Part shown: positions 1-64,000 of the stretch, in pieces
Layout: every line of letters begins with the position of its first letter
How positions within the stretch are numbered: position 1 is the stretch's first letter
From: Roseibium suaedae
GTDB lineage: Bacteria; Pseudomonadota; Alphaproteobacteria; Rhizobiales; Stappiaceae
DNA length: 64,000 nucleotides
Reading direction: 5' to 3'
NCBI RefSeq assembly: GCF_900142725.1
Contig: NZ_FRBW01000002.1
Coordinates: 248,001 to 312,000, forward strand
Position numbers and translations under genes: made by a program
The notes under the pieces: generated by a model
Database searches by the model: none
What the model was told of the DNA's origin: nothing
The model's input: only the letters and a program-made list of their open reading frames with translations

Positions 1-2
1 CG

Positions 3-323
3 GACCTGGAGCCCATTCGCTTCATCGCGCGGGCCATCACCCCGCCCAACCGCTCGCGCCGCTTCGACACACGGTTTCTGGCCGTCTTCGCCGATGCTGT
101 TGCCGACCGACTGGAAAGCGGCCTCGGGCCGTCCGGAGAACTTGAAGACATCGCCTGGCTGACCCTGGACGAGGCAAAAGCCATGGACGAACTGCCCATG
201 ATCACCCGCCAGGTGCTGAGTGATCTGCAGGCCCGCCTCGGCACGGATCCGGAGCTCAAGCCGGAATCATCTTTGCCGTTTTACTTCTACAAGGCGGGGG
301 ACTTCCAAAAAGTCATGCTCTGA
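3..323 (+). CDS. Nudix hydrolase, C-terminal part (5' end outside window)
   Basis: The reading frame is open from the first bases of the window and ends at a TGA, giving about 106 residues. The segment with ARAITPPNRSRRFDTRF followed by ELEDIAWLTLDEA matches the C-terminal half of the Nudix hydrolases found near rpmG in rhizobia-type genomes. The Nudix box itself would lie upstream of the window, so the catalytic residues cannot be checked. It lies in the same direction as rpmG, about 200 bases upstream of it. The substrate is unknown. Confidence 0.7.
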   Translation, partial: DLEPIRFIARAITPPNRSRRFDTRFLAVFADAVADRLESGLGPSGELEDIAWLTLDEAKAMDELPMITRQVLSDLQARLGTDPELKPESSLPFYFYKAGDFQKVML

Positions 324-520
324 CAGGAGCATCACCCGCTTCATCCCCTTGCGCAAAGCGCAGAAACCGGGAATTTCTCGCCAGCTTTTACGGCAAAGCT
401 TGACTTTATCCGGATCCTGAGTACTTTGCGCGCTGATTTCGGAACACAGGGCAGATTGATCGCCAGGGACCCTGGCCACAAGAACTGTTTGCCCCGCCAA
501 ACAAAACAGGATCCAAGGCC

Positions 521-688
521 ATGGCCAAGGCGACAACAATCAAGATCAAGCTCCTCTCCACGGCCGACACCGGCTTTTTCTACGTGACCAAGAAGAACTC
601 CCGCACGATGACCGAAAAGATGGTCAAGCGGAAGTACGACCCGGTTGCAAAGAAGCACGTGGAATTCAAGGAAACCAAGATCAAGTAA
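521..688 (+). CDS. rpmG: 50S ribosomal protein L33
   Basis: The 55-residue product starts [20 protein letters not shown] and ends in VEFKETKIK, which is the Cys-free (zinc-independent) L33 form of the large ribosomal subunit. Its length equals the usual family length. An intrinsic terminator begins about 25 bases after the stop, so it appears to be transcribed alone or as the last gene of a unit. In many related genomes rpmG lies just downstream of divK-pleD in the same direction. Here divK lies on the opposite strand and a chemoreceptor sits between them. Confidence 0.97.
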
Positions 689-711
689 GATCTGGTCCTT
701 TGACAGTTTCA

Positions 712-743
712 AAAAACCCGCTGCCAACGCAGCGGGTTTTTTT
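712..743 (+). terminator. Intrinsic terminator of rpmG
   Basis: Inverted repeat CCCGCTG / CAGCGGG (loop CCAACG region) preceded by an A run and followed by seven T residues, directly downstream of rpmG. Confidence 0.9.
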
Positions 744-818
744 GTGTCTTGAGATCGCCGGATTCGGTGGACCACAGCCCCAGCAGTTGACTTGAAAGCC
801 CCCCCGCCCTCCAGACAG

Positions 819-843
819 CAAAAAGGGGCCCGCAGGCCCCTTT
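819..843 (-). terminator. Intrinsic terminator of the chemoreceptor gene
   Basis: GGGGCC / GGCCCC hairpin with a CGCA loop. Read on the minus strand it is followed by five T residues, about 30 bases past the stop of the methyl-accepting chemotaxis gene. Confidence 0.85.
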
Positions 844-869
844 CCAATGTCTCCGGTGACTACCCCCGT

Positions 870-2585
870 TCAGGCAGCGGCAACCTCGCTCAGGAAGCTC
901 TCCACTTCGGACTTGAGCTCTTCGGTCTTGTCCGACAATTCGCCAGAGGCAGACAGGACCAGCTCAGCGGAGGACGACGTCTGATCGACCGCCTTGGAAA
1001 GCTGGGTCATGCTGGAGGAAACTGCCGTCGTGCCGGCAGCTGCCCGCTGAACATTGTGCGAAATTTCCGAGGTGGCGGCACCCTGCTGTTCAACAGCGGC
1101 CGAAATCGCAGACGTATAGCGGTTGACCTCTTCCATGATCTCGGTGATCTCGCCGATCGCATCGACAGATTCCTTCGTGGCCGCCTGGATCGCCGAGATC
1201 TGCGCGCCGATTTCCTCGGTGGCCTTGGAAGTCTGGGTCGCCAGTTCCTTCACTTCGGCAGCAACAACCGCGAAGCCCTTGCCGGCTTCCCCTGCCCGCG
1301 CCGCTTCAATGGTCGCGTTCAGAGCCAGAAGGTTGGTCTGTTCGGCAATGGCCTGAATAAGCGTCACGACCTCACCGATCTTGGTCGCGGAAGTCGCAAG
1401 ACCCTCGACCTTCTCGTTGGTGACGCGCGTGCCTTCCGTTGCCCGGCCGACCACTTCGGAAGTCTGGGCGACCTGGCGGGAGATCTCGCCGATGGAGGCA
1501 GCCAGTTCCTCGGCAGCGCTCGCAACGGTCTGGACGTTATGTGTCGCCTCATCCGAAGAGCCATGGGTGCTGGCCGCATAGCCAGCGCTTTCACGGGCAA
1601 CCTCGGTCAGAGAGCGGGACGTACCCTCAAGACCGTCAGCAGTCTCTCCGACGGAGCGCAGCAGACCGGCGACGGTGCTGCGGAAGGAGGCGATCATCTG
1701 CTCGATGCGCGCCTGACGTTCGCGGGTCTCCTGCTCGCTCTGATCCTGACGGCTTGCCAGCTCCACGCGCTCGCGGGCCTTTTCCTGAAGATCGGAAACG
1801 GCCTTGGACATGATGCCGATCTGATCGCCACGATCGCCATAGGGCACATCGACCGCCAGATCGTTCTGGGCAATGCGCTCGGTCACGCTTGCCAGAACAT
1901 TCAATGGGCGCAGCAGCTTGCTCATGACCAGCATGGAAAGCGCAGCAGCGATCAGGACGACCGGCACAGCCATCATGGCAAACTTTGACATGATGTCGGT
2001 CACGTTTTCCAGAACGCGGGCCTTTTGCACGCCGGCATAGAGGATGCCGATGATTTCGTTAGAGGTGGAGAAGATCGGCTTGTAGATCGTGTAATAGTCA
2101 TTGCCCAGGATGGTCGCCTGCCCCTGGAACGTACCGCCAGCGGTCACCACGGGGTAGACAGCCCCCTTCTGGCCGAGCGGCGTGCCAACGGCGCGGCTGC
2201 CATCTGGCTTGACGATATTGGTGGTCTTGCGCCAGAAGTCCTTGGTCTCCGGGTCCCAGGCAAAGATTGTCGCGGTTTCACCGGTCATACGGCCGATCGT
2301 GTCAATCAACTCATGGCTGGAAAACTCTGGCAGCGCATCCATCTGAATGCGGCTGACATTGCCGTCCGCAGACCAGGTCACCTTCACGCCTTCGATGTCC
2401 TTGCTGAACATGGTCGCGGCAACGCGGAGGTTGGAATCCTGCTTGGAAAGCGCTGTATCGGTCGCCTGGCCGTCAGCGACGGTGTAGACGATAACCCCAA
2501 CCGCCACCAAAGCAGCGGCAAGAAAGCCACCACTGGCCAGTGCCATGGCGGTGGTGATTTTCATGTTTCGAAATCGGCTGAACAT
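870..2585 (-). CDS. Methyl-accepting chemotaxis protein, Cache-HAMP-MCP
   Basis: Transmembrane chemoreceptor of about 571 residues that would signal to CheA/CheW. Order: N-terminal membrane helix (about 14-36), periplasmic single Cache domain (about 45-190, with the [19 protein letters not shown] and AVGT signature of the Cache_3-Cache_2 type), second helix (about 200-222), HAMP, then the cytoplasmic signalling domain whose hairpin tip contains [19 protein letters not shown] chose the ATG at 2585, which lies 9 bases after AGGGA and gives the usual short basic N-terminus. An ATG at 2618 would add 11 residues but has no clear ribosome site. The ligand is unknown. It occupies the place where pleD is often found next to divK. 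It has its own terminator, and an 11-bp inverted repeat lies about 70 bases upstream of the start. Confidence 0.93.
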
Positions 2586-3196
2586 CTCGGACAATCCCTG
2601 GTACGTATTTTTCCTCATATTACTGGGATCATCTTAAATCTTGATGAATACATTAAGTCGTTGAAATTATTGATTTCAACGACAGTGCAGAGAACCTTTT
2701 TACAGCCTCAGGAAGAAATAACGACACAACCAGAAGCTTATCCTTCAAGTATTTCAGAGCGAATATTCGGAGTCGCATGGAAATACCTATGGATACAGAA
2801 CCTCAACAGGCCTCCGCATAAATGACAGGGGCAAGCGTTCCTATCTCAGGAAACATTCTGGAGCGGAAAATGGAAAGGTGGCCGGCGGAAGCAAGCATAC
2901 GAGGAGGCCACTCTTCGGCTTGCTTCCGCTCTGGCCGGCCCCACGGACCCAGGAGATGCGGCGGACCTGAGCGCCCCGTAGGGAAGTTCATCGACGACGG
3001 GATATCTCATCGTCAAAACAGCCAATGAACTTGGAAACGCAAAGGCACACTACGCGAGTGCACATGGAAATCAACACAATCGGCCGACTTTGCACAGTCA
3101 AACGCAAATCTTAGTAAATTCGTAACCTTAATCTGCTTGCCGGTCGAATCCAGGAAACAGAGAGTTACAAATCCGGCCGATATTCACATTGAGAGA
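2586..3196. other. Intergenic region with two inverted repeats, no convincing gene
   Basis: About 610 bases separate the chemoreceptor start from the divK stop. They are less GC-rich near the chemoreceptor. A perfect 11-bp inverted repeat (GTCGTTGAAAT / ATTTCAACGAC, 2657-2683) lies upstream of the chemoreceptor start. A second, larger hairpin (2878-2944) has a GGAAGCAAGC / GCTTGCTTCC stem and flanking GGCCGG repeats. A 68-codon frame at 2822-3028 has no family resemblance and runs through this hairpin, so I do not call it a gene. Confidence 0.6.
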
Positions 3197-3568
3197 TCAG
3201 GCTTCGCCCAGATAGGAGCGGACCGTTTCCAGGAACTTGGCAACGGAAATGGGCTTGGAGATATAGGCCTCGCAGCCGCCCTGCCGAATCCGTTCCTCAT
3301 CACCCTTCATGGCAAAGGCCGTCACGGCAATCACGGGAATGGTGCTCAGGTCGTCGTCTTCCTTGATCCACTTGGTCACTTCCAGACCGGACACTTCCGG
3401 CAACTGGATATCCATGAGGATAAGATCTGGACGATGAGTCCGGGCAAGGGCCAGCGCTTCAATGCCCGTCCGCGTCTGAAGAGTATTATAGCCGTGCGCT
3501 TCGAGCAGGTCATGAAACAGCTTCATGTTCAACTCGTTGTCTTCCACGATCAGCACGGTTTTTGCCAT
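3197..3568 (-). CDS. divK: Single-domain response regulator DivK
   Basis: This 123-residue protein consists only of a receiver domain. It has the acidic pair after VLIVEDNE, the phospho-acceptor Asp in [14 protein letters not shown], the conserved Thr/Ala of AVTAFA and the Lys of YISKPIS. In alphaproteobacteria DivK is phosphorylated by PleC/DivJ-type kinases and feeds the CtrA cell-cycle pathway. The sequence, and the divergent DUF3572 and dinB genes upstream, fit divK rather than a CheY. The usual downstream partner pleD is absent: the next gene in that direction is a chemoreceptor more than 600 bases away. Confidence 0.92.
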
Positions 3569-3706
3569 TGCTTGGCCCTTTGATCCGGTTATCCGGGTAT
3601 CGTATCAATGGCAGCGGCCTCAAACTCCAAGCCTGTGGCACACGACCCCACTTCCCAATAGGGTCCCTTTTAACGTGGAATCGTTTCGGAAAGGCAAAAA
3701 TTCGCG

Positions 3707-4006
3707 ATGGAAGCTTACTCACGCGTCACGATAACCTTTGACAAAGCACAGGAAATTGCGACCGACGCCTTGATATATCTCACGAGGGAGCCGGAATTGA
3801 CCGGAAGGTTCCTCGCCGTGTCGGGCATAGGCCCGGAATCGATTCGCGAAGCGGCCCAGGAGCCGGGCTTCCTGGCTGGCGTTCTGGAGTTCTTCATGGG
3901 CGACGAAGCCCTGCTCCTGAGCTATTGCGAGAATGCGGGCCTGCGCCCCACCATGATGGCCGCTGCCCGTTTTGCCCTGGCTGGAGACCCGGCCGACTAT
4001 GTCTGA
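3707..4006 (+). CDS. DUF3572 family protein
   Basis: A 99-residue soluble protein with the DUF3572 features: an N-terminal helix (AQEIATDALIYL), the GRFLAVSGIGPESIREAA segment and the FLAGVLEFFMGDEALLLSYCE helix. The family has no established function, but it is regularly found beside divK and dinB in Hyphomicrobiales. It is divergent from divK (138 bases apart) and overlaps the next gene by 8 bases, so the two are probably translated together. Confidence 0.9.
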   Translation: MEAYSRVTITFDKAQEIATDALIYLTREPELTGRFLAVSGIGPESIREAAQEPGFLAGVLEFFMGDEALLLSYCENAGLRPTMMAAARFALAGDPADYV

Positions 4007-4676
4007 GCCAACACCTCCGAGCCGGGCCATTCTTGATCAGATCGCCCTTCTGCCTGCCTCCCGCCGCCCGCTGGTGGTCTGTGACGTGGATGAAGTAATC
4101 CTGCATCTGATCCGGCCGCTGGAGCGCTATATGGCGGCCATCGGCCTCTGCTTCCTGTCATCGACCTACAAGCTGACGGGCAATATCGCCCGCCAGGACA
4201 CGCGGACCGCCCTGAATGCGCAGGAAGCCAGGCGGGTGATCGAGACCTTTTTCGATACGGAATGCCGCCATCAGGAGATGGTTGAGGGCGCGGACGAAGC
4301 CCTGCACCGGGTGTCGAGCCTCGCAGACGTGGTCCTCCTGACCAATCTGCCGGGCAGCCACAACAAGCCGGTCCGGCAGACCCTCCTGGCGCAGATGGGC
4401 ATCACCTACCCGCTCCTAATCAATTCAGGCCCCAAGGGCGGCGCCGTTGCCGCCCTGGCTGCAGGCAGGCCGGAGCCCGTTGTCTTCATCGATGACAGCC
4501 CGACCAACCACAGTTCGGTTCATGCGAGCCTGCCCTCCGCGCGACTGATCCAGTTTGTCGCCGACAGCCGCTTCCGGGGTTCCCTGGACATTGAGCCCCA
4601 TATCTCGCTTCTGACCGGCGATTGGGGCCAGACAGCAGACTTCATCGAGGATATTCTGGGCGCGCCAGGCAGATAG
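3999..4676 (+). CDS. HAD-like hydrolase, DUF3572/dinB-linked
   Basis: The product of about 225 residues starts at the ATG inside the end of the DUF3572 gene (8-base overlap). HAD-type features are visible: motif I as VVCDVDEVILHL near residue 35, VVLLTNLPGSHNKPVRQ resembling motif II with its Thr, and VVFIDDSPTNH resembling motif IV with paired acidic residues. It is probably a phosphatase-like enzyme with unknown substrate. An upstream in-frame ATG at 3972 exists but would overlap DUF3572 by more. dinB follows after 32 bases in the same direction. Confidence 0.75.
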   Translation: MSEPTPPSRAILDQIALLPASRRPLVVCDVDEVILHLIRPLERYMAAIGLCFLSSTYKLTGNIARQDTRTALNAQEARRVIETFFDTECRHQEMVEGADEALHRVSSLADVVLLTNLPGSHNKPVRQTLLAQMGITYPLLINSGPKGGAVAALAAGRPEPVVFIDDSPTNHSSVHASLPSARLIQFVADSRFRGSLDIEPHISLLTGDWGQTADFIEDILGAPGR

Positions 4677-4708
4677 GTCTGCCTGAATGCACCTAGTGGT
4701 TTCCCGCA

Positions 4709-6076
4709 ATGATCGAGCCCTTTTCCTCTTTGGACACCAGAAAGCAGGCAGGAGCGCCCTCCCCTGCCCGCGCCCTGTGCCGGGATTGCGGGGCGCGTCC
4801 CGCTCTGGAGCGCAGCCGCTGCCCGTCCTGCGGCAGCCCGCGCCTGCTGCGGCACCCGGAACTGGATCAGCTCTCCATTGCCCACATCGACTGCGACGCC
4901 TTTTATGCCTCCGTCGAAAAGCGCGACAATCCGGAGCTGCGCGACCTGCCGGTGATCGTCGGCGGCGGCCAGCGGGGTGTCGTCTCGACCTGCTGCTATA
5001 TTGCCCGCATCAGCGGCGTACGCTCGGCCATGCCCATGTTCAAGGCCCTGGAGGCTTGCCCGGACGCCATCGTCATCAAGCCGGACATGGAGAAATACGG
5101 CCGGGTCGGGCGGCAGATCCGCGAAAAGATGCGCAACCTGACGCCTCTGGTGGAACCAATCTCGATCGATGAGGCCTTTCTGGACCTGACCGGCACGCAG
5201 CGCCTGCATCATTCCAGCCCGGCGGAAACCCTTGCCCGTTTCATTCGCGAAATCGAGGAGGAGATCGGCATCACCGCGTCGGTGGGGCTTGCGCCCAACA
5301 AGTTCCTGGCAAAAATCGCATCGGATCTCGAAAAGCCGCGCGGCTTCTCGGTCATTGGCGCTGCAGAGGCCCGCAGCTTTCTGGCGGAACAACCGGTCAG
5401 CATGATCTGGGGCGTCGGCAAGGTCTTCCAGAAAGCCCTCGCCTCCGACGGCATCCGCACCATCGGCCAGTTGCAAACCATGGATCAGTCGGATCTCGCC
5501 CGCCGCTATGGTGCGATGGGTTTGCGCCTTGCCAAGCTGTCCCGGGGCGATGACGACCGGACCGTCTCGCCTGCACGGGCGACCAAAAGCATCAGCAGCG
5601 AAACCACCTTCAACTTCGACATCACGTCCTTCGAAAAGCTCCGGCCAATCCTGCTGGATCTGTCCGAAAAGGTCTCAAGGCGCGTGAAGGAAGAAGGCTT
5701 TGCGGGCCGGACGGTCACCCTGAAACTGAAGACCGCGGACTTCAAGAGCATCACCCGCTCCCGCCAGCTCGCGGACCCGACACAGCTCGCCGACAGGATC
5801 TTCCGCGCTGGCGTTGATCTCCTGAAGCCGGAGACTGACGGCCGCCGCTTCCGCCTGATCGGCATTGGCCTCAGCGACCTCAGCGATCCTGCCCAGGCCG
5901 ATCCGCAGGATCTGCTCGACCAGGACGCAGACCGGCGCAAGAAGGCCGAACTTGCCATGGACGCGGTGCGGGCAAAATTCGGCAAGACCGCCGTCGAACG
6001 CGGCCTGCTTCACGAAGCAAGGCAAGAACGCGAGGCGGAGAAGGAAGCACGGGACAGGAAAGACAAGGGGCAGTAG
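4709..6076 (+). CDS. dinB: DNA polymerase IV (Y-family)
   Basis: The 455-residue translesion polymerase has the catalytic motifs [12 protein letters not shown] and [11 protein letters not shown] carrying the metal-binding acidic residues, then the thumb (helix-hairpin-helix around [12 protein letters not shown]-like sequence) and the little-finger domain. The N-terminus carries about 50 extra residues before the palm with a possible zinc knuckle CRDCGA...CPSCGS, a feature seen in several alphaproteobacterial DinB proteins. It is the last gene of the DUF3572-HAD-dinB run. No LexA box was identified. Confidence 0.96.
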
Positions 6077-6142
6077 CTGGAACCGCGCAGTTCCAACAGG
6101 AGAATTCAGTTCGAAAACACGAGCGTCTATTGAGCAAGCCGC

Positions 6143-6271
6143 CCATCCTTAGAGACGGGGCTTCGCCCCTCCTCAGGATGAGGCAATCGTATTGAAATCC
6201 TTGGTCTTTGAGGCATTTGCCTCAACAGCACCTCATCCTGAGGAACCGCGAAGCGGTGTCTCGCAGGATGG
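6143..6271. repeat. Palindromic intergenic repeat, family 2 (129 bp)
   Basis: The two ends are imperfect inverted copies of about 40 bases: CATCCTTAGAGACGGGGCTT at the left, and CCATCCTGCGAGACACCGCT when the right end is read in reverse, each running inward to CCTCAGGATGAGG. Each arm also contains its own GGC-TTCG-GCC type hairpin. It lies between the converging dinB and eipB-like genes and may serve as a transcription barrier for both. Confidence 0.75.
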
Positions 6272-6298
6272 ACCGATTGTTCAATCTCTCTGCCGCCC

Positions 6299-7168
6299 TC
6301 AGTTCGTGCAGGGCTCGCCAGTGCGCACTTCCAGATTGTTGAGCTGCGCCTTGATGGTGAAGTCACCGTAATCCAGCGTCATCTTGCGGCTGATACCGTT
6401 CTCGTAAAGCAGGAACGACAGCTGATAGGAGGGCTCCTGCTCGCCGGTCGCACCGATCCCCGGCTCGAAATAGGCAACGGTGACCGGCCAGTAAGTCTTG
6501 CCGGCAAGCGCCGCGCGGGCAGCCTTTTCAGGTCCCGTCTCAACGGCGGTTTCCTGCTCGGAAGCCCCGATCACCGCCGTGGTCGTGAAAACCTTGTCCC
6601 CGGTCTCTGAGCCATCGAAAATGTCAGCGGTGAAGAAATGCTGGCCTGCCTTCGCAGCCTCGATCAAGGCCTTGATATGCTCGGTCGGGAACAGGGCCTT
6701 GCTGGAGATCGGAAACGTCTTGGCAGCCGGAACCTTCAGCTCAACGGATTTTTCGCCGTTCTTTTCCCGGTTCGCTGAACCGCGGGTTTCCTCGATCAGC
6801 TTGCGATCGACAAAGGTCTCGCTCAGGAACTGAAAGGCATCCGCCGATCCGGATTCATGAGAAGAGCTGCGCAAATCCGTCACCTGCGACCCGCCATCCT
6901 CGTCCCGCATGTCGGTCATGAAGCGGAAGTTGACGCTGTAGCCGTCGCAAACGCTTCCCGAAACCTCATAGGCCATGCGTCCCGTGAGCGCGGAGATCGA
7001 CAGGGCGTCGGAAGCCTCGCCCAGTTCCAGATCATAGATCGCCCGGTGGGGGGCGAGTTCCGCAGCAGAGGCGAGAGATCCCGTAACCGCAAAAGCCGTC
7101 ATACCGGCGAGAACAGCAGCGGCTGCGGACAGTCGGATGCGGGCCGGCGGACAGATTGAAAGGGTCAT
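6299..7168 (-). CDS. EipB-like periplasmic protein (DUF1849)
   Basis: The 289-residue protein has an N-terminal signal peptide (hydrophobic stretch followed by SLASAAELAPHRAIYDLEL). The mature part begins with the HRAIYDLEL...ALTGRMAYEV motif of the DUF1849/EipB family. EipB of Brucella is a periplasmic spiral beta-barrel needed for cell-envelope integrity, with a disulfide between two cysteines. Matching cysteines occur here in GSVCDGY and GEPCTN at the very C-terminus. I chose the start at 7168 because it gives the signal peptide; the open frame continues far upstream without meaning. Divergent from ridA. Confidence 0.88.
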   Translation of the reverse strand: MTLSICPPARIRLSAAAAVLAGMTAFAVTGSLASAAELAPHRAIYDLELGEASDALSISALTGRMAYEVSGSVCDGYSVNFRFMTDMRDEDGGSQVTDLRSSSHESGSADAFQFLSETFVDRKLIEETRGSANREKNGEKSVELKVPAAKTFPISSKALFPTEHIKALIEAAKAGQHFFTADIFDGSETGDKVFTTTAVIGASEQETAVETGPEKAARAALAGKTYWPVTVAYFEPGIGATGEQEPSYQLSFLLYENGISRKMTLDYGDFTIKAQLNNLEVRTGEPCTN

Positions 7169-7396
7169 GAGCGTCTCCAGTTCCCCAAAACTTATGCGGC
7201 TGCCAGTTAAGTGCAAACCATGGCAACACCTTGGTCTATCCGCTTTTAAACCATAGCATTCCCCCCTTAAAGGGTAAGCAGCAATCTGTGGTGGGTGAAA
7301 ACCGGAGCAAGCAGGCTTGAGGTACGGCCGGGGCCTTGCGGCAACAGCCGAATTCAGCCAAGACTTTGGCCCTGTTTTCCGATTCCGGAGTGTGAA

Positions 7397-7861
7397 ATGA
7401 CCGAGACCGTTGAAAGCCGCCTTGCCTCCATGGGCGTGATCCTGCCCACCCCGGCAACGCCTGTCGCCAATTATGTTCCCTTCGTGCAGACGGGCCAGCA
7501 GCTCTTCATCTCCGGTCAGCTTCCGATGAATCCGGATGGCCTGCAATATGCCGGGAAGGTGGGAGACAGCCTGTCTCTGGAGCAGGGCCGCGCGGCGGCG
7601 CGCCTGTGTGCCATCAATCTCCTGGCGCAGGCCAAGGCCGCGACCGGTGACCTGGAAAAGATCGTCCGCCTGGTCAAGATCGTCGGTTTCGTGAACTCCA
7701 CACCGGACTTCACCGATCAGGCCCAGGTGATCAACGGCGCCTCCGACTTCATGGTCGAAGCTCTCGGCGACAAGGGCCGCCATGCCCGATCTGCGGTCAG
7801 CGCCGCCTCCCTTCCCTTTGGAGCCGGCGTCGAGATCGAAGCGATTTTCGAGATCGCCTGA
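7397..7861 (+). CDS. RidA family protein
   Basis: The 154-residue protein is of the YjgF/YER057c/UK114 superfamily: N-terminal NYVPFVQTGQQLFISGQLP, central EQGRAAARLCAINLLAQ and C-terminal GRHARSAVSAASLPFGAGVEIE. Canonical RidA deaminates reactive enamine/imine intermediates, and a conserved Arg in RSAVSAASLP-type motifs binds substrate. The 154-residue length is longer than classical RidA (about 128) and resembles the subgroup often paired with other housekeeping genes. First gene of a same-strand run: RidA, GDPD, acyltransferase, HIT. Confidence 0.88.
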   Translation: MTETVESRLASMGVILPTPATPVANYVPFVQTGQQLFISGQLPMNPDGLQYAGKVGDSLSLEQGRAAARLCAINLLAQAKAATGDLEKIVRLVKIVGFVNSTPDFTDQAQVINGASDFMVEALGDKGRHARSAVSAASLPFGAGVEIEAIFEIA

Positions 7862-7938
7862 CGCCCACAGGGGCGCCAGAAGCGCCCCATTTTCCTTCCA
7901 GACTTCCCGCCATCCGGCTTCCCATCAGGGTCTTAGAC

Positions 7939-8697
7939 ATGTCTGAAATGTCCACCATTCTTGCCCGTCCCGTCGCCCATCGCGGCTTCCACAATCCATC
8001 GGAAGGCCGGATCGAGAACACGCCTTCGGCCGTGGCAGCTGCCATGGAACGCGGGTTTGGCGTCGAAGTCGATGTTCAGGAAACAGCCGACGGTCAAGCA
8101 CTGGTCCACCATGACTACACGCTGGAACGTCTGGTGGAAGGCACGGGATCGGTCATCAGCCAGCATTCGGCAGATCTGGTGAAGCTGCACATGAAGACCG
8201 GCACCGACAAGCTCTGGCTGCTGCAGGATCTGCTGGATCTGGTTCAGGGCCGCATTCCGCTGGTGATCGAAATCAAGTCCCGCGTCGTGCCCGGCGCTCA
8301 GGCTGATTTCGTGCGCAATGTCGTGGATCAGGTCGCCCGCTATTCCGGCCCGGCCTGCATCAAGTCTTTCGACCCGGACATGCTGTCCGTCGCCAAGGCA
8401 CACAATCCGGATGTGCTGCGCGGCATTGTCGCCGACAGCGCCCGCAACAAGCAGGACTATGCCCGCCACAGCCGCATGGACCGTTTCATCCTGCGCCATC
8501 TCCTGCATGTGCCGCGCACCCGGCCCCACTTCATCTCCTATTGCGTCAATGACCTGCCGGCCCCCGGCCCCAGCTTCTGGCGCAAGACCCTTGGCCTGCC
8601 GATGATGACCTGGACCGTGCGCACGCCTGAACAGCGGGAAAGAGCCAACCGCTTTGCTGACCAGATGGTCTTTGAAGGCTTCGACCCAGAGGCTTGA
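7939..8697 (+). CDS. Glycerophosphodiester phosphodiesterase family protein
   Basis: The 252-residue TIM-barrel enzyme is predicted to hydrolyse glycerophosphodiesters to glycerol 3-phosphate and an alcohol. The catalytic and metal-binding signature is present: VAHRGFHNPSEGRIENTP (HR and EN pair), EVDVQETADGQALVHHD (EVD and second His), and EIKSR for the later metal ligand. No signal peptide, so it probably acts in the cytosol. It follows ridA by 77 bases and is followed by a GNAT-like gene. Confidence 0.88.
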   Translation: MSEMSTILARPVAHRGFHNPSEGRIENTPSAVAAAMERGFGVEVDVQETADGQALVHHDYTLERLVEGTGSVISQHSADLVKLHMKTGTDKLWLLQDLLDLVQGRIPLVIEIKSRVVPGAQADFVRNVVDQVARYSGPACIKSFDPDMLSVAKAHNPDVLRGIVADSARNKQDYARHSRMDRFILRHLLHVPRTRPHFISYCVNDLPAPGPSFWRKTLGLPMMTWTVRTPEQRERANRFADQMVFEGFDPEA

Positions 8698-8739
8698 AAC
8701 CCTCTGCCTGTCAGACAACGACACGAGAAGTGAAGAGCG

Positions 8740-8769
8740 AATGCAGCAAGCCTCTTGCGATGCTGCATT
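8740..8769. other. Hairpin in the GDPD-acyltransferase gap
   Basis: AATGCAGCAAG and CTTGCGATGCTGCATT pair around a CCT loop with a small bulge. It sits inside a larger inverted repeat, GTCAGACA (8710) and TGTCTGAC (8790). There is no T run, so it is probably not a classical terminator. Function unknown. Confidence 0.45.
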
Positions 8770-8819
8770 GCCGCACTAATCTTTAGTCATGTCTGACGCT
8801 CACCTCGACAAGTAGTCTC

Positions 8820-10100
8820 ATGACCGACCGCTCCCCTGAGGATGCCCCCGCCACCTTGCGCGTCCTGTCTTCCATGACGGATATTTCCGCCAGGGCCTGG
8901 GACAGTGTGGCCAATCCAGGCTGGCTGATGGACGAAGCTGGACGGCTCGCTGCCGATCAGGAACTTCTGGACCGGCTCAGCCTTGCTGAATCAGTTTCAG
9001 AGCCAGATGAATCCCCTTATCAGGTTCCAGGCTATAACCCCTTCCTTTCGCACGCTTTTCTATCCTCTCTGGAAGAGGCTGGCTGCGCAACAGCACGCAC
9101 GGGCTGGCTGCCACGGCACCTGGTTCTGGAGGATGGAAGTGGCGGCGTTCTTGGCGCGGTACCCGCCTATCTGAAGAACCACAGCCAGGGCGAATATGTC
9201 TTCGACCACGGCTGGGCAGATGCCTTCGAGCGGGCGGGCGGCGACTATTATCCCAAGCTGCAGGTCAGCGTCCCTTTCACACCCGCGACGGGCCGCCGCT
9301 TCCTGCTGGCGCCAGGCATCGACCACGCTTCCGGCATGACTGCCCTGGCCTCTGGACTGGTGGAAGTTGCCCGGCGCTCCGGCGCCTCTTCGGTGCACGC
9401 CACTTTTCTGACAGAACCGGAATGGTCAGCCCTAGGTGAGATTGGATATCTCCAGCGCACAGACCAGCAATTCCACTTCGAGAACCGCAACTATGACAGC
9501 TTCGACCAGTTCCTCGGGGAACTGAACTCCCGCAAGCGCAAGGCGGTGAAGAAGGAACGGCGCGAAGCGCTTGCGGAAGGCATCGAGATCGAATGGGTGA
9601 CCGGCAGCGATCTGACCGAGGCCCATTGGGACGCCTTTCACACCTTCTACATGGACACAGGTTCGCGGAAGTGGGGCCGGCCCTATTTGAACCGGCAATT
9701 CTTTTCCCTGCTGGGAGAGCGCCTGCCGGACCGGGTCCTGCTCATCATGGCCAAGCGGGATGGCCGCTATATCGCAGGCGCACTCAACCTCATCGGATCG
9801 GACACACTGTTTGGCCGCAACTGGGGCTGCACCGAGCACCACCCCTTCCTGCACTTCGAGGTCTGCTATTATCAGGCCATCGAATTTGCAATCGCCCGCA
9901 AGCTGAAGCGGGTGGAGGCAGGCGCCCAGGGAGATCACAAGCTCGCCCGGGGCTATCTGCCAACGCTTACGAGGTCAGCGCACTGGATCGCCCATGAAGG
10001 CTTGCGCGAAGCAGTCGCAGATTATCTGGCGCGAGAGCGGGCAGCCATTGCCCAGGAAGCAGAAATCCTCAGCGAGCACGCTCCGTTCCGCCAGACCTGA
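8820..10100 (+). CDS. COG3146-type GNAT-fold acyltransferase
   Basis: The 426-residue protein of the FemAB/peptidogalycan-synthesis-like family (COG3146, DUF482) has the conserved NPFLSHAFLSSLEEAG, GWLPRHLVL, and C-terminal FGRNWGCTEHHPFLHFEVCYYQAIEFAI blocks. The family is related to aminoacyl-tRNA-dependent and acyl-CoA transferases; the substrate is unknown. The stretch from about residue 40 to 75, between the WDSVANPG and YNPFLSH blocks, looks longer than usual for the family and may be a lineage-specific insertion. Confidence 0.8.
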   Translation: MTDRSPEDAPATLRVLSSMTDISARAWDSVANPGWLMDEAGRLAADQELLDRLSLAESVSEPDESPYQVPGYNPFLSHAFLSSLEEAGCATARTGWLPRHLVLEDGSGGVLGAVPAYLKNHSQGEYVFDHGWADAFERAGGDYYPKLQVSVPFTPATGRRFLLAPGIDHASGMTALASGLVEVARRSGASSVHATFLTEPEWSALGEIGYLQRTDQQFHFENRNYDSFDQFLGELNSRKRKAVKKERREALAEGIEIEWVTGSDLTEAHWDAFHTFYMDTGSRKWGRPYLNRQFFSLLGERLPDRVLLIMAKRDGRYIAGALNLIGSDTLFGRNWGCTEHHPFLHFEVCYYQAIEFAIARKLKRVEAGAQGDHKLARGYLPTLTRSAHWIAHEGLREAVADYLARERAAIAQEAEILSEHAPFRQT

Positions 10101-10385
10101 CCAACAAGCCGGACTCACATTCTGAAGACCAAGACCCAAGCCCTTGTTTCGCCTTATTATTTAAGGAAAAGGCAATCAGATATCTCGCCCGGATAAAGAC
10201 AGGTGCACCGGGCAAGACCCGCCTCCGCTCCCTCCGACCGGCCAGTTGATTCAAGACTTGAAGAGACTGAATCACTTTCTCAAGCCCAATCCAAGTCATT
10301 GCTTTCTTGACGAAAACCAATTCTGACCGCAAAACTTTGCGCAGATCAGACTGGCAAGAAAGCCCAGCCCGGAAAAGGTAACGAC

Positions 10386-10814
10386 ATGCCGACGAACGCC
10401 TACGACGACCAGAACATCTTTGCCAAAATCCTGCGCGGGGAAATCCCGAGCCACAAGGTCTACGAAGATGACAAGACCGTCGTGATCATGGACATCATGC
10501 CCCGTGGCGACGGCCATATCCTGGTGATCCCGAAGGCCCCGTCCCGCAACATTCTCGACATTGCGAGCGAAGACCTGACGGCCGTGATGAGTGTTGTTCA
10601 GAAAATGGCCCGCGCCGTCCTGAAGGCGTTTGGAGCCGATGGCACCACTATCCAGCAATTCTCGGAGCCAGCTGGCGGTCAGGTCGTGTTCCACACCCAC
10701 GTCCATGTGATCCCGCGCTTTGAAGGCGTGCCGCTTCGCCCGCATACAGGCGAGATGGCGGCGAACGATGTGCTGGCTGAACACGCAGGCAAGATCCGCG
10801 CCGCGCTCGCCTGA
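10386..10814 (+). CDS. HIT family nucleotide hydrolase
   Basis: The 142-residue protein has the histidine triad HTHVHVIPR near residue 99 and the N-terminal IFAKILRGEIPSHKVYEDD typical of HINT/HIT proteins, which hydrolyse AMP-lysine or nucleoside phosphoramidates. It has a clear start after GGAAAAGGT (8 bases upstream). It is the last gene of the run beginning at ridA, 285 bases after the acyltransferase, and is closed by a strong terminator. Confidence 0.92.
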   Translation: MPTNAYDDQNIFAKILRGEIPSHKVYEDDKTVVIMDIMPRGDGHILVIPKAPSRNILDIASEDLTAVMSVVQKMARAVLKAFGADGTTIQQFSEPAGGQVVFHTHVHVIPRFEGVPLRPHTGEMAANDVLAEHAGKIRAALA

Positions 10815-10852
10815 TCACAGGCCTGGTGCCTCTCAAGGCCGCCGAAAGGCAC

Positions 10853-10891
10853 AGCGCCCCGGAAACGAATGTCCGGGGCGCTGTTTTTTTT
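10853..10891 (+). terminator. Strong intrinsic terminator of the HIT gene
   Basis: A perfect 11-bp stem AGCGCCCCGGA / TCCGGGGCGCT with an AACGAATG loop is followed by TG and eight T residues. The T run reaches into the stop codon of the converging glutathione transferase gene. Confidence 0.95.
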
Positions 10892-11540
10892 AACCAGCGC
10901 TCGCCGCTGCAAGAGCTGCCTCATGCTCGGCGGCGTAGGCTGCATCCATCTCGGAGATGCGCTTGTAGCTCGGTCTTTCGCTGACACGCCGGGCATAGGC
11001 CTCGAACTCGGGCAACTTCGGGATCAGCCCGAACTGCAGGGTCCAGCCGATCCCCGTCCCCCAGAGCACATCGGCCACGGTGAACGTGTCTCCCAGGAGA
11101 TAATCGCCCTTGGCAAGCTGTGCCCGGATCACTTCGATCACCTGATCATAGGTGCCATAAGGCGACATGGCTTCATGAGCCGGTTCCCGCTTCAGATAGG
11201 CATCGATCAAGGCCGGTTCGAAACAGGCACCGAAATAGGCCATCCAGCGCAGATAGGGTCCTCTCAGCGGATCCGTGATGGCAGGCGTCAGACCAGCCTG
11301 CGGAAAGAGGTCACCGAGGTAGATGTGAATGGCCAACTGCTCGGTCACCACCGCGTCGCCATGACGGATGGTTGGAACCTTGCCGAGCGGGTTGATGGCC
11401 AGAAACGGCGGCTGGCGGTTCTCGCCCGCCTTCATGTTCAGCACATGCAATTCATGCGGCGCCTGCAATTCATCCAGCAGCATGGCAACGCTGCGGGCGC
11501 GAGTTTGCGGGGAATAATAGAAAGTGATTGTGTCCTGCAT
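10890..11540 (-). CDS. Glutathione S-transferase family protein
   Basis: The 216-residue protein starts at ATG 11540 (MQDTITFYYSPQTRARS). It has the N-terminal thioredoxin-fold half, with NPLGKVPTIRHGD and the TEQLAIHIYLGDLFP glutathione-binding Glu/Ser-region equivalent, and an all-helical C-terminal half with FTVADVLWG. Substrate unknown. It is divergent from a WYL-domain regulator 129 bases away, and a palindrome in that gap makes this gene a likely target. Its stop codon overlaps the T run of the converging terminator. Confidence 0.9.
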   Translation of the reverse strand: MQDTITFYYSPQTRARSVAMLLDELQAPHELHVLNMKAGENRQPPFLAINPLGKVPTIRHGDAVVTEQLAIHIYLGDLFPQAGLTPAITDPLRGPYLRWMAYFGACFEPALIDAYLKREPAHEAMSPYGTYDQVIEVIRAQLAKGDYLLGDTFTVADVLWGTGIGWTLQFGLIPKLPEFEAYARRVSERPSYKRISEMDAAYAAEHEAALAAASAG

Positions 11541-11601
11541 GACGGAATGTCTCCAAAACGGCCCGCCGGCGGCAGGCACTGGAAGCTGAATAACGCACCA
11601 T

Positions 11602-11622
11602 ACCTGTCAACTTCTGTCAGGT
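11602..11622. promoter_or_regulatory. Candidate operator for the WYL regulator
   Basis: Imperfect palindrome ACCTGTCA-N5-TGTCAGGT lies between the divergent GST and regulator genes. Its position fits an operator controlling both. Assignment to the regulator is an inference. Confidence 0.45.
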
Positions 11623-11669
11623 TGGATTAGGCATAGTTCAGAAACTGAATTTTTTGCCTGGAGTGATCC

Positions 11670-12749
11670 ATGCGCGCGAGCCGCCTTCTGTCCATCCTAT
11701 TGACCCTGCAGGCGCGGGGGCATGTCACCGCACAGGAGCTGGCGGAGGACTGCGAAGTGTCCCTGCGCACCATCTATCGTGACATAGATGCCCTGAGCAG
11801 TGCGGGAATTCCGGTCTATAGCGAGCGCGGCTCAGAGGGCGGCTACAGGCTGCTCGACGGCTACAAGACTCGCCTGAACGGACTGTCGGCAATGGAGGCC
11901 GACGCCCTGTTTCTGGCTGGCCTGCCGGGCCCTGCGGCCGATCTCGGACTTGGTGCGGTGATGAATGGCGCCAAGACCAAGCTGCTGACCGCCCTGCCCG
12001 ACAGCCTGCGGGACAGCGCCGCCCAGATGCAGAACCGGTTCCATCTCGACATTCCCGCCTGGTTCGCCGAATCCGAACAACCTGACTTTCTGCCCGAAAT
12101 TGCCGATGCAATCTGGAACCAGCGGCAGATCGACATCCGCTACAGAAGCTGGACAGGCGAGAAGCAGCGCCGCCTGTCCCCCCTTGGCATCGTCCTGAAA
12201 AGCGGCGCCTGGTATTTGATCGCCAGTTCAGAGAGCGAACCGCGCACCTTCCGGATTTCCCGCGTTCTTGAATTCAAGGCGACCGATGAGACCTTCGAGC
12301 GCCCGGAAGGCTTCAACCTGGCCAACCACTGGCATGCCTCAACCCGCCGGCTGGACGAGGAGCTGCATCCGCGACGGGCCAGGCTCCGTCTCTCACCATG
12401 GGGCAGGAGAATGTTCGAGGCGTTGATGTCACCCTACATCTGCGCCAAGACCACCTTTGCTGACGATGCGGATGCAGAGGGCTGGATTGAGGCCGAAATC
12501 CCCACAGGATCCGTGCGGCAAGCCTGCGCGGATCTATTGAGATTCGGCGGCGATGTAGAAGTTCTGGAACCGGCGGATCTCAGGGCTGCCATGGCAGAAA
12601 CGGCCCGGCAGCTGGGCCGCTTCTATCTGACATCAAAGGAAGAACGCTCCGGCTCAAGCGCCTCCGAGCATCAGCCAGCCGATGATCAGGACCGCTTCAC
12701 CGGCCAGAACCCCGACGATGACTTTCTGACGTGTGGCAAGAAAGGCTGA
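11670..12749 (+). CDS. YafY-type HTH-WYL transcriptional regulator
   Basis: The 359-residue protein has an N-terminal DeoR-like winged helix (residues 1-60, LAEDCEVSLRTIYRDIDALSSAGIPV) and a central-to-C-terminal WYL domain. In the WYL domain, KSGAWYLIAS replaces the canonical W-Y-L and FRISRVLEFKATDETFERPEGF follows. Such regulators usually sense small ligands. The last roughly 32 residues (EERSGSSASEHQ onward) are low in hydrophobics and lie antisense to the azlD 3' end, so the native stop may have been lost. Divergent from the GST. Confidence 0.88.
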   Translation: MRASRLLSILLTLQARGHVTAQELAEDCEVSLRTIYRDIDALSSAGIPVYSERGSEGGYRLLDGYKTRLNGLSAMEADALFLAGLPGPAADLGLGAVMNGAKTKLLTALPDSLRDSAAQMQNRFHLDIPAWFAESEQPDFLPEIADAIWNQRQIDIRYRSWTGEKQRRLSPLGIVLKSGAWYLIASSESEPRTFRISRVLEFKATDETFERPEGFNLANHWHASTRRLDEELHPRRARLRLSPWGRRMFEALMSPYICAKTTFADDADAEGWIEAEIPTGSVRQACADLLRFGGDVEVLEPADLRAAMAETARQLGRFYLTSKEERSGSSASEHQPADDQDRFTGQNPDDDFLTCGKKG

Positions 12750-12998
12750 GAACCCGCATACCGCCGCGAATATCCGCAGCCAGACCGGCGTCTCGGCCAG
12801 AATGCCGCTTGGAAACAGGATCAGTTTGGCAATCACGCCCGCAACCAGAGCGGTTGCGACGGACCGCACCCAGATCAAGAGCTCGCTGTCTTCGCGCAAG
12901 CCTCCGCCGACCAGAACCCCGAGCCAGCGCCACATGTCGGTTGCGATCCATCCGGCAAAGATGATCATGACATAGGGCCACCACCATGCATCGATCAT
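12654..12998 (-). CDS. azlD: AzlD family branched-chain amino acid transport subunit
   Basis: The 114-residue membrane protein with about three to four helices matches AzlD, the small subunit of branched-chain amino acid exporters. Its ATG overlaps the azlC stop in an ATGA arrangement, showing translational coupling. Its last 96 bases overlap the converging WYL regulator gene. Confidence 0.85.
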   Translation of the reverse strand: MIDAWWWPYVMIIFAGWIATDMWRWLGVLVGGGLREDSELLIWVRSVATALVAGVIAKLILFPSGILAETPVWLRIFAAVCGFSAFLATRQKVIVGVLAGEAVLIIGWLMLGGA

Positions 12999-13753
12999 AG
13001 AAGCCCCCTGCGCATGTATCGGGTGATCAGATATGCCAGCGTTCCGCCGGCCAGACCGGTCCAGAGCAGATCCAGCCCGGGCGTCACAAGATAAAAGAAC
13101 GGCCCAAGCACGAGGCCGATCAGCAGTGCCGCCTTGTCAGCTGCGAGTCGGGCCGCGCTCCACAGGGAGCAGATGAAATAGACCGGGGTCAGCAACACCA
13201 GGGCACCGGCGACCATCGGCGGCATGCGTTCCACCAGAAGATAGGCCACGCCGGTCATGCAGAAGACGAAACTCGTAAGCGCTGTTCCAAAACCGGCAAA
13301 AAAGGGCAAACGCCCTTCTCTCGGCAGGTCCGGCAGGTTGCGCATGCCATGGACCCAGGCCGTCACCGCGATGAAGTGAGAGATATAAAGCAGCTGCCAG
13401 CGCTTGGTCTTGCCTTCCACCTTGACCATGGGAATGAGAGCCATGGTCATGGGCATGAGACGGACGGAGGCAAGCGCGACCGCGATTGCCGCGGGCACCA
13501 GCCCCATGCCGCTGGAAATCGCCCCGGTCAGAACCACGATGGATGGCAAGGCCCAGACAAGCCCCGTCATCAACAGGGTCTCAAGCAGGCTGAGGCCGCT
13601 CTCCCGTGCAAGCCCGGCATAGCCGACAAAGGCAGCCGTCAGGATCAGGGCCGGAATGGAGATGGCGGCTTTCGAACCGCGGAAGAACCACACCCTGCCG
13701 GGCAAGTTCATGTCATTGTGACTGGAAACGTCGGGATGAGGCGGCTGTGACAT
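12995..13753 (-). CDS. azlC: AzlC family branched-chain amino acid permease
   Basis: The 252-residue integral membrane protein starts at ATG 13753 (MSQPPHPDVSSHN). Conserved AzlC blocks are visible: GLVWALPSIVVLTGAI, the SVRLMPMTMALIP loop and HFIAVTAW. With AzlD it forms a probable exporter of branched-chain amino acids or analogues. The open frame extends to 13855, but that part crosses an intergenic inverted repeat. Membrane-embedded along most of its length. Confidence 0.88.
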   Translation of the reverse strand: MSQPPHPDVSSHNDMNLPGRVWFFRGSKAAISIPALILTAAFVGYAGLARESGLSLLETLLMTGLVWALPSIVVLTGAISSGMGLVPAAIAVALASVRLMPMTMALIPMVKVEGKTKRWQLLYISHFIAVTAWVHGMRNLPDLPREGRLPFFAGFGTALTSFVFCMTGVAYLLVERMPPMVAGALVLLTPVYFICSLWSAARLAADKAALLIGLVLGPFFYLVTPGLDLLWTGLAGGTLAYLITRYMRRGLL

Positions 13754-13798
13754 CCGGTGGACTTCAGCTTGTCTTTCTTGGCATCGTCCGGAAAGGTC

Positions 13799-13843
13799 CG
13801 GGACAGGCAAATAGGAAGGTTCCCTTATATTTTGCCTGTCCCG
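13799..13843. promoter_or_regulatory. Inverted repeat upstream of azlC
   Basis: A near-perfect 13-bp inverted repeat CGGGACAGGCAAA / TTTGCCTGTCCCG with a 19-base spacer lies 45-90 bases before the azlC start. On the azl strand no T run follows, so it looks more like an operator or leader hairpin than a terminator of the upstream SDR gene. Confidence 0.5.
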
Positions 13844-13881
13844 CAGATTTGTCAAACCAGGTGCTTCACCTCAGACCAGGA

Positions 13882-14619
13882 TCAGATCGCCCCGCCGTTG
13901 GCGCGGATGATCTGGCCGCTGATCCAGGCGCTTTGCGGACTGGCGAGGAAGCTGACAGCATTGGCGATATCCTCTGGCGTCCCAAGACGTCCGAAGGGGC
14001 TGAGGCGCTTGATCTGCTCGACCAGTTCCGTGCTTTTACCCTCAAGGAAAAGATCCGTGCCGACCGGCCCGGGCGCAATGGCATTGACCGTCACCCCCTT
14101 CGGGCCCAGTTCCTTGGCGGCGATGTGGGTGATGGCTTCCACACCGGCTTTTGACGCTGCATAGGCGCCGTAACCTGGCTGATAGAAGCCAACCACGGAC
14201 GAGGACAGATTGATGATCCGCCCGCCCTGCGGCAGACGGGCTGCCGCTTCCCGGATCAGCCGGATGGGCGCTGCCAGATTGAGATCGAGCTGCGCTTCCA
14301 GCATCTCGTCGCCAGTTTGCGCCAGCGGTGCCAGTTTCATCATGCCGGCGTTGTTGACCAGCACGGACACCGGACCGAGCAAGGCCTCAGCCTGATCAAA
14401 GAGGCTCCTGGCCGCAGCCGGATCGGCGAGATCCGCCTTGATGGCAGCAGCGCGCCCTCCAGCGGCTTCGATTTCCGAAACAACCGCCTGAGCCTGCTCG
14501 GGACTGCTTGAATAATTCACGGCAACGGCAAAGCCGTCTGCCGCCAGCTGACGCGCGATTTGCGCACCGATTCCACGCGACGCACCGGTAACGATGGCAG
14601 ATGTCTGTTGATCACTCAT
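13882..14619 (-). CDS. SDR family oxidoreductase
   Basis: The 245-residue classical short-chain dehydrogenase/reductase has the cofactor motif TGASRGIG near the N-terminus, the NNAG motif (VLVNNAGMMK), the catalytic Ser in INLSSSVVG and the YxxxK pair in YGAYAASKAG. The residues after the first strand (NYSSSPEQA) suggest NADP(H). Substrate unknown. It is divergent from a LysR regulator, 100 bases apart, the usual arrangement for regulator and target. Confidence 0.92.
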   Translation of the reverse strand: MSDQQTSAIVTGASRGIGAQIARQLAADGFAVAVNYSSSPEQAQAVVSEIEAAGGRAAAIKADLADPAAARSLFDQAEALLGPVSVLVNNAGMMKLAPLAQTGDEMLEAQLDLNLAAPIRLIREAAARLPQGGRIINLSSSVVGFYQPGYGAYAASKAGVEAITHIAAKELGPKGVTVNAIAPGPVGTDLFLEGKSTELVEQIKRLSPFGRLGTPEDIANAVSFLASPQSAWISGQIIRANGGAI

Positions 14620-14719
14620 GGCACTCTCCTGATTGGGTCAGGAGGAAAATAATCATGCGCCAGATGAAAACAATTGCATGAAAATTGACATTACAATTTC
14701 CTCGCGACTAACAATCCTT

Positions 14720-15610
14720 ATGGACAGACTTGATCGACTCGAACTCTTCATCCGCATCGTCGACTGGGGCAGCTTTGCCCGCGCGGCCAGCGAACTGAAC
14801 ATTGCCCGCTCGTCGGCGACCAATGCAGTCAAGGCGCTGGAGCGGGAGACAGGCGTGCGGCTGCTGGCCCGCTCCACCCGCCACCTTGCAGTCACGCCTG
14901 AGGGCGATGCCTTCTATCAGCGGGCCCGGACCATCCTCACGGAGGTTGAAGAGACCTTCGGCGCGTTCCGCAATGCCAGTCCGCGCGGGCACTTGCGGGT
15001 GGAAGCTCCTGGCCAGTTAACCCGGTCCTTCCTGGTTCCACACCTGCCGGACTTCCTGGCCCGCTTTCCGGACATCACCATCTCCTTCGGCCAGAGCGAC
15101 CGGCTTGCGGATCTGGTGCGCGAGGGCGTCGATTGCGTGATCCGGGCGGGCCACCCGCAGGACAGCAGCCTGCAGATCCGCAAGGTCGGGGAACTGCCGG
15201 AAGTCACCTGCGCAAGCCCGGCCTATATCGCCAGACACGGACTGCCCCACAGTCTGGAAGATCTCGGTGGGCATGAGATGGTAGGCTTTGTCTCTTCCAG
15301 AACCGGTGAGATCATGCCGATGGAGTTCTGCAAGGCTGGCCGCGTTGAAACGCGGCTCTTGCCGGCGCGGGTCAGCACCGACAATTCGGACACGGCAGCC
15401 GCCCTGGCCCTTGAAGGCCTGGGACTGGTCCAGGCACCACGATACCGTTTCAAGCCTTATCTTGCCTCAGGGGCCCTGATCGAGGTTCTGCCCGACATGC
15501 CGCCGGAGCCCCTGCCCCTTCATGCGCTTCATGCCAGCGGCCGGTCCGTCTCCCACCGGCTCGGGGTGTTTCTCGACTGGGTGCGGGACGTGCTGGCCAG
15601 AGAACTCTAG
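14720..15610 (+). CDS. LysR family transcriptional regulator
   Basis: The 296-residue protein has an N-terminal winged helix (MDRLDRLELFIRIVDWGSFARAASELNIARSSATNAVKALE; quoted span is residues 1-41 in two pieces: LELFIRIVDWGSFARAA and ARSSATNAVKALE) and a C-terminal substrate-binding domain of the periplasmic-binding fold. The start at 14720 gives the standard N-terminus; the frame extends upstream to 14633 without homology. It belongs to the CrgA/DsdC-like group that often controls a divergent SDR. It probably regulates the SDR at 13882. Confidence 0.9.
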   Translation: MDRLDRLELFIRIVDWGSFARAASELNIARSSATNAVKALERETGVRLLARSTRHLAVTPEGDAFYQRARTILTEVEETFGAFRNASPRGHLRVEAPGQLTRSFLVPHLPDFLARFPDITISFGQSDRLADLVREGVDCVIRAGHPQDSSLQIRKVGELPEVTCASPAYIARHGLPHSLEDLGGHEMVGFVSSRTGEIMPMEFCKAGRVETRLLPARVSTDNSDTAAALALEGLGLVQAPRYRFKPYLASGALIEVLPDMPPEPLPLHALHASGRSVSHRLGVFLDWVRDVLAREL

Positions 15611-15878
15611 AATTTGGCCAGAGAAAGAGGCCTCACGGCGTCCAAAAACATCAGACTGGCCCCCGGAAGAACCTGACCGCCCGTTCCCGGCCTGACTTTC
15701 ACCGCCTTTGCCCCCTATGGCAGCGTCTAGGGCGCAACCGAGTCAACAGCCCAAACTCTCTTTGGGAACAACGCTTTTTAACCGGAATGTCAGAAATCAG
15801 GGCCGATGAACAGGCAGGTGATTTTCAACCGCCGATTTTGATGCTCTTTACTTGTAAACACTGATTGCGAGGTCTTCC

Positions 15879-17465
15879 ATGTCGTCTTTCAAGCTGTCCC
15901 GCCGCCGGTTTCTGGCATCCGCATCCCTGGCTTCTGCCTCTTTGGCGTCTGCCTCTCTGGCTGTGATGCCGGTTGCGGTACGGGCTCAGGACCTGCCGCC
16001 CTCCAGAACAGCTGGAACGGACGTCCCTCCCGGCCAGATCGAAAAGGCCGTTGCCGCGCTCGACGACATTGTCAGCGAGATCATGGAGCGCAGCAGCGTT
16101 CCGGGCATTGCGGTTGGCGTCGTCCATCAAGGCAAGACGCTCTATGCCAAGGGCTTCGGTGCGCGCGGCGGGGATGGCGAGCAGACCATTGACCCGGATA
16201 CGGTTTTCCAGCTTGCCTCCCTGTCCAAGCCGGTCGGTGCAACCGTGGTTGCCCGTCAGGTCTCCCGGGGTGTTGTCACCTGGGACAGCCGGATGCGTGA
16301 CCTCCTGCCCTGGTTCTCTCTCTCCGATCCAACGGTCACGGAACTCCTCACCATCGGCGATCTTTACAGCCACCGATCCGGCCTTCCGGGCCACGCCGGT
16401 GATGATCTGGAAGACCTGGGGTTTGACCGGCAGTCGATCCTGGAGCGGTTGCGCCTGCAACCGCTCACCTCGTTCAGGACAAGCTATGCCTATACGAACT
16501 TCGGCCTGACTGCGGCGGCAGAGGCAGTCTCGCGGGCCTCCGGTGCCGAGTGGAGCGACCTTTCGGAAGAGGCGCTTTATCAGCCGCTCGGCATGTCCCG
16601 GACCAGTTCTCGCTTTGACGAGTTCATGGCGCGGGAAAACCGGGCGCTCCCCCATGTGAAATCCGGTGGAGGCTTCGAAACCCGCCTCCAGCGGCAGCCC
16701 GATGCCCAGTCTCCGGCCGGTGGCGTCAGCTCCAGTGTCAACGACATGATCAAGTGGATGACCATGGTTCTGACAGATGGCGGAGACCTGATCGAGCCGG
16801 ATGCCCTCCAGCCCGCGATCAGCCCCCAGAGCGTATCCAGCCGCCCCCATGTCCCGGACGAACGCGCAGGTTTCTATGGCTACGGCTTCAATGTCGGCAC
16901 CGATCCGTCCGGGCGCGTGGTCATCAGTCACTCGGGCGCCTTCATCCTGGGAGCTGCCACCCATGTGTCGATGATCCCGTCCCTCGATATCGGCATCATT
17001 GTTCTGTCGAATGCAGCGCCCGTCGGCGCGGTAGAGGCGATTGGCGCGAGCTTCAATGATATGGTGCAGGCCGGGCGGGTCACCCGCGACTGGTTCGGCG
17101 GCTACTCCGAGCGCTTTGCGCCTTTTTTCGAGCCGGAAGGCTTCACCGCCGGCAAGCCTTTCCCGCAAGCTGCAGCACCGGCCCCTTCGGACAGCTATTG
17201 CATCGGCCGCTACGGCCACCCCTATTTTGGCACGGTCGAAGTGCGCAAGGATGGCGACGGCCTGGCCCTGTTCGCGGGCCCGGCGCCCCTAAAGCTGCCA
17301 CTGCAGCATTGGGACGGTTCCATGATGGTGTTCGACTTCTCCAACGAGAATGCCATCGACGGGTCCCGCTCGGCTGCCACGTTCTCGGGCGATGGTGCCC
17401 AGGCGGACATGCTTGAGGTCGAACTCTTCGTGCTGAACGGTCCTGCCCGCTTCAAGCGCCTCTGA
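15879..17465 (+). CDS. Exported serine hydrolase, beta-lactamase/class C fold
   Basis: The 528-residue protein has a Tat-type signal (SRRRFLASAS). Its hydrophobic part is built from three copies of ASASL/LASASL. The beta-lactamase-like domain follows, with S114-L-S-K117 (active-site Ser and Lys) and Y205-T-N207. After the catalytic domain comes a C-terminal domain of about 100 residues (GRYGHPYFGTVEVRKDG). Members include D-aminopeptidases, esterases and penicillin-binding-like enzymes; the substrate is unknown. It is transcribed alone and followed by a hairpin and a repeat element. Confidence 0.88.
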   Translation: MSSFKLSRRRFLASASLASASLASASLAVMPVAVRAQDLPPSRTAGTDVPPGQIEKAVAALDDIVSEIMERSSVPGIAVGVVHQGKTLYAKGFGARGGDGEQTIDPDTVFQLASLSKPVGATVVARQVSRGVVTWDSRMRDLLPWFSLSDPTVTELLTIGDLYSHRSGLPGHAGDDLEDLGFDRQSILERLRLQPLTSFRTSYAYTNFGLTAAAEAVSRASGAEWSDLSEEALYQPLGMSRTSSRFDEFMARENRALPHVKSGGGFETRLQRQPDAQSPAGGVSSSVNDMIKWMTMVLTDGGDLIEPDALQPAISPQSVSSRPHVPDERAGFYGYGFNVGTDPSGRVVISHSGAFILGAATHVSMIPSLDIGIIVLSNAAPVGAVEAIGASFNDMVQAGRVTRDWFGGYSERFAPFFEPEGFTAGKPFPQAAAPAPSDSYCIGRYGHPYFGTVEVRKDGDGLALFAGPAPLKLPLQHWDGSMMVFDFSNENAIDGSRSAATFSGDGAQADMLEVELFVLNGPARFKRL

Positions 17466-17483
17466 CCGCGTCCAGAATCTGAA

Positions 17484-17509
17484 AGGCCGCCGGAGAAATC
17501 CGGCGGCCT
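17484..17509. terminator. Hairpin after the serine hydrolase gene
   Basis: A perfect 11-bp stem AGGCCGCCGGA / TCCGGCGGCCT with a GAAA tetraloop lies about 20 bases after the stop. No T run follows here, because a repeat element adjoins it. A second copy of the same hairpin, with T-rich sequence, lies at 17695. Confidence 0.6.
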
Positions 17510-17534
17510 GAGGTTGATGACAAACCATCAATTC

Positions 17535-17662
17535 GTCATCCCGGACGCAGCGAAGCGGAGATCCGGGACCGGTGAGCCGAGGCGGGATGGTCCTCAACTG
17601 ATTGAAACCGTTACCCTTCGGGCTCACCGGTCCCGGCTCGCGCTCCGCTTGGCCGGGATGAC
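17535..17662. repeat. 128-bp paired palindrome, family 1, copy A
   Basis: The element begins GTCATCCCGGACGCAGCGAA and ends in TTGGCCGGGATGAC. Both arms contain GGACCGGTGAGCC in inverted orientation around a roughly 40-base centre. It has the same 128-base length as copies B (50884) and C (60814) but is inverted relative to them. Confidence 0.88.
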
Positions 17663-17694
17663 TATCGAGAGTTTACACCTTTGTCAGCGGTCTG

Positions 17695-17726
17695 AGGCCG
17701 CCGGAGAAATCCGGCAGCTTTTCCTT
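17695..17726 (+). terminator. Second copy of the hydrolase-gene hairpin, with T-rich tail
   Basis: GCCGCCGGAGAAATCCGGC is repeated from 17486 and followed by AGCTTTTCCTTTT, giving a usable terminator. It looks like the distal half of a short duplication that brackets repeat copy A. Confidence 0.6.
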
Positions 17727-17780
17727 TTGTATGACGTCTGACCGCCCAGCGGTTTCCCACCGGGCGTTTCTCGTTCTGGC

Positions 17781-20159
17781 TTACTTCTTCAGATCCACGA
17801 CCACCTTTTCCAAAGTGCCCTCGAAATCGAAGGGGGCGTTGTAGTCGGTTGTTACGGCCGTTCCCGTGTCCGTTCCCACATCCTGGTTTTCCGACAGCGA
17901 ATATTTGAACGGCGTGGTCCGCTCGATCATGCCAGACCCGACCGGCTTGCCGTCCACGGCAAGAGACACCGTGCCGCTCTTGCCCATTTCCGAGCCGCCG
18001 TCATAGGTGAAGTCCATCTTCAGCTCGCGCTCTCCGGCCGGAACGGCGCTCTCGCTTTCAACGGAATAGACCGCGACGTCGATGAAGTTGTGAGCGACCT
18101 TGAGCCTGCCGTCCTTCAGATAGAAGGCCCAGCCGCCCGTGTTGCCGCCCTGGGTGAAGATCATGCCATTGGCCTTGTCTTCGATCTTCACCTTGGCGGT
18201 GACACTGAAAGACTTGTTCTTCAGGTCAGGCGCTGAAGATTCCGGCAGACCGGCCAGAATGCCCGCATAGGTGAAGCTCGTCCGGTTGCCCGCAAGATTT
18301 GGCTTGCCGGTTTCCTCCGCACTGAAGCGTTCTGCTCCACGCCAATCGAGCGGTAGAGCCTTGTTGGCGGAAGCCTCCGCCCACCAGAGCGCCTTCAATT
18401 CCTCCAGCTTTTCCGGGTTGGCTGCCGCAATGTCCTTGGCCTGACTGAAGTCCTCATCAAGATTGTAGAGTTCCCACTTAGCTGTCATCGGATCGAAGGC
18501 ACCGCGCACCGGATCCCAGGGCTCGAAGGCAAGGGATGCGGCCCACCAGCCGTCCTTGTACATGCCCCGGTTCACGACCATCTCGAAATACTGGCTGGTG
18601 CGCACTTCCTCTGCCTTGGCATCCTCCAGCGTGTTCAGGAAGCTCTTGCCCTGGATCGGCGTCTGGGCCGTACCGTTAACGCTGCGCGGTTCCGGAATGT
18701 GAGCAGCCTCCAGGATGGTCGGTGCAATGTCGATCACATGCAGGAACTGGGTGCGGGTCTCGCCGCCCTTGGCCTGACGGGCCGGCCACTTGACGATCAT
18801 CGGATTGCGGACACCGCCAAGGTGGCTCGCCACCTGCTTGGTCCACTGGAAGGGAGAATCGACGGCCCAGGCCCATCCCGCCGGGAAATGATTGAAATGC
18901 AGCTCGGTACCGATCTCGTCGATCCGGTCGAGCATGTCTTCCGTCTTCATCAGATAGGCATTGAAGAAGGCATTTTCGTTGAGCGTGCCGTCAAAGCCGC
19001 CCTCCGCAGACGCACCATTGTCGCCGACGATGTAGATGATCATGGTGTTGTCGGCATCCGGCAGGCTTGCCACATAATCCAGGACCCGGCCGACCTCCTG
19101 ATCGACCTGATAGCCATAGGCCGCAAACACTTCCATCATCCGGCTGTAGAGCCGCTTCTGGTCGTCGCTCAGGCTGTCCCAGGCGGGCAGGCTCGACGGG
19201 CGGGACGTCAGCTCGGTGTTGGCCGGAATGATCCCCCGCTCCTTCTGGCGCTCAAATGTCTGCTCGCGATAGACATCCCACCCCATGTCGAACTTTCCCT
19301 TGAACTGGTCGATCAGCTCTTTCGGGGCCTGATGGGGAGCATGGGTCGCAGCAGGTGCCAGATAGGCGAACCAGGGCTTTTCCGGCTGAACGGCTTCAAG
19401 TTTCTGCAACCAGCTGATGGTGTGATCGGCCAGATCGGTGCTGAGATAGTAGCCTTCAGTCTCGGGGGTTCCGATCGGCGTCTGGTTCTCGAACAGATAG
19501 GGACGGATCTGGTTGGTGTCGCCGGCCATGAAGCCATAGAAATAGTCAAATCCGAGCCCGTTGGGCCAACGGTCAAACGGGCCCATCACGCTGGTTTCAT
19601 AGATCGGGGTATTGTGGTTCTTGCCGATCCAGGCCGTGACATAGCCATTCTGGCGCAGGATCTCCGCAACGGACGCCGTCTCCTTGGGAATGATGCCCGT
19701 ATAACCATCATAGCCGGTGGCAAGCTCGGTGATCACGCCCGTGCCCGCCACATTGTGATTGCGGCCGGTCAGGAGAGCGGCGCGGGTCGGAGAACAAAGC
19801 GCGGTGGTGTGGAAGCGAGTGAAGGTCAGGCCTTCGGATGCAAGTGCATCCATCGCCGGCGACGGTACCCCGCCCCCTGTGACATCAAACTGACCGAAGC
19901 CGACATCATCCAGCAGGATCAGCAGCACATTCGGAGCGCCCTCCGGTGCGGTAACGGGTGACGGGAACTGAGCAGGATCGGAATTGAGATAGGTGGTGCC
20001 CACATTGCCGCGGAATTTCTGTTTCGCATAGGGCAAGGTCACCTGCCCTGCCTCGGCCCCAAGGGGCAGTGCCTGCGCTGCAACCTCTGAAGGATAGCCC
20101 AGCGACACCGCAATAAGCGGCACGGCCAGGAGACTGGGAAATAGTGCTGAATATTTCAT
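17781..20159 (-). CDS. Arylsulfatase, exported
   Basis: The 792-residue sulfatase has an N-terminal signal peptide (residues 1-28). The metal-binding pair D84-D85 lies in ILLDDVGFGQFD. The modification motif C122-S-P-T-R identifies a type I sulfatase whose cysteine must be converted to formylglycine. The sulfatase domain runs to about residue 560. A C-terminal beta-rich domain of about 200 residues follows (FSVTAKVKIED to VVVDLKK), as in PAtsA-like enzymes. It would release sulfate from organic esters in the periplasm. No formylglycine-generating enzyme gene is seen in the window. Transcribed alone. Confidence 0.93.
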   Translation of the reverse strand: MKYSALFPSLLAVPLIAVSLGYPSEVAAQALPLGAEAGQVTLPYAKQKFRGNVGTTYLNSDPAQFPSPVTAPEGAPNVLLILLDDVGFGQFDVTGGGVPSPAMDALASEGLTFTRFHTTALCSPTRAALLTGRNHNVAGTGVITELATGYDGYTGIIPKETASVAEILRQNGYVTAWIGKNHNTPIYETSVMGPFDRWPNGLGFDYFYGFMAGDTNQIRPYLFENQTPIGTPETEGYYLSTDLADHTISWLQKLEAVQPEKPWFAYLAPAATHAPHQAPKELIDQFKGKFDMGWDVYREQTFERQKERGIIPANTELTSRPSSLPAWDSLSDDQKRLYSRMMEVFAAYGYQVDQEVGRVLDYVASLPDADNTMIIYIVGDNGASAEGGFDGTLNENAFFNAYLMKTEDMLDRIDEIGTELHFNHFPAGWAWAVDSPFQWTKQVASHLGGVRNPMIVKWPARQAKGGETRTQFLHVIDIAPTILEAAHIPEPRSVNGTAQTPIQGKSFLNTLEDAKAEEVRTSQYFEMVVNRGMYKDGWWAASLAFEPWDPVRGAFDPMTAKWELYNLDEDFSQAKDIAAANPEKLEELKALWWAEASANKALPLDWRGAERFSAEETGKPNLAGNRTSFTYAGILAGLPESSAPDLKNKSFSVTAKVKIEDKANGMIFTQGGNTGGWAFYLKDGRLKVAHNFIDVAVYSVESESAVPAGERELKMDFTYDGGSEMGKSGTVSLAVDGKPVGSGMIERTTPFKYSLSENQDVGTDTGTAVTTDYNAPFDFEGTLEKVVVDLKK

Positions 20160-20493
20160 CGGCTCACTCCAGAGGTCTCAAATATCAAAAAATCCTGTCT
20201 TGCAGCCCTTCCGCAAATTGCCGGACCTGAGGCGTCTTTTTCAGCCTCAGCATTCCCGGTTCATTCCCTCCCAACCTGCTTCCCGCATGGAACTCCAACG
20301 CCGCATGTGCAACAGGCATGCGTCCATCAGGCAGGCCCCAAACTGACAGATGTGTCATCCGGACTTTCTGCAGGTCATCTCTCAGGCGTGCAGAGCCATC
20401 CTTCGCTCAATCCCATTCACGCAACCTGAAGAGGCGCACACAAATTATACTCGCATTTTATGAAATGAACACGCCCCACCTTGCCCCAGAATC
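20160..20493. other. Intergenic region, nothing recognised
   Basis: About 330 bases lie between the sulfatase start and the clpA terminator. They presumably hold the sulfatase promoter. I see no repeat, RNA gene or convincing reading frame. Confidence 0.6.
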
Positions 20494-20520
20494 AAAACGG
20501 GCACCCGATGGGTGCCCGTT
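20494..20520 (-). terminator. Intrinsic terminator of clpS-clpA
   Basis: AACGGGCACCC / GGGTGCCCGTT hairpin with a short loop, followed on the minus strand by a T run, about 20 bases after the clpA stop. Confidence 0.9.
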
Positions 20521-20542
20521 GATCTTCACAAAGGACGAGAGG

Positions 20543-22990
20543 TCAGCTCGTCAGAGGAACCTTGGGAACGAGGCTTTTCTTGGCGCCGCCGCTCTTGCCC
20601 TCGGACTTCGGTTCAGCCTTGGTCTCGGCAGCCTTGGCAGAAGCAGGCTTGCGCTTGCGCTTCGGCTTGGCCTTAGAGGCAGCCGCCTTCGGCGGAGCGG
20701 AGGGCTTGCGCTCCTCGACCGTTTCCAGAAGCAGTCCGGCATGATCCTCGGAGACAGAGACCTTGACCGTGCCGCCCTTCTGCAGCTTGCCGAAGAGCAC
20801 CTCGTCGGCGAGCGGCCGCTTGATGTGCTCCTGAATGACCCGGCCAAGCGGTCGGGCCCCCATCTGGCTGTCATAGCCCTTGTCGGCCAGCCACTCGGTG
20901 GCGTCGTCCGTCAGTTCAAAGGTCACGCCGCGATCGGCCAGCTGGGCTTCAAGCTGCATGACGAACTTCTGAACCACCTTGTAGACCACTTCCTTCGGCA
21001 GGTTTGCGAAGGGAATAATGGCGTCGAGACGGTTGCGGAATTCCGGCGTGAACAGCTTGTTGATCGCCTCCGCATCATCCCCTTCCCGCTGAGCGCGGTT
21101 GAAGCCCACCGGAGCCTTGGCCATATCGGCTGCGCCCGCATTGGTGGTCATGATCAGAATGACATTGCGGAAATCAACCTGCTTGCCGTTGTGATCGGTC
21201 AGCTTGCCGTGGTCCATCACCTGCAGAAGGATGTTGAAGAGGTCCGGATGGGCCTTTTCGATTTCATCCAGCAACAGCACGCAATGAGGATGCTGGTCGA
21301 CGCCATCGGTCAGAAGACCGCCCTGGTCGAAGCCGACATAGCCCGGAGGTGCGCCGATGAGGCGGGACACGGTGTGCCGCTCCATGTATTCGGACATGTC
21401 GAAGCGGATCAGCTCCACCCCAAGCGAGGAGGCAAGCTGGCGGGCCACTTCGGTCTTGCCTACACCGGTCGGGCCGGAGAACAGGTAGCTGCCAATCGGC
21501 TTGTCCGGCTCACGCAGGCCCGCACGGGCGAGCTTGATGGCGGAAGACAGGGTCTCGATCGCAAGATCCTGGCCATAGACAACCCGCTTCAGATCAACGG
21601 CAAGGCCGGAGAGAACCTCCGCATCATCCTTGGACACGCTCTTCGGCGGAATGCGGGCCATGGTCGCGATGGTTGCCTCGATTTCCTTGACGCCGATGGT
21701 CTTGCGGCGGCGGGATTCGGGCAGAAGCATCTGGCTCGCACCGGTTTCATCCAGCACGTCGATGGCTTTGTCCGGCAGCTTGCGGTCACCAATGTACTTG
21801 GCCGACAGCTCGACAGCCGTCTTGATCGCATCGTTGGTGTAACGGACCTTGTGGAAGTCTTCGAAATACGGCTTCAGCCCGGACAGGATCGCAATGGCAT
21901 CTTCGACGGAAGGTTCGTTGACGTCGATCTTCTGGAAGCGGCGCACCAGAGCGCGGTCCTTCTCGAAGAACTGACGGTACTCCTTGTAGGTCGTCGAGCC
22001 GATGCAGCGGATCGCGCCGGAGGCAAGAGCCGGCTTCAAGAGATTGGATGCATCCATGGCACCGCCCGAAGTTGCCCCCGCGCCGATCACCGTATGGATC
22101 TCGTCGATGAACATCACCGCGCCGGGATATTCCTCAACTTCCTTCATCACCTGCTTCAGGCGTTCTTCGAAATCGCCGCGATAGCGGGTGCCTGCGAGCA
22201 GCGCGCCCATATCGAGGGAGAAGATGGTTGCATCGCGCAGCACCTCAGGCACGTCACCGGAAACGATCCGGTGCGCAAGCCCTTCGGCGATTGCCGTCTT
22301 GCCGACGCCAGGATCCCCCACGAAAAGCGGGTTGTTCTTGGACCGGCGGCAGAGGATCTGGATCGTGCGCGAAATCTCGCTGTCACGGCCGATCAGCGGA
22401 TCGATCTTGCCCTTGCCGGCTTTCTCGTTGAGGTTGACGCAATAGGCTTCCAGAGCATCGGTCTTGGCCTTCGGCTTCGGATCCTTGGCGGCGGTTTCGA
22501 CCTGCTCTTCTTCCTCGGCGCCCTCGACCGGGCGGCCTTCGGACATGCCGGGCCGCTTGGCGATGCCATGGGAGATGTAGTTGACCGCGTCGTAACGGGT
22601 CATGTCCTGATCCTGCAGGAAATAGGCCGCATGGCTTTCCCGCTCGGCAAAGATGGCGACGAGGACATTCGCGCCCGTCACTTCTTCCCGGCCCGAGGAC
22701 TGGACGTGAATCACGGCCCGCTGGATGACGCGCTGGAACCCTGCGGTCGGCTTTGAATCCTCATCGCCGTCCGTCACAAGGTTTTCAAGTTCGGTCTCTA
22801 TATAGTCGACCAGGCTGCGCCGGATGGCATCCATATCGACGTTGCAGGCCCGCATGACTGCGGCTGCATCCTGGTCGTCCAGCAAGGCGAGCAGGAGGTG
22901 TTCGAGGGTGGCGTATTCCTGCTGCCGCTCATTGGCATAGGCAAGAGCCTGGTGCAGGGCTTTTTCAAGGCTACGGGAAAATGACGGCAC
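20543..22990 (-). CDS. clpA: ATP-dependent Clp protease ATP-binding subunit ClpA
   Basis: The 815-residue AAA+ unfoldase has an N-terminal repeat domain (residues 1-145), a first ATPase module (GDPGVGKT Walker A, arginine-rich sensor region) and a second module ([17 protein letters not shown]). A C-terminal lid follows. The last roughly 55 residues are a Lys/Ala/Pro-rich tail that extends beyond E. coli ClpA. It works with ClpP and takes N-end-rule substrates from ClpS, encoded just upstream in the same unit (12 bases apart). Confidence 0.97.
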
Positions 22991-23002
22991 TTTAGCTATC
23001 CC

Positions 23003-23347
23003 TCACTTTTTCTCCATAACGCACTGCAACGGATGTTGGTGCTTACGGGCGAAATCCATGACCTGCGTCACTTTCGTTTCGGCGACTTCGTAGGAATAAA
23101 CCCCACATTCGCCGACACCGTGGTGGTGCACATGAAGCATGATCCGTGTCGCCTCTTCCCTATTCTTCTGGAAGAAACTTTCCACGACATGAATCACGAA
23201 CTCCATTGGAGTGTAGTCGTCATTCAGGAGCAGCACCCGGTACATACTCGGACGCTTGGCCACAGTCCTGGTTCTGGTGACGACAACCGTTCCGGTGTCA
23301 CCGCCGCCATCCTCAAAATCTGCCCCGCCTGCCATGTCTCTGCCCAT
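23003..23347 (-). CDS. clpS: ClpS adaptor protein
   Basis: The 114-residue adaptor delivers N-degron proteins to ClpA. The core has [17 protein letters not shown] (substrate pocket NDDYT and Met), [13 protein letters not shown] and the helix [15 protein letters not shown]. The N-terminal 35 residues are flexible and Gly/Thr-rich. It forms an operon with clpA. Confidence 0.97.
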
Positions 23348-23658
23348 GAATCCTCGAATTTACCACCGCGGTCAGTCTATCAACGCAACGGTGCGAGTAA
23401 AGACCCCAAGCCGGGCTTCACCCGGAAATGAACGCCTAGCAAGAACCAAGTCTTAATGGGGGCTGGACGCCATTGCGTGTTGCGACCGGTCGAAAAGGCA
23501 TCCACCTGCCGCCTGGACAGGTTTCTTCCCGTGACATTAACGAATGTAGGTGCCCGCAGCGCGGATAAAACCCCTCGCCTCACATTCTTTGCAAATGGCA
23601 GTGTCAGGCAGCAGGACGGCAGTTTGGCTGGCGGAAGAAGCATGCGCCGCCGGAAACG
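23348..23658. other. Upstream region of clpS, nothing recognised
   Basis: About 310 bases separate the clpS start and the phasin terminator. The clpS promoter should be here, but I could not assign convincing -35/-10 boxes. No repeat or RNA gene seen. Confidence 0.55.
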
Positions 23659-23684
23659 AAAAGACCCGGCACGAGGCCGGGTCC
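23659..23684 (-). terminator. Intrinsic terminator of the phasin gene
   Basis: GACCCGGC / GCCGGGTC hairpin with an ACGAG-type loop. Its minus-strand product ends in TTTT, about 45 bases past the phasin stop. Confidence 0.88.
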
Positions 23685-23725
23685 CTGAAAACTCTGAGGA
23701 TCACGGCGCGAAGGCGCCAGCGATC

Positions 23726-24058
23726 TTACTTGCCCATCTTGGACATGATGCCTTCGTAAGGCTTGTAAGCGTCCTTGGACAGCTCGGTGTACATTTCGCC
23801 GAGCTTGGTCATTTCACCGACAAGACCTTCATAAGCGGACTTGAAGTAGTCGGACTGGACTTCGAAAGCCTTTTCGATGGACTTGGAGGAAACGACCTTT
23901 TCCATGGCAGCGGTGCTGTCCTCGAAAGACTTCTTCTGGAAATCAGCGACTTCGGCAGCGATTGCCTGGAAGCCCTTGGACATGGTGCCGAAGGAGGCCA
24001 TGGCAACGTCCATGTTTTCCTTACCCATCTTCTGCAGATCTTCGAAATTGTTCAGCAT
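23726..24058 (-). CDS. Phasin family protein
   Basis: The 110-residue, all-helical protein (MLNNFEDLQKMGKENMDVAM onward) has the phasin_2 arrangement of amphipathic helices, rich in Lys, Glu, Ala and Ser with no cysteine. Phasins coat polyhydroxyalkanoate granules; short ones of this type are also abundant in species with little PHA. It is transcribed alone from the AT-rich region upstream and closed by a terminator, as expected for a highly expressed protein. Confidence 0.88.
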   Translation of the reverse strand: MLNNFEDLQKMGKENMDVAMASFGTMSKGFQAIAAEVADFQKKSFEDSTAAMEKVVSSKSIEKAFEVQSDYFKSAYEGLVGEMTKLGEMYTELSKDAYKPYEGIMSKMGK

Positions 24059-24600
24059 TTCCTAGCCCTTTCGTTAAACCCGGGCGCCCGTGCCCTGCTG
24101 CGCCCTCTACAGAAGAGTCGACACGTCCCAGACCACACCGTCACCTGACCTTACGGGACGCAGTGTATGCGCCGCACAATTTCTGTCAATGAATTTTTGC
24201 AGTGCAATATGAGCACCCGAACCCGCCCTCTTCACCACAACCTTGCGAGAAGGGAGAAACATCCCGAGGCAGGAATTGAAATCAATTTGATTAAAAAGAT
24301 AATTTTTTACGCGATAGCACTAAGACAAAGAGCGGCAGTTTAATCAATCATAAACCATGAAATTCGTATAAAATTTTAATAAATTCGTTAGTTACTTGAT
24401 TTAATAGAAAATTTACTTGTTAACGATCCATTAATACTAATCCACAGCTAATTTTTTTGACGAAAAGACCCCCACTCCTTTACACATTCGTAACCGCGTT
24501 TCTATCAGATTGGTAATCACCAAAGCGCGGCATCCGGTCGATTTGTGTCTGACACGGTCGATTAAGTCCGGTCCGCCATACTGTCCTTTCATGCCCCAGA
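24059..24600. other. AT-rich intergenic region between the phasin and DD-carboxypeptidase genes
   Basis: Over 500 bases without a gene. From about 24275 to 24460 the sequence is markedly AT-rich (runs such as AATTTTTTA, AAATTTTAATAAATT), unlike the rest of the window. It is probably a double promoter region for the two divergent genes. A CtrA-like box lies at 24420. Confidence 0.65.
24420..24434. promoter_or_regulatory. Candidate CtrA box
   Basis: TTAA-CGATCCA-TTAA matches the full CtrA consensus TTAA-N7-TTAA of alphaproteobacteria. It lies 167 bases before the D-alanyl-D-alanine carboxypeptidase start. Chance occurrence is more likely in such AT-rich sequence, so this is tentative. Confidence 0.4.
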
Positions 24601-26193
24601 ATGGGATTGGCAACTGTGTTTCGTATGCGTCTGGTTCGCACATTCAGAATCTTCGGCCAGGTGGCTAAGGCCGCCGCAGTCGCGGGTCTGATCGTAAGCT
24701 CGGCGGCACCCGCCGTCGCAAACAGCAAATATGCCGGTATCGTCGTCGATGCCAAAACCGGCAAGACGCTTTACTCCAGCTCAGCCGACGAGTTGCGGTA
24801 TCCTGCGTCCCTGACCAAGATCATGACGCTCTATATCGTGTTCGAGGAGCTGGAAGCAGGGCGTCTGAAGCTGAATTCCGACCTCAAGGTCTCGGCCTAT
24901 GCGGCGGCACGTCCGCCCACGAAGCTTGGCCTGAAGCCTGGCTCCTCCCTGAAGGTGCAGGATGCGATTCTTGGTCTGGTGACCAAGTCCGCAAACGACG
25001 CAGCTGCCGTGATCGCCGAAAACCTCGGCGGGTCCGAAGCCCGGTTTGCAGAACGCATGACCCGCACCGCCCGCCAGCTCGGCATGTCCAAGACGACCTT
25101 CCGCAACCCGCATGGTCTGCCGGACAGCCGTCAGCGGACCACTGCACGGGACATGGCAACCCTTGGCCGCGCCATTCAGGAACGGTTCCCGAAATATTAT
25201 TCGTTCTTCCAGACCCGGTCCTTCACCTACAAGGGCCGCACCCACGGCAACCACAACAAGCTGCTGGGCCGCGTGAAGGGCGTTGACGGGATCAAGACCG
25301 GCTACACCAACGCATCGGGCTTCAACCTGGTCACCTCCGTTCACCGCGATGGCCGTTATGTCGTGGCCGTGGTCCTCGGTGGCTCGACCGGCCGTGCCCG
25401 TGATGCCCAGATGGTAAAGCTCCTCAACGAATATCTGCCCAAGGCCTCCACGGGTGCCAGAACCGCTCCTGCCCTGGTCTCCGCCCCGGTCGCAGCTGCG
25501 CCGTCCCTGGCGATGGCCAACGCTCCGGTGCCGACCTTCAAGCCGATGGACGAACCGGAAGCTCCCGAAGCAACCGGCGCGCCGATGGTGCTTGCCCTTG
25601 CCAAGCCTGACCTTCCCGGCCAGCGCGAAGATCCGGCAGCCCTCGTGACCGGCAGCATTCCGGTTCCGCCGAAGATGGTTCAGTCCCGCATGTCTGCCGT
25701 CTTCGAGGAAGTCAGCCAGACCACGGAAGTCCAGCCGGTGCCGAAGCAGTATGCGGACGCCAATGTGGTGGGCATCGATGGCCAGGCCATGCCGAAGGGC
25801 TTGATCCCGACGCCGGCAGCAGCTCCGGCCACGACCCAGGTTGCTTCTCTGGCACCGATTGCTCCGGCCGCTCCCCTGGCCAAGCATGAACTGACCGAAG
25901 ACAGCACCACCGATACGGTCGCGACCAATGACGCTCCGGATCAGGATCCGAGCTGGCAGGTTCAGATCGCAGCGGCAGAAAGCGAAAGCGGCGCTCTGGA
26001 AATGCTTGAAAAGGCTCGCACCAAGGTCGGCAAGGATCTGCACCGCAAGGCTCCCTATACGGAGCCGGTCAACTCCAACGGCCAGACCCTCTACCGGGCC
26101 CGCTTCGTCGGCTTCGAAACCAAGACTGCTGCTCTCCAGGCCTGCAAAAGCCTGAAGCGCGCGAAGTTCTCTTGCTATGCCATCTACCAGTAA
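24601..26193 (+). CDS. D-alanyl-D-alanine carboxypeptidase with C-terminal SPOR domain
   Basis: The 530-residue penicillin-binding protein (DacA/DacF group) removes the terminal D-Ala of peptidoglycan peptides. It has an N-terminal signal sequence (to about residue 40). Catalytic motifs are S70-L-T-K73, S130-A-N132 and K232-T-G234. A Pro/Ala-rich linker (about 275-445) follows, then a SPOR domain (about 449-530) that binds denuded glycan strands at the septum. This fits a role in cell division or septal wall maturation, supported by the possible CtrA box upstream. It converges on the J-protein gene with a 16-base gap. Confidence 0.94.
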   Translation: MGLATVFRMRLVRTFRIFGQVAKAAAVAGLIVSSAAPAVANSKYAGIVVDAKTGKTLYSSSADELRYPASLTKIMTLYIVFEELEAGRLKLNSDLKVSAYAAARPPTKLGLKPGSSLKVQDAILGLVTKSANDAAAVIAENLGGSEARFAERMTRTARQLGMSKTTFRNPHGLPDSRQRTTARDMATLGRAIQERFPKYYSFFQTRSFTYKGRTHGNHNKLLGRVKGVDGIKTGYTNASGFNLVTSVHRDGRYVVAVVLGGSTGRARDAQMVKLLNEYLPKASTGARTAPALVSAPVAAAPSLAMANAPVPTFKPMDEPEAPEATGAPMVLALAKPDLPGQREDPAALVTGSIPVPPKMVQSRMSAVFEEVSQTTEVQPVPKQYADANVVGIDGQAMPKGLIPTPAAAPATTQVASLAPIAPAAPLAKHELTEDSTTDTVATNDAPDQDPSWQVQIAAAESESGALEMLEKARTKVGKDLHRKAPYTEPVNSNGQTLYRARFVGFETKTAALQACKSLKRAKFSCYAIYQ

Positions 26194-26209
26194 CGTGTAA
26201 CGGGTGTCA

Positions 26210-26923
26210 TCAATGTCTTCTGAGAAGCCTGTCCTTAGCCTCGTTGATCTGAGCAGCCAGGAAAGCGGTGCCACCCTGATCCGGGTGGAAGCGCTTCATG
26301 AGGCGGCGGTGCGCCGCTCGAATTTCCGCGTCCCCGGCATTGGGCGCAAGCCCCAGGATCTGGTAGGCCTGCTCATCTGTCATGGCGCCCGAGCCCGCCG
26401 CGCTTCCATGCCGATCTGCTCGATCCGCCTGGAAGTCTTCACGCCAGCTGGCAAGCCGGCGGTCGAGGTAAGCTTCGACTAACTGACGGCTCTGGCCATC
26501 GGCAGCCGTTTCCTGCCACAACACCTGAAGCTCGGGGACCGACAGGCCCTCGAGCACCCGGCCCGAAAGGGTTCCGGAAAGCACCCTGCCCTTCATGGTT
26601 CCGCTGGCATGATCCAGCTCCATTTCAACCATGGCAGAGCGCACACGGGACGATTGGCCAGCCGAGGGCTTCGCCCGGCTCCCCCTCCTCCCGGATAACT
26701 TTCCCAATCCCCCGATCCCCAGCAATGACAGTCCGAAGGCCGCCGCCGGCACGGCAAGGGCGATCCGGCCGGTAAGGGCCAGAATGGCTGCGAGCGCCAG
26801 CAGCATCAGGCCGCCGCTCTTCTTGATCCTCCGGGCAAGATCAGCCGGATTGGCATTGGCAAAAAGCTGCCCGCCATAGAGAAGGAGCGCCAGAACCAGC
26901 GCGCCGGTTATCAGATACACCAT
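26210..26923 (-). CDS. Membrane-anchored J-domain protein
   Basis: The 237-residue protein has N-terminal membrane segments (about 3-20 and 38-72), a cytoplasmic linker with LVEAYLDRRLASW, and a C-terminal J domain (about 181-237) with intact H213-P214-D215. The J domain at the extreme C-terminus after membrane helices recalls the Tim14/Pam18 arrangement and other bacterial DnaJ-like membrane proteins. It presumably recruits DnaK to the membrane. It begins 4 bases after the stop of the VWA gene, so the two form an operon. Confidence 0.85.
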   Translation of the reverse strand: MVYLITGALVLALLLYGGQLFANANPADLARRIKKSGGLMLLALAAILALTGRIALAVPAAAFGLSLLGIGGLGKLSGRRGSRAKPSAGQSSRVRSAMVEMELDHASGTMKGRVLSGTLSGRVLEGLSVPELQVLWQETAADGQSRQLVEAYLDRRLASWREDFQADRADRHGSAAGSGAMTDEQAYQILGLAPNAGDAEIRAAHRRLMKRFHPDQGGTAFLAAQINEAKDRLLRRH

Positions 26924-26927
26924 CAGC

Positions 26928-27653
26928 CTATTTCATTTGTTGCAGCAGCAGGCGGGCACCGCCATCGCCTTGGGTTTCCAGACGCGCCAATGCGGATTTT
27001 CCGCCGCTCGCATAGACCGCAATAGCCTTCAGAAGGCTGGCCAGTTCGGCAGCGGACCCGGATGTGAAGGCGCAATAGGCACCGCCCGAGATCCGCGCGA
27101 TTTCCCGGAACGCTTCGGCGGCAACCGGATCATGCCCCTCCTGGAAGAGAAACACCGGCACGCCCTTCAATCCCAGTTCCCCTGCCCTTTGGCACAGGAG
27201 GTCGACATCTTCTTCCATGCAGTCGCCGACATAGACCAGCGCCGCAATACGGGCCTCGTCATTGGCGCTCAAGGCCGCTGACAGCACCTTGCGGATCTGG
27301 GTCCGGCCGCCCTGGCAGCGGATGCGGCCCATGACACCGGCCAGATCGCCGGGACTGGAAAACCAGCGGGACGCGCGGCATTCATCAAATCCACGGAAAT
27401 AAACCAGTTTGATCGACAGTCCGCCAACACCTTCCACGGCCTGAAACATGTCGCTCTGAATCTGGCAGGCGGCATCCCAGGTGGGCTGGCGGCTCATGGT
27501 GGCGTCCAGGGCGAAAACGAGGCGTCCCTGTGTCTCGCGTCCGGGAGACAAGACCGCAGCCTTCTTCAGAAACGCATCAATGTCCGACGCGGAGGAATTG
27601 CTCACCTCCATGTCCTGGTGCTTTCGTTCGTCCAGCGGCGGACGCGTGCCCAT
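26928..27653 (-). CDS. VWA-like domain protein
   Basis: The 241-residue soluble protein has a von Willebrand A-type fold. LVFALDATMSRQPTW carries a DxTxS MIDAS-like motif, FRGFDECRASRWF and GGRTQIRKVL follow, and AALVYVGDCMEEDVD supplies a later acidic cluster. The start at 27653 follows a good ribosome site (AGGGAG, 8 bases before ATG). It is co-transcribed with the membrane J-protein immediately downstream. VWA domains bind protein partners through a metal ion, so a client or adaptor role for the J-protein is a reasonable guess. Confidence 0.8.
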   Translation of the reverse strand: MGTRPPLDERKHQDMEVSNSSASDIDAFLKKAAVLSPGRETQGRLVFALDATMSRQPTWDAACQIQSDMFQAVEGVGGLSIKLVYFRGFDECRASRWFSSPGDLAGVMGRIRCQGGRTQIRKVLSAALSANDEARIAALVYVGDCMEEDVDLLCQRAGELGLKGVPVFLFQEGHDPVAAEAFREIARISGGAYCAFTSGSAAELASLLKAIAVYASGGKSALARLETQGDGGARLLLQQMK

Positions 27654-27763
27654 GAGAATCTCCCTGACGGCCAGACAATGGCTCGGAAAAACTTGGGCTT
27701 TCAGCACCCGCTTGGCAAGCACCCTTCGGCCGGGTTTATTGCCGCCCCGGTCAGACGGGCCAA

Positions 27764-28399
27764 TCAGGCAGCCAGCACTTCTGCCCCCGGACTTGCCCGG
27801 CCACGGTGGAAATACCATTCCACGACCAGAAGGTTCGGAACCCAGCAAAGCCAGGCAATGGCAGGGTAGACCAGATCAATCGGCAGCCCGGCGACCTTCG
27901 ATAGGCCAAGGCAGATCCGCAGCGTCACGGCGGCAAAGGTCATCGCAGCCGACCGCAGCATCCAGCGCCGATGACTTGCAATGTCCCGCCGGATGGCAGC
28001 CGCGATGCCAAGCCCGGTCGCCGCAAGCCAAAGAATGGCGAGAAGCAGGAAACCGGACAGCGCCACCGGTCCTGCCGTTGTCTTCAGCGCCAGGTCAATG
28101 GACGCAATTCCGGAGACAAGAATTCCTGCGCCATAAATCCGTCCGAGCCACCGGTGAAGACCGGGACGGCGCCTGCGCAGCCGCGTACTCAACTGCAAAG
28201 GCAACAGGGCCAGAACAAGCGGCGCAATGGCGATGTGGCTGTAGAGCAGCAGCGCATTACCGGGCAAATGATGGGCCATGATCGGCATGGAGACCTCCAC
28301 GCCAAGCGGCACGAAACGCAGGGACGCAGCGGCGACCAGCACACAAAAGATCCCGGCAGACCAGGCCAGCCAGGGGGAAATCCGAATTCCTGATGTCAT
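27764..28399 (-). CDS. DUF2306 membrane protein
   Basis: The 211-residue protein has about six transmembrane helices and the DUF2306 hallmarks: HIAIAPLVLALLPLQL, the basic RRRRPGLHRWLGRIYG loop, and AAIRRDIASHRRWMLRSAA. I chose ATG 28399, preceded by GGAG at 6 bases, over the ATG at 28411 that lies inside the operator arm. Function unknown; the conserved His residues on the cytosolic side resemble those of heme-type membrane proteins. It is divergent from a TetR regulator that probably represses it. Confidence 0.85.
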   Translation of the reverse strand: MTSGIRISPWLAWSAGIFCVLVAAASLRFVPLGVEVSMPIMAHHLPGNALLLYSHIAIAPLVLALLPLQLSTRLRRRRPGLHRWLGRIYGAGILVSGIASIDLALKTTAGPVALSGFLLLAILWLAATGLGIAAAIRRDIASHRRWMLRSAAMTFAAVTLRICLGLSKVAGLPIDLVYPAIAWLCWVPNLLVVEWYFHRGRASPGAEVLAA

Positions 28400-28407
28400 C
28401 GCAGTCT

Positions 28408-28460
28408 CCATAACTTGACACTGTCAAGATACGCACAAACTTGACAGCGTCAAGTTATGG
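28408..28460. promoter_or_regulatory. Double-palindrome operator between DUF2306 and TetR genes
   Basis: Two 21-base arms form an inverted repeat with a single mismatch and an 11-base spacer. Each arm itself contains a 15-base palindrome, CTTGACACTGTCAAG (perfect) and CTTGACAGCGTCAAG (one mismatch), whose centres are 26 bases apart. The left site overlaps the DUF2306 translation start region. This fits two TetR dimers binding in tandem. Confidence 0.85.
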
Positions 28461-28608
28461 AGCAAATCGCCTGATCACAATTTGGAGAACGGCCGGGAGC
28501 GAGACTGCGTTTGAAGGTTCATGCCCCCCTCCCTCAATGCCGAAAAGCCGCCGCGATGACCTGTTCCCTCCGCTTGACCGGCCTGCCGGATCATGTCCTT
28601 CTGCCGCC

Positions 28609-29226
28609 ATGACGGACTCACCAAAGCCCACCCGCAAGCGCGACGGACGCCTGCGCGAAGATCTCATTGATGCCGGGGTTGCCCTGCTTCGGGACCGGGG
28701 CGCGGACGGAATGAGCCTCAGGGAATGCGCAGCCATCGCGGGCGTCTCCCACGCCTCACCCGGCTATCATTTCGGCAATCTGAAGGGATTGAAGACAGCG
28801 ATCGCGGCACGCGCCTTCCGGCTGTTCGGCGATTTCATGCTGGAATTCCTAGCCAAGGCGGAACGGGCTCCGAAGGCTCAGATCCTGGCCATCAGCGAAG
28901 GCTATCTGGCTTTTGCAGAAGCTCACAAAGAGCTGTTTCTGTTCATGTTTTCCGGGCAGGATCTCGATCAGACCGATCCGGACCTGTCGGCCATGTCCGC
29001 CCGCGCCTATCAGATTCTCCGCGACACCTGCGCCCCCTTCGTAAAGCCGGACAGCCATCCCGAGACCGTGGAGATACTCGTCTGGTCGCTGGTTCACGGC
29101 TATGCGCAGCTGATGCTGACGGGAAAGATCCGGAAGGCATCACCGGGCGTGAAAATCCCGGCCTACAAGTTCCTGCTGGATCACCTGAATCTCAGCCTGC
29201 AGGACGATCCATCCAGCTCAAGCTGA
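28609..29226 (+). CDS. TetR family transcriptional regulator
   Basis: The 205-residue protein has an N-terminal helix-turn-helix (LREDLIDAGVALLRDRG, then GMSLRECAAIAGVSHASPGYHF) and a helical ligand-binding domain of the TetR_C_33/WHG type (LFLFMFSGQDLD and LVWSLVHGYAQL). It is likely to repress the divergent DUF2306 gene and itself through the double palindrome. The ATG at 28609 gives a standard N-terminus; the frame is open further upstream to the operator, and an ATG at 28537 is an alternative. Confidence 0.88.
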   Translation: MTDSPKPTRKRDGRLREDLIDAGVALLRDRGADGMSLRECAAIAGVSHASPGYHFGNLKGLKTAIAARAFRLFGDFMLEFLAKAERAPKAQILAISEGYLAFAEAHKELFLFMFSGQDLDQTDPDLSAMSARAYQILRDTCAPFVKPDSHPETVEILVWSLVHGYAQLMLTGKIRKASPGVKIPAYKFLLDHLNLSLQDDPSSSS

Positions 29227-29236
29227 ACGGACAAGA

Positions 29237-29671
29237 TCAGATCAGGCCAAGCTCTGCCAGTTCGCGCCGCATTTCCTCAGGCAGAGACGCGCCGCTGGTT
29301 CCCGTGCGGATGTCCTTCGGTGCATCGCTGACCTTCAGATAGCGCCAGCCTTGAAAGGGCCGCTTCGGTTGATGCTGGGTCAGGATAATCCGCGGTTCCA
29401 GCACGAGATCGCACCGCTTGACGCCCGCATCATCCGTGAAGGGGCGGATATCGATCAGACGCTGCCGGGCCTGGATCTTGCCCTTGATCACCCAGTAAAG
29501 CGATCCGCCATCCAGAAGCTCTTCATTGCGGGTCGGAACCATGCGGGTGGTATGGGTGAGCTCGACCGACTCACCGGCCAGACGCAGTTGCTCGGTCCGG
29601 AAATCGGTCCAGGCCTGAAGGCTTTCGACGCTGTCAGCGCCCACACACAGCTTCACAAGATGCAAGGTCAT
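29237..29671 (-). CDS. DUF1489 family protein
   Basis: The 144-residue soluble protein matches DUF1489, a family largely confined to alphaproteobacteria. Landmarks are LHLVKLCVGADSVESL, THTTRMVPTRNEELLDGGSL, LYWVIKG and CDLVLEPRIILTQ. Function unknown. It converges with the TetR gene (10-base gap) and is divergent from the NAD-dependent epimerase-like gene. Confidence 0.9.
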   Translation of the reverse strand: MTLHLVKLCVGADSVESLQAWTDFRTEQLRLAGESVELTHTTRMVPTRNEELLDGGSLYWVIKGKIQARQRLIDIRPFTDDAGVKRCDLVLEPRIILTQHQPKRPFQGWRYLKVSDAPKDIRTGTSGASLPEEMRRELAELGLI

Positions 29672-29791
29672 GCCTTTTGCCTAGCAATCTGCCCCTCTGG
29701 GTCAATCAAATCAGCTCTCCTTGGTGGCTTTATACACAGTTTGAACAGGCGCCCGCTTGCAAGGAAACTGCGAAGCAGGTTCACTTTCAAC

Positions 29792-30724
29792 ATGAACGTG
29801 TTCGTGACAGGCGGTACAGGCACCATCGGGCGAGCGCTCGTCCAGCATCTGCTGGAGCGCGGGCACCATGTTATTGGCCTGACGCGATCCTCAGAATCTG
29901 CTTCGGAGCTGCGCCGGCTGGGCGCAGGCTTCAGCGCCTTTCCAGGAGATTTGGCGGAGCCAAAGGGCTGGACCGAGCGCGCCATCGCCTGCGATGCGGT
30001 CATCCACACGGCAGCCACCTTCACACCGGAAATGCCCGTCATCGACCGCAAGGCCATGCAGGCCATCAAGATGGCGGCCCGGACCCGCAAGCATCCCTTG
30101 CGGGTAATCTACACTGGCGGCATCTGGCTCTATCCCCCGACCGACAAGCGCCCCTTGACCGAGACGGTCACCTTCGAGCCTCAGCCTGCCTTCACCTGGA
30201 TGAAGGAGCAGATCCGCTCGCTTCAAACCAGCCCGAACCTCAGCGTCGCGATCATTCATCCTGCACTGGTCTGCACCCCGACCCGGGGCCCTGTTGCCGA
30301 GATTGTCAAGGCTGTTCAGCGCGGCCAGCCCTTCAGAACGAGGGCATCAGCGGAAACCGTCTGGCCTCTTGTCAGTGCGCAGGATCTAGCAAAGCTCTAT
30401 GGCACGGTTCTGGAGGCCCGCAGTTTCCGGCTGGCGCTTCTGGCTGCCGCCATTCCCGGTGTCAGGGTCAAGGACCTCGGCCACCGGATTGCCACCCGCC
30501 TCGGGGGAAGCTTCGAACTGGAAACCCTTCGCCCTGCCCCGGGCACAGACCCCAGGTCGGACTTTGAAACCGGATATGGCCTGTCGCAGGTCGTCAGTTC
30601 CCGGCGGGCCATATCGCTGACCGGCTGGAACCCTTCTTGCCGGGCTGTCGATGACCTGATCGACGAAGTCCTCAATTCAGGGCTCGACCACCCGTCCCAA
30701 AGCGCGAATGTGAAGACCGCCTGA
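29792..30724 (+). CDS. NAD(P)-dependent epimerase/dehydratase-like protein
   Basis: The 310-residue protein has an N-terminal Rossmann fold (MNVFVTGGTGTIGRALVQHL, with GxxGxxG), the AVIHTAATF segment and VIYTGGIWLY for the catalytic Ser/Thr region. The usual YxxxK is not obvious: the equivalent region reads FTWMKEQ, with Lys kept but Tyr replaced. It may therefore be an atypical SDR, such as an NmrA- or YwnB-like sensor. It is followed after 4 bases by a small exported protein. Confidence 0.8.
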   Translation: MNVFVTGGTGTIGRALVQHLLERGHHVIGLTRSSESASELRRLGAGFSAFPGDLAEPKGWTERAIACDAVIHTAATFTPEMPVIDRKAMQAIKMAARTRKHPLRVIYTGGIWLYPPTDKRPLTETVTFEPQPAFTWMKEQIRSLQTSPNLSVAIIHPALVCTPTRGPVAEIVKAVQRGQPFRTRASAETVWPLVSAQDLAKLYGTVLEARSFRLALLAAAIPGVRVKDLGHRIATRLGGSFELETLRPAPGTDPRSDFETGYGLSQVVSSRRAISLTGWNPSCRAVDDLIDEVLNSGLDHPSQSANVKTA

Positions 30725-30728
30725 CGGA

Positions 30729-31346
30729 ATGCGGGAAAGGCTTTTGCAAGCTTTGTTCCGTAACGTCCTTGCCGGTTTACGACGACGTCAGCGGTGCCGG
30801 ATGCCTTTAGAACGTGCTTTGAGTTCCCTTTTGAAATGCCTCCTCATTCTGGCGGCCATGCTGTGCCTCGCCTCTGCAGGTCAGGCAGAGGAAGTCTCGT
30901 TTGGCAGGTTCGAAGTGGTGAACTCGGCCGGCTTCCGGCAAGTCGAGAACGAAAAGATCCCGCTCAGCAAGGACGCTGCCATCGCCGTGTCGGTCATGAC
31001 CCTGTCGGAGGATGGAGAAAAGCTGACGCTTGCGACCGGCGACACCCGCCTTGCCCTCTACCGTCTGGCAACTGGGCTGGAAGGAATTGAATGGGATTCA
31101 ACCGGCACCACTCTCCTGCACCGCGAAGACATTCTCTCCATCGCCGGGCAAACGGAACTCTCCGGTGTTGAAACCTGGGGCGCCGAAATCGACTGGCCGG
31201 GCGTCGGCCGGGCAAGGATGGTGATGTTCCGCCTGAGCGAAAGTTCTTTCGCAGGGTTTCTGGTCAGTCAGCCCGGCGCAACCAAGCTGGTCAGGCAGAT
31301 GGAATTCCATCAGCTTGCAGGCCCCCGCCACCGGTCCCTGCAATAG
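30729..31346 (+). CDS. Exported hypothetical protein
   Basis: Up to 205 residues. A hydrophobic signal segment (LLKCLLILAAMLCLASAGQA) is followed by a soluble domain without cysteines. The start is uncertain: ATG 30729, immediately after the preceding gene, gives a long Arg-rich N-terminus, whereas ATG 30801 gives a standard signal peptide; neither has a strong ribosome site. The location behind the epimerase-like gene suggests co-transcription. No family recognised. A bidirectional terminator follows. Confidence 0.65.
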   Translation: MRERLLQALFRNVLAGLRRRQRCRMPLERALSSLLKCLLILAAMLCLASAGQAEEVSFGRFEVVNSAGFRQVENEKIPLSKDAAIAVSVMTLSEDGEKLTLATGDTRLALYRLATGLEGIEWDSTGTTLLHREDILSIAGQTELSGVETWGAEIDWPGVGRARMVMFRLSESSFAGFLVSQPGATKLVRQMEFHQLAGPRHRSLQ

Positions 31347-31415
31347 CCGACTTCCGAATTCGCGGAATGCCGCGGCCAAGCGGTTCGCAAGCTCTTGATT
31401 TCATGAAGCTAAAAG

Positions 31416-31446
31416 AAAAAGGGCGTGGAGATCCACGCCCTTTTTC
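31416..31446. terminator. Bidirectional intrinsic terminator
   Basis: A perfect hairpin AAAAAGGGCGTGGA / TCCACGCCCTTTTT with a GA loop serves the exported protein gene on the plus strand and the 44-residue peptide gene on the minus strand. Confidence 0.95.
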
Positions 31447-31464
31447 CTAACTCTGCGTCTGGTC

Positions 31465-31599
31465 TTAACCTGCGATAGCGACAGCCTGTTGGGCGCTTTC
31501 CACATCGTTGAACAGTACCAGCAGCGCGAGTGCGCCTCCCAGAGCGAGAACCGTCCAAACGGTTACGCCCCAGCAGGACTTCTGCACGTTTTCGTCCAT
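31465..31599 (-). CDS. 44-residue single-helix membrane peptide
   Basis: A short gene on the minus strand. It starts at ATG 31599 after AAGGG (6 bases upstream) and ends at TAA 31465, followed 18 bases on by a strong terminator. The product begins MDENVQKSCWGVTVWTVLAL, has one predicted membrane helix of about 20 residues and a short polar tail ending VAIAG. A ribosome site, terminator and clean amphipathic-to-hydrophobic layout argue for a real gene. Function unknown. Codon use looks normal for the genome. Confidence 0.75.
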   Translation of the reverse strand: MDENVQKSCWGVTVWTVLALGGALALLVLFNDVESAQQAVAIAG

Positions 31600-31857
31600 G
31601 AAAACCCTTTGTTCGTTCACGGCCTCATTCCCGTCTTGGGTTAGGAAATGTGGCTCGAATGAGACACCGAGTTAATGGGTTGCTAAGGATTTCGCAAGTG
31701 CAAAATATCAGGGCCAGATCTGCATTTCCTGCATCGCACCAAACTCTCTATATTTGCCAAGGAGTTGAGTGTAGCTAGCCTGGTCTCTGTCCCTGTTGTA
31801 AAAGGGTACGAAGCCCCTGTGGGCTTGCCTTATTCGTTATCCTTTCCAGGAGCCTTG

Positions 31858-32613
31858 ATGAGCGCCCTCACCCTTTATGATCAAGCAGCCGCCATTTGGT
31901 TTCTTTTCGCCTGGCTCGGCTTCAACTTCATGATCGACCACAGTCCCTGGCGCCAGAAATCCCTGTCGAGGGCAATGGAAGACTACCGGCGCCACTGGAT
32001 GGTTGTCATGGCGGGCCGACAGGTGCGTATCATGGATACGGCGATCATTTCCGGCCTGCAGCAAGGCACCGCCTTCTTCGCCTCCACGGCGCTTCTTGCC
32101 ATCGGCGGCAGCTTCGCCCTGCTCGACAGCACCGATACGATCCTGCGCATCGCGGGCGATCTGGACATTCCGGTCGAACAAAGCCGGGCGCTTTGGGAAA
32201 TCAAGGTTCTCGGCCTGATGCTGATCCTGGCCTATGCGTTCTTCAAATTTGGCTGGGCCTACCGTCTGTTCAACTACGCCAGCATCATCATGGGCTCGGT
32301 TCCCGAACCGACCGCGACCAACCGCGACCGGGTGATGAAGATGTCCGCTCAGGCGGGAGAATTGAACGTCCTCGCCGGCCGCCATTTCAACCGCGGCCAA
32401 CGGGCGTTTTTCTTCGCGATCGGATTTCTCGGCTGGTTCGCCGGACCGGCCGTCTTCGCAATCATGACGGCTGCGGTCCTGCTCGTCCTGCTCAGACGTC
32501 AATTCGCTTCCCGCTCGAGGGATGCGGTGCTTTCCGGACACCACTTGGCGTTTCCGGAAGAGGAGAAGGCCGGCGAGTACACAGACACCGGATCGTCGAA
32601 CCCCTTCACCTGA
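31858..32613 (+). CDS. DUF599 membrane protein
   Basis: The 251-residue protein has about four membrane helices and the DUF599 pattern: AIWFLFAWLGFNFMIDH near the N-terminus, MAGRQVRIMDTAIISGLQQGTAFFASTALLAIGG, and FFKFGWAYRLFNYASIIMGSVP (shown here as separate landmarks). The start at 31858 follows AGGAG at a proper distance; the frame is open to 31765 without a ribosome site. Function unknown. Its 3' end overlaps the converging cyclase gene by 115 bases. Confidence 0.82.
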   Translation: MSALTLYDQAAAIWFLFAWLGFNFMIDHSPWRQKSLSRAMEDYRRHWMVVMAGRQVRIMDTAIISGLQQGTAFFASTALLAIGGSFALLDSTDTILRIAGDLDIPVEQSRALWEIKVLGLMLILAYAFFKFGWAYRLFNYASIIMGSVPEPTATNRDRVMKMSAQAGELNVLAGRHFNRGQRAFFFAIGFLGWFAGPAVFAIMTAAVLLVLLRRQFASRSRDAVLSGHHLAFPEEEKAGEYTDTGSSNPFT

Positions 32614-33743
32614 TAGCGGCCATAGAGCCCTCCCCGGCATCCCATGATGTCGGCAATGGCATCCGACACCAGGATCTCGAGATTGAGATCCTTGGCGAGC
32701 TCGGCAATGCGGGCTGCAAGGTTCACGACGGGACCGATCACGGTGAAATCCAGACGGGTTTCACTGCCGACATTGCCGAAGAACACATTCCCGGCATGAA
32801 GGGCGATACCGACCTTCATGTCGGGTGTTTCGGTGCATTCGTTGACCAGGTTGATCTGGTTGATCTTCTCGCCGGTTTCGCGTGCGGCCAGAAGGGCACG
32901 CTTGGCAGCATCGGCTGCCTCTTCTTCCGTTTCATAAGGGAAGATCGCCATCACTTCATCGCCGATGAACTTCAGCACTTCGCCGCCATGGGCCTCGACG
33001 GCCTCGGTCATGGCACCGAAATACTTGTTCAGGAACAGAACCAGCTTGGCCGCAGGCAATTCATTGGAAAGCTTGGTGAAGCCGCGCAGGTCGGCAAAGC
33101 TCACCACGGCTGAAATCCATTCGCCCTCACCGCGCTTGATCGTGCCGCGAAGAACCTTTCCGCCCGCACGGCGGCCCACATAGGTATCAAGCAGGGTCTC
33201 TGCCGTCCGGCGCAGGGTGCTGAGTTCGCACACCAGGCTGAGCGGCTTGAGGATGGATTCAAAAACGCCGACATGGGCTTGCAGGAAGCCGCCGGAATAG
33301 CGGGTCGCGAAGGTTATCGCCTTTACCGTGCCATCCGAGAACGGCAGCGGCATGGCAATGTAATCCGCATAGCCTTCTTGCCGCAGGTCCTCGGTGATCC
33401 CGTATTCCTTGCCGCCGGGCTGGGCCGGGATTGCAATGCGAACCGCCCGGTTTTCCGTATAGACGACCTTCAGCGGGCTCCGGTCATAGGCCTCGCCCTG
33501 ATCGTCGCTGGTAAGATACCGCCGGATTTCCCGCGTGCCGTCGCTGGTCCAGACAGCCGCTTCCGCACGCACATTGGGATGCAGCAGGGGAATGGCCGTG
33601 GTGATGCGGTCGATCGGGACACCGGATTCACGCAGGCGCTGACCCAGTTCCTCGATCAGTTCGAGACTGTCAGCGCGCCCTGCGGCATCACCGTAGAGCC
33701 ATTGGACAAGGTCTGCCGCAATAAGGGGAGCTTCAAGGACCAT
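32499..33743 (-). CDS. Class III adenylate/guanylate cyclase with N-terminal sensor region
   Basis: The 414-residue protein has an N-terminal region of about 190 residues of GAF-like character and a C-terminal class III cyclase domain. Both metal-binding aspartates are present: D218 in VVSFADLRGFT and D262 in KFIGDEVMAIF. Substrate specificity is not certain, though cAMP is usual. No membrane helix. It is transcribed alone. The C-terminal 38 codons overlap the converging DUF599 gene. Confidence 0.9.
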   Translation of the reverse strand: MVLEAPLIAADLVQWLYGDAAGRADSLELIEELGQRLRESGVPIDRITTAIPLLHPNVRAEAAVWTSDGTREIRRYLTSDDQGEAYDRSPLKVVYTENRAVRIAIPAQPGGKEYGITEDLRQEGYADYIAMPLPFSDGTVKAITFATRYSGGFLQAHVGVFESILKPLSLVCELSTLRRTAETLLDTYVGRRAGGKVLRGTIKRGEGEWISAVVSFADLRGFTKLSNELPAAKLVLFLNKYFGAMTEAVEAHGGEVLKFIGDEVMAIFPYETEEEAADAAKRALLAARETGEKINQINLVNECTETPDMKVGIALHAGNVFFGNVGSETRLDFTVIGPVVNLAARIAELAKDLNLEILVSDAIADIMGCRGGLYGRYQVKGFDDPVSVYSPAFSSSGNAKWCPESTASLEREAN

Positions 33744-33856
33744 CGGGCCAATCCTTCAACCGGTCGCTTCAAAATCGTTTCGTATATGGGAAGCGACCCC
33801 TGGTTTATAAAGGGCAGCTTGTTCCAAGTTTGGCGCTTGAATTGAAAACGATGTGT

Positions 33857-34663
33857 CTACTGTGCGCCATCCGGAGCAGGAAAGACAGCCTCAATTCGCC
33901 CGCTCAGACGATAGGCAGCCAGTCCAATCCATTCCCGAAAGGCAATGTCGAAGCGGCGCAGGCCCACCGACACGCCGGAAAACACCAGTCCCGCGTCGTC
34001 CCAGCCCCGTGTCCGCCAGTCGGTCACATAAGGCACGAGACCAGTCCAGCCCTCCGCCCGGAACACGCCAACGGCACGCGGCATATGATAGGCGGATGTG
34101 ATGAGCAGCCAGCGCTGTCCCTCTTTCGGTTGAACCAGATTGCGGGTGAAGCGGGCATTCTCGAAAGTCGAACGGGACTTGTCCTCCAGAATGATCCGGC
34201 TGTCATCGATGCCGAAGTCGCGGAACATCACTCTCGCGCCTTCCGCTTCGCTCACCCCCTTGAACAGCATTCCCCCGGAGCCACCCGTATGGATGACCGG
34301 AACATCAGGAAAGCGACGTGCCAGATCGGCTACAACTGTCATCCGCTCGGCCGCAGAGGTGAGCGCAGGTTCTCCCCGCCCAGCCATCACCGTGGTGTCA
34401 AAGGCGCCGCCCAGAATAATGATCCCATCGATCTGACCAAGGCTTTCAGGACGCGGAAAGCGCTCCTCCAGCGGCAGGATCAGAATATTGGCCGCAGGAG
34501 ACAGGCCGAAAATGCCGAGAAACAGCACTGACAGGAAACAGATCCAGCGCCCAGCCCTGAGCCATCTGGTCCAGGTCAGCACTGCGCCAAACAGCCCCAG
34601 GGCCACGAGCGCATTGGAAGGTTGCAGAAAGAAGAAAACGATTTTGGATAGGAGAAAGAACAT
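33857..34663 (-). CDS. YdcF/ElyC-like membrane protein (DUF218)
   Basis: The 268-residue protein has two N-terminal membrane helices (about 13-30, 38-55) followed by a DUF218 domain: IDGIIILGGAFD, VPVIHTGGSGG, and LITSAYHMPRAVGVFRAEGW. ElyC and SanA relatives act in envelope homeostasis. It is divergent from thiE, whose GTG start lies 55 bases away. Confidence 0.88.
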   Translation of the reverse strand: MFFLLSKIVFFFLQPSNALVALGLFGAVLTWTRWLRAGRWICFLSVLFLGIFGLSPAANILILPLEERFPRPESLGQIDGIIILGGAFDTTVMAGRGEPALTSAAERMTVVADLARRFPDVPVIHTGGSGGMLFKGVSEAEGARVMFRDFGIDDSRIILEDKSRSTFENARFTRNLVQPKEGQRWLLITSAYHMPRAVGVFRAEGWTGLVPYVTDWRTRGWDDAGLVFSGVSVGLRRFDIAFREWIGLAAYRLSGRIEAVFPAPDGAQ

Positions 34664-34718
34664 CGTGCCTTGTCATTCGCTGCCAAAGCGGGGACACAGG
34701 CACAAAAGGGAGACCGCC

Positions 34719-35306
34719 GTGCTGGACCGCTTCTATCTCATCATCGACAGCCCTGAATGGCTGGACCGCCTTTGCCCTGAGGGTCTACGACTTGCCCAAT
34801 TGCGGATCAAGGAGCCGGACGAGACCCTCCCCGACCTTGTGAGTCGTACCCTGCGAACTGCCCGAAAATATGGCTGCACCCTGGTGATCAACGATCACTG
34901 GCAGGCAGCCATAGATGCCGGAGCAGACTGGCTGCATCTGGGCCAGGAAGACCTGGACACTGCCGACATCAAGGCCATCCGCAAGGCAGGACTGAAGCTT
35001 GGCCTTTCAACCCACACGCCGGAAGAGCTGGACCGGGCCCTCACCTTTGATCCGGACTACGTGGCCCTTGGCCCGATCTTTCCCGCCCGTGGCAAGGTGG
35101 TGGACTATGCCCCGCAAGGCATTGCCCGCCTTTCCAGCTGGAAGGCCCGCATCAACGTGCCGCTGATCGCGATCGGGGGCATCCGCATCGAGCATGCTGA
35201 AAGCCTGTTTGAGGCAGGTGCGGACAGCATTTGCGTCATCACCGATGTGCTGGCCGATGCGGACCCGGAAGCCCGCTGCCGCGCCTGGATTGCCGCAAGC
35301 CGGTAA
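34719..35306 (+). CDS. thiE: Thiamine phosphate synthase
   Basis: The 195-residue TIM-barrel enzyme joins HMP-PP and thiazole phosphate to thiamine phosphate. Visible motifs: QLRIKEPD for the pyrimidine pyrophosphate pocket, LVINDHWQAAIDAGADWLHLG, GLSTHTPEEL, YVALGPIFPARGK and IAIGGI. Translation starts at GTG 34719, set by the AGGGAG 5-8 bases upstream; a start further upstream would run into the ydcF-like gene. No other thi gene lies near and no TPP riboswitch precedes it. Its stop codon TAA is the first part of a repeat end shared with the MITE at folB. Confidence 0.87.
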   Translation: MLDRFYLIIDSPEWLDRLCPEGLRLAQLRIKEPDETLPDLVSRTLRTARKYGCTLVINDHWQAAIDAGADWLHLGQEDLDTADIKAIRKAGLKLGLSTHTPEELDRALTFDPDYVALGPIFPARGKVVDYAPQGIARLSSWKARINVPLIAIGGIRIEHAESLFEAGADSICVITDVLADADPEARCRAWIAASR

Positions 35307-35327
35307 TACCAACCTCAAGAAATAGCG
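35304..35327. repeat. Solo end of the MITE-like element at the thiE stop
   Basis: The 24 bases from TAATACCAACCTCAAGAAAT onward are identical to the right terminal repeat of the 267-bp element at 60022-60288. They include the thiE stop codon. The match ends after AGCG, and no opposite end lies nearby. Confidence 0.8.
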
Positions 35328-35429
35328 GCGGGATCAGGGGAAGCTCCAGTTCGTGATGCCCGTCACAGTTCCCCTCGTCAAAACCGACCATGAATTGCTT
35401 CACAGGTTTCCAAGAGGTGGAGCAAGATC

Positions 35430-35837
35430 ATGGAACTCTATCTGTCCCTCGGCGGACGTCCCGCCATCGCAGCAGCCGTCGAACGTCTCGACCGCCGGCT
35501 TCGTCTCGACAGCGGATTCGGCGGCGGCAACCGCCCGCTTCAGGCGTCCTATGCCGAAGACCTCACCGAGTTTCTGGTGTTCGTCACCGGCGGCGCCCCG
35601 ATCTATGAAGGCCGTCCGGTCAGCATGCTGCTGCGCCCGCTCTGCCCTTCGCCGGAAGCTTTCGAGATTCTCGTCGACCACGTAGTTACCGTCCTGATCG
35701 GCCGGGAGAGACGTCCGGCTGAAGAAGCGCAACTGCGCCGCCTTCTCGAGCATGTCCGCCCAATGGTCCTCTGCCAGCGCGAGGAGGCCCCGGTTGACGC
35801 CGGAAAGTCCTTTCAGCGCCTGACAGTTGTCGCCTGA
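35430..35837 (+). CDS. Truncated-globin-like protein lacking the proximal histidine
   Basis: The 135-residue protein resembles group 1 truncated hemoglobins: MELYLSLGGRPAIAAAVERL, then FLVFVTGGAPIYEGRPVS, and EAFEILVDHVVTVL. At the place of the heme-ligating proximal histidine, counted from the conserved Phe of EAFEI, the sequence reads SMLLRPL and has no His. If the fold call is right, the protein may not bind heme in the usual way. Family membership is moderately supported. It lies after thiE in its own unit with a strong terminator. Confidence 0.6.
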   Translation: MELYLSLGGRPAIAAAVERLDRRLRLDSGFGGGNRPLQASYAEDLTEFLVFVTGGAPIYEGRPVSMLLRPLCPSPEAFEILVDHVVTVLIGRERRPAEEAQLRRLLEHVRPMVLCQREEAPVDAGKSFQRLTVVA

Positions 35838-35873
35838 TCCAGAGCTTGGCCTTTCAACAGGCCTGACAAACAA

Positions 35874-35904
35874 AAACGCCGGCGGATTTCCGCCGGCGTT
35901 TTCA
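35874..35904. terminator. Bidirectional terminator between globin-like and clpP-like genes
   Basis: A perfect 12-bp stem AACGCCGGCGGA / TCCGCCGGCGTT is flanked by A and T runs. It serves both converging genes. Confidence 0.93.
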
Positions 35905-35924
35905 TTTTGAATTGTTGACCGGAA

Positions 35925-36539
35925 TCAGCCCAGTTCGCTGACCTTGGTCACGACCTTGCCGACCAGACCATATTCAATGCCTTCTTCCGGGCTCATCCAG
36001 TAGTCGCGGTCCGTATCCTTTTCGATACGCGACAGCGGCTGGCCGGTTGCGTCAGCGAAGATCTGGTTCAGACGGTCGCGCATCTTGATGATTTCGCGGG
36101 CCTGGATCTCGATGTCGGTCGCCATGCCGCCAGCACCACCGGACGGTTGGTGAAGCAGGAAGCGGGTGTTCGGGGTGCAGAAGCGCATTTCCTTCGGCAC
36201 GGACACATAGATCAGCGCGCCGGCGCTTGCGACCCAGCCCATGCCCAGCATGCGAACTTCCGGAGAAATGAACTTGATGGTGTCGTGGATCATGTCACCG
36301 GATTCAACGTGGCCACCCGGGGAGGACACGATGACGGTGATCGGATCATTGGAAACCTGGGCCAGAGCCAGCAGGCGGGCACAGACGTCGCGAGCCATCT
36401 CCTGGTTCACCGGGCCGGTGATCAGCACGGTGCGGGCATCGAACAGATGCTTATCGACCTGGATCGACGGCTGGCTCTTTGCTTTTTCCTCATCCTCGTC
36501 ATCGAGGCGGGCTGGCACCGTTGTCGAATAGTTTTTCAT
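35925..36539 (-). CDS. ClpP-family serine protease
   Basis: The 204-residue protein starts at ATG 36539 ([18 protein letters not shown]). The ClpP fold follows: [19 protein letters not shown], catalytic Ser in [13 protein letters not shown], His in [13 protein letters not shown] and Asp in [13 protein letters not shown]. The Ser loop differs from housekeeping ClpP (GxxASMAA), so this is the paralogous ClpP-like group common in alphaproteobacteria rather than the main ClpP. Whether it works with ClpA/ClpX is unknown. The frame is open to 36638, but the part upstream is not family-like. Confidence 0.88.
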
Positions 36540-36691
36540 GCGCAGGATAGGCTCCGTTGACGTTTTGCCGGCTGGCGCCGGTCCGTTCTGAATTCCTGTG
36601 TATGCGATGCGGGCGCTCGCTGCAAATTCGATCCCCACTCATACAGGCAAAGAGTTATCAGATCCGCAACATAAGGCGTCTGCTGGCAAGT

Positions 36692-37528
36692 TCAATCGAG
36701 TGGACGGGTTTCCATGTCTTTCTGTGAAGATCCCTTGCCAAGGAGCAGGCTCCAGGCAAGCAGGAAGATGAAGGGAAGCGACGGCCAGACGAACCAGAGC
36801 GGAGAGAGACCGGTCGTCAGAATATTGAGAAGAAAGAAGAAACCGATCATCAGCACAGAACTTCGCACCCGCTTGGGCTGACGCCGCAGCCAGGCCCGTG
36901 CCTGATCCACGCCGCTTTCCAGCCTCTGCCCCATGACAGGCGGCGGGACCGGGGCTTCAGCTTCGAGACGCGGATTTGTCCCCAGGGGAACCCAGGGCTC
37001 GTTCTTGCCACCAAGGCGAATGGCATAGGCATCCACCGGTTCGCTGACATTATGGACTTTCTGGGGACCGAGGCTTTCAAAGCCCAGCGCCAGCTTGTTT
37101 CTCACCTGATCGAACACGGATTGACTGAGGAGAATGCCGCCGACCGGCGCAATCTCCTGAAGCCGCGCTGCGACATTCACGCCATCGCCGTAAATGTCAT
37201 TGCCCTCGACCATGATATCTCCGAGGTTGATGCCGATCCGGAATTCCATCCGGGTCGCCTGCGGCAGATCGGCATTGCGGAGGGAGAGATCCGTCTGAAT
37301 GTCGACGGCGCATTGGACGGCTTCGATGACGCTGGCAAACTCGATGATGACCGCATCGCCCCAAGTGTTGACGATCCGCCCGTTATGCCGCTCGGTCAGA
37401 CCACTCATCACTTCCCGGTAAGCCTTGAGCCGACCGAGCGTGCCGTCTTCGTCCGTTTCCATCAGCCTGGAATAATGCGCGACATCCGCACACATCACCG
37501 CTGCCAGCCGACGTCTAGTCCGTTCCAT
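36692..37528 (-). CDS. Class III adenylate cyclase with C-terminal membrane hairpin
   Basis: The 278-residue protein has its catalytic domain first (residues 1-170), with both metal-binding aspartates: D15 in VMCADVAHYSRLM and D58 in NTWGDAVIIEF. A linker follows, then two C-terminal membrane helices (about 222-242 and 246-264). The order catalytic domain then membrane hairpin is a recognised form in Hyphomicrobiales. It is the second cyclase within about 4 kb. Transcribed alone. Confidence 0.9.
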   Translation of the reverse strand: MERTRRRLAAVMCADVAHYSRLMETDEDGTLGRLKAYREVMSGLTERHNGRIVNTWGDAVIIEFASVIEAVQCAVDIQTDLSLRNADLPQATRMEFRIGINLGDIMVEGNDIYGDGVNVAARLQEIAPVGGILLSQSVFDQVRNKLALGFESLGPQKVHNVSEPVDAYAIRLGGKNEPWVPLGTNPRLEAEAPVPPPVMGQRLESGVDQARAWLRRQPKRVRSSVLMIGFFFLLNILTTGLSPLWFVWPSLPFIFLLAWSLLLGKGSSQKDMETRPLD

Positions 37529-37616
37529 GACGATCTTCCCCGTTCACACTAGGAATGGGTATTGGGGCTGGAGAATACAACCCATGATCAGTCTCGATTC
37601 GGTGGATTTCCCATGA

Positions 37617-38825
37617 TCAGGCGCTGCAGAGCGGCGCGCTCTCGCAAGAGGGACTGGGAGCTGGCGCATCCGCCTTCCAGGGGACAATCCGGTTCCGGCC
37701 GGTGCCTTTGGCCTGATAGAGTGCATCATCGGCCTTGATCAGAAGCGCCTCGAGATCGTGACCTGCCGTGGAGGTATGGACCATGCCGATGCTTGTCGTG
37801 ATGCTGATCATTTGGCCTTTCAGGATGAACTTGTGATCCTGAACCGTCTGGCGCAACCGGTCCGCGATTTGCGACATGCGCAAGGGCGAGACACCGGGCA
37901 GAACCGCCGCGAACTCCTCCCCGCCCAATCGGCCGAACAGGTCAACACTGCGCATGTTGTCCCGCATGAGCTGGGAAAATTCCCGCAGCACGCTATCGCC
38001 GGCATGGTGACCATAAAGATCGTTGACCTGCTTGAAATAATCGAGATCGAAGACCAGTACCCCAGTCTCACGCTCCAGATTCTGGGCAAGAAGCATCTCT
38101 CCGCGCGTCATCAAGGCCCGGCGGTTGGGTCCGTTAGTGACCGCGTCATGCTCAGCGTCGTGCTTCAAGGACAGGATATAGTCTTCAAAGTAGATGGACA
38201 GCCAGACGATCGTTCCCCCTGCCACCCAGAAGATGGTGATGAACAGTGTGATGCCGACAAGATTGCCGCCGTTCATCGGATTATCGGGGACACCTGAATA
38301 GATCGTGGCGGCGCACCGCCCGAGATACATTGCACTGATGGCGAGAAAGACGATTCCAAGCGATTTGCGCAGCCGCATGCCACGGCTTTTCCCGCGCAAT
38401 CCGGAGCGCAGGAATTCAAACCCGATCAGCGCCGAATAGAGGCTGGACACAACCGCGAAATAGATCACCCGATAGGCTGTCTCTGCGTAAAAGGCCGGGA
38501 TCTGGCAGGCCAGGAGCCAGAGAATGGCAGGCGCGGCCATGACCGAAATCCTGCCCCGCCGCCCCACCAGCAGACGGGATCCATACCAACTGATGCCAAG
38601 GCCGATCATCAACAGGGTGTTGGCCACGTCGATGGAAAGTACATTGGGGATCTTTTCGCGCAGCATCAGAAGCGGGATGGCGCATGCGCGCACGAAGAAG
38701 CTGACAGACCACAGAAGCAAACCACGAGACGTATTCGAAATGCGCCAGGCCATCAGCATTACGCACCCGGCGATGAAACACATGCCGGAGAGGAAAACGA
38801 ATACGGTGAAAACATCGAGCTTCAT
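37617..38825 (-). CDS. Membrane diguanylate cyclase (GGDEF)
   Basis: The 402-residue protein has an N-terminal six- to seven-helix membrane domain of unknown ligand (residues 1-225) and a C-terminal GGDEF domain. The active-site motif is GGEEF and the inhibitory site RSVD lies five residues upstream, so product inhibition is expected. Start ATG 38825 follows GGAG; a GTG two codons upstream is possible. The last roughly 15 residues (CESAPLCSA) are a short Cys-containing tail. It makes c-di-GMP for motility or biofilm control. Confidence 0.92.
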   Translation of the reverse strand: MKLDVFTVFVFLSGMCFIAGCVMLMAWRISNTSRGLLLWSVSFFVRACAIPLLMLREKIPNVLSIDVANTLLMIGLGISWYGSRLLVGRRGRISVMAAPAILWLLACQIPAFYAETAYRVIYFAVVSSLYSALIGFEFLRSGLRGKSRGMRLRKSLGIVFLAISAMYLGRCAATIYSGVPDNPMNGGNLVGITLFITIFWVAGGTIVWLSIYFEDYILSLKHDAEHDAVTNGPNRRALMTRGEMLLAQNLERETGVLVFDLDYFKQVNDLYGHHAGDSVLREFSQLMRDNMRSVDLFGRLGGEEFAAVLPGVSPLRMSQIADRLRQTVQDHKFILKGQMISITTSIGMVHTSTAGHDLEALLIKADDALYQAKGTGRNRIVPWKADAPAPSPSCESAPLCSA

Positions 38826-39005
38826 GGACACTCCACATGCGGATGCCCGCCGGGGTAGACGCTTTGCTTACACCGTATATTTGCCAATTAGGAGTTAAAA
38901 AACACGCCAGACTCGGCCGTCATTTATCACGATTGCCGCATCGCAGCAGATATCCGCCCCAACAACCCACCCTGGATTGATGGAAACAGACAGACGCAAC
39001 CCCAA

Positions 39006-39046
39006 CCATCCCGTCTCCTCCCTTTCGCAGGAAAGGAACGGGATGG
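39006..39046. other. Hairpin downstream of ivd
   Basis: CCATCCCGT / ACGGGATGG with an inner CCTTTC / GAAAGG pairing lies just past the ivd stop on the minus strand. It lacks a T run, so it may be a processing or weak termination structure. Confidence 0.45.
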
Positions 39047-39058
39047 CCGGTTTCAATT

Positions 39059-40231
39059 TCATCTGGACTTGTTGAAGAGCTCGCGGCCGATCAGCATACG
39101 GCGGATCTCACTAGTGCCCGCGCCGATTTCATAGAGCTTGGCATCGCGCAGCAAGCGGCCCGTGGGATATTCGTTGATATAGCCATTGCCACCCAGAAGC
39201 TGGATCGCATCCAGCGCCAGCTTTGTGGCGTTCTCGGCTGCATAAAGGATCGCACCGGCCGCATCCTCCCGGGTGGTTTCCCCCCGGTCGCAAGCCTGAG
39301 CCACCGCATAGACATAGGCCTTGGTGGCGTTCATGGTCACATACATGTCCGCGACCTTGCCCTGCACCAGCTGGAATGTGCCGATCGGCTGACCGAACTG
39401 TTCGCGCTCGTGGATATAGGGAATGACCACATCCATGGCCGCCTGCATGATGCCGACAGCACCAGCGGCCAGAACCGCCCGCTCGTAGTCCAGTCCGGAC
39501 ATAAGCACGTTGACGCCCTTGCCCACTTCGCCGAGCACGTTCTCTTCCGGAACCTCGCAGTCCTGGAACACGAGTTCGCCGGTTTCAGAGCCGCGCATGC
39601 CCAGCTTGTCCAGCTTCTGCGCCACGGAGAAACCCTTGAACCCCTTCTCGACCAGGAAGGCCGTGATGCCCTTGGTGCCTGCGTCCGGATCGGTCTTGGC
39701 ATAGATGATCATCGTGTCGGCGGAAGGGCCGTTGGTGATCCACATCTTGGAGCCGTTGAGGATGTAGCGGTCGCCCTTCTTCTCGGCCTTGAGCTTCATG
39801 GACACCACATCGGATCCGGCCCCCGGCTCGGACATGGCCAATGCGCCCAGATGCTCGCCGGAAACCAGCTTGGAAAGATAGCGCTTCTTCTGGTCATCAT
39901 TGCCCCAGCGGCGCATCTGGTTGACGCAGAGATTGGAGTGAGCGCCATAGCTAAGACCAATGGAAGCGGAAGCCCGGCTCACCTCTTCCATGGCAACGCA
40001 ATGTTCCAGATAGCCAAGGCCCGCCCCGCCCCACTCTTCCTCCACGGTGATGCCGTGCAGGCCCAGGGCGCCCATTTCCGGCCACAGCTCGCGGGGGAAC
40101 CAGTCCTCCTTGTCAATCCTGGCAGCCAGCGGCGCGATCCGGTCCTGCGAGTAGCTGCGCACCGTGTCGCGCAGCATTTCGGCGGTATCGCCCAGATTGA
40201 AATTGAATGACGGAATGTCGTTGCGGATCAT
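39059..40231 (-). CDS. ivd: Isovaleryl-CoA dehydrogenase
   Basis: The 390-residue acyl-CoA dehydrogenase oxidises isovaleryl-CoA to 3-methylcrotonyl-CoA in leucine breakdown. FAD-binding landmarks are [19 protein letters not shown] and [10 protein letters not shown]. The catalytic base is E250 in [11 protein letters not shown], the position characteristic of isovaleryl-CoA dehydrogenase (human E254) rather than of short- or medium-chain enzymes. Its start overlaps the stop of the GNAT gene (ATGA). Last gene of the liuR operon. The methylcrotonyl-CoA carboxylase genes usually linked to it are not next to it here. Confidence 0.93.
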
Positions 40232-40686
40232 CTTGCTTCCTCCCAGCGGCGCTTGTCGTAGCGCACGAATTTGCTCAGCAAGCCAATCCGGTCATAAAGA
40301 CGCCTGGCGGTGCTGTTGTGGTCATGTGTGTGCCAATAGACATTGGTGCAGCCGAGCGTTTCAGCGGCCTCATAGACCGCTTCGATCAGCTTGCGGCCGG
40401 TGCCGGTTCCCCTCTGGCCGGCATCGACAAACAGATCTTCAAGATAGCAGGTTGGAGCCAGCGACCAGGTGCTGGCATGCGGCAAGGAATGAACCAGACC
40501 AGTCAGCTTTCCGCCCCGCTCGGCAACCAGCGCGAAATGACCGCCCTCGCCCAGCAGCCGCTCGAACAGGCCGTCTGTCACCTCCTGCGGCAGGGTTTGC
40601 TCGTAAAAGGTCAGATATGCCTGCCAGAGCACGTCCCACTGAGGCCGGTCCTCGCGGGTAAGCGGGCGGATAGTCACCTCATTCAT
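40228..40686 (-). CDS. GNAT family N-acetyltransferase
   Basis: The 152-residue protein has the acetyl-CoA-binding motif [21 protein letters not shown] and the C-terminal [21 protein letters not shown]. Substrate unknown. It is placed inside the isovalerate operon: 6 bases after the thioesterase start region and overlapping ivd by 4 bases. Confidence 0.9.
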
Positions 40687-40692
40687 TGTCAG

Positions 40693-41136
40693 TCAGTCCT
40701 TCATGCCTTCGAGGGCAACCATCGTAAAAAGACCGGTTGCCACATGCACCTGCTGCTCGCCGTCGATGCCATGGACATCCGACTGGCAGATCGTCAGCAT
40801 GCGCCCCGGCTTGATCACCCTGCCCCTTGCCACCAGCCTCGGCTGGCGAGCGGGATTGAGCAGATTGACCTTGAACTCGCTGGTCAGCACGCCGAAGCCT
40901 GCCGGATAGAGGCTGAGCGCAGCATAGCCCGCAGCAGAATCGGCAATCGAGGAAGTGGATCCTGCATGAAAGAAGCCGTGCTGCTGCGTGAGTTCCGGGC
41001 GCAGGCTCAGTTCGATATCAACTTCGCCGGGCGCAAGATGCGTTAGCGATGCGCCGAGATGGGCCATGAATTTCTGTGCGACGAAACTCGTCCGCACGCG
41101 GTCTTGCCAATCCGGATCACGCGGTGTGAGTTTCAT
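40693..41136 (-). CDS. PaaI family thioesterase (hotdog fold)
   Basis: The 147-residue hotdog-fold protein has HGFFHAGSTSSIADSAAGYAAL, the active-site region of PaaI-type acyl-CoA thioesterases, and a C-terminal VHVATGLFTMV strand. It may remove stalled acyl groups from CoA during leucine breakdown, judging by its place in the operon. Its ATG overlaps the liuR stop (ATGA). Confidence 0.88.
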   Translation of the reverse strand: MKLTPRDPDWQDRVRTSFVAQKFMAHLGASLTHLAPGEVDIELSLRPELTQQHGFFHAGSTSSIADSAAGYAALSLYPAGFGVLTSEFKVNLLNPARQPRLVARGRVIKPGRMLTICQSDVHGIDGEQQVHVATGLFTMVALEGMKD

Positions 41137-41561
41137 GCTTCTTCCTCCCTCAGAACCGGTGCGGCGCTGTCTTCAAATACGCCGCCGATCTCTGCCATGC
41201 GCGAACGGGCGCCCGCTTCCACTTCATCCAGCTCCTTCAAGGTCAGCTCGATGTCGCGGTATTTTTCAAGAAGCTCGGTGCGGCGGGCGGTAATCTTTTC
41301 CATGAGCAAGCGCAGCTGACCGGCCTCCCCCGGCGCCTTGCCATACATGCCGATCATTTCGCTGATTTCCGCGAGGGAGAATCCGAGGCGCTTGCCGCGC
41401 AGGATCAGCTTGAGACGGGTCCGGTCCGCGGGACTGTAAAGCCGTTGCCGCCCGCGGCGCTGTGGGCTCAGAAGCCCTTGCGCCTCGTAGAACCGCAAGG
41501 TTCGCGTGGTTATCGCGAATTCCTGGGTCAATTGCGTGATCGTGTAGAACCGCTGCTGCAT
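41133..41561 (-). CDS. liuR: MerR family regulator LiuR
   Basis: The 142-residue MerR-type protein has an N-terminal winged helix (FYTITQLTQEFAITTRTLRFYEAQGLLSPQRRGRQRLY; landmarks TRTLRFYEAQGL and RRGRQRLY) and a coiled-coil dimerisation helix (RLLMEKITARRTELLEKY). Without a C-terminal cysteine cluster it is not a metal sensor. Position at the head of a thioesterase-GNAT-ivd operon fits LiuR, which controls leucine and isovalerate degradation. Start ATG 41561 has an ideal AAGGAGGAAGC site. Confidence 0.88.
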   Translation of the reverse strand: MQQRFYTITQLTQEFAITTRTLRFYEAQGLLSPQRRGRQRLYSPADRTRLKLILRGKRLGFSLAEISEMIGMYGKAPGEAGQLRLLMEKITARRTELLEKYRDIELTLKELDEVEAGARSRMAEIGGVFEDSAAPVLREEEA

Positions 41562-41593
41562 GCTTCCTCCTTGGAAGCACAGCCTCACGTCTT

Positions 41594-41609
41594 TTTACGT
41601 TAAAGTCAA
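41594..41609. promoter_or_regulatory. Candidate LiuR box
   Basis: TTTACGTTAAAGTCAA lies 33 bases upstream of the liuR start. It is close to the TTTACGT...ACGTAAA type palindrome reported for LiuR regulators, with one degenerate half. On the minus strand it also supplies TTGACT as a possible -35 box. Confidence 0.55.
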
Positions 41610-41709
41610 CCGAGAGAATTTATTTCATAATAATCAGATGATTGGACAGAAACGCATCGCCCAGTCACAGAAACATGCCCGGGAGGATACCCCCTCCCGG
41701 GCAGGAGTA

Positions 41710-42135
41710 TCAGGCGACGGTCAGCTTGACGTCAATGTTGTTCCGGGTGGCGTTGGAATAGGGGCAAACCTGATGCGCCTTGGCGACCAGAGCTTCGGCA
41801 ACGTCCTTTTCCAGACCCGGCAGGGAAACCTCAAGCGCCACGGTCAGACCGAAGCCGCCTTCCGAACGCGGGCCGATGCCGACTTCAGCCGTTACGGACG
41901 CATCTGCGGGAACCTTGATCTTTTCCTGCTGGCCAACAAACTTCATCGCACCGATGAAGCAGGCAGAGTAACCGGCTGCAAACAGCTGTTCCGGGTTGTT
42001 GCCCTCACCGCCTGCGCCGCCGAGTTCCTTCGGAGTTGCCAGCTTGACGGAAAAGCTGCCGTCGAGGGTTTGAGCGGATCCATCACGGCCACCGGTTGCC
42101 TTGGCCTTGGTCGAATATGCAACGTTTACAGACAT
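41710..42135 (-). CDS. ohr: Organic hydroperoxide resistance protein Ohr
   Basis: The 141-residue OsmC/Ohr family peroxidase reduces organic hydroperoxides. The two catalytic cysteines are C59 in [11 protein letters not shown] and C124 in [11 protein letters not shown]; the N-terminal [17 protein letters not shown] is the Ohr signature. It is divergent from its regulator ohrR and separated from it by a 24-base perfect palindrome. Confidence 0.95.
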
Positions 42136-42242
42136 TCTCGCCTCCAGTTTTGCCGGCCGCCAGCGCCAATCCGCGCCACGGCTCGATACACTTGTTCCAA
42201 TTAGGCGCGATCAAGTCGATTTCGACCCTGTCGCACGAGTCC

Positions 42243-42266
42243 ATTTATATCGCGCGCGATATAAAT
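42243..42266. promoter_or_regulatory. 24-base perfect palindrome, candidate OhrR operator
   Basis: ATTTATATCGCG is followed immediately by its exact inverse CGCGATATAAAT. It lies about 110 bases before ohr and 86 bases before ohrR, so a dimeric repressor bound here could control both. Confidence 0.75.
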
Positions 42267-42351
42267 GCAAGACCTTGCGATAGAGTCGCGTACGATTTAT
42301 TATCCTGACCATGCCCAGCGCCCTACTCGCGCCCCGGCACGGAGCCACGCC

Positions 42352-42915
42352 ATGAACCAGTCAAGCCTGCCATTTGATCTCGGAGAACCGGACACGGATC
42401 CCGCCGCCGCGAAGAAGAACAAGAAGACGGCTACCAGCACCAGAATGGACAAGAATGCGGACAGTTCCCCGCCCGCTCCGCTGGAAGGAGAGCTGCAGAT
42501 CGAGCAGTTTCTCTGCTTCTCGCTCTATTCCGCCAATCACGCGATGAACCGGGTCTACAAGCCGATCCTGACGGACCTCGGCCTGACCTATCCGCAGTAT
42601 CTCGCCATGTCGGTGCTTTGGGAAAAGGACAAGCTGCTGGTCGGGGATCTGTGTGACCGGCTGCATCTGGAATCAAGCACGGTCACGCCGCTGCTGAAGC
42701 GGCTGGAAGTCATGGAACTTCTCTCGCGCCAGCGGGACACCAAGGATGAGCGGCAGGTGCGCATCAGCCTGACGCGCAAAGGCAAGGCCCTGAAGGCCAA
42801 GACCAGTGACATCAAGTCCTGCATCCTGGCTGCCACCGGCCTTACCCCCAAGGACGCCATCGCCCTTCAGACCAACATCATGAAACTGCGCGACGCCCTG
42901 TTAAAAGCGTCTTGA
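42352..42915 (+). CDS. ohrR: MarR family regulator OhrR
   Basis: The 187-residue winged-helix repressor has the reactive cysteine C55 in EQFLCFSLYSANHAMNR, the position sensed by organic peroxides in OhrR, and the DNA-binding LTYPQYLAMSVLW and SSTVTPLLKRLE segments. The N-terminal roughly 45 residues (Lys/Asp/Pro-rich) are longer than in typical OhrR. Start ATG 42352 follows GGAG at 7 bases; a frame start at 42265 would run through the operator. Confidence 0.93.
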   Translation: MNQSSLPFDLGEPDTDPAAAKKNKKTATSTRMDKNADSSPPAPLEGELQIEQFLCFSLYSANHAMNRVYKPILTDLGLTYPQYLAMSVLWEKDKLLVGDLCDRLHLESSTVTPLLKRLEVMELLSRQRDTKDERQVRISLTRKGKALKAKTSDIKSCILAATGLTPKDAIALQTNIMKLRDALLKAS

Positions 42916-42944
42916 ACATCAGGGCAGATTGGCCCTGCTGGTAG

Positions 42945-44360
42945 TCAGAACGGCAGATTGAACCAGAGTGCGGCTATGCCAAGGAAGGCGAAGAAGCCGA
43001 CGACGTCGGTGACCGTGGTCACGAAGACGCTGGAGGCAATCGCAGGGTCGACCTTCATCCGGTCGAGGGCAATCGGGATCAGCAGGCCTGACAGCCCGGC
43101 AAACAGCATGTTGACGATGATCGCCCCGGCGATCACGATCCCGAGCCCCGCATTCTGGAACCAGCCCCAGGCGGTCAGGCCGATCAGCACGGCCAGTGCG
43201 GCGCCATTGAAAAAACTCACCAGCACTTCACGGCGCAGAACGCGGAACATGTTGCGCGCGCTCAGTTCCTGAGTCGCGATACCGCGCACGGCCACCGTCA
43301 TGGTCTGCGTGCCCGCGTTGCCGCCCATGGAGGCAACGATCGGCATCAGAACGGCCAAGGCCACCATGGCTGAAATCGTGCCCTCGAACAGGGAAATGAC
43401 CGAAGACGCCAGGACGGCCGTGCCGAGATTCACCACCAGCCAGAGCAGACGCGACTTGGCAATGGTCAGCACACTGTCCGAGATCTCTTCATCCCCCACC
43501 CCGGCCAGGGCGCGCAGATCCTCTTCGGCCTCTTCCTGGATCACGTCGACGATGTCATCGACGGTGAGAATGCCGACCAGCCGGTCGTTCTCATCAACAA
43601 CGGCAGAGGACACGAGGTTGTAGCGCTCGAACCGGCGGGCGACCTCTTCCTGATCCTCGGTCGCCAGAACAGCCTGCCGGGTCTCGGTCATGACCGAGGT
43701 CATCTTCTCGTCCCGGCGTGTCCGCAGGATCCTGTCGAGCGCCACTGCGCCCAGCAGGTGGAAAGACGAATCCACCACATAGATTTCGTAGAAACTGTCG
43801 GGAAGATCCTGCGCCTCGCGCATGTAGTCGATGGTCTGGCCCACAGTCCAGAACGGCGCGACGGCAATGAATTCCGTCTGCATGCGCCGGCCGGCGCTTT
43901 CTTCGGGATAGTCCAGCGCCTTCTGCAACTGGGCCCGGTCCGCATAAGGCAGACCGCCAAGGATCTCTGCTTGGTCCTCTTCGTCCAGATCCTCGAGAAT
44001 GTAGACCGCGTCATCCGAATCCAGATCGCCGAGACCTTCGGCAATCACTTCGTTGGGCAGGTCATCCAGAAGCTGGACACGGACGGCCTCGTCCGTTTCG
44101 GTCAGGGCGGTGTAGTCGAAGAGATCGCCGAGCAGGCGGACGAATTTCGGCCGCTCATCCGCTGTCAGCGTTTCGATCAGGTCACCGGTGTCGGCCTCGT
44201 GCAGGTCACCGGCCAGTTCGCGCAGCGCGGCCTGATCTTCCGCCTCGATGGCAGCCTCGACCGCAGCAATGAAATCCGGGTGCAGATGGCCTTCCTCGTC
44301 CCGGATCGGAAGCGGGGCCTGTTCCATCGGCTGATCTTCGATCTGATCGAGATTCGCCAT
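42945..44360 (-). CDS. mgtE: Magnesium transporter MgtE
   Basis: The 471-residue protein has an acidic N-terminal helical domain (to about 150), a CBS-domain pair (about 150-275, with LLGAVALDRIL and LVGILTVDDIVDVI) and a C-terminal channel domain of about five helices with MPIVASMGGNAGTQT, the Mg-selective pore signature. Mg2+ enters the cell through it under control of cytosolic Mg. Start ATG 44360 sits after GGAGG. Transcribed alone. Confidence 0.95.
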   Translation of the reverse strand: MANLDQIEDQPMEQAPLPIRDEEGHLHPDFIAAVEAAIEAEDQAALRELAGDLHEADTGDLIETLTADERPKFVRLLGDLFDYTALTETDEAVRVQLLDDLPNEVIAEGLGDLDSDDAVYILEDLDEEDQAEILGGLPYADRAQLQKALDYPEESAGRRMQTEFIAVAPFWTVGQTIDYMREAQDLPDSFYEIYVVDSSFHLLGAVALDRILRTRRDEKMTSVMTETRQAVLATEDQEEVARRFERYNLVSSAVVDENDRLVGILTVDDIVDVIQEEAEEDLRALAGVGDEEISDSVLTIAKSRLLWLVVNLGTAVLASSVISLFEGTISAMVALAVLMPIVASMGGNAGTQTMTVAVRGIATQELSARNMFRVLRREVLVSFFNGAALAVLIGLTAWGWFQNAGLGIVIAGAIIVNMLFAGLSGLLIPIALDRMKVDPAIASSVFVTTVTDVVGFFAFLGIAALWFNLPF

Positions 44361-44554
44361 GTACCCCTCCTTCACAAAGCGGGCCGGACAGCGCCGGACC
44401 GAAGACTAGAACCAGACCCGCACCACGCCTTGCGAGCCATCTCAGCAGTAACGTCCAGCCCGCTGATTTGCCACCGCCTGAGGGCAAAAAGTCCACAAGC
44501 TTGACCGGGTTGCGGGCGATTGTTGCAATGCAGCACCACGCTGGCGCCATCGCC

Positions 44555-44920
44555 TCACCAGGGCTCACACCCCTTGGCATCAATCGTCTGGCGCAACAGC
44601 TCCAGATAGTCCCGTGCAGGTTGGGGAAGAACACCCTCATCGCTGGAGATACAGGACGGCGCATTGGCAAAGCTGCGCCTTGAATGCTCGTTGCCCGGAC
44701 AGATCCGCGCCGCGGCGAGAACCTTGGCCTCCAGATAGCGGAGCCTGGGGCACAGCATCGCGGAAAACTGCTCCGGCGACCGGGACATGGCCTGTGCAAG
44801 CTCAGGTGTCATGCCGCCGTTGGAGAAAGCGAGCGCTACCCCGGACACACTTGCCCAAAAACCCAGGGCCAGAAAGGGCATTCTGGCTGCCTTACCCAGT
44901 TTCAGCACCAGAGCCCTCAC
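44555..44920 (-). CDS. Exported hypothetical protein coupled to the pectinesterase gene
   Basis: The 121-residue protein has a signal peptide (ARMPFLALGFWASVSGVALAF) and four cysteines in the mature part (LCPRL, ICPGN, SCISS, GCEPW). The start is a GTG at 44920 overlapping the stop of the upstream gene (GTGA), with GGAGG 5 bases before, so it is translationally coupled. No family recognised. The convergence of an exported protein and a cytosolic carbohydrate esterase in one unit is unusual. Confidence 0.7.
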   Translation of the reverse strand: MRALVLKLGKAARMPFLALGFWASVSGVALAFSNGGMTPELAQAMSRSPEQFSAMLCPRLRYLEAKVLAAARICPGNEHSRRSFANAPSCISSDEGVLPQPARDYLELLRQTIDAKGCEPW

Positions 44921-46320
44921 GTTTCCTCCGTATGGATTTCTCCAAGAAGCACCATGCCCGGATCGATGCCGCTGACATCAAGAAGGCCGAAGTCCGGCCA
45001 GTCCTTGAGATTTTCCAGGAAGTCCCGCGCACTGACTTGCACCGGACGGTACCGCAAGGACCAGCCCTGAGGGGCATAGTGGCCATCGGCGCCAAATGTT
45101 CCACCCATCCACTCTGCCCAAGGTGCAGACTTGTTGATATGCGGACCGACACGGCAATTGATCAGCACACATTTGCCGACCGAAAACAGCGTTTCCCGGC
45201 TGACCGTTCCTTCCGGCTCCGCATAGGCGGACACCTCTCCAAGGCGGCAGGAATATCCGGGCACGGACGGCTCGCCATAAGGCGTTGCCCGCACCGCCTC
45301 GAACCATTGCCGCCCCAGATTGAAGGTCCCCCTCAAGGCGGAGGGATCACCGTCATGGGTAAACTCGCAATCGTGGAAGACGATGCCGTAAGTCGTGCGT
45401 ATGTCCGTCGAGGGGGCAGCCACATAGGCATGCCCTGCCCGGCTGCCGCGGCTGCGGATGACGCATTTGTCGAAATAGGCCGTTGCCTGACCAAAGATGA
45501 AATCCACATCGCCTTCGATGTCACAGCGCCGGTAGAAGGAGCGGACTGTCGTTCCCTTGCGCGGAGACCTGAAATAGAGCGTGTCCTGAAAGCTGGAAAG
45601 ATGCACGTTCTCAAGATGAACCCGGTCGGCTCCCGCAATCAGCAGGGCCACCGCCTGATGCTGCCCCTTGGGATATTGCCCGCGCGCATTCTTCCGGCGT
45701 TTTTCAGACGGCAGATACATGTCTTCCCGGTCGCAATTATAGAGATTGCGGACCGTGACGTTCCGGAGCTGAAAACCTTCGTTCTCCACCCGCAGAACCG
45801 AGGCATTCAGCGTATTGATCTTCTCTTCTGCCGCGATCCTCCGGTAGATGTCGGCAATGCTGGCATCCAGGCCGTCGAAGCCTGCCGCGAATCTCTCCGC
45901 ATACTCACTGCCTGGCATTTCCGCATCGATATCGGCCTCGATCACGGTTTGAGACGGATCCTCATCCCGCGAAAAGAGCGTGATCGGCACAGGCGACCCG
46001 TCGACCAGGAAGCCGGGCACATAAACCAGGCCGGTGTAGGTGCCGGGCAAAAGCTCGATATAGATCCGCTCGCGCGAACCGGTCTGCCTAGCAAGCCGGA
46101 CCGCCTTGTCGATCACCTTGAGTAGACTGTCCTGCCCCGGCTCCGCCACATGGGCAGAGGGACGATCTTCTGGGCCTGTCATGAAGCCGTCCAGGTCCGG
46201 GTCCCAGGGATCAAACTCCTCTGCCCCAGCCGCTCCGGTCAGGCTCAGGACTTTAGACCGCTGAAAGAAACCGGCTTGCTCCGGCGAAAGGAGCGGACGC
46301 ACGGGCGCCGGATGTTTCAT
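44917..46320 (-). CDS. Pectinesterase-like protein (CE8 family), no signal peptide
   Basis: The 467-residue protein has a right-handed beta-helix pectin methylesterase core: FQDTLYFRSP with the first catalytic Asp, GDVDFIFGQATAYFDKC with the second, and the LGRQW motif with Arg. The N-terminus (MKHPAPVRPLLSPEQAGFF) has no signal, and about 170 residues precede the first core motif. That is longer than secreted enzymes and suggests cytosolic action on imported oligogalacturonate or another carbohydrate ester. Start ATG 46320 follows GGGAGG. Coupled to the next gene. Confidence 0.85.
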   Translation of the reverse strand: MKHPAPVRPLLSPEQAGFFQRSKVLSLTGAAGAEEFDPWDPDLDGFMTGPEDRPSAHVAEPGQDSLLKVIDKAVRLARQTGSRERIYIELLPGTYTGLVYVPGFLVDGSPVPITLFSRDEDPSQTVIEADIDAEMPGSEYAERFAAGFDGLDASIADIYRRIAAEEKINTLNASVLRVENEGFQLRNVTVRNLYNCDREDMYLPSEKRRKNARGQYPKGQHQAVALLIAGADRVHLENVHLSSFQDTLYFRSPRKGTTVRSFYRRCDIEGDVDFIFGQATAYFDKCVIRSRGSRAGHAYVAAPSTDIRTTYGIVFHDCEFTHDGDPSALRGTFNLGRQWFEAVRATPYGEPSVPGYSCRLGEVSAYAEPEGTVSRETLFSVGKCVLINCRVGPHINKSAPWAEWMGGTFGADGHYAPQGWSLRYRPVQVSARDFLENLKDWPDFGLLDVSGIDPGMVLLGEIHTEET

Positions 46321-46454
46321 GATTTCCTCCCAGAAAATCCTGTTACATTAAGGAGATAGATAAGGGGAAGGTTCAATCGGAAAAGAGGTGTGCCGTCATT
46401 TTTCCGGCAATCGCGCTCCAGCGCCTCCGGCGCCTTGCGGCCAGAACGCCGGCA

Positions 46455-46781
46455 TCAACGGGCTTCGATCGGCACGCGCTTCAAGTCGCGATCTTCCGGA
46501 TAGCGCAGAACGCACATTTTCGGAGACTCCCGGATCAAGATGCCATCCACCTCGACCGCGCTGACCCATGACAAACCATAGGCGAGAGCAAATTTCTGCA
46601 CCCGCAGCCAATGGGTCGCCACATCCGGCTTTCCCGCCCGGATCGCCGACCGGATATTGCGGACACATTCATCGCGAAGCCCGATGCACAGCGGTTCTTC
46701 CCAGCGCTCCCGAAGCTCCTGGAAGTCCCGCCACACGGCGCCATCAATCACGAAAATCACATCCGGCCGCAAATCACTCAT
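46455..46781 (-). CDS. Hypothetical protein
   Basis: A 108-residue soluble protein (MSDLRPDVIFVIDGAVWRDF onward) with Trp-rich helices and no recognised family. The frame extends upstream to 46865 but the chosen ATG at 46781 gives a compact protein; its ribosome site is weak. It lies downstream of the tRNA-Leu terminator. Codon use and composition look like real coding sequence, so I keep it at moderate confidence. Confidence 0.55.
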   Translation of the reverse strand: MSDLRPDVIFVIDGAVWRDFQELRERWEEPLCIGLRDECVRNIRSAIRAGKPDVATHWLRVQKFALAYGLSWVSAVEVDGILIRESPKMCVLRYPEDRDLKRVPIEAR

Positions 46782-46863
46782 GAGACAATCATGACCAGCA
46801 AAGGCCGCAGTCCGCAACCTTCCAGGCAGACAATCTGGACCTGCTTCCCCGGAAAAAAGGCAC

Positions 46864-46891
46864 AAAAAAACCGGCTCGGAGCCGGTTTCTT
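46864..46891 (-). terminator. Intrinsic terminator of tRNA-Leu
   Basis: AAACCGGCTC / GAGCCGGTTT hairpin. Its minus-strand product ends in seven T residues, 21 bases past the tRNA. Confidence 0.92.
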
Positions 46892-46911
46892 TCGTTTGCC
46901 TTTAGAGCAAA

Positions 46912-46998
46912 TGGTGCGGTCGAGAAGACTCGAACTTCCACGGGTTTTACCCCACAGCGACCTCAACGCTGCGCGTCTACCAATTCCGCCACGACCGC
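46912..46998 (-). tRNA. tRNA-Leu (anticodon GAG)
   Basis: The minus strand folds as a class II tRNA: acceptor GCGGTCG pairing with CGACCGC, D-arm around AATTGGTAGACGC, and anticodon stem CAGCG/CGCTG with loop TTGAGGT (anticodon GAG). It has a long variable arm and T-arm GTTCGAGTC. The CCA end is encoded (46912-46914). It lies alone with its own terminator. Confidence 0.96.
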
Positions 46999-47257
46999 AT
47001 TCTGGTAGTCCCCAGCGCCTTGTCAGCGCCGAGGAGCCCCATGTAGCAAAACGGATTCTGCTGTGCAAGAGCGCCGTGAGGAATAATTCACAGGCTCATA
47101 AATTATTTTGCAGAAAGGCACTTGAGCGAAGATGACAAGGCGCTGAAATGCGCCATTTCCGGGCTTTCAGCCAACGGAAGTCCCTGCTCGATACCGGCCT
47201 GAAAGGCTGGGGAGAATTGATTTCACAGGCAGGTTCCGTTGACGCCGGCAATCCGGG

Positions 47258-47524
47258 TCAGAGCGGGCCATCCGTGCGCATAGGCCGGGTTTCCGGACGG
47301 CGCATCAGAACTTCCGTGATGGAAACGCCGATCTTCTCGCCCAGAAGCACCACCTGCCCCTTGGCCACCAGCGTGTTGTTTGCGTAGATCATCACGTCGG
47401 CGTCTTCGGCCACATCCAGATCAATCACGGCACCACGGCCCATGCGCAAAAGCTGATGCACCGGCATCTCGGCAGCTCCAAGCACGACCGAGATGTCGAT
47501 CTTGATGTCATCAAAGGTGGCCAT
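47258..47524 (-). CDS. FliN-like flagellar motor switch protein
   Basis: The 88-residue protein of the SpoA/FliN family has the conserved core MPVHQLLRMGRGAVIDLD and LVAKGQVVLLGEKIGVSITEVL. FliN forms the C-ring of the flagellar motor. The protein is only about as long as the FliN C-terminal domain. No other flagellar gene lies nearby: it sits beside lipB, with which it is divergent. It may be a true FliN lying outside the main cluster or a stray paralogue. Confidence 0.85.
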   Translation of the reverse strand: MATFDDIKIDISVVLGAAEMPVHQLLRMGRGAVIDLDVAEDADVMIYANNTLVAKGQVVLLGEKIGVSITEVLMRRPETRPMRTDGPL

Positions 47525-47723
47525 GACCCATTTCCGCCTGTAAGAGTGTCGCTGCCCGCAAGCGCATCCGCCCGTGACAGCATGCCATATCACTGATGGC
47601 TTCCATAGGCCCTTGCCTGCCTGGTTCACAACCCGCTAGATCAGCTTTCCGCCGTTTCATCAAACGCGGAAACAGGATCAAGCCAGCCCTCGTCAACCAA
47701 AAGAATAGCACACCCCAGCCATC

Positions 47724-48449
47724 ATGTCCGCCCCAGCCAGAGACGATCTCAGCCCGGATTTCCGCCCCCAGATGACCACCGCTCCGGTGGACTGGATCAT
47801 CAGCGACACGCTTGTCGACTATGAAAGCGCCGTTGCCTTCATGGACGCCCGTGTGGCTGCCATAGCAGAAGGCACTGCACCGGAATGCGTCTGGCTGCTG
47901 GAGCACCCGCCCCTCTACACAGCCGGCACCAGCGCCGACGACAGCGACCTGATTGCCCCGGACCGGTTTCCCGTCTATCGCACGGGACGCGGCGGGCAGC
48001 ACACCTATCATGGCCCCGGCCAGCGGGTCGCCTATGTGATGCTGGACCTCCGGCGGAGGCGGCAGGATGTCCGTGCCTTTGTTGCAGCCCTTGAAGCCTG
48101 GGTGATCAACACTCTGTGGAGCTATCACATCCGCGGGGAACGGCGCGAAGACCGGGTCGGCGTCTGGGTGCGCCGTCCGGAGAAAGGCGCAACCGTGGAG
48201 GACAAGATTGCCGCCATCGGCATCCGCCTGCGCAAGTGGGTCACCTTTCACGGCATCAGTTTCAATGTCGATCCGAACCTGGACCACTTTTCCGGCATCG
48301 TTCCCTGCGGCATCCTGGAACATGGCGTGACCAGTCTTGTCGACCTGGGCATACCAGTCACCCTTGAGGAAAATGACACTGTTTTACTTACTGAGTTTGA
48401 GAAAATATTCGGACCAACACGGCGAGCAACCGACCCAACCGCAAGGTGA
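47724..48449 (+). CDS. lipB: Lipoyl(octanoyl) transferase LipB
   Basis: The 241-residue enzyme moves octanoyl groups from acyl carrier protein to lipoate-dependent enzymes. It shows [20 protein letters not shown], the catalytic Lys in [17 protein letters not shown] and the catalytic Cys in [11 protein letters not shown]. Two possible ATGs lie near the start (47724 and M17); the first gives the family-typical N-terminal extension. Transcribed alone. Confidence 0.96.
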
Positions 48450-48588
48450 AGTCAAGAACAAGGCACAATCAAAAAACATAAGCCAGCTCATGACTTTCGC
48501 CTAGTCTTTGAAAACTCTGTAAATTTACGCTTAGTTCAACTTGAGCAGCGACAATGCATGCAATCGATTTTCTCAACGAGAAACATTC

Positions 48589-50538
48589 ATGCAAAGTTCT
48601 GAAAACAAGCAACGCAGTGCAATCACCAAGATCCTGATTGCCGCTGCCACCGTCATCGTCGTGATCTTCGCCGGTTTCGCGATCTTCAACGACACACTTC
48701 AGCGAAATGCCAAGACCGACGAAATCAACGGCTACATGACGGAAGTCGGGCAGTCGGTGTCGCTCTCGGTCGAAAACTGGTTCCGCACCCGCGTCGCCCT
48801 GGCAGAGCTCAGCGCGGACCGGCTGGCCGAAGCAGGCCAGGTCGACAAGACCTATTTCAACCTGCCGATCCTGACCCGGACCTTCGATGCCAGCTACATT
48901 GGCCAGACGGATGGGGCTTTCCACATGTGGCCGGATCAGCCCCTGCCGGAAGGATATGATCCACGGGCCCGCCCCTGGTACAAGGAAGCCGTCGCCAGCG
49001 GCAAGCCGACCCTCACCGATCCTTATATCGATGCCTCGACGGGCAGCGTGACCGTGACAGCAACGAGCGTGGTCAAGAAGGGCAATGATCTTCTCGGCGT
49101 CTTCGGCGGCGATTTCCGCATTACAGAAGTCGTCAACATGCTGAAGGAAACCGACCTAGGCGGCCTCGGCTATGTCTTCCTGGCAAAGGCAGACGGCACG
49201 ATCCTGATCCATCCGGACAGCAACCTGATTTCCAAGCCGATCAGCGACCTGCTGCCGAAGGGCGTCGTGGAAACCCGCCCGGAACCTCAATATCTGGACA
49301 GCCCGGAGGGCGAGCGCATCGTCCAGTTCGTCAAGATCGCCAATCTGCCGGTCGACTGGAGCATCGGCCTGTCCATTGACCGGTCCGCAGCCTATGCCAG
49401 CCTGACCAGCTTCCGCTACTCGGCAACCATCGCCACCGTTGCGGCCACAGCGCTGATGATGGCCATCCTGGGCCTGCTGTTCCACAAGCTCCTGTCCCAG
49501 CCGCTCGCTTCAGTGACCGGCGCAATGGGCCGCCTGGCGAATGGCGACCTGACGACCATCATCGAAGGCACGGAACGCCGGGACGAGATCGGATCGATTG
49601 CCCGCGCGGTCGAAGTCTTCAAGACAAATGCCATCGCCCGTCAGCGCCTTGAGGAAGAACAGAAAGCCGAGCAAAGCGCCAAGCAGCGCCGGGCCGAACT
49701 CGTTGACCGCCTGCTGCAGGACTTCAACTCGGACATCACCAGCGTTCTGGGCACGGTCGAGAACGTGACAGACGCCCTGGAGACAACGGCCCGGGAATTG
49801 ACGGACACCTCATCCCGCAGCTCCTCCGAAACGCAGGCTGCGGCAAATGTCTCAAGCGACACTGCCTCCAACGTGCGTTCCGTCGCAGCAGCCTCCGAAG
49901 AGCTGACCTCCTCGATTGCAGAGATTGCCCGCCGCGTGGAAGATTCCACCCAGATCTCCACCAAGGCGTCCCATGCCGCCGCCCAGACGGACCAGACCGT
50001 TCAAAGTCTCGTGACGACGACGGAGCGCATCAGCCAGATCGTCAGCCTCATCAACGACATTGCCGCCCAGACCAACCTTCTGGCGCTCAATGCCACGATC
50101 GAGGCCGCCCGCGCCGGAGAAGCCGGCCGCGGCTTTGCGGTGGTTGCCTCCGAGGTGAAGTCCCTCGCCAACCAGACAGCAACGGCGACGGAAGAGATCG
50201 CAACCCAGATCCAGGCCATGCAGATGGTCTCCAACGAGGCCGCCGAAGCCATCAAGGGAATCGGCCGTGTGATCGCCGAGATGACCGAGATTTCTGCAGA
50301 AATCTCCTCGTCCATCGATCAGCAGAGTGCCGCGACCAACGAGATCTCGCGCAATGTCAACGAAGTCTCGACCGGCACGGATGCCATCTCCGACACGCTG
50401 AACAAGGTCTCGGACGGTGCACGCTCCACCGGCAAGATCGCCGACGACGTCCTGACAACAGCGACGGACCTCTCCCGCCAGGCAGACACACTCAAGGCCA
50501 AGGTTGTTGAATTCTTCAACGACATCCGCGCCGCCTGA
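48589..50538 (+). CDS. Methyl-accepting chemotaxis protein with amino-acid-type dCache domain
   Basis: The 649-residue chemoreceptor has membrane helices at about 14-33 and 277-299, a periplasmic double Cache domain, HAMP, and a signalling domain with [18 protein letters not shown]. The ligand pocket keeps all six residues of the dCache_1AA amino-acid motif in the right spacing: Y123, R128, W130, Y131, Y146 and D175, equivalent to PctA Y121, R126, W128, Y129, Y144 and D173. It is therefore probably an amino acid receptor. Start ATG 48589 gives a clean N-terminus; a TTG further upstream is unlikely. Confidence 0.94.
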
Positions 50539-50566
50539 CATCACCTGAGAAGCACCGCAAGAACCC

Positions 50567-50606
50567 AAAACGGCCGCGTCAGATACTGGCGCGGCCGTTT
50601 TTGTTT
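50567..50606 (+). terminator. Intrinsic terminator of the dCache chemoreceptor gene
   Basis: AAAACGGCCGCG / CGCGGCCGTTTT with an 11-base loop and a T-rich tail, about 30 bases past the stop. Confidence 0.92.
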
Positions 50607-50883
50607 GTTCTGGATGCCCTGACACCAGCCGCATATGCCCGTCCGCCCCTTCGCGGGACAGACGTCAGAGATAGTTAGAAGCTGAAAGGCACCGCTTTTT
50701 CCCATTCAAATAAGCGGCAATTTTCCGAAAGATTTAGGGCACACCTCTCCCCGTCGCCCTCCAGTGAGGGGAACACTTCAAACGGAATTCCGGTTCTCAC
50801 GATTAAAAAGACAAAGAAAAGGACCCCACGACAGGCCATGAGGTCCTAAACGACCGACTCACAAAGGCTTGGCCCCTTCGACC

Positions 50884-51011
50884 GTCATCCCGGCCAAGCG
50901 GAGCGCGAGCCGGGACCGGTGAGCCAAAAGAACCTCGGGTTCAGTCAATTAACCACCGAAGCGCCACGGCTCACCGATCCCGGATCTCCGCTTCGCTGCA
51001 ACCGGGATGAC
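50884..51011. repeat. 128-bp paired palindrome, family 1, copy B
   Basis: It starts GTCATCCCGGCCAAGCGGAG and ends in GCAACCGGGATGAC, with GGACCGGTGAGCC near the left and its inverse near the right. Same length and orientation as copy C, opposite to copy A. Confidence 0.88.
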
Positions 51012-51080
51012 CATCCGGACGGGTTTCGGGCAGGAAAACTGTCTAAGTCAGCTTTTCCACGGGAGAAATCCCCTCCGTCT

Positions 51081-51192
51081 TCGTCCTGCCATGGCTTGAC
51101 CATGGCATCCATGCCGCAACCTTACCCAACAGAAAAGCTGAGCTTTCAGGAGGCGGAACGGCATGGATTCCGGGTCAAGCCCGGAATGACGA
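51081..51192. repeat. Palindromic intergenic repeat, family 3 (112 bp)
   Basis: The left arm TCGTCCTGCCATGGCTTGAC and the right arm, read in reverse, TCGTCATTCCGGGCTTGACC both run on to ATCCATGCCG. The arms are imperfect inverted copies of about 34 bases. Sequence differs from families 1 and 2. Confidence 0.75.
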
Positions 51193-51360
51193 CGAGAGGA
51201 AAGGCCGGCTTCCCTTTTCAACACTCTTGAGAACAGAGTGATGACGAACCTATAGGTTTGCCTTCTACCTCAGCCCCACACCACGGATCCTGAGGTCGCA
51301 AAGCTTAAAAGGCCCGGCGAAGGTCAAAGGGTCTGCCGACAAGTCATCTTTCCCGGAGCG

Positions 51361-52851
51361 TCAGGCAGCAACATCACGCAGGAAGCTGTCCACGGCGGCC
51401 TGCATGTCCCTTGCCTGCCTCTCTAGCGCTTCGGCAGCCTGCGAAACCGCATTGGCAGAATTTGTCGCCCGCACGGAGACCTCGCTCAATCCGCCAATAT
51501 TCGCCGTCACAAGGCCCGCGCCTTCAGCCGCCTGGGTCACGTTATGGGAGATTTCGTCTGTCGCAGCGCCCTGCTGCTCCACAGCCGCAGCAATGGCTGA
51601 GGTATAGGCATTCACCTCATCCATCGTGGCTGCAATGGCACCAATGGCCTCGACCGCGTCCTTGGTCTCGTTCTGGATGGCGGAAATCTGAGAGCCAATC
51701 TCTTCCGTTGCCTTGGAGGTCTGCGTCGCAAGCTCCTTCACTTCAGCCGCAACGACCGCAAAGCCCCTGCCCGCTTCACCGGCACGTGCAGCCTCGATTG
51801 TGGCATTGAGGGCCAGAAGGTTTGTCTGCTCTGCAATCGCCTGGATCAGGGTCACGACTTCACCGATGCGATTGGCCGCATCCGCGAGACCGGCAACTTT
51901 CTGATTACTGGTCTGGGCACCAACCGTGGCCTTGGCAACGATGCCCGAGGTCTGCTCGACCTGACGCGAAATCTCGTTGATGGAAGAGGCCAGCTCCTCC
52001 GCAGCGGAGGCAACGGTCTGGATATTGGAAGAGGATGCCCCGGAAGCATGGACTGCGTTGGCAGCCTTTTCCGAGGTGCCTTTTGCGGCTTCCCCAAGCT
52101 CGGCAGAGGCGCTCAGCATGGACCGGGCCTGATCCGAGACAGCCTGAAGCTTGTCCGCAATCTCTGAGCGGAACGCTGCAATACGCTGTCCGATGCGCTG
52201 CTGGCCAGCACGCTCCAGCTCAAGCCGGGCACGTTCGCTTTCCTGGAAAGCTTCCGCATGGAACTTAGCCACTTCCGCATCCTCGCGGGCCTTTTCAGCG
52301 CTCGCCATGGCACTGCCGAGCTGCTCCACGATCCACCAGAGTGCCGCAACTTCAGCAACAACGATGACGGCATGGAACATCACGCGCATCAGGTTCGGCC
52401 CACCGGGAAAGACTGCCCAGGGCAAGGCGAAATTGAAGACGATGTGGTGAATGGCAACAACCCCGGCATAGGCAACAAGCGCCCGCCAGTCGACCCACCC
52501 CGCAAGAATGGCGAGCACTGCGAAGAAATAGAGATGGGCATCCAGCTGGAAGGAATTGACCGGATCAGGGCTTGCACAGGCAGCCACAAACAGGGCAACA
52601 AGTGCACTCAGGGAAATGGCAGTGGCAATGCGCGTCTCCGTGGCGATGCCGAACTTGACCCAGGTCGCCGTCGCGGCAGCTCCAAGCAGGAGAGCTGCCC
52701 CGCTTATGCCTGGAACGGAAACCGAGCCAACCCACCACGCAGTTCCGATCACAAGCAGCACATTGAACCAGACAAAACAGAGGATGTAGCGTGCAAAACG
52801 CTCCCGCATCTGATCCAGACTTGCGATTGCCATCATCTGTTCATTCATCAT
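51361..52851 (-). CDS. Six-TM methyl-accepting chemotaxis protein
   Basis: The 496-residue receptor has an N-terminal membrane domain of about six helices (roughly 22-175) instead of a periplasmic sensor, then a linker helix with [18 protein letters not shown] and the MCP signalling domain with [18 protein letters not shown]. No clear HAMP. Histidines H106 (DAHLYFFA), H135-H136 (IHHIVFNF) and H160 (FHAVIV) lie in or near the helices and could bind a metal, heme or quinone-type ligand. Start ATG 52851 follows GGGAG. It overlaps the upstream exported protein gene by 11 bases. Confidence 0.9.
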
Positions 52852-53161
52852 CTTCACTCCCTGAAGGGGTCAGAACCCCTGCGCATGCACGCACAACGAC
52901 AGAAGAGGCGACAAAAGCAGCGCCAGATGCGTAGAGCCTGGAAAGCAGATCATCCGTTCCGCTGAAGTCAGACACGGCAATCCAGCCGGAGGAATCAGCA
53001 GAGATGATCCGGCCTCCTGCCCTGGCGATGATGTCCGGAGCCGAGGCTCCCCAAGGCGCCGCAAAAACTGCGACGGGTCCCGGGCCGCCCGGCTGCAGGC
53101 CGGCAATCACCACAATGACGCTTGCTGCAGCGAAATAGCTCGCTGCGAATGCCTTGTGCAT
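52841..53161 (-). CDS. Exported hypothetical protein coupled to the six-TM chemoreceptor
   Basis: The 106-residue protein has an N-terminal signal or anchor helix ([19 protein letters not shown]) and a small mature domain with [25 protein letters not shown] and a Cys (VRACAGV). It starts after GGGAGGCGCC and its stop lies 11 bases inside the chemoreceptor gene, so the two are translationally coupled. A periplasmic helper for the receptor is a natural guess. No family function known to me. Confidence 0.75.
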
Positions 53162-53437
53162 GGCGCCTCCCGTCCGGCCAGTATTTTCCGGCCTTCAGGA
53201 ACAGCATAACAAACATCCGATTTAATAAATCCTGAACATCAAGACTTCGGATCTCTACGTATATTCAATAAATTTAAGAATACATTATCAGCAACAACAA
53301 CGAGATGTATATTAAAAGCAAGCACGAAGAACAATATCGAAACCAAGGCCTTCAAGCGAGAAACCAGACGCTCAAAGAACCAGACTCGAAATTATCCGAA
53401 GATCAGAAGGAGTGGAACTTTCAGTAAGGCAAGGCCA

Positions 53438-54373
53438 TCACTTGCCTGGTTCGGGTTCAGACTGGGAGGCCATGTCGTCAAGACGTTGTGCCCGGGCACG
53501 GTACTGTTCATCCTGCATCACGTAAAGCGAAGCCCCCACGATCATCAGGGCGCCAGGCCAGAAATAACCGTCTGGCGCAAACCCGAAGGCAACCCATCCG
53601 GCAAAGATGTTCAAGGGCAGCTTGAGATGATCAAAGGGCTGAATGAAGGCTGCATCGGCCTTGGAATAGGCCAGCGTCAGCGTGTAGTTCGCCGCAATGG
53701 TGAAGACCCCGGCAGCTGCAATGGCCGCTAGCGTCCATCCCGTTGGCACAATGAAACCTTCTGCAGATGCGAGCAGAAAATTGACCGGCGTCAGCAGCAG
53801 CAGAAGATAGACCGTCACCGTGTCGGCAGGTTCGGTGCGGGTGAGAATCTTCGTGATCAGGGATGCCCCGCCCCAGAAGGCGGCAGCGGCAACAGGCAGC
53901 AGAATCTCGAGGCGGAACCCGTCCGCCCAGGGCTCCAGAATGATCATCGCACCGGTAAAGCCAGCCAGGGTCGCTCCCCATCTTGCCAGGCCCACTTTTT
54001 CGCGAAGCAGAAGCTTTGCGCCAATGATCACGAAGAACGGCGACGTCATGACCAGAGCAATCGCCTGCCAGATCGGAACAGAGGCAAGCCCAGCGCCCCA
54101 AAGCTGTACACCAGCTACGGCAAAAAGAATCCGCAAGCCATGAAGCATGGGCCGGCGGGTGACCAGAGCAGACCGGCCATGGCGCACCAACCAGGGCAAG
54201 GCGCAGCAGAGCGCGGCAGCATATTGCCAGAAGACGGCGGAGGAGGACGGCATCCCGAGCTTCATGGTCGCGGTCTGCAGCGCGGCGTTGACCATCGCGA
54301 AACACGCGCCAGCGGCCACCATCAAGGCAGCTGCAACAAGGGGATATGCCGATTTTTGCGGCTTCTGGTTCAT
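53438..54373 (-). CDS. ribN: EamA family transporter, probable riboflavin importer RibN
   Basis: The 311-residue protein has about ten membrane helices in two EamA repeats (GAGLASVPIWQAIALVMTSPFFVIIGAKLLLREKVG is the first conserved half; landmarks LVMTSPFFVIIGAKLLLREK and YSKADAAFIQPFDHLKLP). By itself the family transports many metabolites, but the FMN riboswitch directly upstream ties it to riboflavin and matches RibN of rhizobia and Vibrio. Start ATG 54373 is chosen because upstream starts would lie in the aptamer. Confidence 0.88.
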   Translation of the reverse strand: MNQKPQKSAYPLVAAALMVAAGACFAMVNAALQTATMKLGMPSSSAVFWQYAAALCCALPWLVRHGRSALVTRRPMLHGLRILFAVAGVQLWGAGLASVPIWQAIALVMTSPFFVIIGAKLLLREKVGLARWGATLAGFTGAMIILEPWADGFRLEILLPVAAAAFWGGASLITKILTRTEPADTVTVYLLLLLTPVNFLLASAEGFIVPTGWTLAAIAAAGVFTIAANYTLTLAYSKADAAFIQPFDHLKLPLNIFAGWVAFGFAPDGYFWPGALMIVGASLYVMQDEQYRARAQRLDDMASQSEPEPGK

Positions 54374-54448
54374 TGTCCGGTTCTCCAGCATGTTCCGGGA
54401 CAATGACCTGCGCATCCGCGAGCCCTGAAAGGACGCGAATGACAGGCT

Positions 54449-54590
54449 GTTCTCTTTTATCCGGACTGTAACCGTCGGCTCCGGCATCTCACCGGATCTG
54501 CTGACCCTTGCCGCTTGAGGGACAAGGCGCTCGCGGGCTCCGGGTTACCCCGATACCGCCGGTGGGGAATTGCACCCCGCCCCGAGAACA
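54449..54590 (-). promoter_or_regulatory. FMN riboswitch (RFN element)
   Basis: The minus strand contains the RFN core: GGGGTGCAATTCCCCACC with CCGGCGGTA, AGCCCGCGAGCG, GTCAGCAGATCCGGTGAGA, CCGGAGCCGACGG and CAGTCCGGAT followed by AAAGAGAACA. Order and spacing match FMN-binding aptamers that shut off riboflavin genes when FMN is high. It ends about 75 bases before the ribN start, room for a ribosome-site-masking stem. Confidence 0.95.
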
Positions 54591-54612
54591 TTTCAGTAAT
54601 GCTGAAGGATGT

Positions 54613-55959
54613 TTAGCGACGAAGCTTCGCCGATGCAACGGCACTTTTGCCAGACAGCGCCCCAGCAGGAACTGGCGCCGTGACAACACGGTTCCGGCCG
54701 TGTTCCTTGGCATCATAAAGAGCATGGTCCGCCCGAAGGATCGTCTGGCTCAGGCTCTCCCCTGGCCGGTAATCAGCCACGCCGATGCTCACTTCCACAT
54801 GGAGCGTCTGATCCTCAAATGAGAAGTGGCTTGCCGCAAGCGTCTGTCGCAAGTTCTCGGCAACGAGAGCAGCCTCTTCAAGACTGCTGTTCCGAAGCAG
54901 CGCAAAGAACTCTTCGCCGCCTGAACGGGCGAAGACATGGGCCTTTCCGAGAACGGCCTGACACACCGCCACCATGTGGCAGAGAGCAGCATCCCCGCAG
55001 GCATGACCGAACCGGTCATTGATCTGCTTGAACTGGTCGACATCGATAGCCAGAACCGACAGCGGTGCACCTGATGTCTCCGCCACCATCTCTTCAGCCT
55101 GGGCGACTTCAAAGAACTTCCGCCGGTTGAAAGCGCCTGTCAGAGGATCGCATTCGGCCGCAACCTTCAGCTTGTCCTCCAGCTCCCGGCGCAGGGTGAT
55201 GTCATGCATGGCACCAGCAAGACCATTGACCTCTCCCGTCAGGGGATCCCGGGTGACAGCCTTGTGGAAGGATACGTCTCTCGGCCGTCCATCCGCGTAG
55301 CAGACCTTGGCCTCATAGATCTGCACCCCTCCGGCCTGCATCAGCCTCTCGTCCGCATCGAAGTAGATCTGGGCATATTCAGACTTTGCGATATCGAAAA
55401 CGCTCGAGCCAATGACCTTTGAGGCAGGCAAGCCGATGAACTCTTCAAAGGCCTTGTTGCAGCCCCTGTAAATCCCCGCCCGGTCCTTGAAAAAAACAGG
55501 AGACGGCAGATTGTCGAGCGCAGCCTGGGTCTCTGCCTGGCGGGCTTTCAATGTCTCGATCTCACCAAGCATGGCACGCCGGGTCAACAACGCACGCTGG
55601 GCGCGGGCAACGATCATGCCGGCCCCGGATACAAGCGGCTCACAGCAGACGTCATCTGCCCCCGCCCTGAAGATCGCAGAGATACGCGCTTCGGGCTGGG
55701 CATCTTTCAGGCAAATGCAGAGATAGGGAGACGAGCCAAGTTCCTGACGAAAGGTCAAAGTCTCGGCAATCGCCTCGTCAGCGGACACCTGAAGGATCAC
55801 CGCGTCCAGTCCGGACAGGTCAGATCCCTTGACCTGCGGAAGGCTCACAAAGCTGGTATCCGGATGCCCTGGAAGGTTACCCGCGGAAGAAGGGGCAACA
55901 ACGCCAAAACGGAATTGACGGCCAGCTGCAATTGCCATTTCCTTGCCGCTTTCCGCCAT
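54613..55959 (-). CDS. GGDEF protein with N-terminal receiver-like and PAS domains
   Basis: The 448-residue soluble protein has an N-terminal receiver-like region lacking an obvious phospho-Asp (DAVILQVSADEA), a PAS domain (LDNLPSPVFFKDRAGIYRGCNKAFEEFIGLP) and a C-terminal GGDEF domain with GGEEF. The inhibitory RxxD is absent: the five-residue upstream position reads KAHVFARSGGEEF. It should therefore lack product inhibition. ATG 55959 (MAESGKEMAIAAG) chosen. It ends just upstream of the ribN riboswitch but is a separate unit. Confidence 0.88.
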   Translation of the reverse strand: MAESGKEMAIAAGRQFRFGVVAPSSAGNLPGHPDTSFVSLPQVKGSDLSGLDAVILQVSADEAIAETLTFRQELGSSPYLCICLKDAQPEARISAIFRAGADDVCCEPLVSGAGMIVARAQRALLTRRAMLGEIETLKARQAETQAALDNLPSPVFFKDRAGIYRGCNKAFEEFIGLPASKVIGSSVFDIAKSEYAQIYFDADERLMQAGGVQIYEAKVCYADGRPRDVSFHKAVTRDPLTGEVNGLAGAMHDITLRRELEDKLKVAAECDPLTGAFNRRKFFEVAQAEEMVAETSGAPLSVLAIDVDQFKQINDRFGHACGDAALCHMVAVCQAVLGKAHVFARSGGEEFFALLRNSSLEEAALVAENLRQTLAASHFSFEDQTLHVEVSIGVADYRPGESLSQTILRADHALYDAKEHGRNRVVTAPVPAGALSGKSAVASAKLRR

Positions 55960-56128
55960 GCACCTGCGATCCTCAACCAACTCAACACGTAGCGAAATAG
56001 CCCTGAGGCGCTAAAAATCACTTTACGGCATCGGCTAAATCCGAGGGTATTCTATCGTAAATGTCGCTTACTGCGCATTTAGGAAAGAAGGTCAAAACCC
56101 TTACGTGTTTTCCCAGAGATAGCTCCCG

Positions 56129-56788
56129 CTATTCGTGCCCGCTATCCAGCCAGCGCCCCAATTCCGCAGGTGTATCAAGCACGGCGTTCGGCGACTCACC
56201 CAGCAGCTCACTGCGGCTGCCATAGCCCCAGGTTACGCCGACTGAAGCCATCTGGTTGGCACGTGCGCCAATCAGGTCATGCTTGCGGTCACCGATCATC
56301 ACGCATTCCTCATGCGAGAGACCTTCCTGCGCCATCAGATAGGCAATCAGCTCCGCCTTCGCTGACCGCGTTCCGTCCAGCTCCGACCCATAGACCTTGC
56401 TGAAATGGGGCATCAGACTGAAATGTTCGACGATCTTGCCCGCGTAGGCATGCGGCTTCGAGGTTGCGACGAAAAGCTTGCAGCCTTTCGCCGCCAATCC
56501 GCCGACCAATTCGCTGATGCCGCTGATCAAGGTGTTCTCGAACAACCCTTCGCGGGTGTAACGCTCGCGATAGAAGGCCACGGCCTGATCCTGCAAGGCC
56601 CGGTCAGCGGTATTCAGAAGAACCGCGAAGCTCTCCCAGAGCGGCGGACCAATGCACCATTTCAGTTCCGCCGCTTCTGGCACCGGCGTGCCCATTTTCT
56701 CCAGCGCATACTGGATCGAGCGCGTGATTCCTGTGAACGGATCGGTGAGGGTTCCGTCCAGATCAAAAAGAACAGTGCTGAAAGTCAT
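56129..56788 (-). CDS. HAD phosphatase (phosphoglycolate-phosphatase-like)
   Basis: The 219-residue HAD subfamily IA protein has motif I LFDLDGTLTDP, cap segment with FYRERYTREGLFENT, motif II ATSKP and motif IV MIGDRKHDLIGA. Substrate unknown. It begins 18 bases after the pccA stop and is probably co-transcribed with it. The start at 56788 replaces a TTG two codons upstream. Confidence 0.88.
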   Translation of the reverse strand: MTFSTVLFDLDGTLTDPFTGITRSIQYALEKMGTPVPEAAELKWCIGPPLWESFAVLLNTADRALQDQAVAFYRERYTREGLFENTLISGISELVGGLAAKGCKLFVATSKPHAYAGKIVEHFSLMPHFSKVYGSELDGTRSAKAELIAYLMAQEGLSHEECVMIGDRKHDLIGARANQMASVGVTWGYGSRSELLGESPNAVLDTPAELGRWLDSGHE

Positions 56789-56806
56789 GGGCAATGGCCG
56801 CCGTTG

Positions 56807-58819
56807 TCAGGAGAACTCCATGATGACGGCATCCACCGCCAGGCTGTCCCCAGCCTTAGCCTTGATTGCGGTGACTGTGCAATCCCGCTCGGCGCGCAGA
56901 ACATTCTCCATCTTCATGGCTTCTACGACGGCGAGCTGTTCCCCGGCCTTGACCTCCTGCCCTTCTTCAACGGCGATGGAGACCACGAGGCCCGGCATCG
57001 GGCACAGAAGCATCTTGGAGGTGTCCGGCGGCATCTTCTCCGGCATCAGGGCATCCAGCTCTGCCGTGCGGGGCAGCATGACCTTGGAGACGACAGAATA
57101 CCCCTGCCAGTCCAGCCGGTAGCCACCGGCAACGGGGCGCACCTGGACCGTCATCGCGCGTCCACCAACGGAACCACGCCAGATCCGTTCGCCCGGAGCC
57201 CAGCTCGACAGGACCGTCTCTACCGGCCCGTCACCGACCTGCACGTCGATCTCGACGGGTGTCGCAGGGAAGCCTGCCACGAGCCGGACCGGCTGATAGG
57301 TCTTGTCCAGCTTGACCACCCAGTCCTCACGCACTGCGCCCGAGTGAGGCCGCAAGCGGCCCGGCAAATGATCCAGGCGCTCACGCTGCATCGCGCCCAT
57401 GGACAGGGCAACCGCACTGAGAAGGCCGAGCGCTTCCGCATCCGGTTCGGCCGGAGCGAAACCATCAGGATATTCATCGGCAATGAAGCTGGTGGCAAGT
57501 TCTCCAGACTTCCAGCGCGGATGGTTCATCAGCGAGGTCAGGAAAGGAACATTATGCTGGATCCCGTCCACGTAGAACGCATCCAGCGCCTCGCTCATCG
57601 CGGTAATCGCCTCGGCGCGGGTCGGTGCATGGGTGATCAGCTTGGCGATCATCGGATCATAGAACATGGAAATTTCGGAGCCTTCGACGACCCCCGTGTC
57701 GTTGCGCACCGTGATGCCGCCGCGCTGCTCCTCTGCCGGCGGCTCGTAACGCACCAGGCGGCCGATGGACGGCAGGAAGTTGCGGTACGGATCTTCCGCA
57801 TAGATGCGGCTTTCCACCGCCCAGCCATTCAGCTTCACATCACTCTGGGCCAGCGTCAGCTTCTCGCCATAAGCGACGCGGATCATCTGCTCGACCAGGT
57901 CCACACCGGTGATCAGTTCGGTCACCGGATGCTCCACCTGCAGGCGGGTGTTCATTTCAAGGAAGAAGAAGCTCTTGTCCTGACCAGCCACAAACTCGAC
58001 GGTGCCCGCGCTGTCATAATTCACGGCCTTGGCCAGCGCCACGGCCTGTTCGCCCATCTTGCGGCGGGTTTCCTCATCCAGCAGCGGCGACGGGGCTTCC
58101 TCGATCACCTTCTGGTTCCGACGCTGAATGGAACATTCGCGCTCGCCCAGATAGATGACGTTGCCGTGCTTGTCGCCCAGCACCTGAATTTCGATATGGC
58201 GCGGATTCTGGATAAACTTCTCGATGAAGACCCGGTCATCGCCAAAGGAAGAGGCCGCTTCCGACTTGGAGCGGACGTAGCCGTCCCGCGCCTCTTCCGC
58301 GTTCCAGGCTATGCGCATGCCCTTGCCACCACCGCCGGCAGAGGCCTTGATCATGACCGGATAGCCGATCTCACCGGCAATCTCGACGGCCTGATCAGCC
58401 GATTCAATCACACCCAGATAGCCGGGAACCGTGCTGACCTTGGCTTCATTGGCAAATTTCTTCGACTCGATCTTGTCACCCATCGCCTCGATGGCATGCG
58501 GATTCGGGCCGATGAAGACGATGCCTTCCGCCGCAAGCACCTTCGGGAAGCTCGCCCGCTCGGACAGGAAGCCATAGCCCGGATGCACGGCTTCTGCGCC
58601 AGTGGCCTTGCAGGCAGCAATGATCTTGTCGGCGATGAGATAGGATTCAGATGCTGCGGCAGGGCCAATGTGAACAGCTTCATCAGCCATTTCCACGTGA
58701 ACCGCATCCCGGTCCGCATCGGAATAGACCGCAACGGTCTTGATCCCCATACGGCGCGCCGTCTTGATCACACGGCAAGCGATTTCACCACGGTTGGCAA
58801 TGAGAATTTTCGAGAACAT
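56807..58819 (-). CDS. pccA: Propionyl-CoA carboxylase alpha subunit (biotin carboxylase/biotin carrier)
   Basis: The 670-residue protein has the biotin carboxylase N-terminus (MFSKILIANRGEIACRVI), ATP-grasp (GGGGKGMRIA, biotin carboxylase HPVTE and FFFLEMNTRLQVEHP), a C-terminal BT domain and the biotinylation Lys K636 in VVEAMKMENVLRAER. With pccB it turns propionyl-CoA into methylmalonyl-CoA. The BT region and partner gene favour propionyl- over methylcrotonyl-CoA carboxylase. It is separated from pccB by about 2 kb with folB and two small genes on the opposite strand. Confidence 0.93.
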   Translation of the reverse strand: MFSKILIANRGEIACRVIKTARRMGIKTVAVYSDADRDAVHVEMADEAVHIGPAAASESYLIADKIIAACKATGAEAVHPGYGFLSERASFPKVLAAEGIVFIGPNPHAIEAMGDKIESKKFANEAKVSTVPGYLGVIESADQAVEIAGEIGYPVMIKASAGGGGKGMRIAWNAEEARDGYVRSKSEAASSFGDDRVFIEKFIQNPRHIEIQVLGDKHGNVIYLGERECSIQRRNQKVIEEAPSPLLDEETRRKMGEQAVALAKAVNYDSAGTVEFVAGQDKSFFFLEMNTRLQVEHPVTELITGVDLVEQMIRVAYGEKLTLAQSDVKLNGWAVESRIYAEDPYRNFLPSIGRLVRYEPPAEEQRGGITVRNDTGVVEGSEISMFYDPMIAKLITHAPTRAEAITAMSEALDAFYVDGIQHNVPFLTSLMNHPRWKSGELATSFIADEYPDGFAPAEPDAEALGLLSAVALSMGAMQRERLDHLPGRLRPHSGAVREDWVVKLDKTYQPVRLVAGFPATPVEIDVQVGDGPVETVLSSWAPGERIWRGSVGGRAMTVQVRPVAGGYRLDWQGYSVVSKVMLPRTAELDALMPEKMPPDTSKMLLCPMPGLVVSIAVEEGQEVKAGEQLAVVEAMKMENVLRAERDCTVTAIKAKAGDSLAVDAVIMEFS

Positions 58820-59071
58820 GCAGCATCCGCCCCGATTTCTTTATCTTCGGGGAAGAGTTGTAGGACGCTGCCTGACGCGGCGCAATATGTCGAAAGGATG
58901 ACCCGCCTCCAACCGCCCTTCACAGCCTTGACGAAACACCTCCCCCGGAAAGCAACACCAAGTAGAACGTATCCTGCCGGGACAGTCAGGTTCGGCGGTT
59001 TCACTGGAGAAACAGGGATAGGGATTTTTAACAGTTCCATGTCTTTAATCCCTCCGGATCGGGGGATTTAC

Positions 59072-59536
59072 ATGGTTAAAAAATATTTCATCTCAGGACT
59101 TCTGTCCTTAGTTTTATTTCCGTCAGCAGTACTTGCCGCACAGTCAGGTGACTGGCACATTGATACGGTCAAGGGATTTGAAAAATACTGGACCAAGTCG
59201 GAAGACGGGTCGCTCTTCACCATCTGGTGCCACAGGAACCGCAAGCTCTCCGGCACGGTGATCGACGTTGACATCCGCGGCAAGGCTGCCCCCGCCCGCA
59301 AGACCATGCGGGTGATCATCGACCGCCACATGCAGAAGGTCACCGCCGACACCGCCGGCTATGTGCAGACAGACTGTGCTGCATGCGCTGATGGCTACAC
59401 GGTCCTGTGGCAGCGGCTGCGGACCGGGCACCACCTCAGCGTCATGTTCGATGATGAGACCATGGCGAACTTTTCGCTGATCGGCGCCAGAGAGGTTTTG
59501 GCCGACAGCGCTTGCCCTGCCGATTTCTACAAATAG
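59072..59536 (+). CDS. Exported hypothetical protein
   Basis: The 154-residue protein has an N-terminal signal (FISGLLSLVLFPSAVLA) and a beta-rich mature part with four cysteines (C53 in IWCHRN, C102 and C105 in TDCAACADG, and one in SACPAD) that could form two disulfides. Start ATG 59072 follows GGGGG at about 7 bases; the frame is open a long way upstream antisense to pccA and should not be read as one protein. Function unknown. It is divergent from pccA. Confidence 0.75.
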   Translation: MVKKYFISGLLSLVLFPSAVLAAQSGDWHIDTVKGFEKYWTKSEDGSLFTIWCHRNRKLSGTVIDVDIRGKAAPARKTMRVIIDRHMQKVTADTAGYVQTDCAACADGYTVLWQRLRTGHHLSVMFDDETMANFSLIGAREVLADSACPADFYK

Positions 59537-59658
59537 GCCCCCATCCACATCACCCGCTGCGGACGCTGGATTTTCCGCGCCGCAGGCACTAAACCCTGCA
59601 CCTTGGTTTCCACGGCGGCACGCCTCAGCATGTCTGCACGAAGGATCCGGGGATACAC

Positions 59659-60024
59659 ATGGACGCAATACACCTGAAGGACCTGGCGTTCTTCGCTTAT
59701 CACGGCCTCTACGAGGAAGAAGCGCGCCTGGGGCAACGCTTCCTGGTGGACCTGACTTGCTGGCTGGACCTGTCAGCTGCCTGCGAGAGCGACGAGTACG
59801 ATCAGACCGTCTGTTATGCCGGGCTGGTCAAATCCGTCGAACAGGCCGTCACCGGCACCCGCTTCAATCTGATCGAGCGGCTGGCCGCCGAGATCGTGAA
59901 AGCGGTCTTCAACACGGATGAACGCATCCAGAAGGTCCGGGTGAAGGTCGAAAAGCCCGGCGCCCCCCTTCCCGTTCCCTCCGGCACGGCAAGCGTCGAG
60001 ATCATGCGCAACCGGCCGGGCTAA
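59659..60024 (+). CDS. folB: Dihydroneopterin aldolase
   Basis: The 121-residue FolB forms 6-hydroxymethyl-dihydropterin for folate synthesis. Visible: HLKDLAFFAYHGLYEEEARLGQRF with conserved Tyr and Glu, the SVEQAVTGTRFNLIERLAAEI helix and the catalytic Lys in VKVEKPGAPLP. Folate partners folP and folK are not next to it. Its stop codon TAA is the first three bases of the MITE-like element that follows. Confidence 0.94.
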   Translation: MDAIHLKDLAFFAYHGLYEEEARLGQRFLVDLTCWLDLSAACESDEYDQTVCYAGLVKSVEQAVTGTRFNLIERLAAEIVKAVFNTDERIQKVRVKVEKPGAPLPVPSGTASVEIMRNRPG

Positions 60025-60288
60025 TACCAACCTCAAGAAATAACGACCTATTTGATGGCCTCAGCCGGGTTCCCGGCTAGGCACGGTGCGCCGCCCGATG
60101 CCGGGCATCGGGCAAGCAGCGTAACGACGTCCGGGGAGCCGGAAGTGGCCACCGGAGGCCGCGTTTTCGAACCGCCCGGGCTACGTCGCGTTCCTTGGAA
60201 GATGCACCGCATCTCCCTGCGAAACGCTTCTTGCCGGACAATCCGAAAACGCGGTCAAATAGGTCGCTATTTCTTGAGGTTGGTATTA
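60022..60288. mobile_element. MITE-like element with 34-bp terminal inverted repeats
   Basis: The first 34 bases (TAATACCAACCTCAAGAAAT...) and the last 34 are inverted copies with one mismatch. Total length is 267 bases with no coding capacity. The outer bases are TA, as in elements mobilised by Tc1/mariner-IS630 type enzymes that duplicate TA, and the first three bases supply the folB stop codon. A lone end with the same 24 bases occurs at the thiE stop (35304). Confidence 0.85.
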
Positions 60289-60408
60289 CCTGACCATTGC
60301 CCTTCGGCTGGCGGGCAGAAGCCGGTATCCTCCCTCATCTGGCAAAACAGGGCGCGAGCGCCTATCTTGAATGGATGGGGGAATTGTCCGGATTGCGGAG
60401 CACCGATC

Positions 60409-60744
60409 ATGACTTCGATATCGACAAGACGCTGGCCTGCCCGTCACCTGAAGCGCGGAACCACTGCCTTGCTGGTTCTTGCCAGCATCGCCAGCCCGGC
60501 CCTCGCCCGGCCTGACCTCAGCAAGATGACCTGCGCAGCCGCCCAGCAAATGGTCCAGCGCAACGGCAAGGTGGTCTTCACCACCAGCCCGACGACCTAT
60601 GCGCTGTTTGTGTCCAACCGCAGCTACTGTGACCGCTGGGAAGACATCTACCCCCAATATGCCCGCACGAAGGACACGCCGAATTGCCCGGTGGCCTACA
60701 AGTGCCAGGAGCCATTGTTCCGGCGGAGCCTCTGGGAGCGGTAG
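60409..60744 (+). CDS. Small exported cysteine-containing protein
   Basis: The 111-residue protein has a signal sequence (LKRGTTALLVLASIASPALA) and a mature domain with four cysteines C42, C74, C93 and C99. Its pattern MTCAAAQQMVQRNGKVVFTT and RSYCDRWED, CPVAYKC is found in small conserved exported proteins of Hyphomicrobiales. Start ATG 60409 follows GGAG at 8 bases. Function unknown. Confidence 0.82.
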   Translation: MTSISTRRWPARHLKRGTTALLVLASIASPALARPDLSKMTCAAAQQMVQRNGKVVFTTSPTTYALFVSNRSYCDRWEDIYPQYARTKDTPNCPVAYKCQEPLFRRSLWER

Positions 60745-60813
60745 GGGCTTTCAGCAAAAAGGGCAGCCGGTGGCAGCCCTCGGACTGCGGGCAAAGACGT
60801 AAAACTCCCGATC

Positions 60814-60941
60814 GTCATCCCGGCCAAGCAACGCGCGAGCCGGGACCGGTGAGCCTAAAAGCTATCGGCTTCAAAGAATGGAATGCCGAGAGACCTAGGC
60901 TCACCGGTCCCGCATCTTCGCTTCGCTGCGTGCGGGATGAC
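60814..60941. repeat. 128-bp paired palindrome, family 1, copy C
   Basis: It starts GTCATCCCGGCCAAGCAACG and ends in GCTGCGTGCGGGATGAC, with GGACCGGTGAGCC and its inverse near the two ends. It lies between the small exported protein gene and the converging pccB. Confidence 0.88.
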
Positions 60942-61009
60942 AATTGGATGGGTTCGTCATCAATCTCAGGGCAGCCCTGAGATTGAGATAGACCAGTTTC
61001 CCCATCCGC

Positions 61010-62542
61010 TCAGAGCGGGATGTTGTCGTGCTTCTTCCACGGATTCTGCTGGGACTTCGTCCGCAGCAGGGCCAGCGCGCGGGAGACCCGGCGGCGGGTG
61101 GAATGAGGCCGGATGACTTCGTCGATATAGCCGCGCTCAGCCGCAACGAAGGGATTGGCGAAACGGTCTTCGTAATCCTTCGTCCGCTTGGCGATCTTGT
61201 CCTTGTCGCCCAGTTCCGAGCGATAGAGGATCTCGACAGCCCCCTTGGCGCCCATCACAGCGATCTCGGCTGAAGGCCAGGCATAGTTGATATCGCCTCG
61301 GATGTGCTTGGAACTCATCACGTCATAAGCGCCGCCATAGGCCTTGCGGGTGATGACGGTGATTTTCGGAACGGTCGCTTCCGCATAGGCAAAGAGCAGC
61401 TTCGCGCCGTGCTTGATGAGACCGCCATATTCCTGGGATGTTCCCGGCAGGAAGCCCGGCACATCCACCAGCGTGACCAGCGGAATGTTGAAGCAGTCGC
61501 AGAAGCGGACGAAACGGGCAGCCTTGCGGCTGGCATCACTGTCCAGAACGCCTGCCAGAACCATCGGCTGGTTGGCGACGATCCCGACTGTGCGTCCCTC
61601 GATCCGGCCAAGACCGGTGACGATGTTCTTGGCGAAAGAAGCCTGAATCTCGAAGAAATCGGCCTCATCGACCATCTTCAGAATCAGCTCCTTGATGTCG
61701 TAGGGCTTGTTCGGATTGTCCGGGATGAGCGTATCAAGGCTCATGTCGATCCGGTCCGGATCATCGTGACAGGCCAGCTCCGGGATCTCCGCCGTGTTGT
61801 TCATCGGCAGGAAATCGATCAGGCGGCGCATTTCCAGAAGGGCTTCAACGTCATTGTCGAAGGCACCATCCGCGATCGACGACTTGGTGGTGTGAACGGA
61901 CGCACCGCCCAGTTCTTCTGCCGTCACCGTCTCGTTGGTAACGGTCTTCACCACATCGGGACCGGTCACGAACATGTAGGACGTGTCACGGACCATGAAG
62001 ATGAAATCGGTCATCGCCGGGGAATAGACGTCCCCGCCGGCACAGGGGCCCATGATCAGGGAGATCTGCGGGATGACGCCTGACGCCAGTACATTGCGCT
62101 GGAAGACCTCGCCGTAACCGCCCAGCGCCGCGACGCCTTCCTGGATACGTGCCCCGCCTGCATCGAAGAGACCGATGATCGGCGCCCGGTTCTGCAGGGC
62201 CATGTCCTGAAGCTTGATGATCTTTTGGGCGTGGGTTTCAGAGAGCGACCCGCCAAAAACCGTAAAGTCCTTGGAAAACACATAGACTGTGCGGCCGTTG
62301 ACCGTTCCCCAGCCTGTAACCACGCCGTCGCCGGGAATATGCTGCTCTTCCATGCCGAAATCGGTGCAACGGTGCACCTTGAACATGTCGAATTCTTCGA
62401 AGGATCCCTCGTCGAGCAGAAGCTCGATACGCTCGCGTGCGGTCAGTTTTCCCTTGGCATGCTGCGCATCGATGCGGCGCTGCCCTCCTCCCAGACGGGC
62501 GGTTTCCCGGCGGCTTTCCAGTTCGGCAAGGATTTCCTTCAT
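61010..62542 (-). CDS. pccB: Propionyl-CoA carboxylase beta subunit (carboxyltransferase)
   Basis: The 510-residue carboxyltransferase has the crotonase-like fold: [53 protein letters not shown] and the [16 protein letters not shown] acyl-CoA region. The usual PccB length and the [26 protein letters not shown] sequence support propionyl-CoA specificity. Start ATG 62542 is 6 bases after GGAG. It works with pccA, encoded 2 kb away in the same direction. Confidence 0.93.
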
Positions 62543-62787
62543 AAGTCGCTCCGCAACAGCAATTTCTCCCAATCGACACTGGTCCTAGCATGCAGTGCCA
62601 TCCCGGCAAAGTCATCAGAAGGGCGAACCCGAAAATTGCACCCTTGCAGACAATCGAAATGGAAAATCGCATTCCCTTACGGCATTTGCACAAAAAGTGG
62701 GCACAAAAGCCTCTAGATTGCTCTTGGAGACACCCGCAGTATTTGTAATGCTTGCACAACATCGCGGCAGAAATGAACGGGGAGGCA

Positions 62788-64000
62788 ATGGGCGAAGAGC
62801 GGTCGTTTTTCAACGAAATGCAGGATGAGGCGGGAATTCCTCGCGCAGCCTACGAGCAGCTTGTGTCCTGGCTGGAGAGCAAGCCGTCCAACTTCCTGAA
62901 CCGGAAAAGCCGGGAAGCGGAAACGATCTTCCGAAGGCTGGGCATCACCTTCGCGGTTTACGGCGCACACGAGGCCACCGAACGCCTGATCCCCTTCGAT
63001 CCGATCCCCCGGATCATTTCCGCTGCCGAGTGGCGGCGCCTGTCCGCCGGTATCGAACAGCGCGTCCGAGCGCTCAACGCCTTCCTCCACGACATCTATC
63101 ATCGTCAGGAAATCATTCGCGCCGGGCGCATTCCCGCTGATCTGATCCTGCAGAACGAAGCGTTCCTGCCGGAAATGGTTGGCTTCACGCCTGCCCGCAA
63201 AGTCTATGCCCATATCATCGGCACCGACCTCGTCCGTGTCTCGGAGAATGAATTCTACGTTCTGGAAGATAACACCCGCACCCCGTCCGGTGTCTCCTAC
63301 ATGCTGGAGAACCGCGAGACGATGATGCGGATCTTCCCGGATCTGTTCCAGATGCACCGGGTGGCACCGGTCGAGCAATATCCGGACCTTCTGCGCCAGA
63401 CCCTCGAAAGCGTCGGTCCGGACCAGGGCAAGAGCGACCAGACCATCTGCGTCCTGACGCCTGGCATCTACAACTCTGCTTATTTCGAACATGCCTTCCT
63501 GGCAGATTCCATGGGCGTGGAGCTGGTCGAAGGACGGGATCTGTTCGTGGATCAGGGCAAGGTGTACATGCGCACCACCCGCGAGCCCAAGCAGGTGGAT
63601 GTCATCTACCGCCGCATCGATGACGCGTTCCTCGATCCTCTCACCTTCAATCCGGACAGCATGCTGGGCGTTCCCGGCCTGTTCGATGCCTACCGGGCGG
63701 GCAATGTCACGATCTGCAACGCGCCGGGCACCGGCATTGCGGACGACAAGGCCATCTACGCCTATGTGCCGGACATCATCGAGTTCTACACCGGCCAGAA
63801 GCCGATCCTGAACAACGTGCCGACCTGGAATTGCTCGCGCCCAGACGATCTGGCCTATGTGCTCGACAATCTGGAAGACATCGTCGTCAAGGAAGTGCAT
63901 GGATCAGGCGGCTACGGCATGCTGATCGGCCCGACTGCCACCAAGCGGCAGATCTCGGACTTCCGCAAGATACTGATGGCCAACCCATCCAACTACATTG
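62788..64000 (+). CDS. Circularly permuted ATP-grasp protein (3' end outside window)
   Basis: The frame is open from the ATG to the window edge, about 404 residues. Blocks such as LIPFDPIPRIISAAEWRRL, RRIDDAFLDPLTF, NAPGTGIADDKAIYAYVPDIIEFYTGQKPIL and VVKEVHGSGGYGMLIGP fit the circularly permuted ATP-grasp type 2 family (DUF404/DUF407). These genes often lie with alpha-E, transglutaminase-like and proteasome-type protease genes and are thought to join amino acids or peptides. ATG 62773, five codons upstream, is an alternative start; GGGGAGG lies close to 62788. Confidence 0.9.
   Translation, partial: MGEERSFFNEMQDEAGIPRAAYEQLVSWLESKPSNFLNRKSREAETIFRRLGITFAVYGAHEATERLIPFDPIPRIISAAEWRRLSAGIEQRVRALNAFLHDIYHRQEIIRAGRIPADLILQNEAFLPEMVGFTPARKVYAHIIGTDLVRVSENEFYVLEDNTRTPSGVSYMLENRETMMRIFPDLFQMHRVAPVEQYPDLLRQTLESVGPDQGKSDQTICVLTPGIYNSAYFEHAFLADSMGVELVEGRDLFVDQGKVYMRTTREPKQVDVIYRRIDDAFLDPLTFNPDSMLGVPGLFDAYRAGNVTICNAPGTGIADDKAIYAYVPDIIEFYTGQKPILNNVPTWNCSRPDDLAYVLDNLEDIVVKEVHGSGGYGMLIGPTATKRQISDFRKILMANPSNYI

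Follow-up and report, generated by a model that had tools for sequence, protein, structure and literature searches.

A TNA-duplicating MITE, apparently of IS630 type, at the folB stop codon of Roseibium suaedae

RUP of Streptococcus pneumoniae is a 107-bp element that is ascribed to IS630-Spn1 and inserts at TA, according to the available part of its description (PMC2229807). The MITE that we describe here from Roseibium suaedae resembles RUP, as far as that account goes, in that both are short and gene-less with inverted repeats, and for RUP, too, similar ends suggest movement in trans by an IS630-family transposase. In contrast to RUP, which inserts at TA, the Roseibium MITE duplicates TNA, is 261 bp long and lives in a host in which no IS630 was found. 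The insertion sequences ISY100 and IS630 insert at TA and duplicate it in the portion available (PMC2170065); the presumed partner of our MITE is likewise of the IS630 family (NCBIfam, Pfam) and has inverted ends around a single transposase, but the Roseibium group duplicates TNA. In the wider IS630-Tc1-mariner group, TAA, TAAA and TATA duplications are described elsewhere, and the pogo-type Fot (TAA) and Sailor (TATA) share with our element a duplication longer than TA; however, Fot is a member of the pogo superfamily of eukaryotes, the Sailor duplication is TATA, and a TNA with a variable middle base is not described in the available parts of these accounts (PMC7386202, PMC8533490). The Correia/NEMIS and ERIC elements are likewise MITEs of bacteria that lie near genes and fold into strong hairpins, but the excerpt at hand describes TA ends and neither TNA duplication nor stop-codon placement, a distinction drawn from description and not from sequence (PMC2229807). 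PMC7471000 was rejected as a precedent, as "TNA" occurs in its available text as the first letters of names such as TnAs1. In the titles and abstract beginnings of the open-access literature, we found no report of a TNA-duplicating IS630 group or of this MITE, although such a group may already be catalogued in ISfinder. The Roseibium MITE thus looks like an IS630-type MITE with TNA instead of TA duplications, which is its new aspect.

Roseibium is a marine bacterium, and folB is a vitamin gene. The window, which is the whole stretch of 64,000 nucleotides of R. suaedae DNA that was analysed, contains a real MITE at the end of folB, which the initial annotation had correctly noticed (Table 1). 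As it had claimed, positions 60022-60055 matched the reverse complement of 60255-60288 over 34 bases with one mismatch, and no open reading frame (ORF) of at least 60 amino acids lies within the MITE; a mechanical ORF at 60052-60744 begins inside the element and continues downstream of it. The inverted repeat extends inward to form 114-nt arms with 70% complementarity. The 20-base end had three exact matches in the window, compared with 0 expected in shuffles, and these were the two ends of the folB MITE and a single end at 35304. Upon comparison of 64 copies, the flanking repeats were found to lie outside a core that begins with TACC and ends with GGTA, and the outer TAA and TTA at folB are therefore target rather than element. 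The inverted repeat was thus as proposed, whereas the proposed extent of 267 bases shrinks by three bases at each end, to a mobile unit of 261 bp with 31-bp ends. The identity of the element as a MITE was borne out by its further copies, empty sites, target duplications and an IS with similar ends. Elsewhere in the window, a further palindromic stretch at about 60816-60945 (CGTCATCCCGGCC ... CGGGATGACA), seen by eye, looks like a second intergenic repeat. An FMN riboswitch (54445-54593) and an EcpR1-type sRNA (2875-2986) were also present on the minus strand (Rfam, above gathering scores).

Table 1. Features of the folB MITE and its surroundings, in window coordinates.
Feature	Position or sequence	Strand	Basis
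MITE proper, 261 bp	60025..60285		boundaries by comparison of 64 copies and their flanking TNA repeats; R. litorale site empty
Left terminal inverted repeat, 31 bp	60025..60055	+	one mismatch to the right end
Right terminal inverted repeat, 31 bp	60255..60285	-	pairs with the left end
Left target-site triplet TAA, now folB stop codon	60022..60024	+	TNA here in all 42 exact-repeat copies; TGA as folB stop in relatives
Right target-site triplet TTA, one base off the left triplet	60286..60288	+	aligns with TCA of R. litorale
TGA equivalent to the R. litorale folB stop, now past the MITE	60291..60293	+	junction alignment; folB ends
folB, dihydroneopterin aldolase, 121 aa	59659..60024	+	Pfam PF02152 (FolB), 128.2 bits
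Single left MITE end, about 22 bases, right limit approximate	35307..35328	+	directly after the thiE stop TAA (35304-35306)
End sequence by which a Roseibium IS would match the MITE ends	TACCAACCTCAAGAAATAGCG

The copies were drawn from 68 loci (8 from the host and 60 stretches from relatives), of which L204, L205, L207 and L208 were dropped as one end could not be placed, leaving 64; nearly all loci were hand-picked for having both ends, and shortened or decayed copies are therefore under-represented. Exact 3-bp direct repeats were found at 42 of the 64 copies, while the repeats differed by one base at 16 and by more at 6. All 42 exact repeats were TNA (TAA 17, TTA 17, TGA 5, TCA 3). The target context was palindromic, GNC-TWA-GNC, with G enriched at -3 and C at -1, and correspondingly on the other side. 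Dispersed copies with target duplications, by which bacterial MITEs are recognised, were thus found, whereas the insertion at TA and TA duplication of classical IS630/Tc1/mariner elements were replaced by duplication of TNA.

In the host genome (5.14 Mb, 14 contigs, completeness 99.96), we found six full copies with 96-100% identity and two internally deleted copies of 158 and 125 bp. An 18-base end pattern with up to 2 mismatches revealed 20 host ends, 16 from these eight two-ended copies and four single ones, against 0 for the reversed pattern. Full copies, which the initial annotation had proposed to look for, thus occur in the host, and there are more in relatives. When the 36 remaining genomes of the genus were searched, 22 had DNA matches to the MITE (E 0.001 or better); in 12 of these the match spanned 210 or more of the 267 bases, and in the others it was shorter. 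Among 24 genomes of other families, two from the same order (G045 and G060) gave matches, to inner parts only and without the Roseibium ends. A degenerate end pattern was present in 25 of the 45 genus genomes including the host, compared with 3 matches in total for a control pattern; 25 is an upper figure, because in at least G001 and G027 the sole match sits in one conserved unrelated coding sequence. The exact 21-base end was absent from a scan of genome contigs, and the MITE had no match in plasmid or phage collections. Some copies were unusual in form. L202 (genome G010, C7:47881-47938) is a 58-bp copy that consists almost entirely of two ends placed back to back, and L192, L193 and L194 (genome G068) are longer copies of 425-528 bp with further inserts inside them, which have inverted repeats and CTAG or similar borders and are apparently different small elements nested in the MITE. 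At the single MITE end L032 (G000:C6:475752), a predicted opposite-strand gene extends 23 bases into the end and would owe its stop and final bases to it.

The host is close to R. litorale, whose folB is the nearest named one (97%) and which serves here as the sister species. The joined flanks of seven host copies were searched in the R. litorale genome, and the folB site was compared as the eighth. Six of the seven matched across the junction and the seventh (L003) gave no flank match; the MITE was absent at seven of the eight two-ended host sites, folB included. Clean junctions with a single TNA were found for L005 (TAA), L004 (TTA) and L018 (TAA, the native stop of a gene), and the R. litorale folB junction was TCA; L002, L006 and L024 were also empty, but with diverged flanks. 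The initial annotation had named presence at the same locus in distant relatives as evidence against transposition; in R. litorale the folB site is empty. Additionally, the R. litorale orthologue of thiE (host thiE: TMP-TENI, 150.9 bits, Pfam) has the TAA stop but not the single MITE end; the end behind the host gene therefore looks like a remnant after loss of the rest.

At folB itself, matches were found in eleven other genomes of the genus, and the gene end was readable in seven of them (all except L110, L112, L113 and L114). The stop codon was TGA in all seven, and three (R. litorale, G036 and G014) end with NRPGIT. The host protein ends with NRPG followed by TAA, while the relatives stop two codons later with TGA. 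As the relatives' stops are all TGA, the stop now used by the host arose at the insertion junction. The right flank TTACCTGACC aligned with TCACCTGACC of R. litorale, which places the old stop beyond the MITE, and the left flank was one base shorter than in R. litorale. The claim that the leading TAA of the element terminates folB therefore held in effect, since a new TAA was made at the junction, but not in detail, as this TAA lies in the target triplet. Likewise, the comparison proposed for an empty site with a target duplication revealed the empty site in R. litorale, but the flanks in the host are unequal (TAA/TTA). Because of these unequal flanks and the one-base shift, the history of the insertion was reconstructed and not read off directly. 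The target was probably TCA/TTA just upstream of the old TGA, and a one-base register change at the junction would have given the present TAA, with folB losing its last two residues.

IS ends of the type TACCAAGCGCAATTGATCAGAACC, found via the degenerate end pattern, led to an IS in Roseibium relatives. Its right-hand ORF matched NCBIfam NF033545 (IS630) with 142.7 bits (cut-off 100) and Pfam DDE_3 (PF13358) with 88.7 bits, and the partner transposase thus belongs to IS630; the left-hand ORF reached 39.8 bits to NCBIfam IS630, which is under the cut-off. Seven copies with both ends placed were 1,152-1,164 bp long with TACCAA ends, and resembled the MITE in their ends and TNA repeats. The flanks were TTA/TTA in five of the seven and TTT/TTA and TTA/TCA in the other two, and a 610-bp derivative (L124) was flanked by TCA/TAG. 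A transposase fragment found matches in 13 of the 45 genus genomes. The host had no match to this fragment and none to NF033545 (40 of 46 candidates scored), and since no such transposase was found there, the MITE looks stranded in this genome. The transposase also matched 262 plasmid records at E 1e-30. Six of ten plasmid-borne IS630 loci had TACC ends and identical TNA triplets (TAA, TTA, TTA, TAA, TTA, TCA) at lengths of 1,159-1,168 bp, as determined by an end search that gave a bonus for a 3-bp repeat, that left the other four without resolved ends and in which the TACC pair of one of the six (L248) ranked third behind two other pairs. These six loci were from Novosphingobium (two), Sphingobium, Methylobacterium, Azospirillum and Microvirga. 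The transposase of Roseibium L087 lies in two frames, and the CDS lengths given in the gene table for several plasmid relatives (L248-L253, L255 and L256) are not divisible by three, which suggests programmed frameshifting.

Comparison of the ends gave a graded result. The MITE ends of relatives matched IS ends in at most 23 of 27 positions (maximum 20 in 200 shuffle rounds) and, without the first six bases, in 17 of 21 (shuffle maximum 16); part of this match is built in, because MITE ends had supplied the pattern with which the first IS copies were found. Among pairs whose IS end was not found in this way, the best (L203/L120) matched in 22 of 27 positions, and its 16 of 21 without the first six equalled the shuffle maximum. 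The host's own MITE ends matched IS ends in 17-19 of 27 positions, which is inside the shuffle range and not significant alone. An IS with similar ends, which the initial annotation had proposed to look for, was found in the relatives. Similarity between MITE and IS was confined to the ends, and the inner part of the MITE does not recognisably derive from the IS.

To place the insertions relative to genes, genes were called by codon usage trained on the window, and TNA triplets within 700 bases served as controls. Of the 64 insertions, 21 were located exactly on a predicted stop codon, 38 elsewhere in intergenic DNA and 5 in genes, while the 3,297 control triplets comprised 63 stop, 1,069 intergenic and 2,165 genic sites. 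Genic insertions were thus strongly depleted (p about 1e-21), and this under-representation is best read as selection. One strand of TNA reads TAA or TGA. A gene that is hit exactly at its stop codon therefore remains intact, since duplication of the triplet provides the stop anew, and insertions of this kind accumulate through the target motif and purifying selection. Of the suggested target preference that leaves essential genes intact, the preference was recovered as a TNA target in GNC-TWA-GNC, with few insertions inside genes, but there was no sign that essential genes in particular were spared.

Taken together, it is highly probable that the element is a non-autonomous MITE of an IS630-related group that inserts at and duplicates TNA and was moved in trans by a transposase since lost from the host. 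Judged by comparison of its copies, the MITE inserts at TNA, mostly TWA in GNC-TWA-GNC, and duplicates the triplet. From the sequences we infer that IS630-family transposases with the same end type and TNA duplications would have moved it in trans, and the host would have lost its IS630-type transposase later. TNA duplications are a signature of some IS5 groups, and an IS5-type driver was for this reason the first idea; it is now very improbable, as PF01609 (DDE_Tnp_1) had no match in the host and IS630-family elements in relatives and other alphaproteobacteria carry TACC ends and TNA repeats. That the inverted repeat arose by chance, or is an intergenic repeat that is fixed and does not move, has a negligible probability: nothing beyond the lack of a transposase in the host speaks for it, whereas the many copies at unrelated sites and the target duplications speak against it and the empty sites contradict it. 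A separate matter is whether the transposase actively targets gene 3' ends, stop codons or transcription-end regions beyond the local motif. Stop codons held 21 of the 59 non-genic insertions but 63 of 1,132 controls (odds ratio 9.4, p about 3e-11), and this share of 36% exceeded the 22% expected from a motif derived from 21 non-stop insertions (p=0.013; exact repeats 19/40, p=0.0004). Additionally, 6 insertions were located 1-15 bases downstream of a stop, compared with 29 controls. However, a motif from all exact-repeat sites, which is conservative because stop sites are included in it, raised the expectation to 27% (p=0.08 over all sites, p=0.004 for exact repeats alone). The excess was weak among sites with the core STWAS (9 stop and 15 other, controls 12 and 58, p=0.04) and absent with CTWAG (2 and 5, controls 4 and 9). 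Among sites close to gene ends (within 60 bases), stop codons were not over-represented (21 of 34 against 72% expected), and a stricter gene threshold lowered the stop count to 18 of 64, with 41 intergenic and 5 genic. Insertions were frequent between convergent genes (21, compared with 43 of the TWA controls), as would be expected from selection against hitting promoters. We therefore consider active targeting unlikely. The excess of insertions at stop codons relative to other non-genic TNA comes largely from the fit of stop codons to the target motif, which explains much of the placement, and selection may explain the rest.

We also considered whether selection retains the MITE because its folded form has a function, as a transcript 3'-end hairpin, terminator, mRNA stabiliser or DNA cruciform. 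The fold energies of the two strands were far better than those of shuffles (z -10.4 and -16.2), and the right end contains a terminator-like site at 60251-60267 (2 sites in a 900-base stretch, 0.6 expected). For pairing analysis, 35 copies (34 distinct) were chosen from 53 orientable full-length ones. In the 83-pair structure, 97.0% of cells were paired and 40 pairs showed compensated changes, far above the controls (mean 28 in shuffles, 6-11 when slid), although the slid versions are at a disadvantage, as the same alignment had yielded the structure, and relatedness of the sequences can by itself, without selection, raise compensated pairs above the shuffles. When only pairs shared by the structures of the two strands were counted, there were about as many G-U cells (34) as A-C cells (33), and thus no RNA strand was favoured. 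The orientation beside genes was not significantly biased (19 to 11, p=0.2), and the compared copies are absent from the orthologous sites of R. litorale. Arm-to-arm copying of imperfect palindromes by template switching would also yield paired changes, and the host copy L006 (G000:C7:517051-517317) carries the identical substitution at paired positions of both arms, as such copying would give. A retained folded-form function is thus doubtful, and a DNA-level structure or arm-to-arm copying fits the paired changes.

The reading of the element as an IS630-related MITE may be extended, though only tentatively and with the odds against the whole, to an alphaproteobacterial IS630-related system whose TNA duplication would make stop codons reusable landing sites. 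In such a system, target choice, beyond selection, would steer insertions to gene ends, the duplicated triplet would restore the stop, and the MITEs would keep a whole-length hairpin by paired changes at the DNA level; if this were true, the system would have an inherent means of entering dense genomes harmlessly. The results also suggest that several alphaproteobacterial genera carry an IS630-related group that duplicates TNA in place of TA, a point relevant to target choice and cutting by IS630/Tc1/mariner enzymes. The defined target of the MITE family makes insertion at stop codons testable by a transposition assay. A three-base target that is a stop codon on one strand, and that is duplicated upon insertion, is a simple route to harmlessness in a gene-dense genome.
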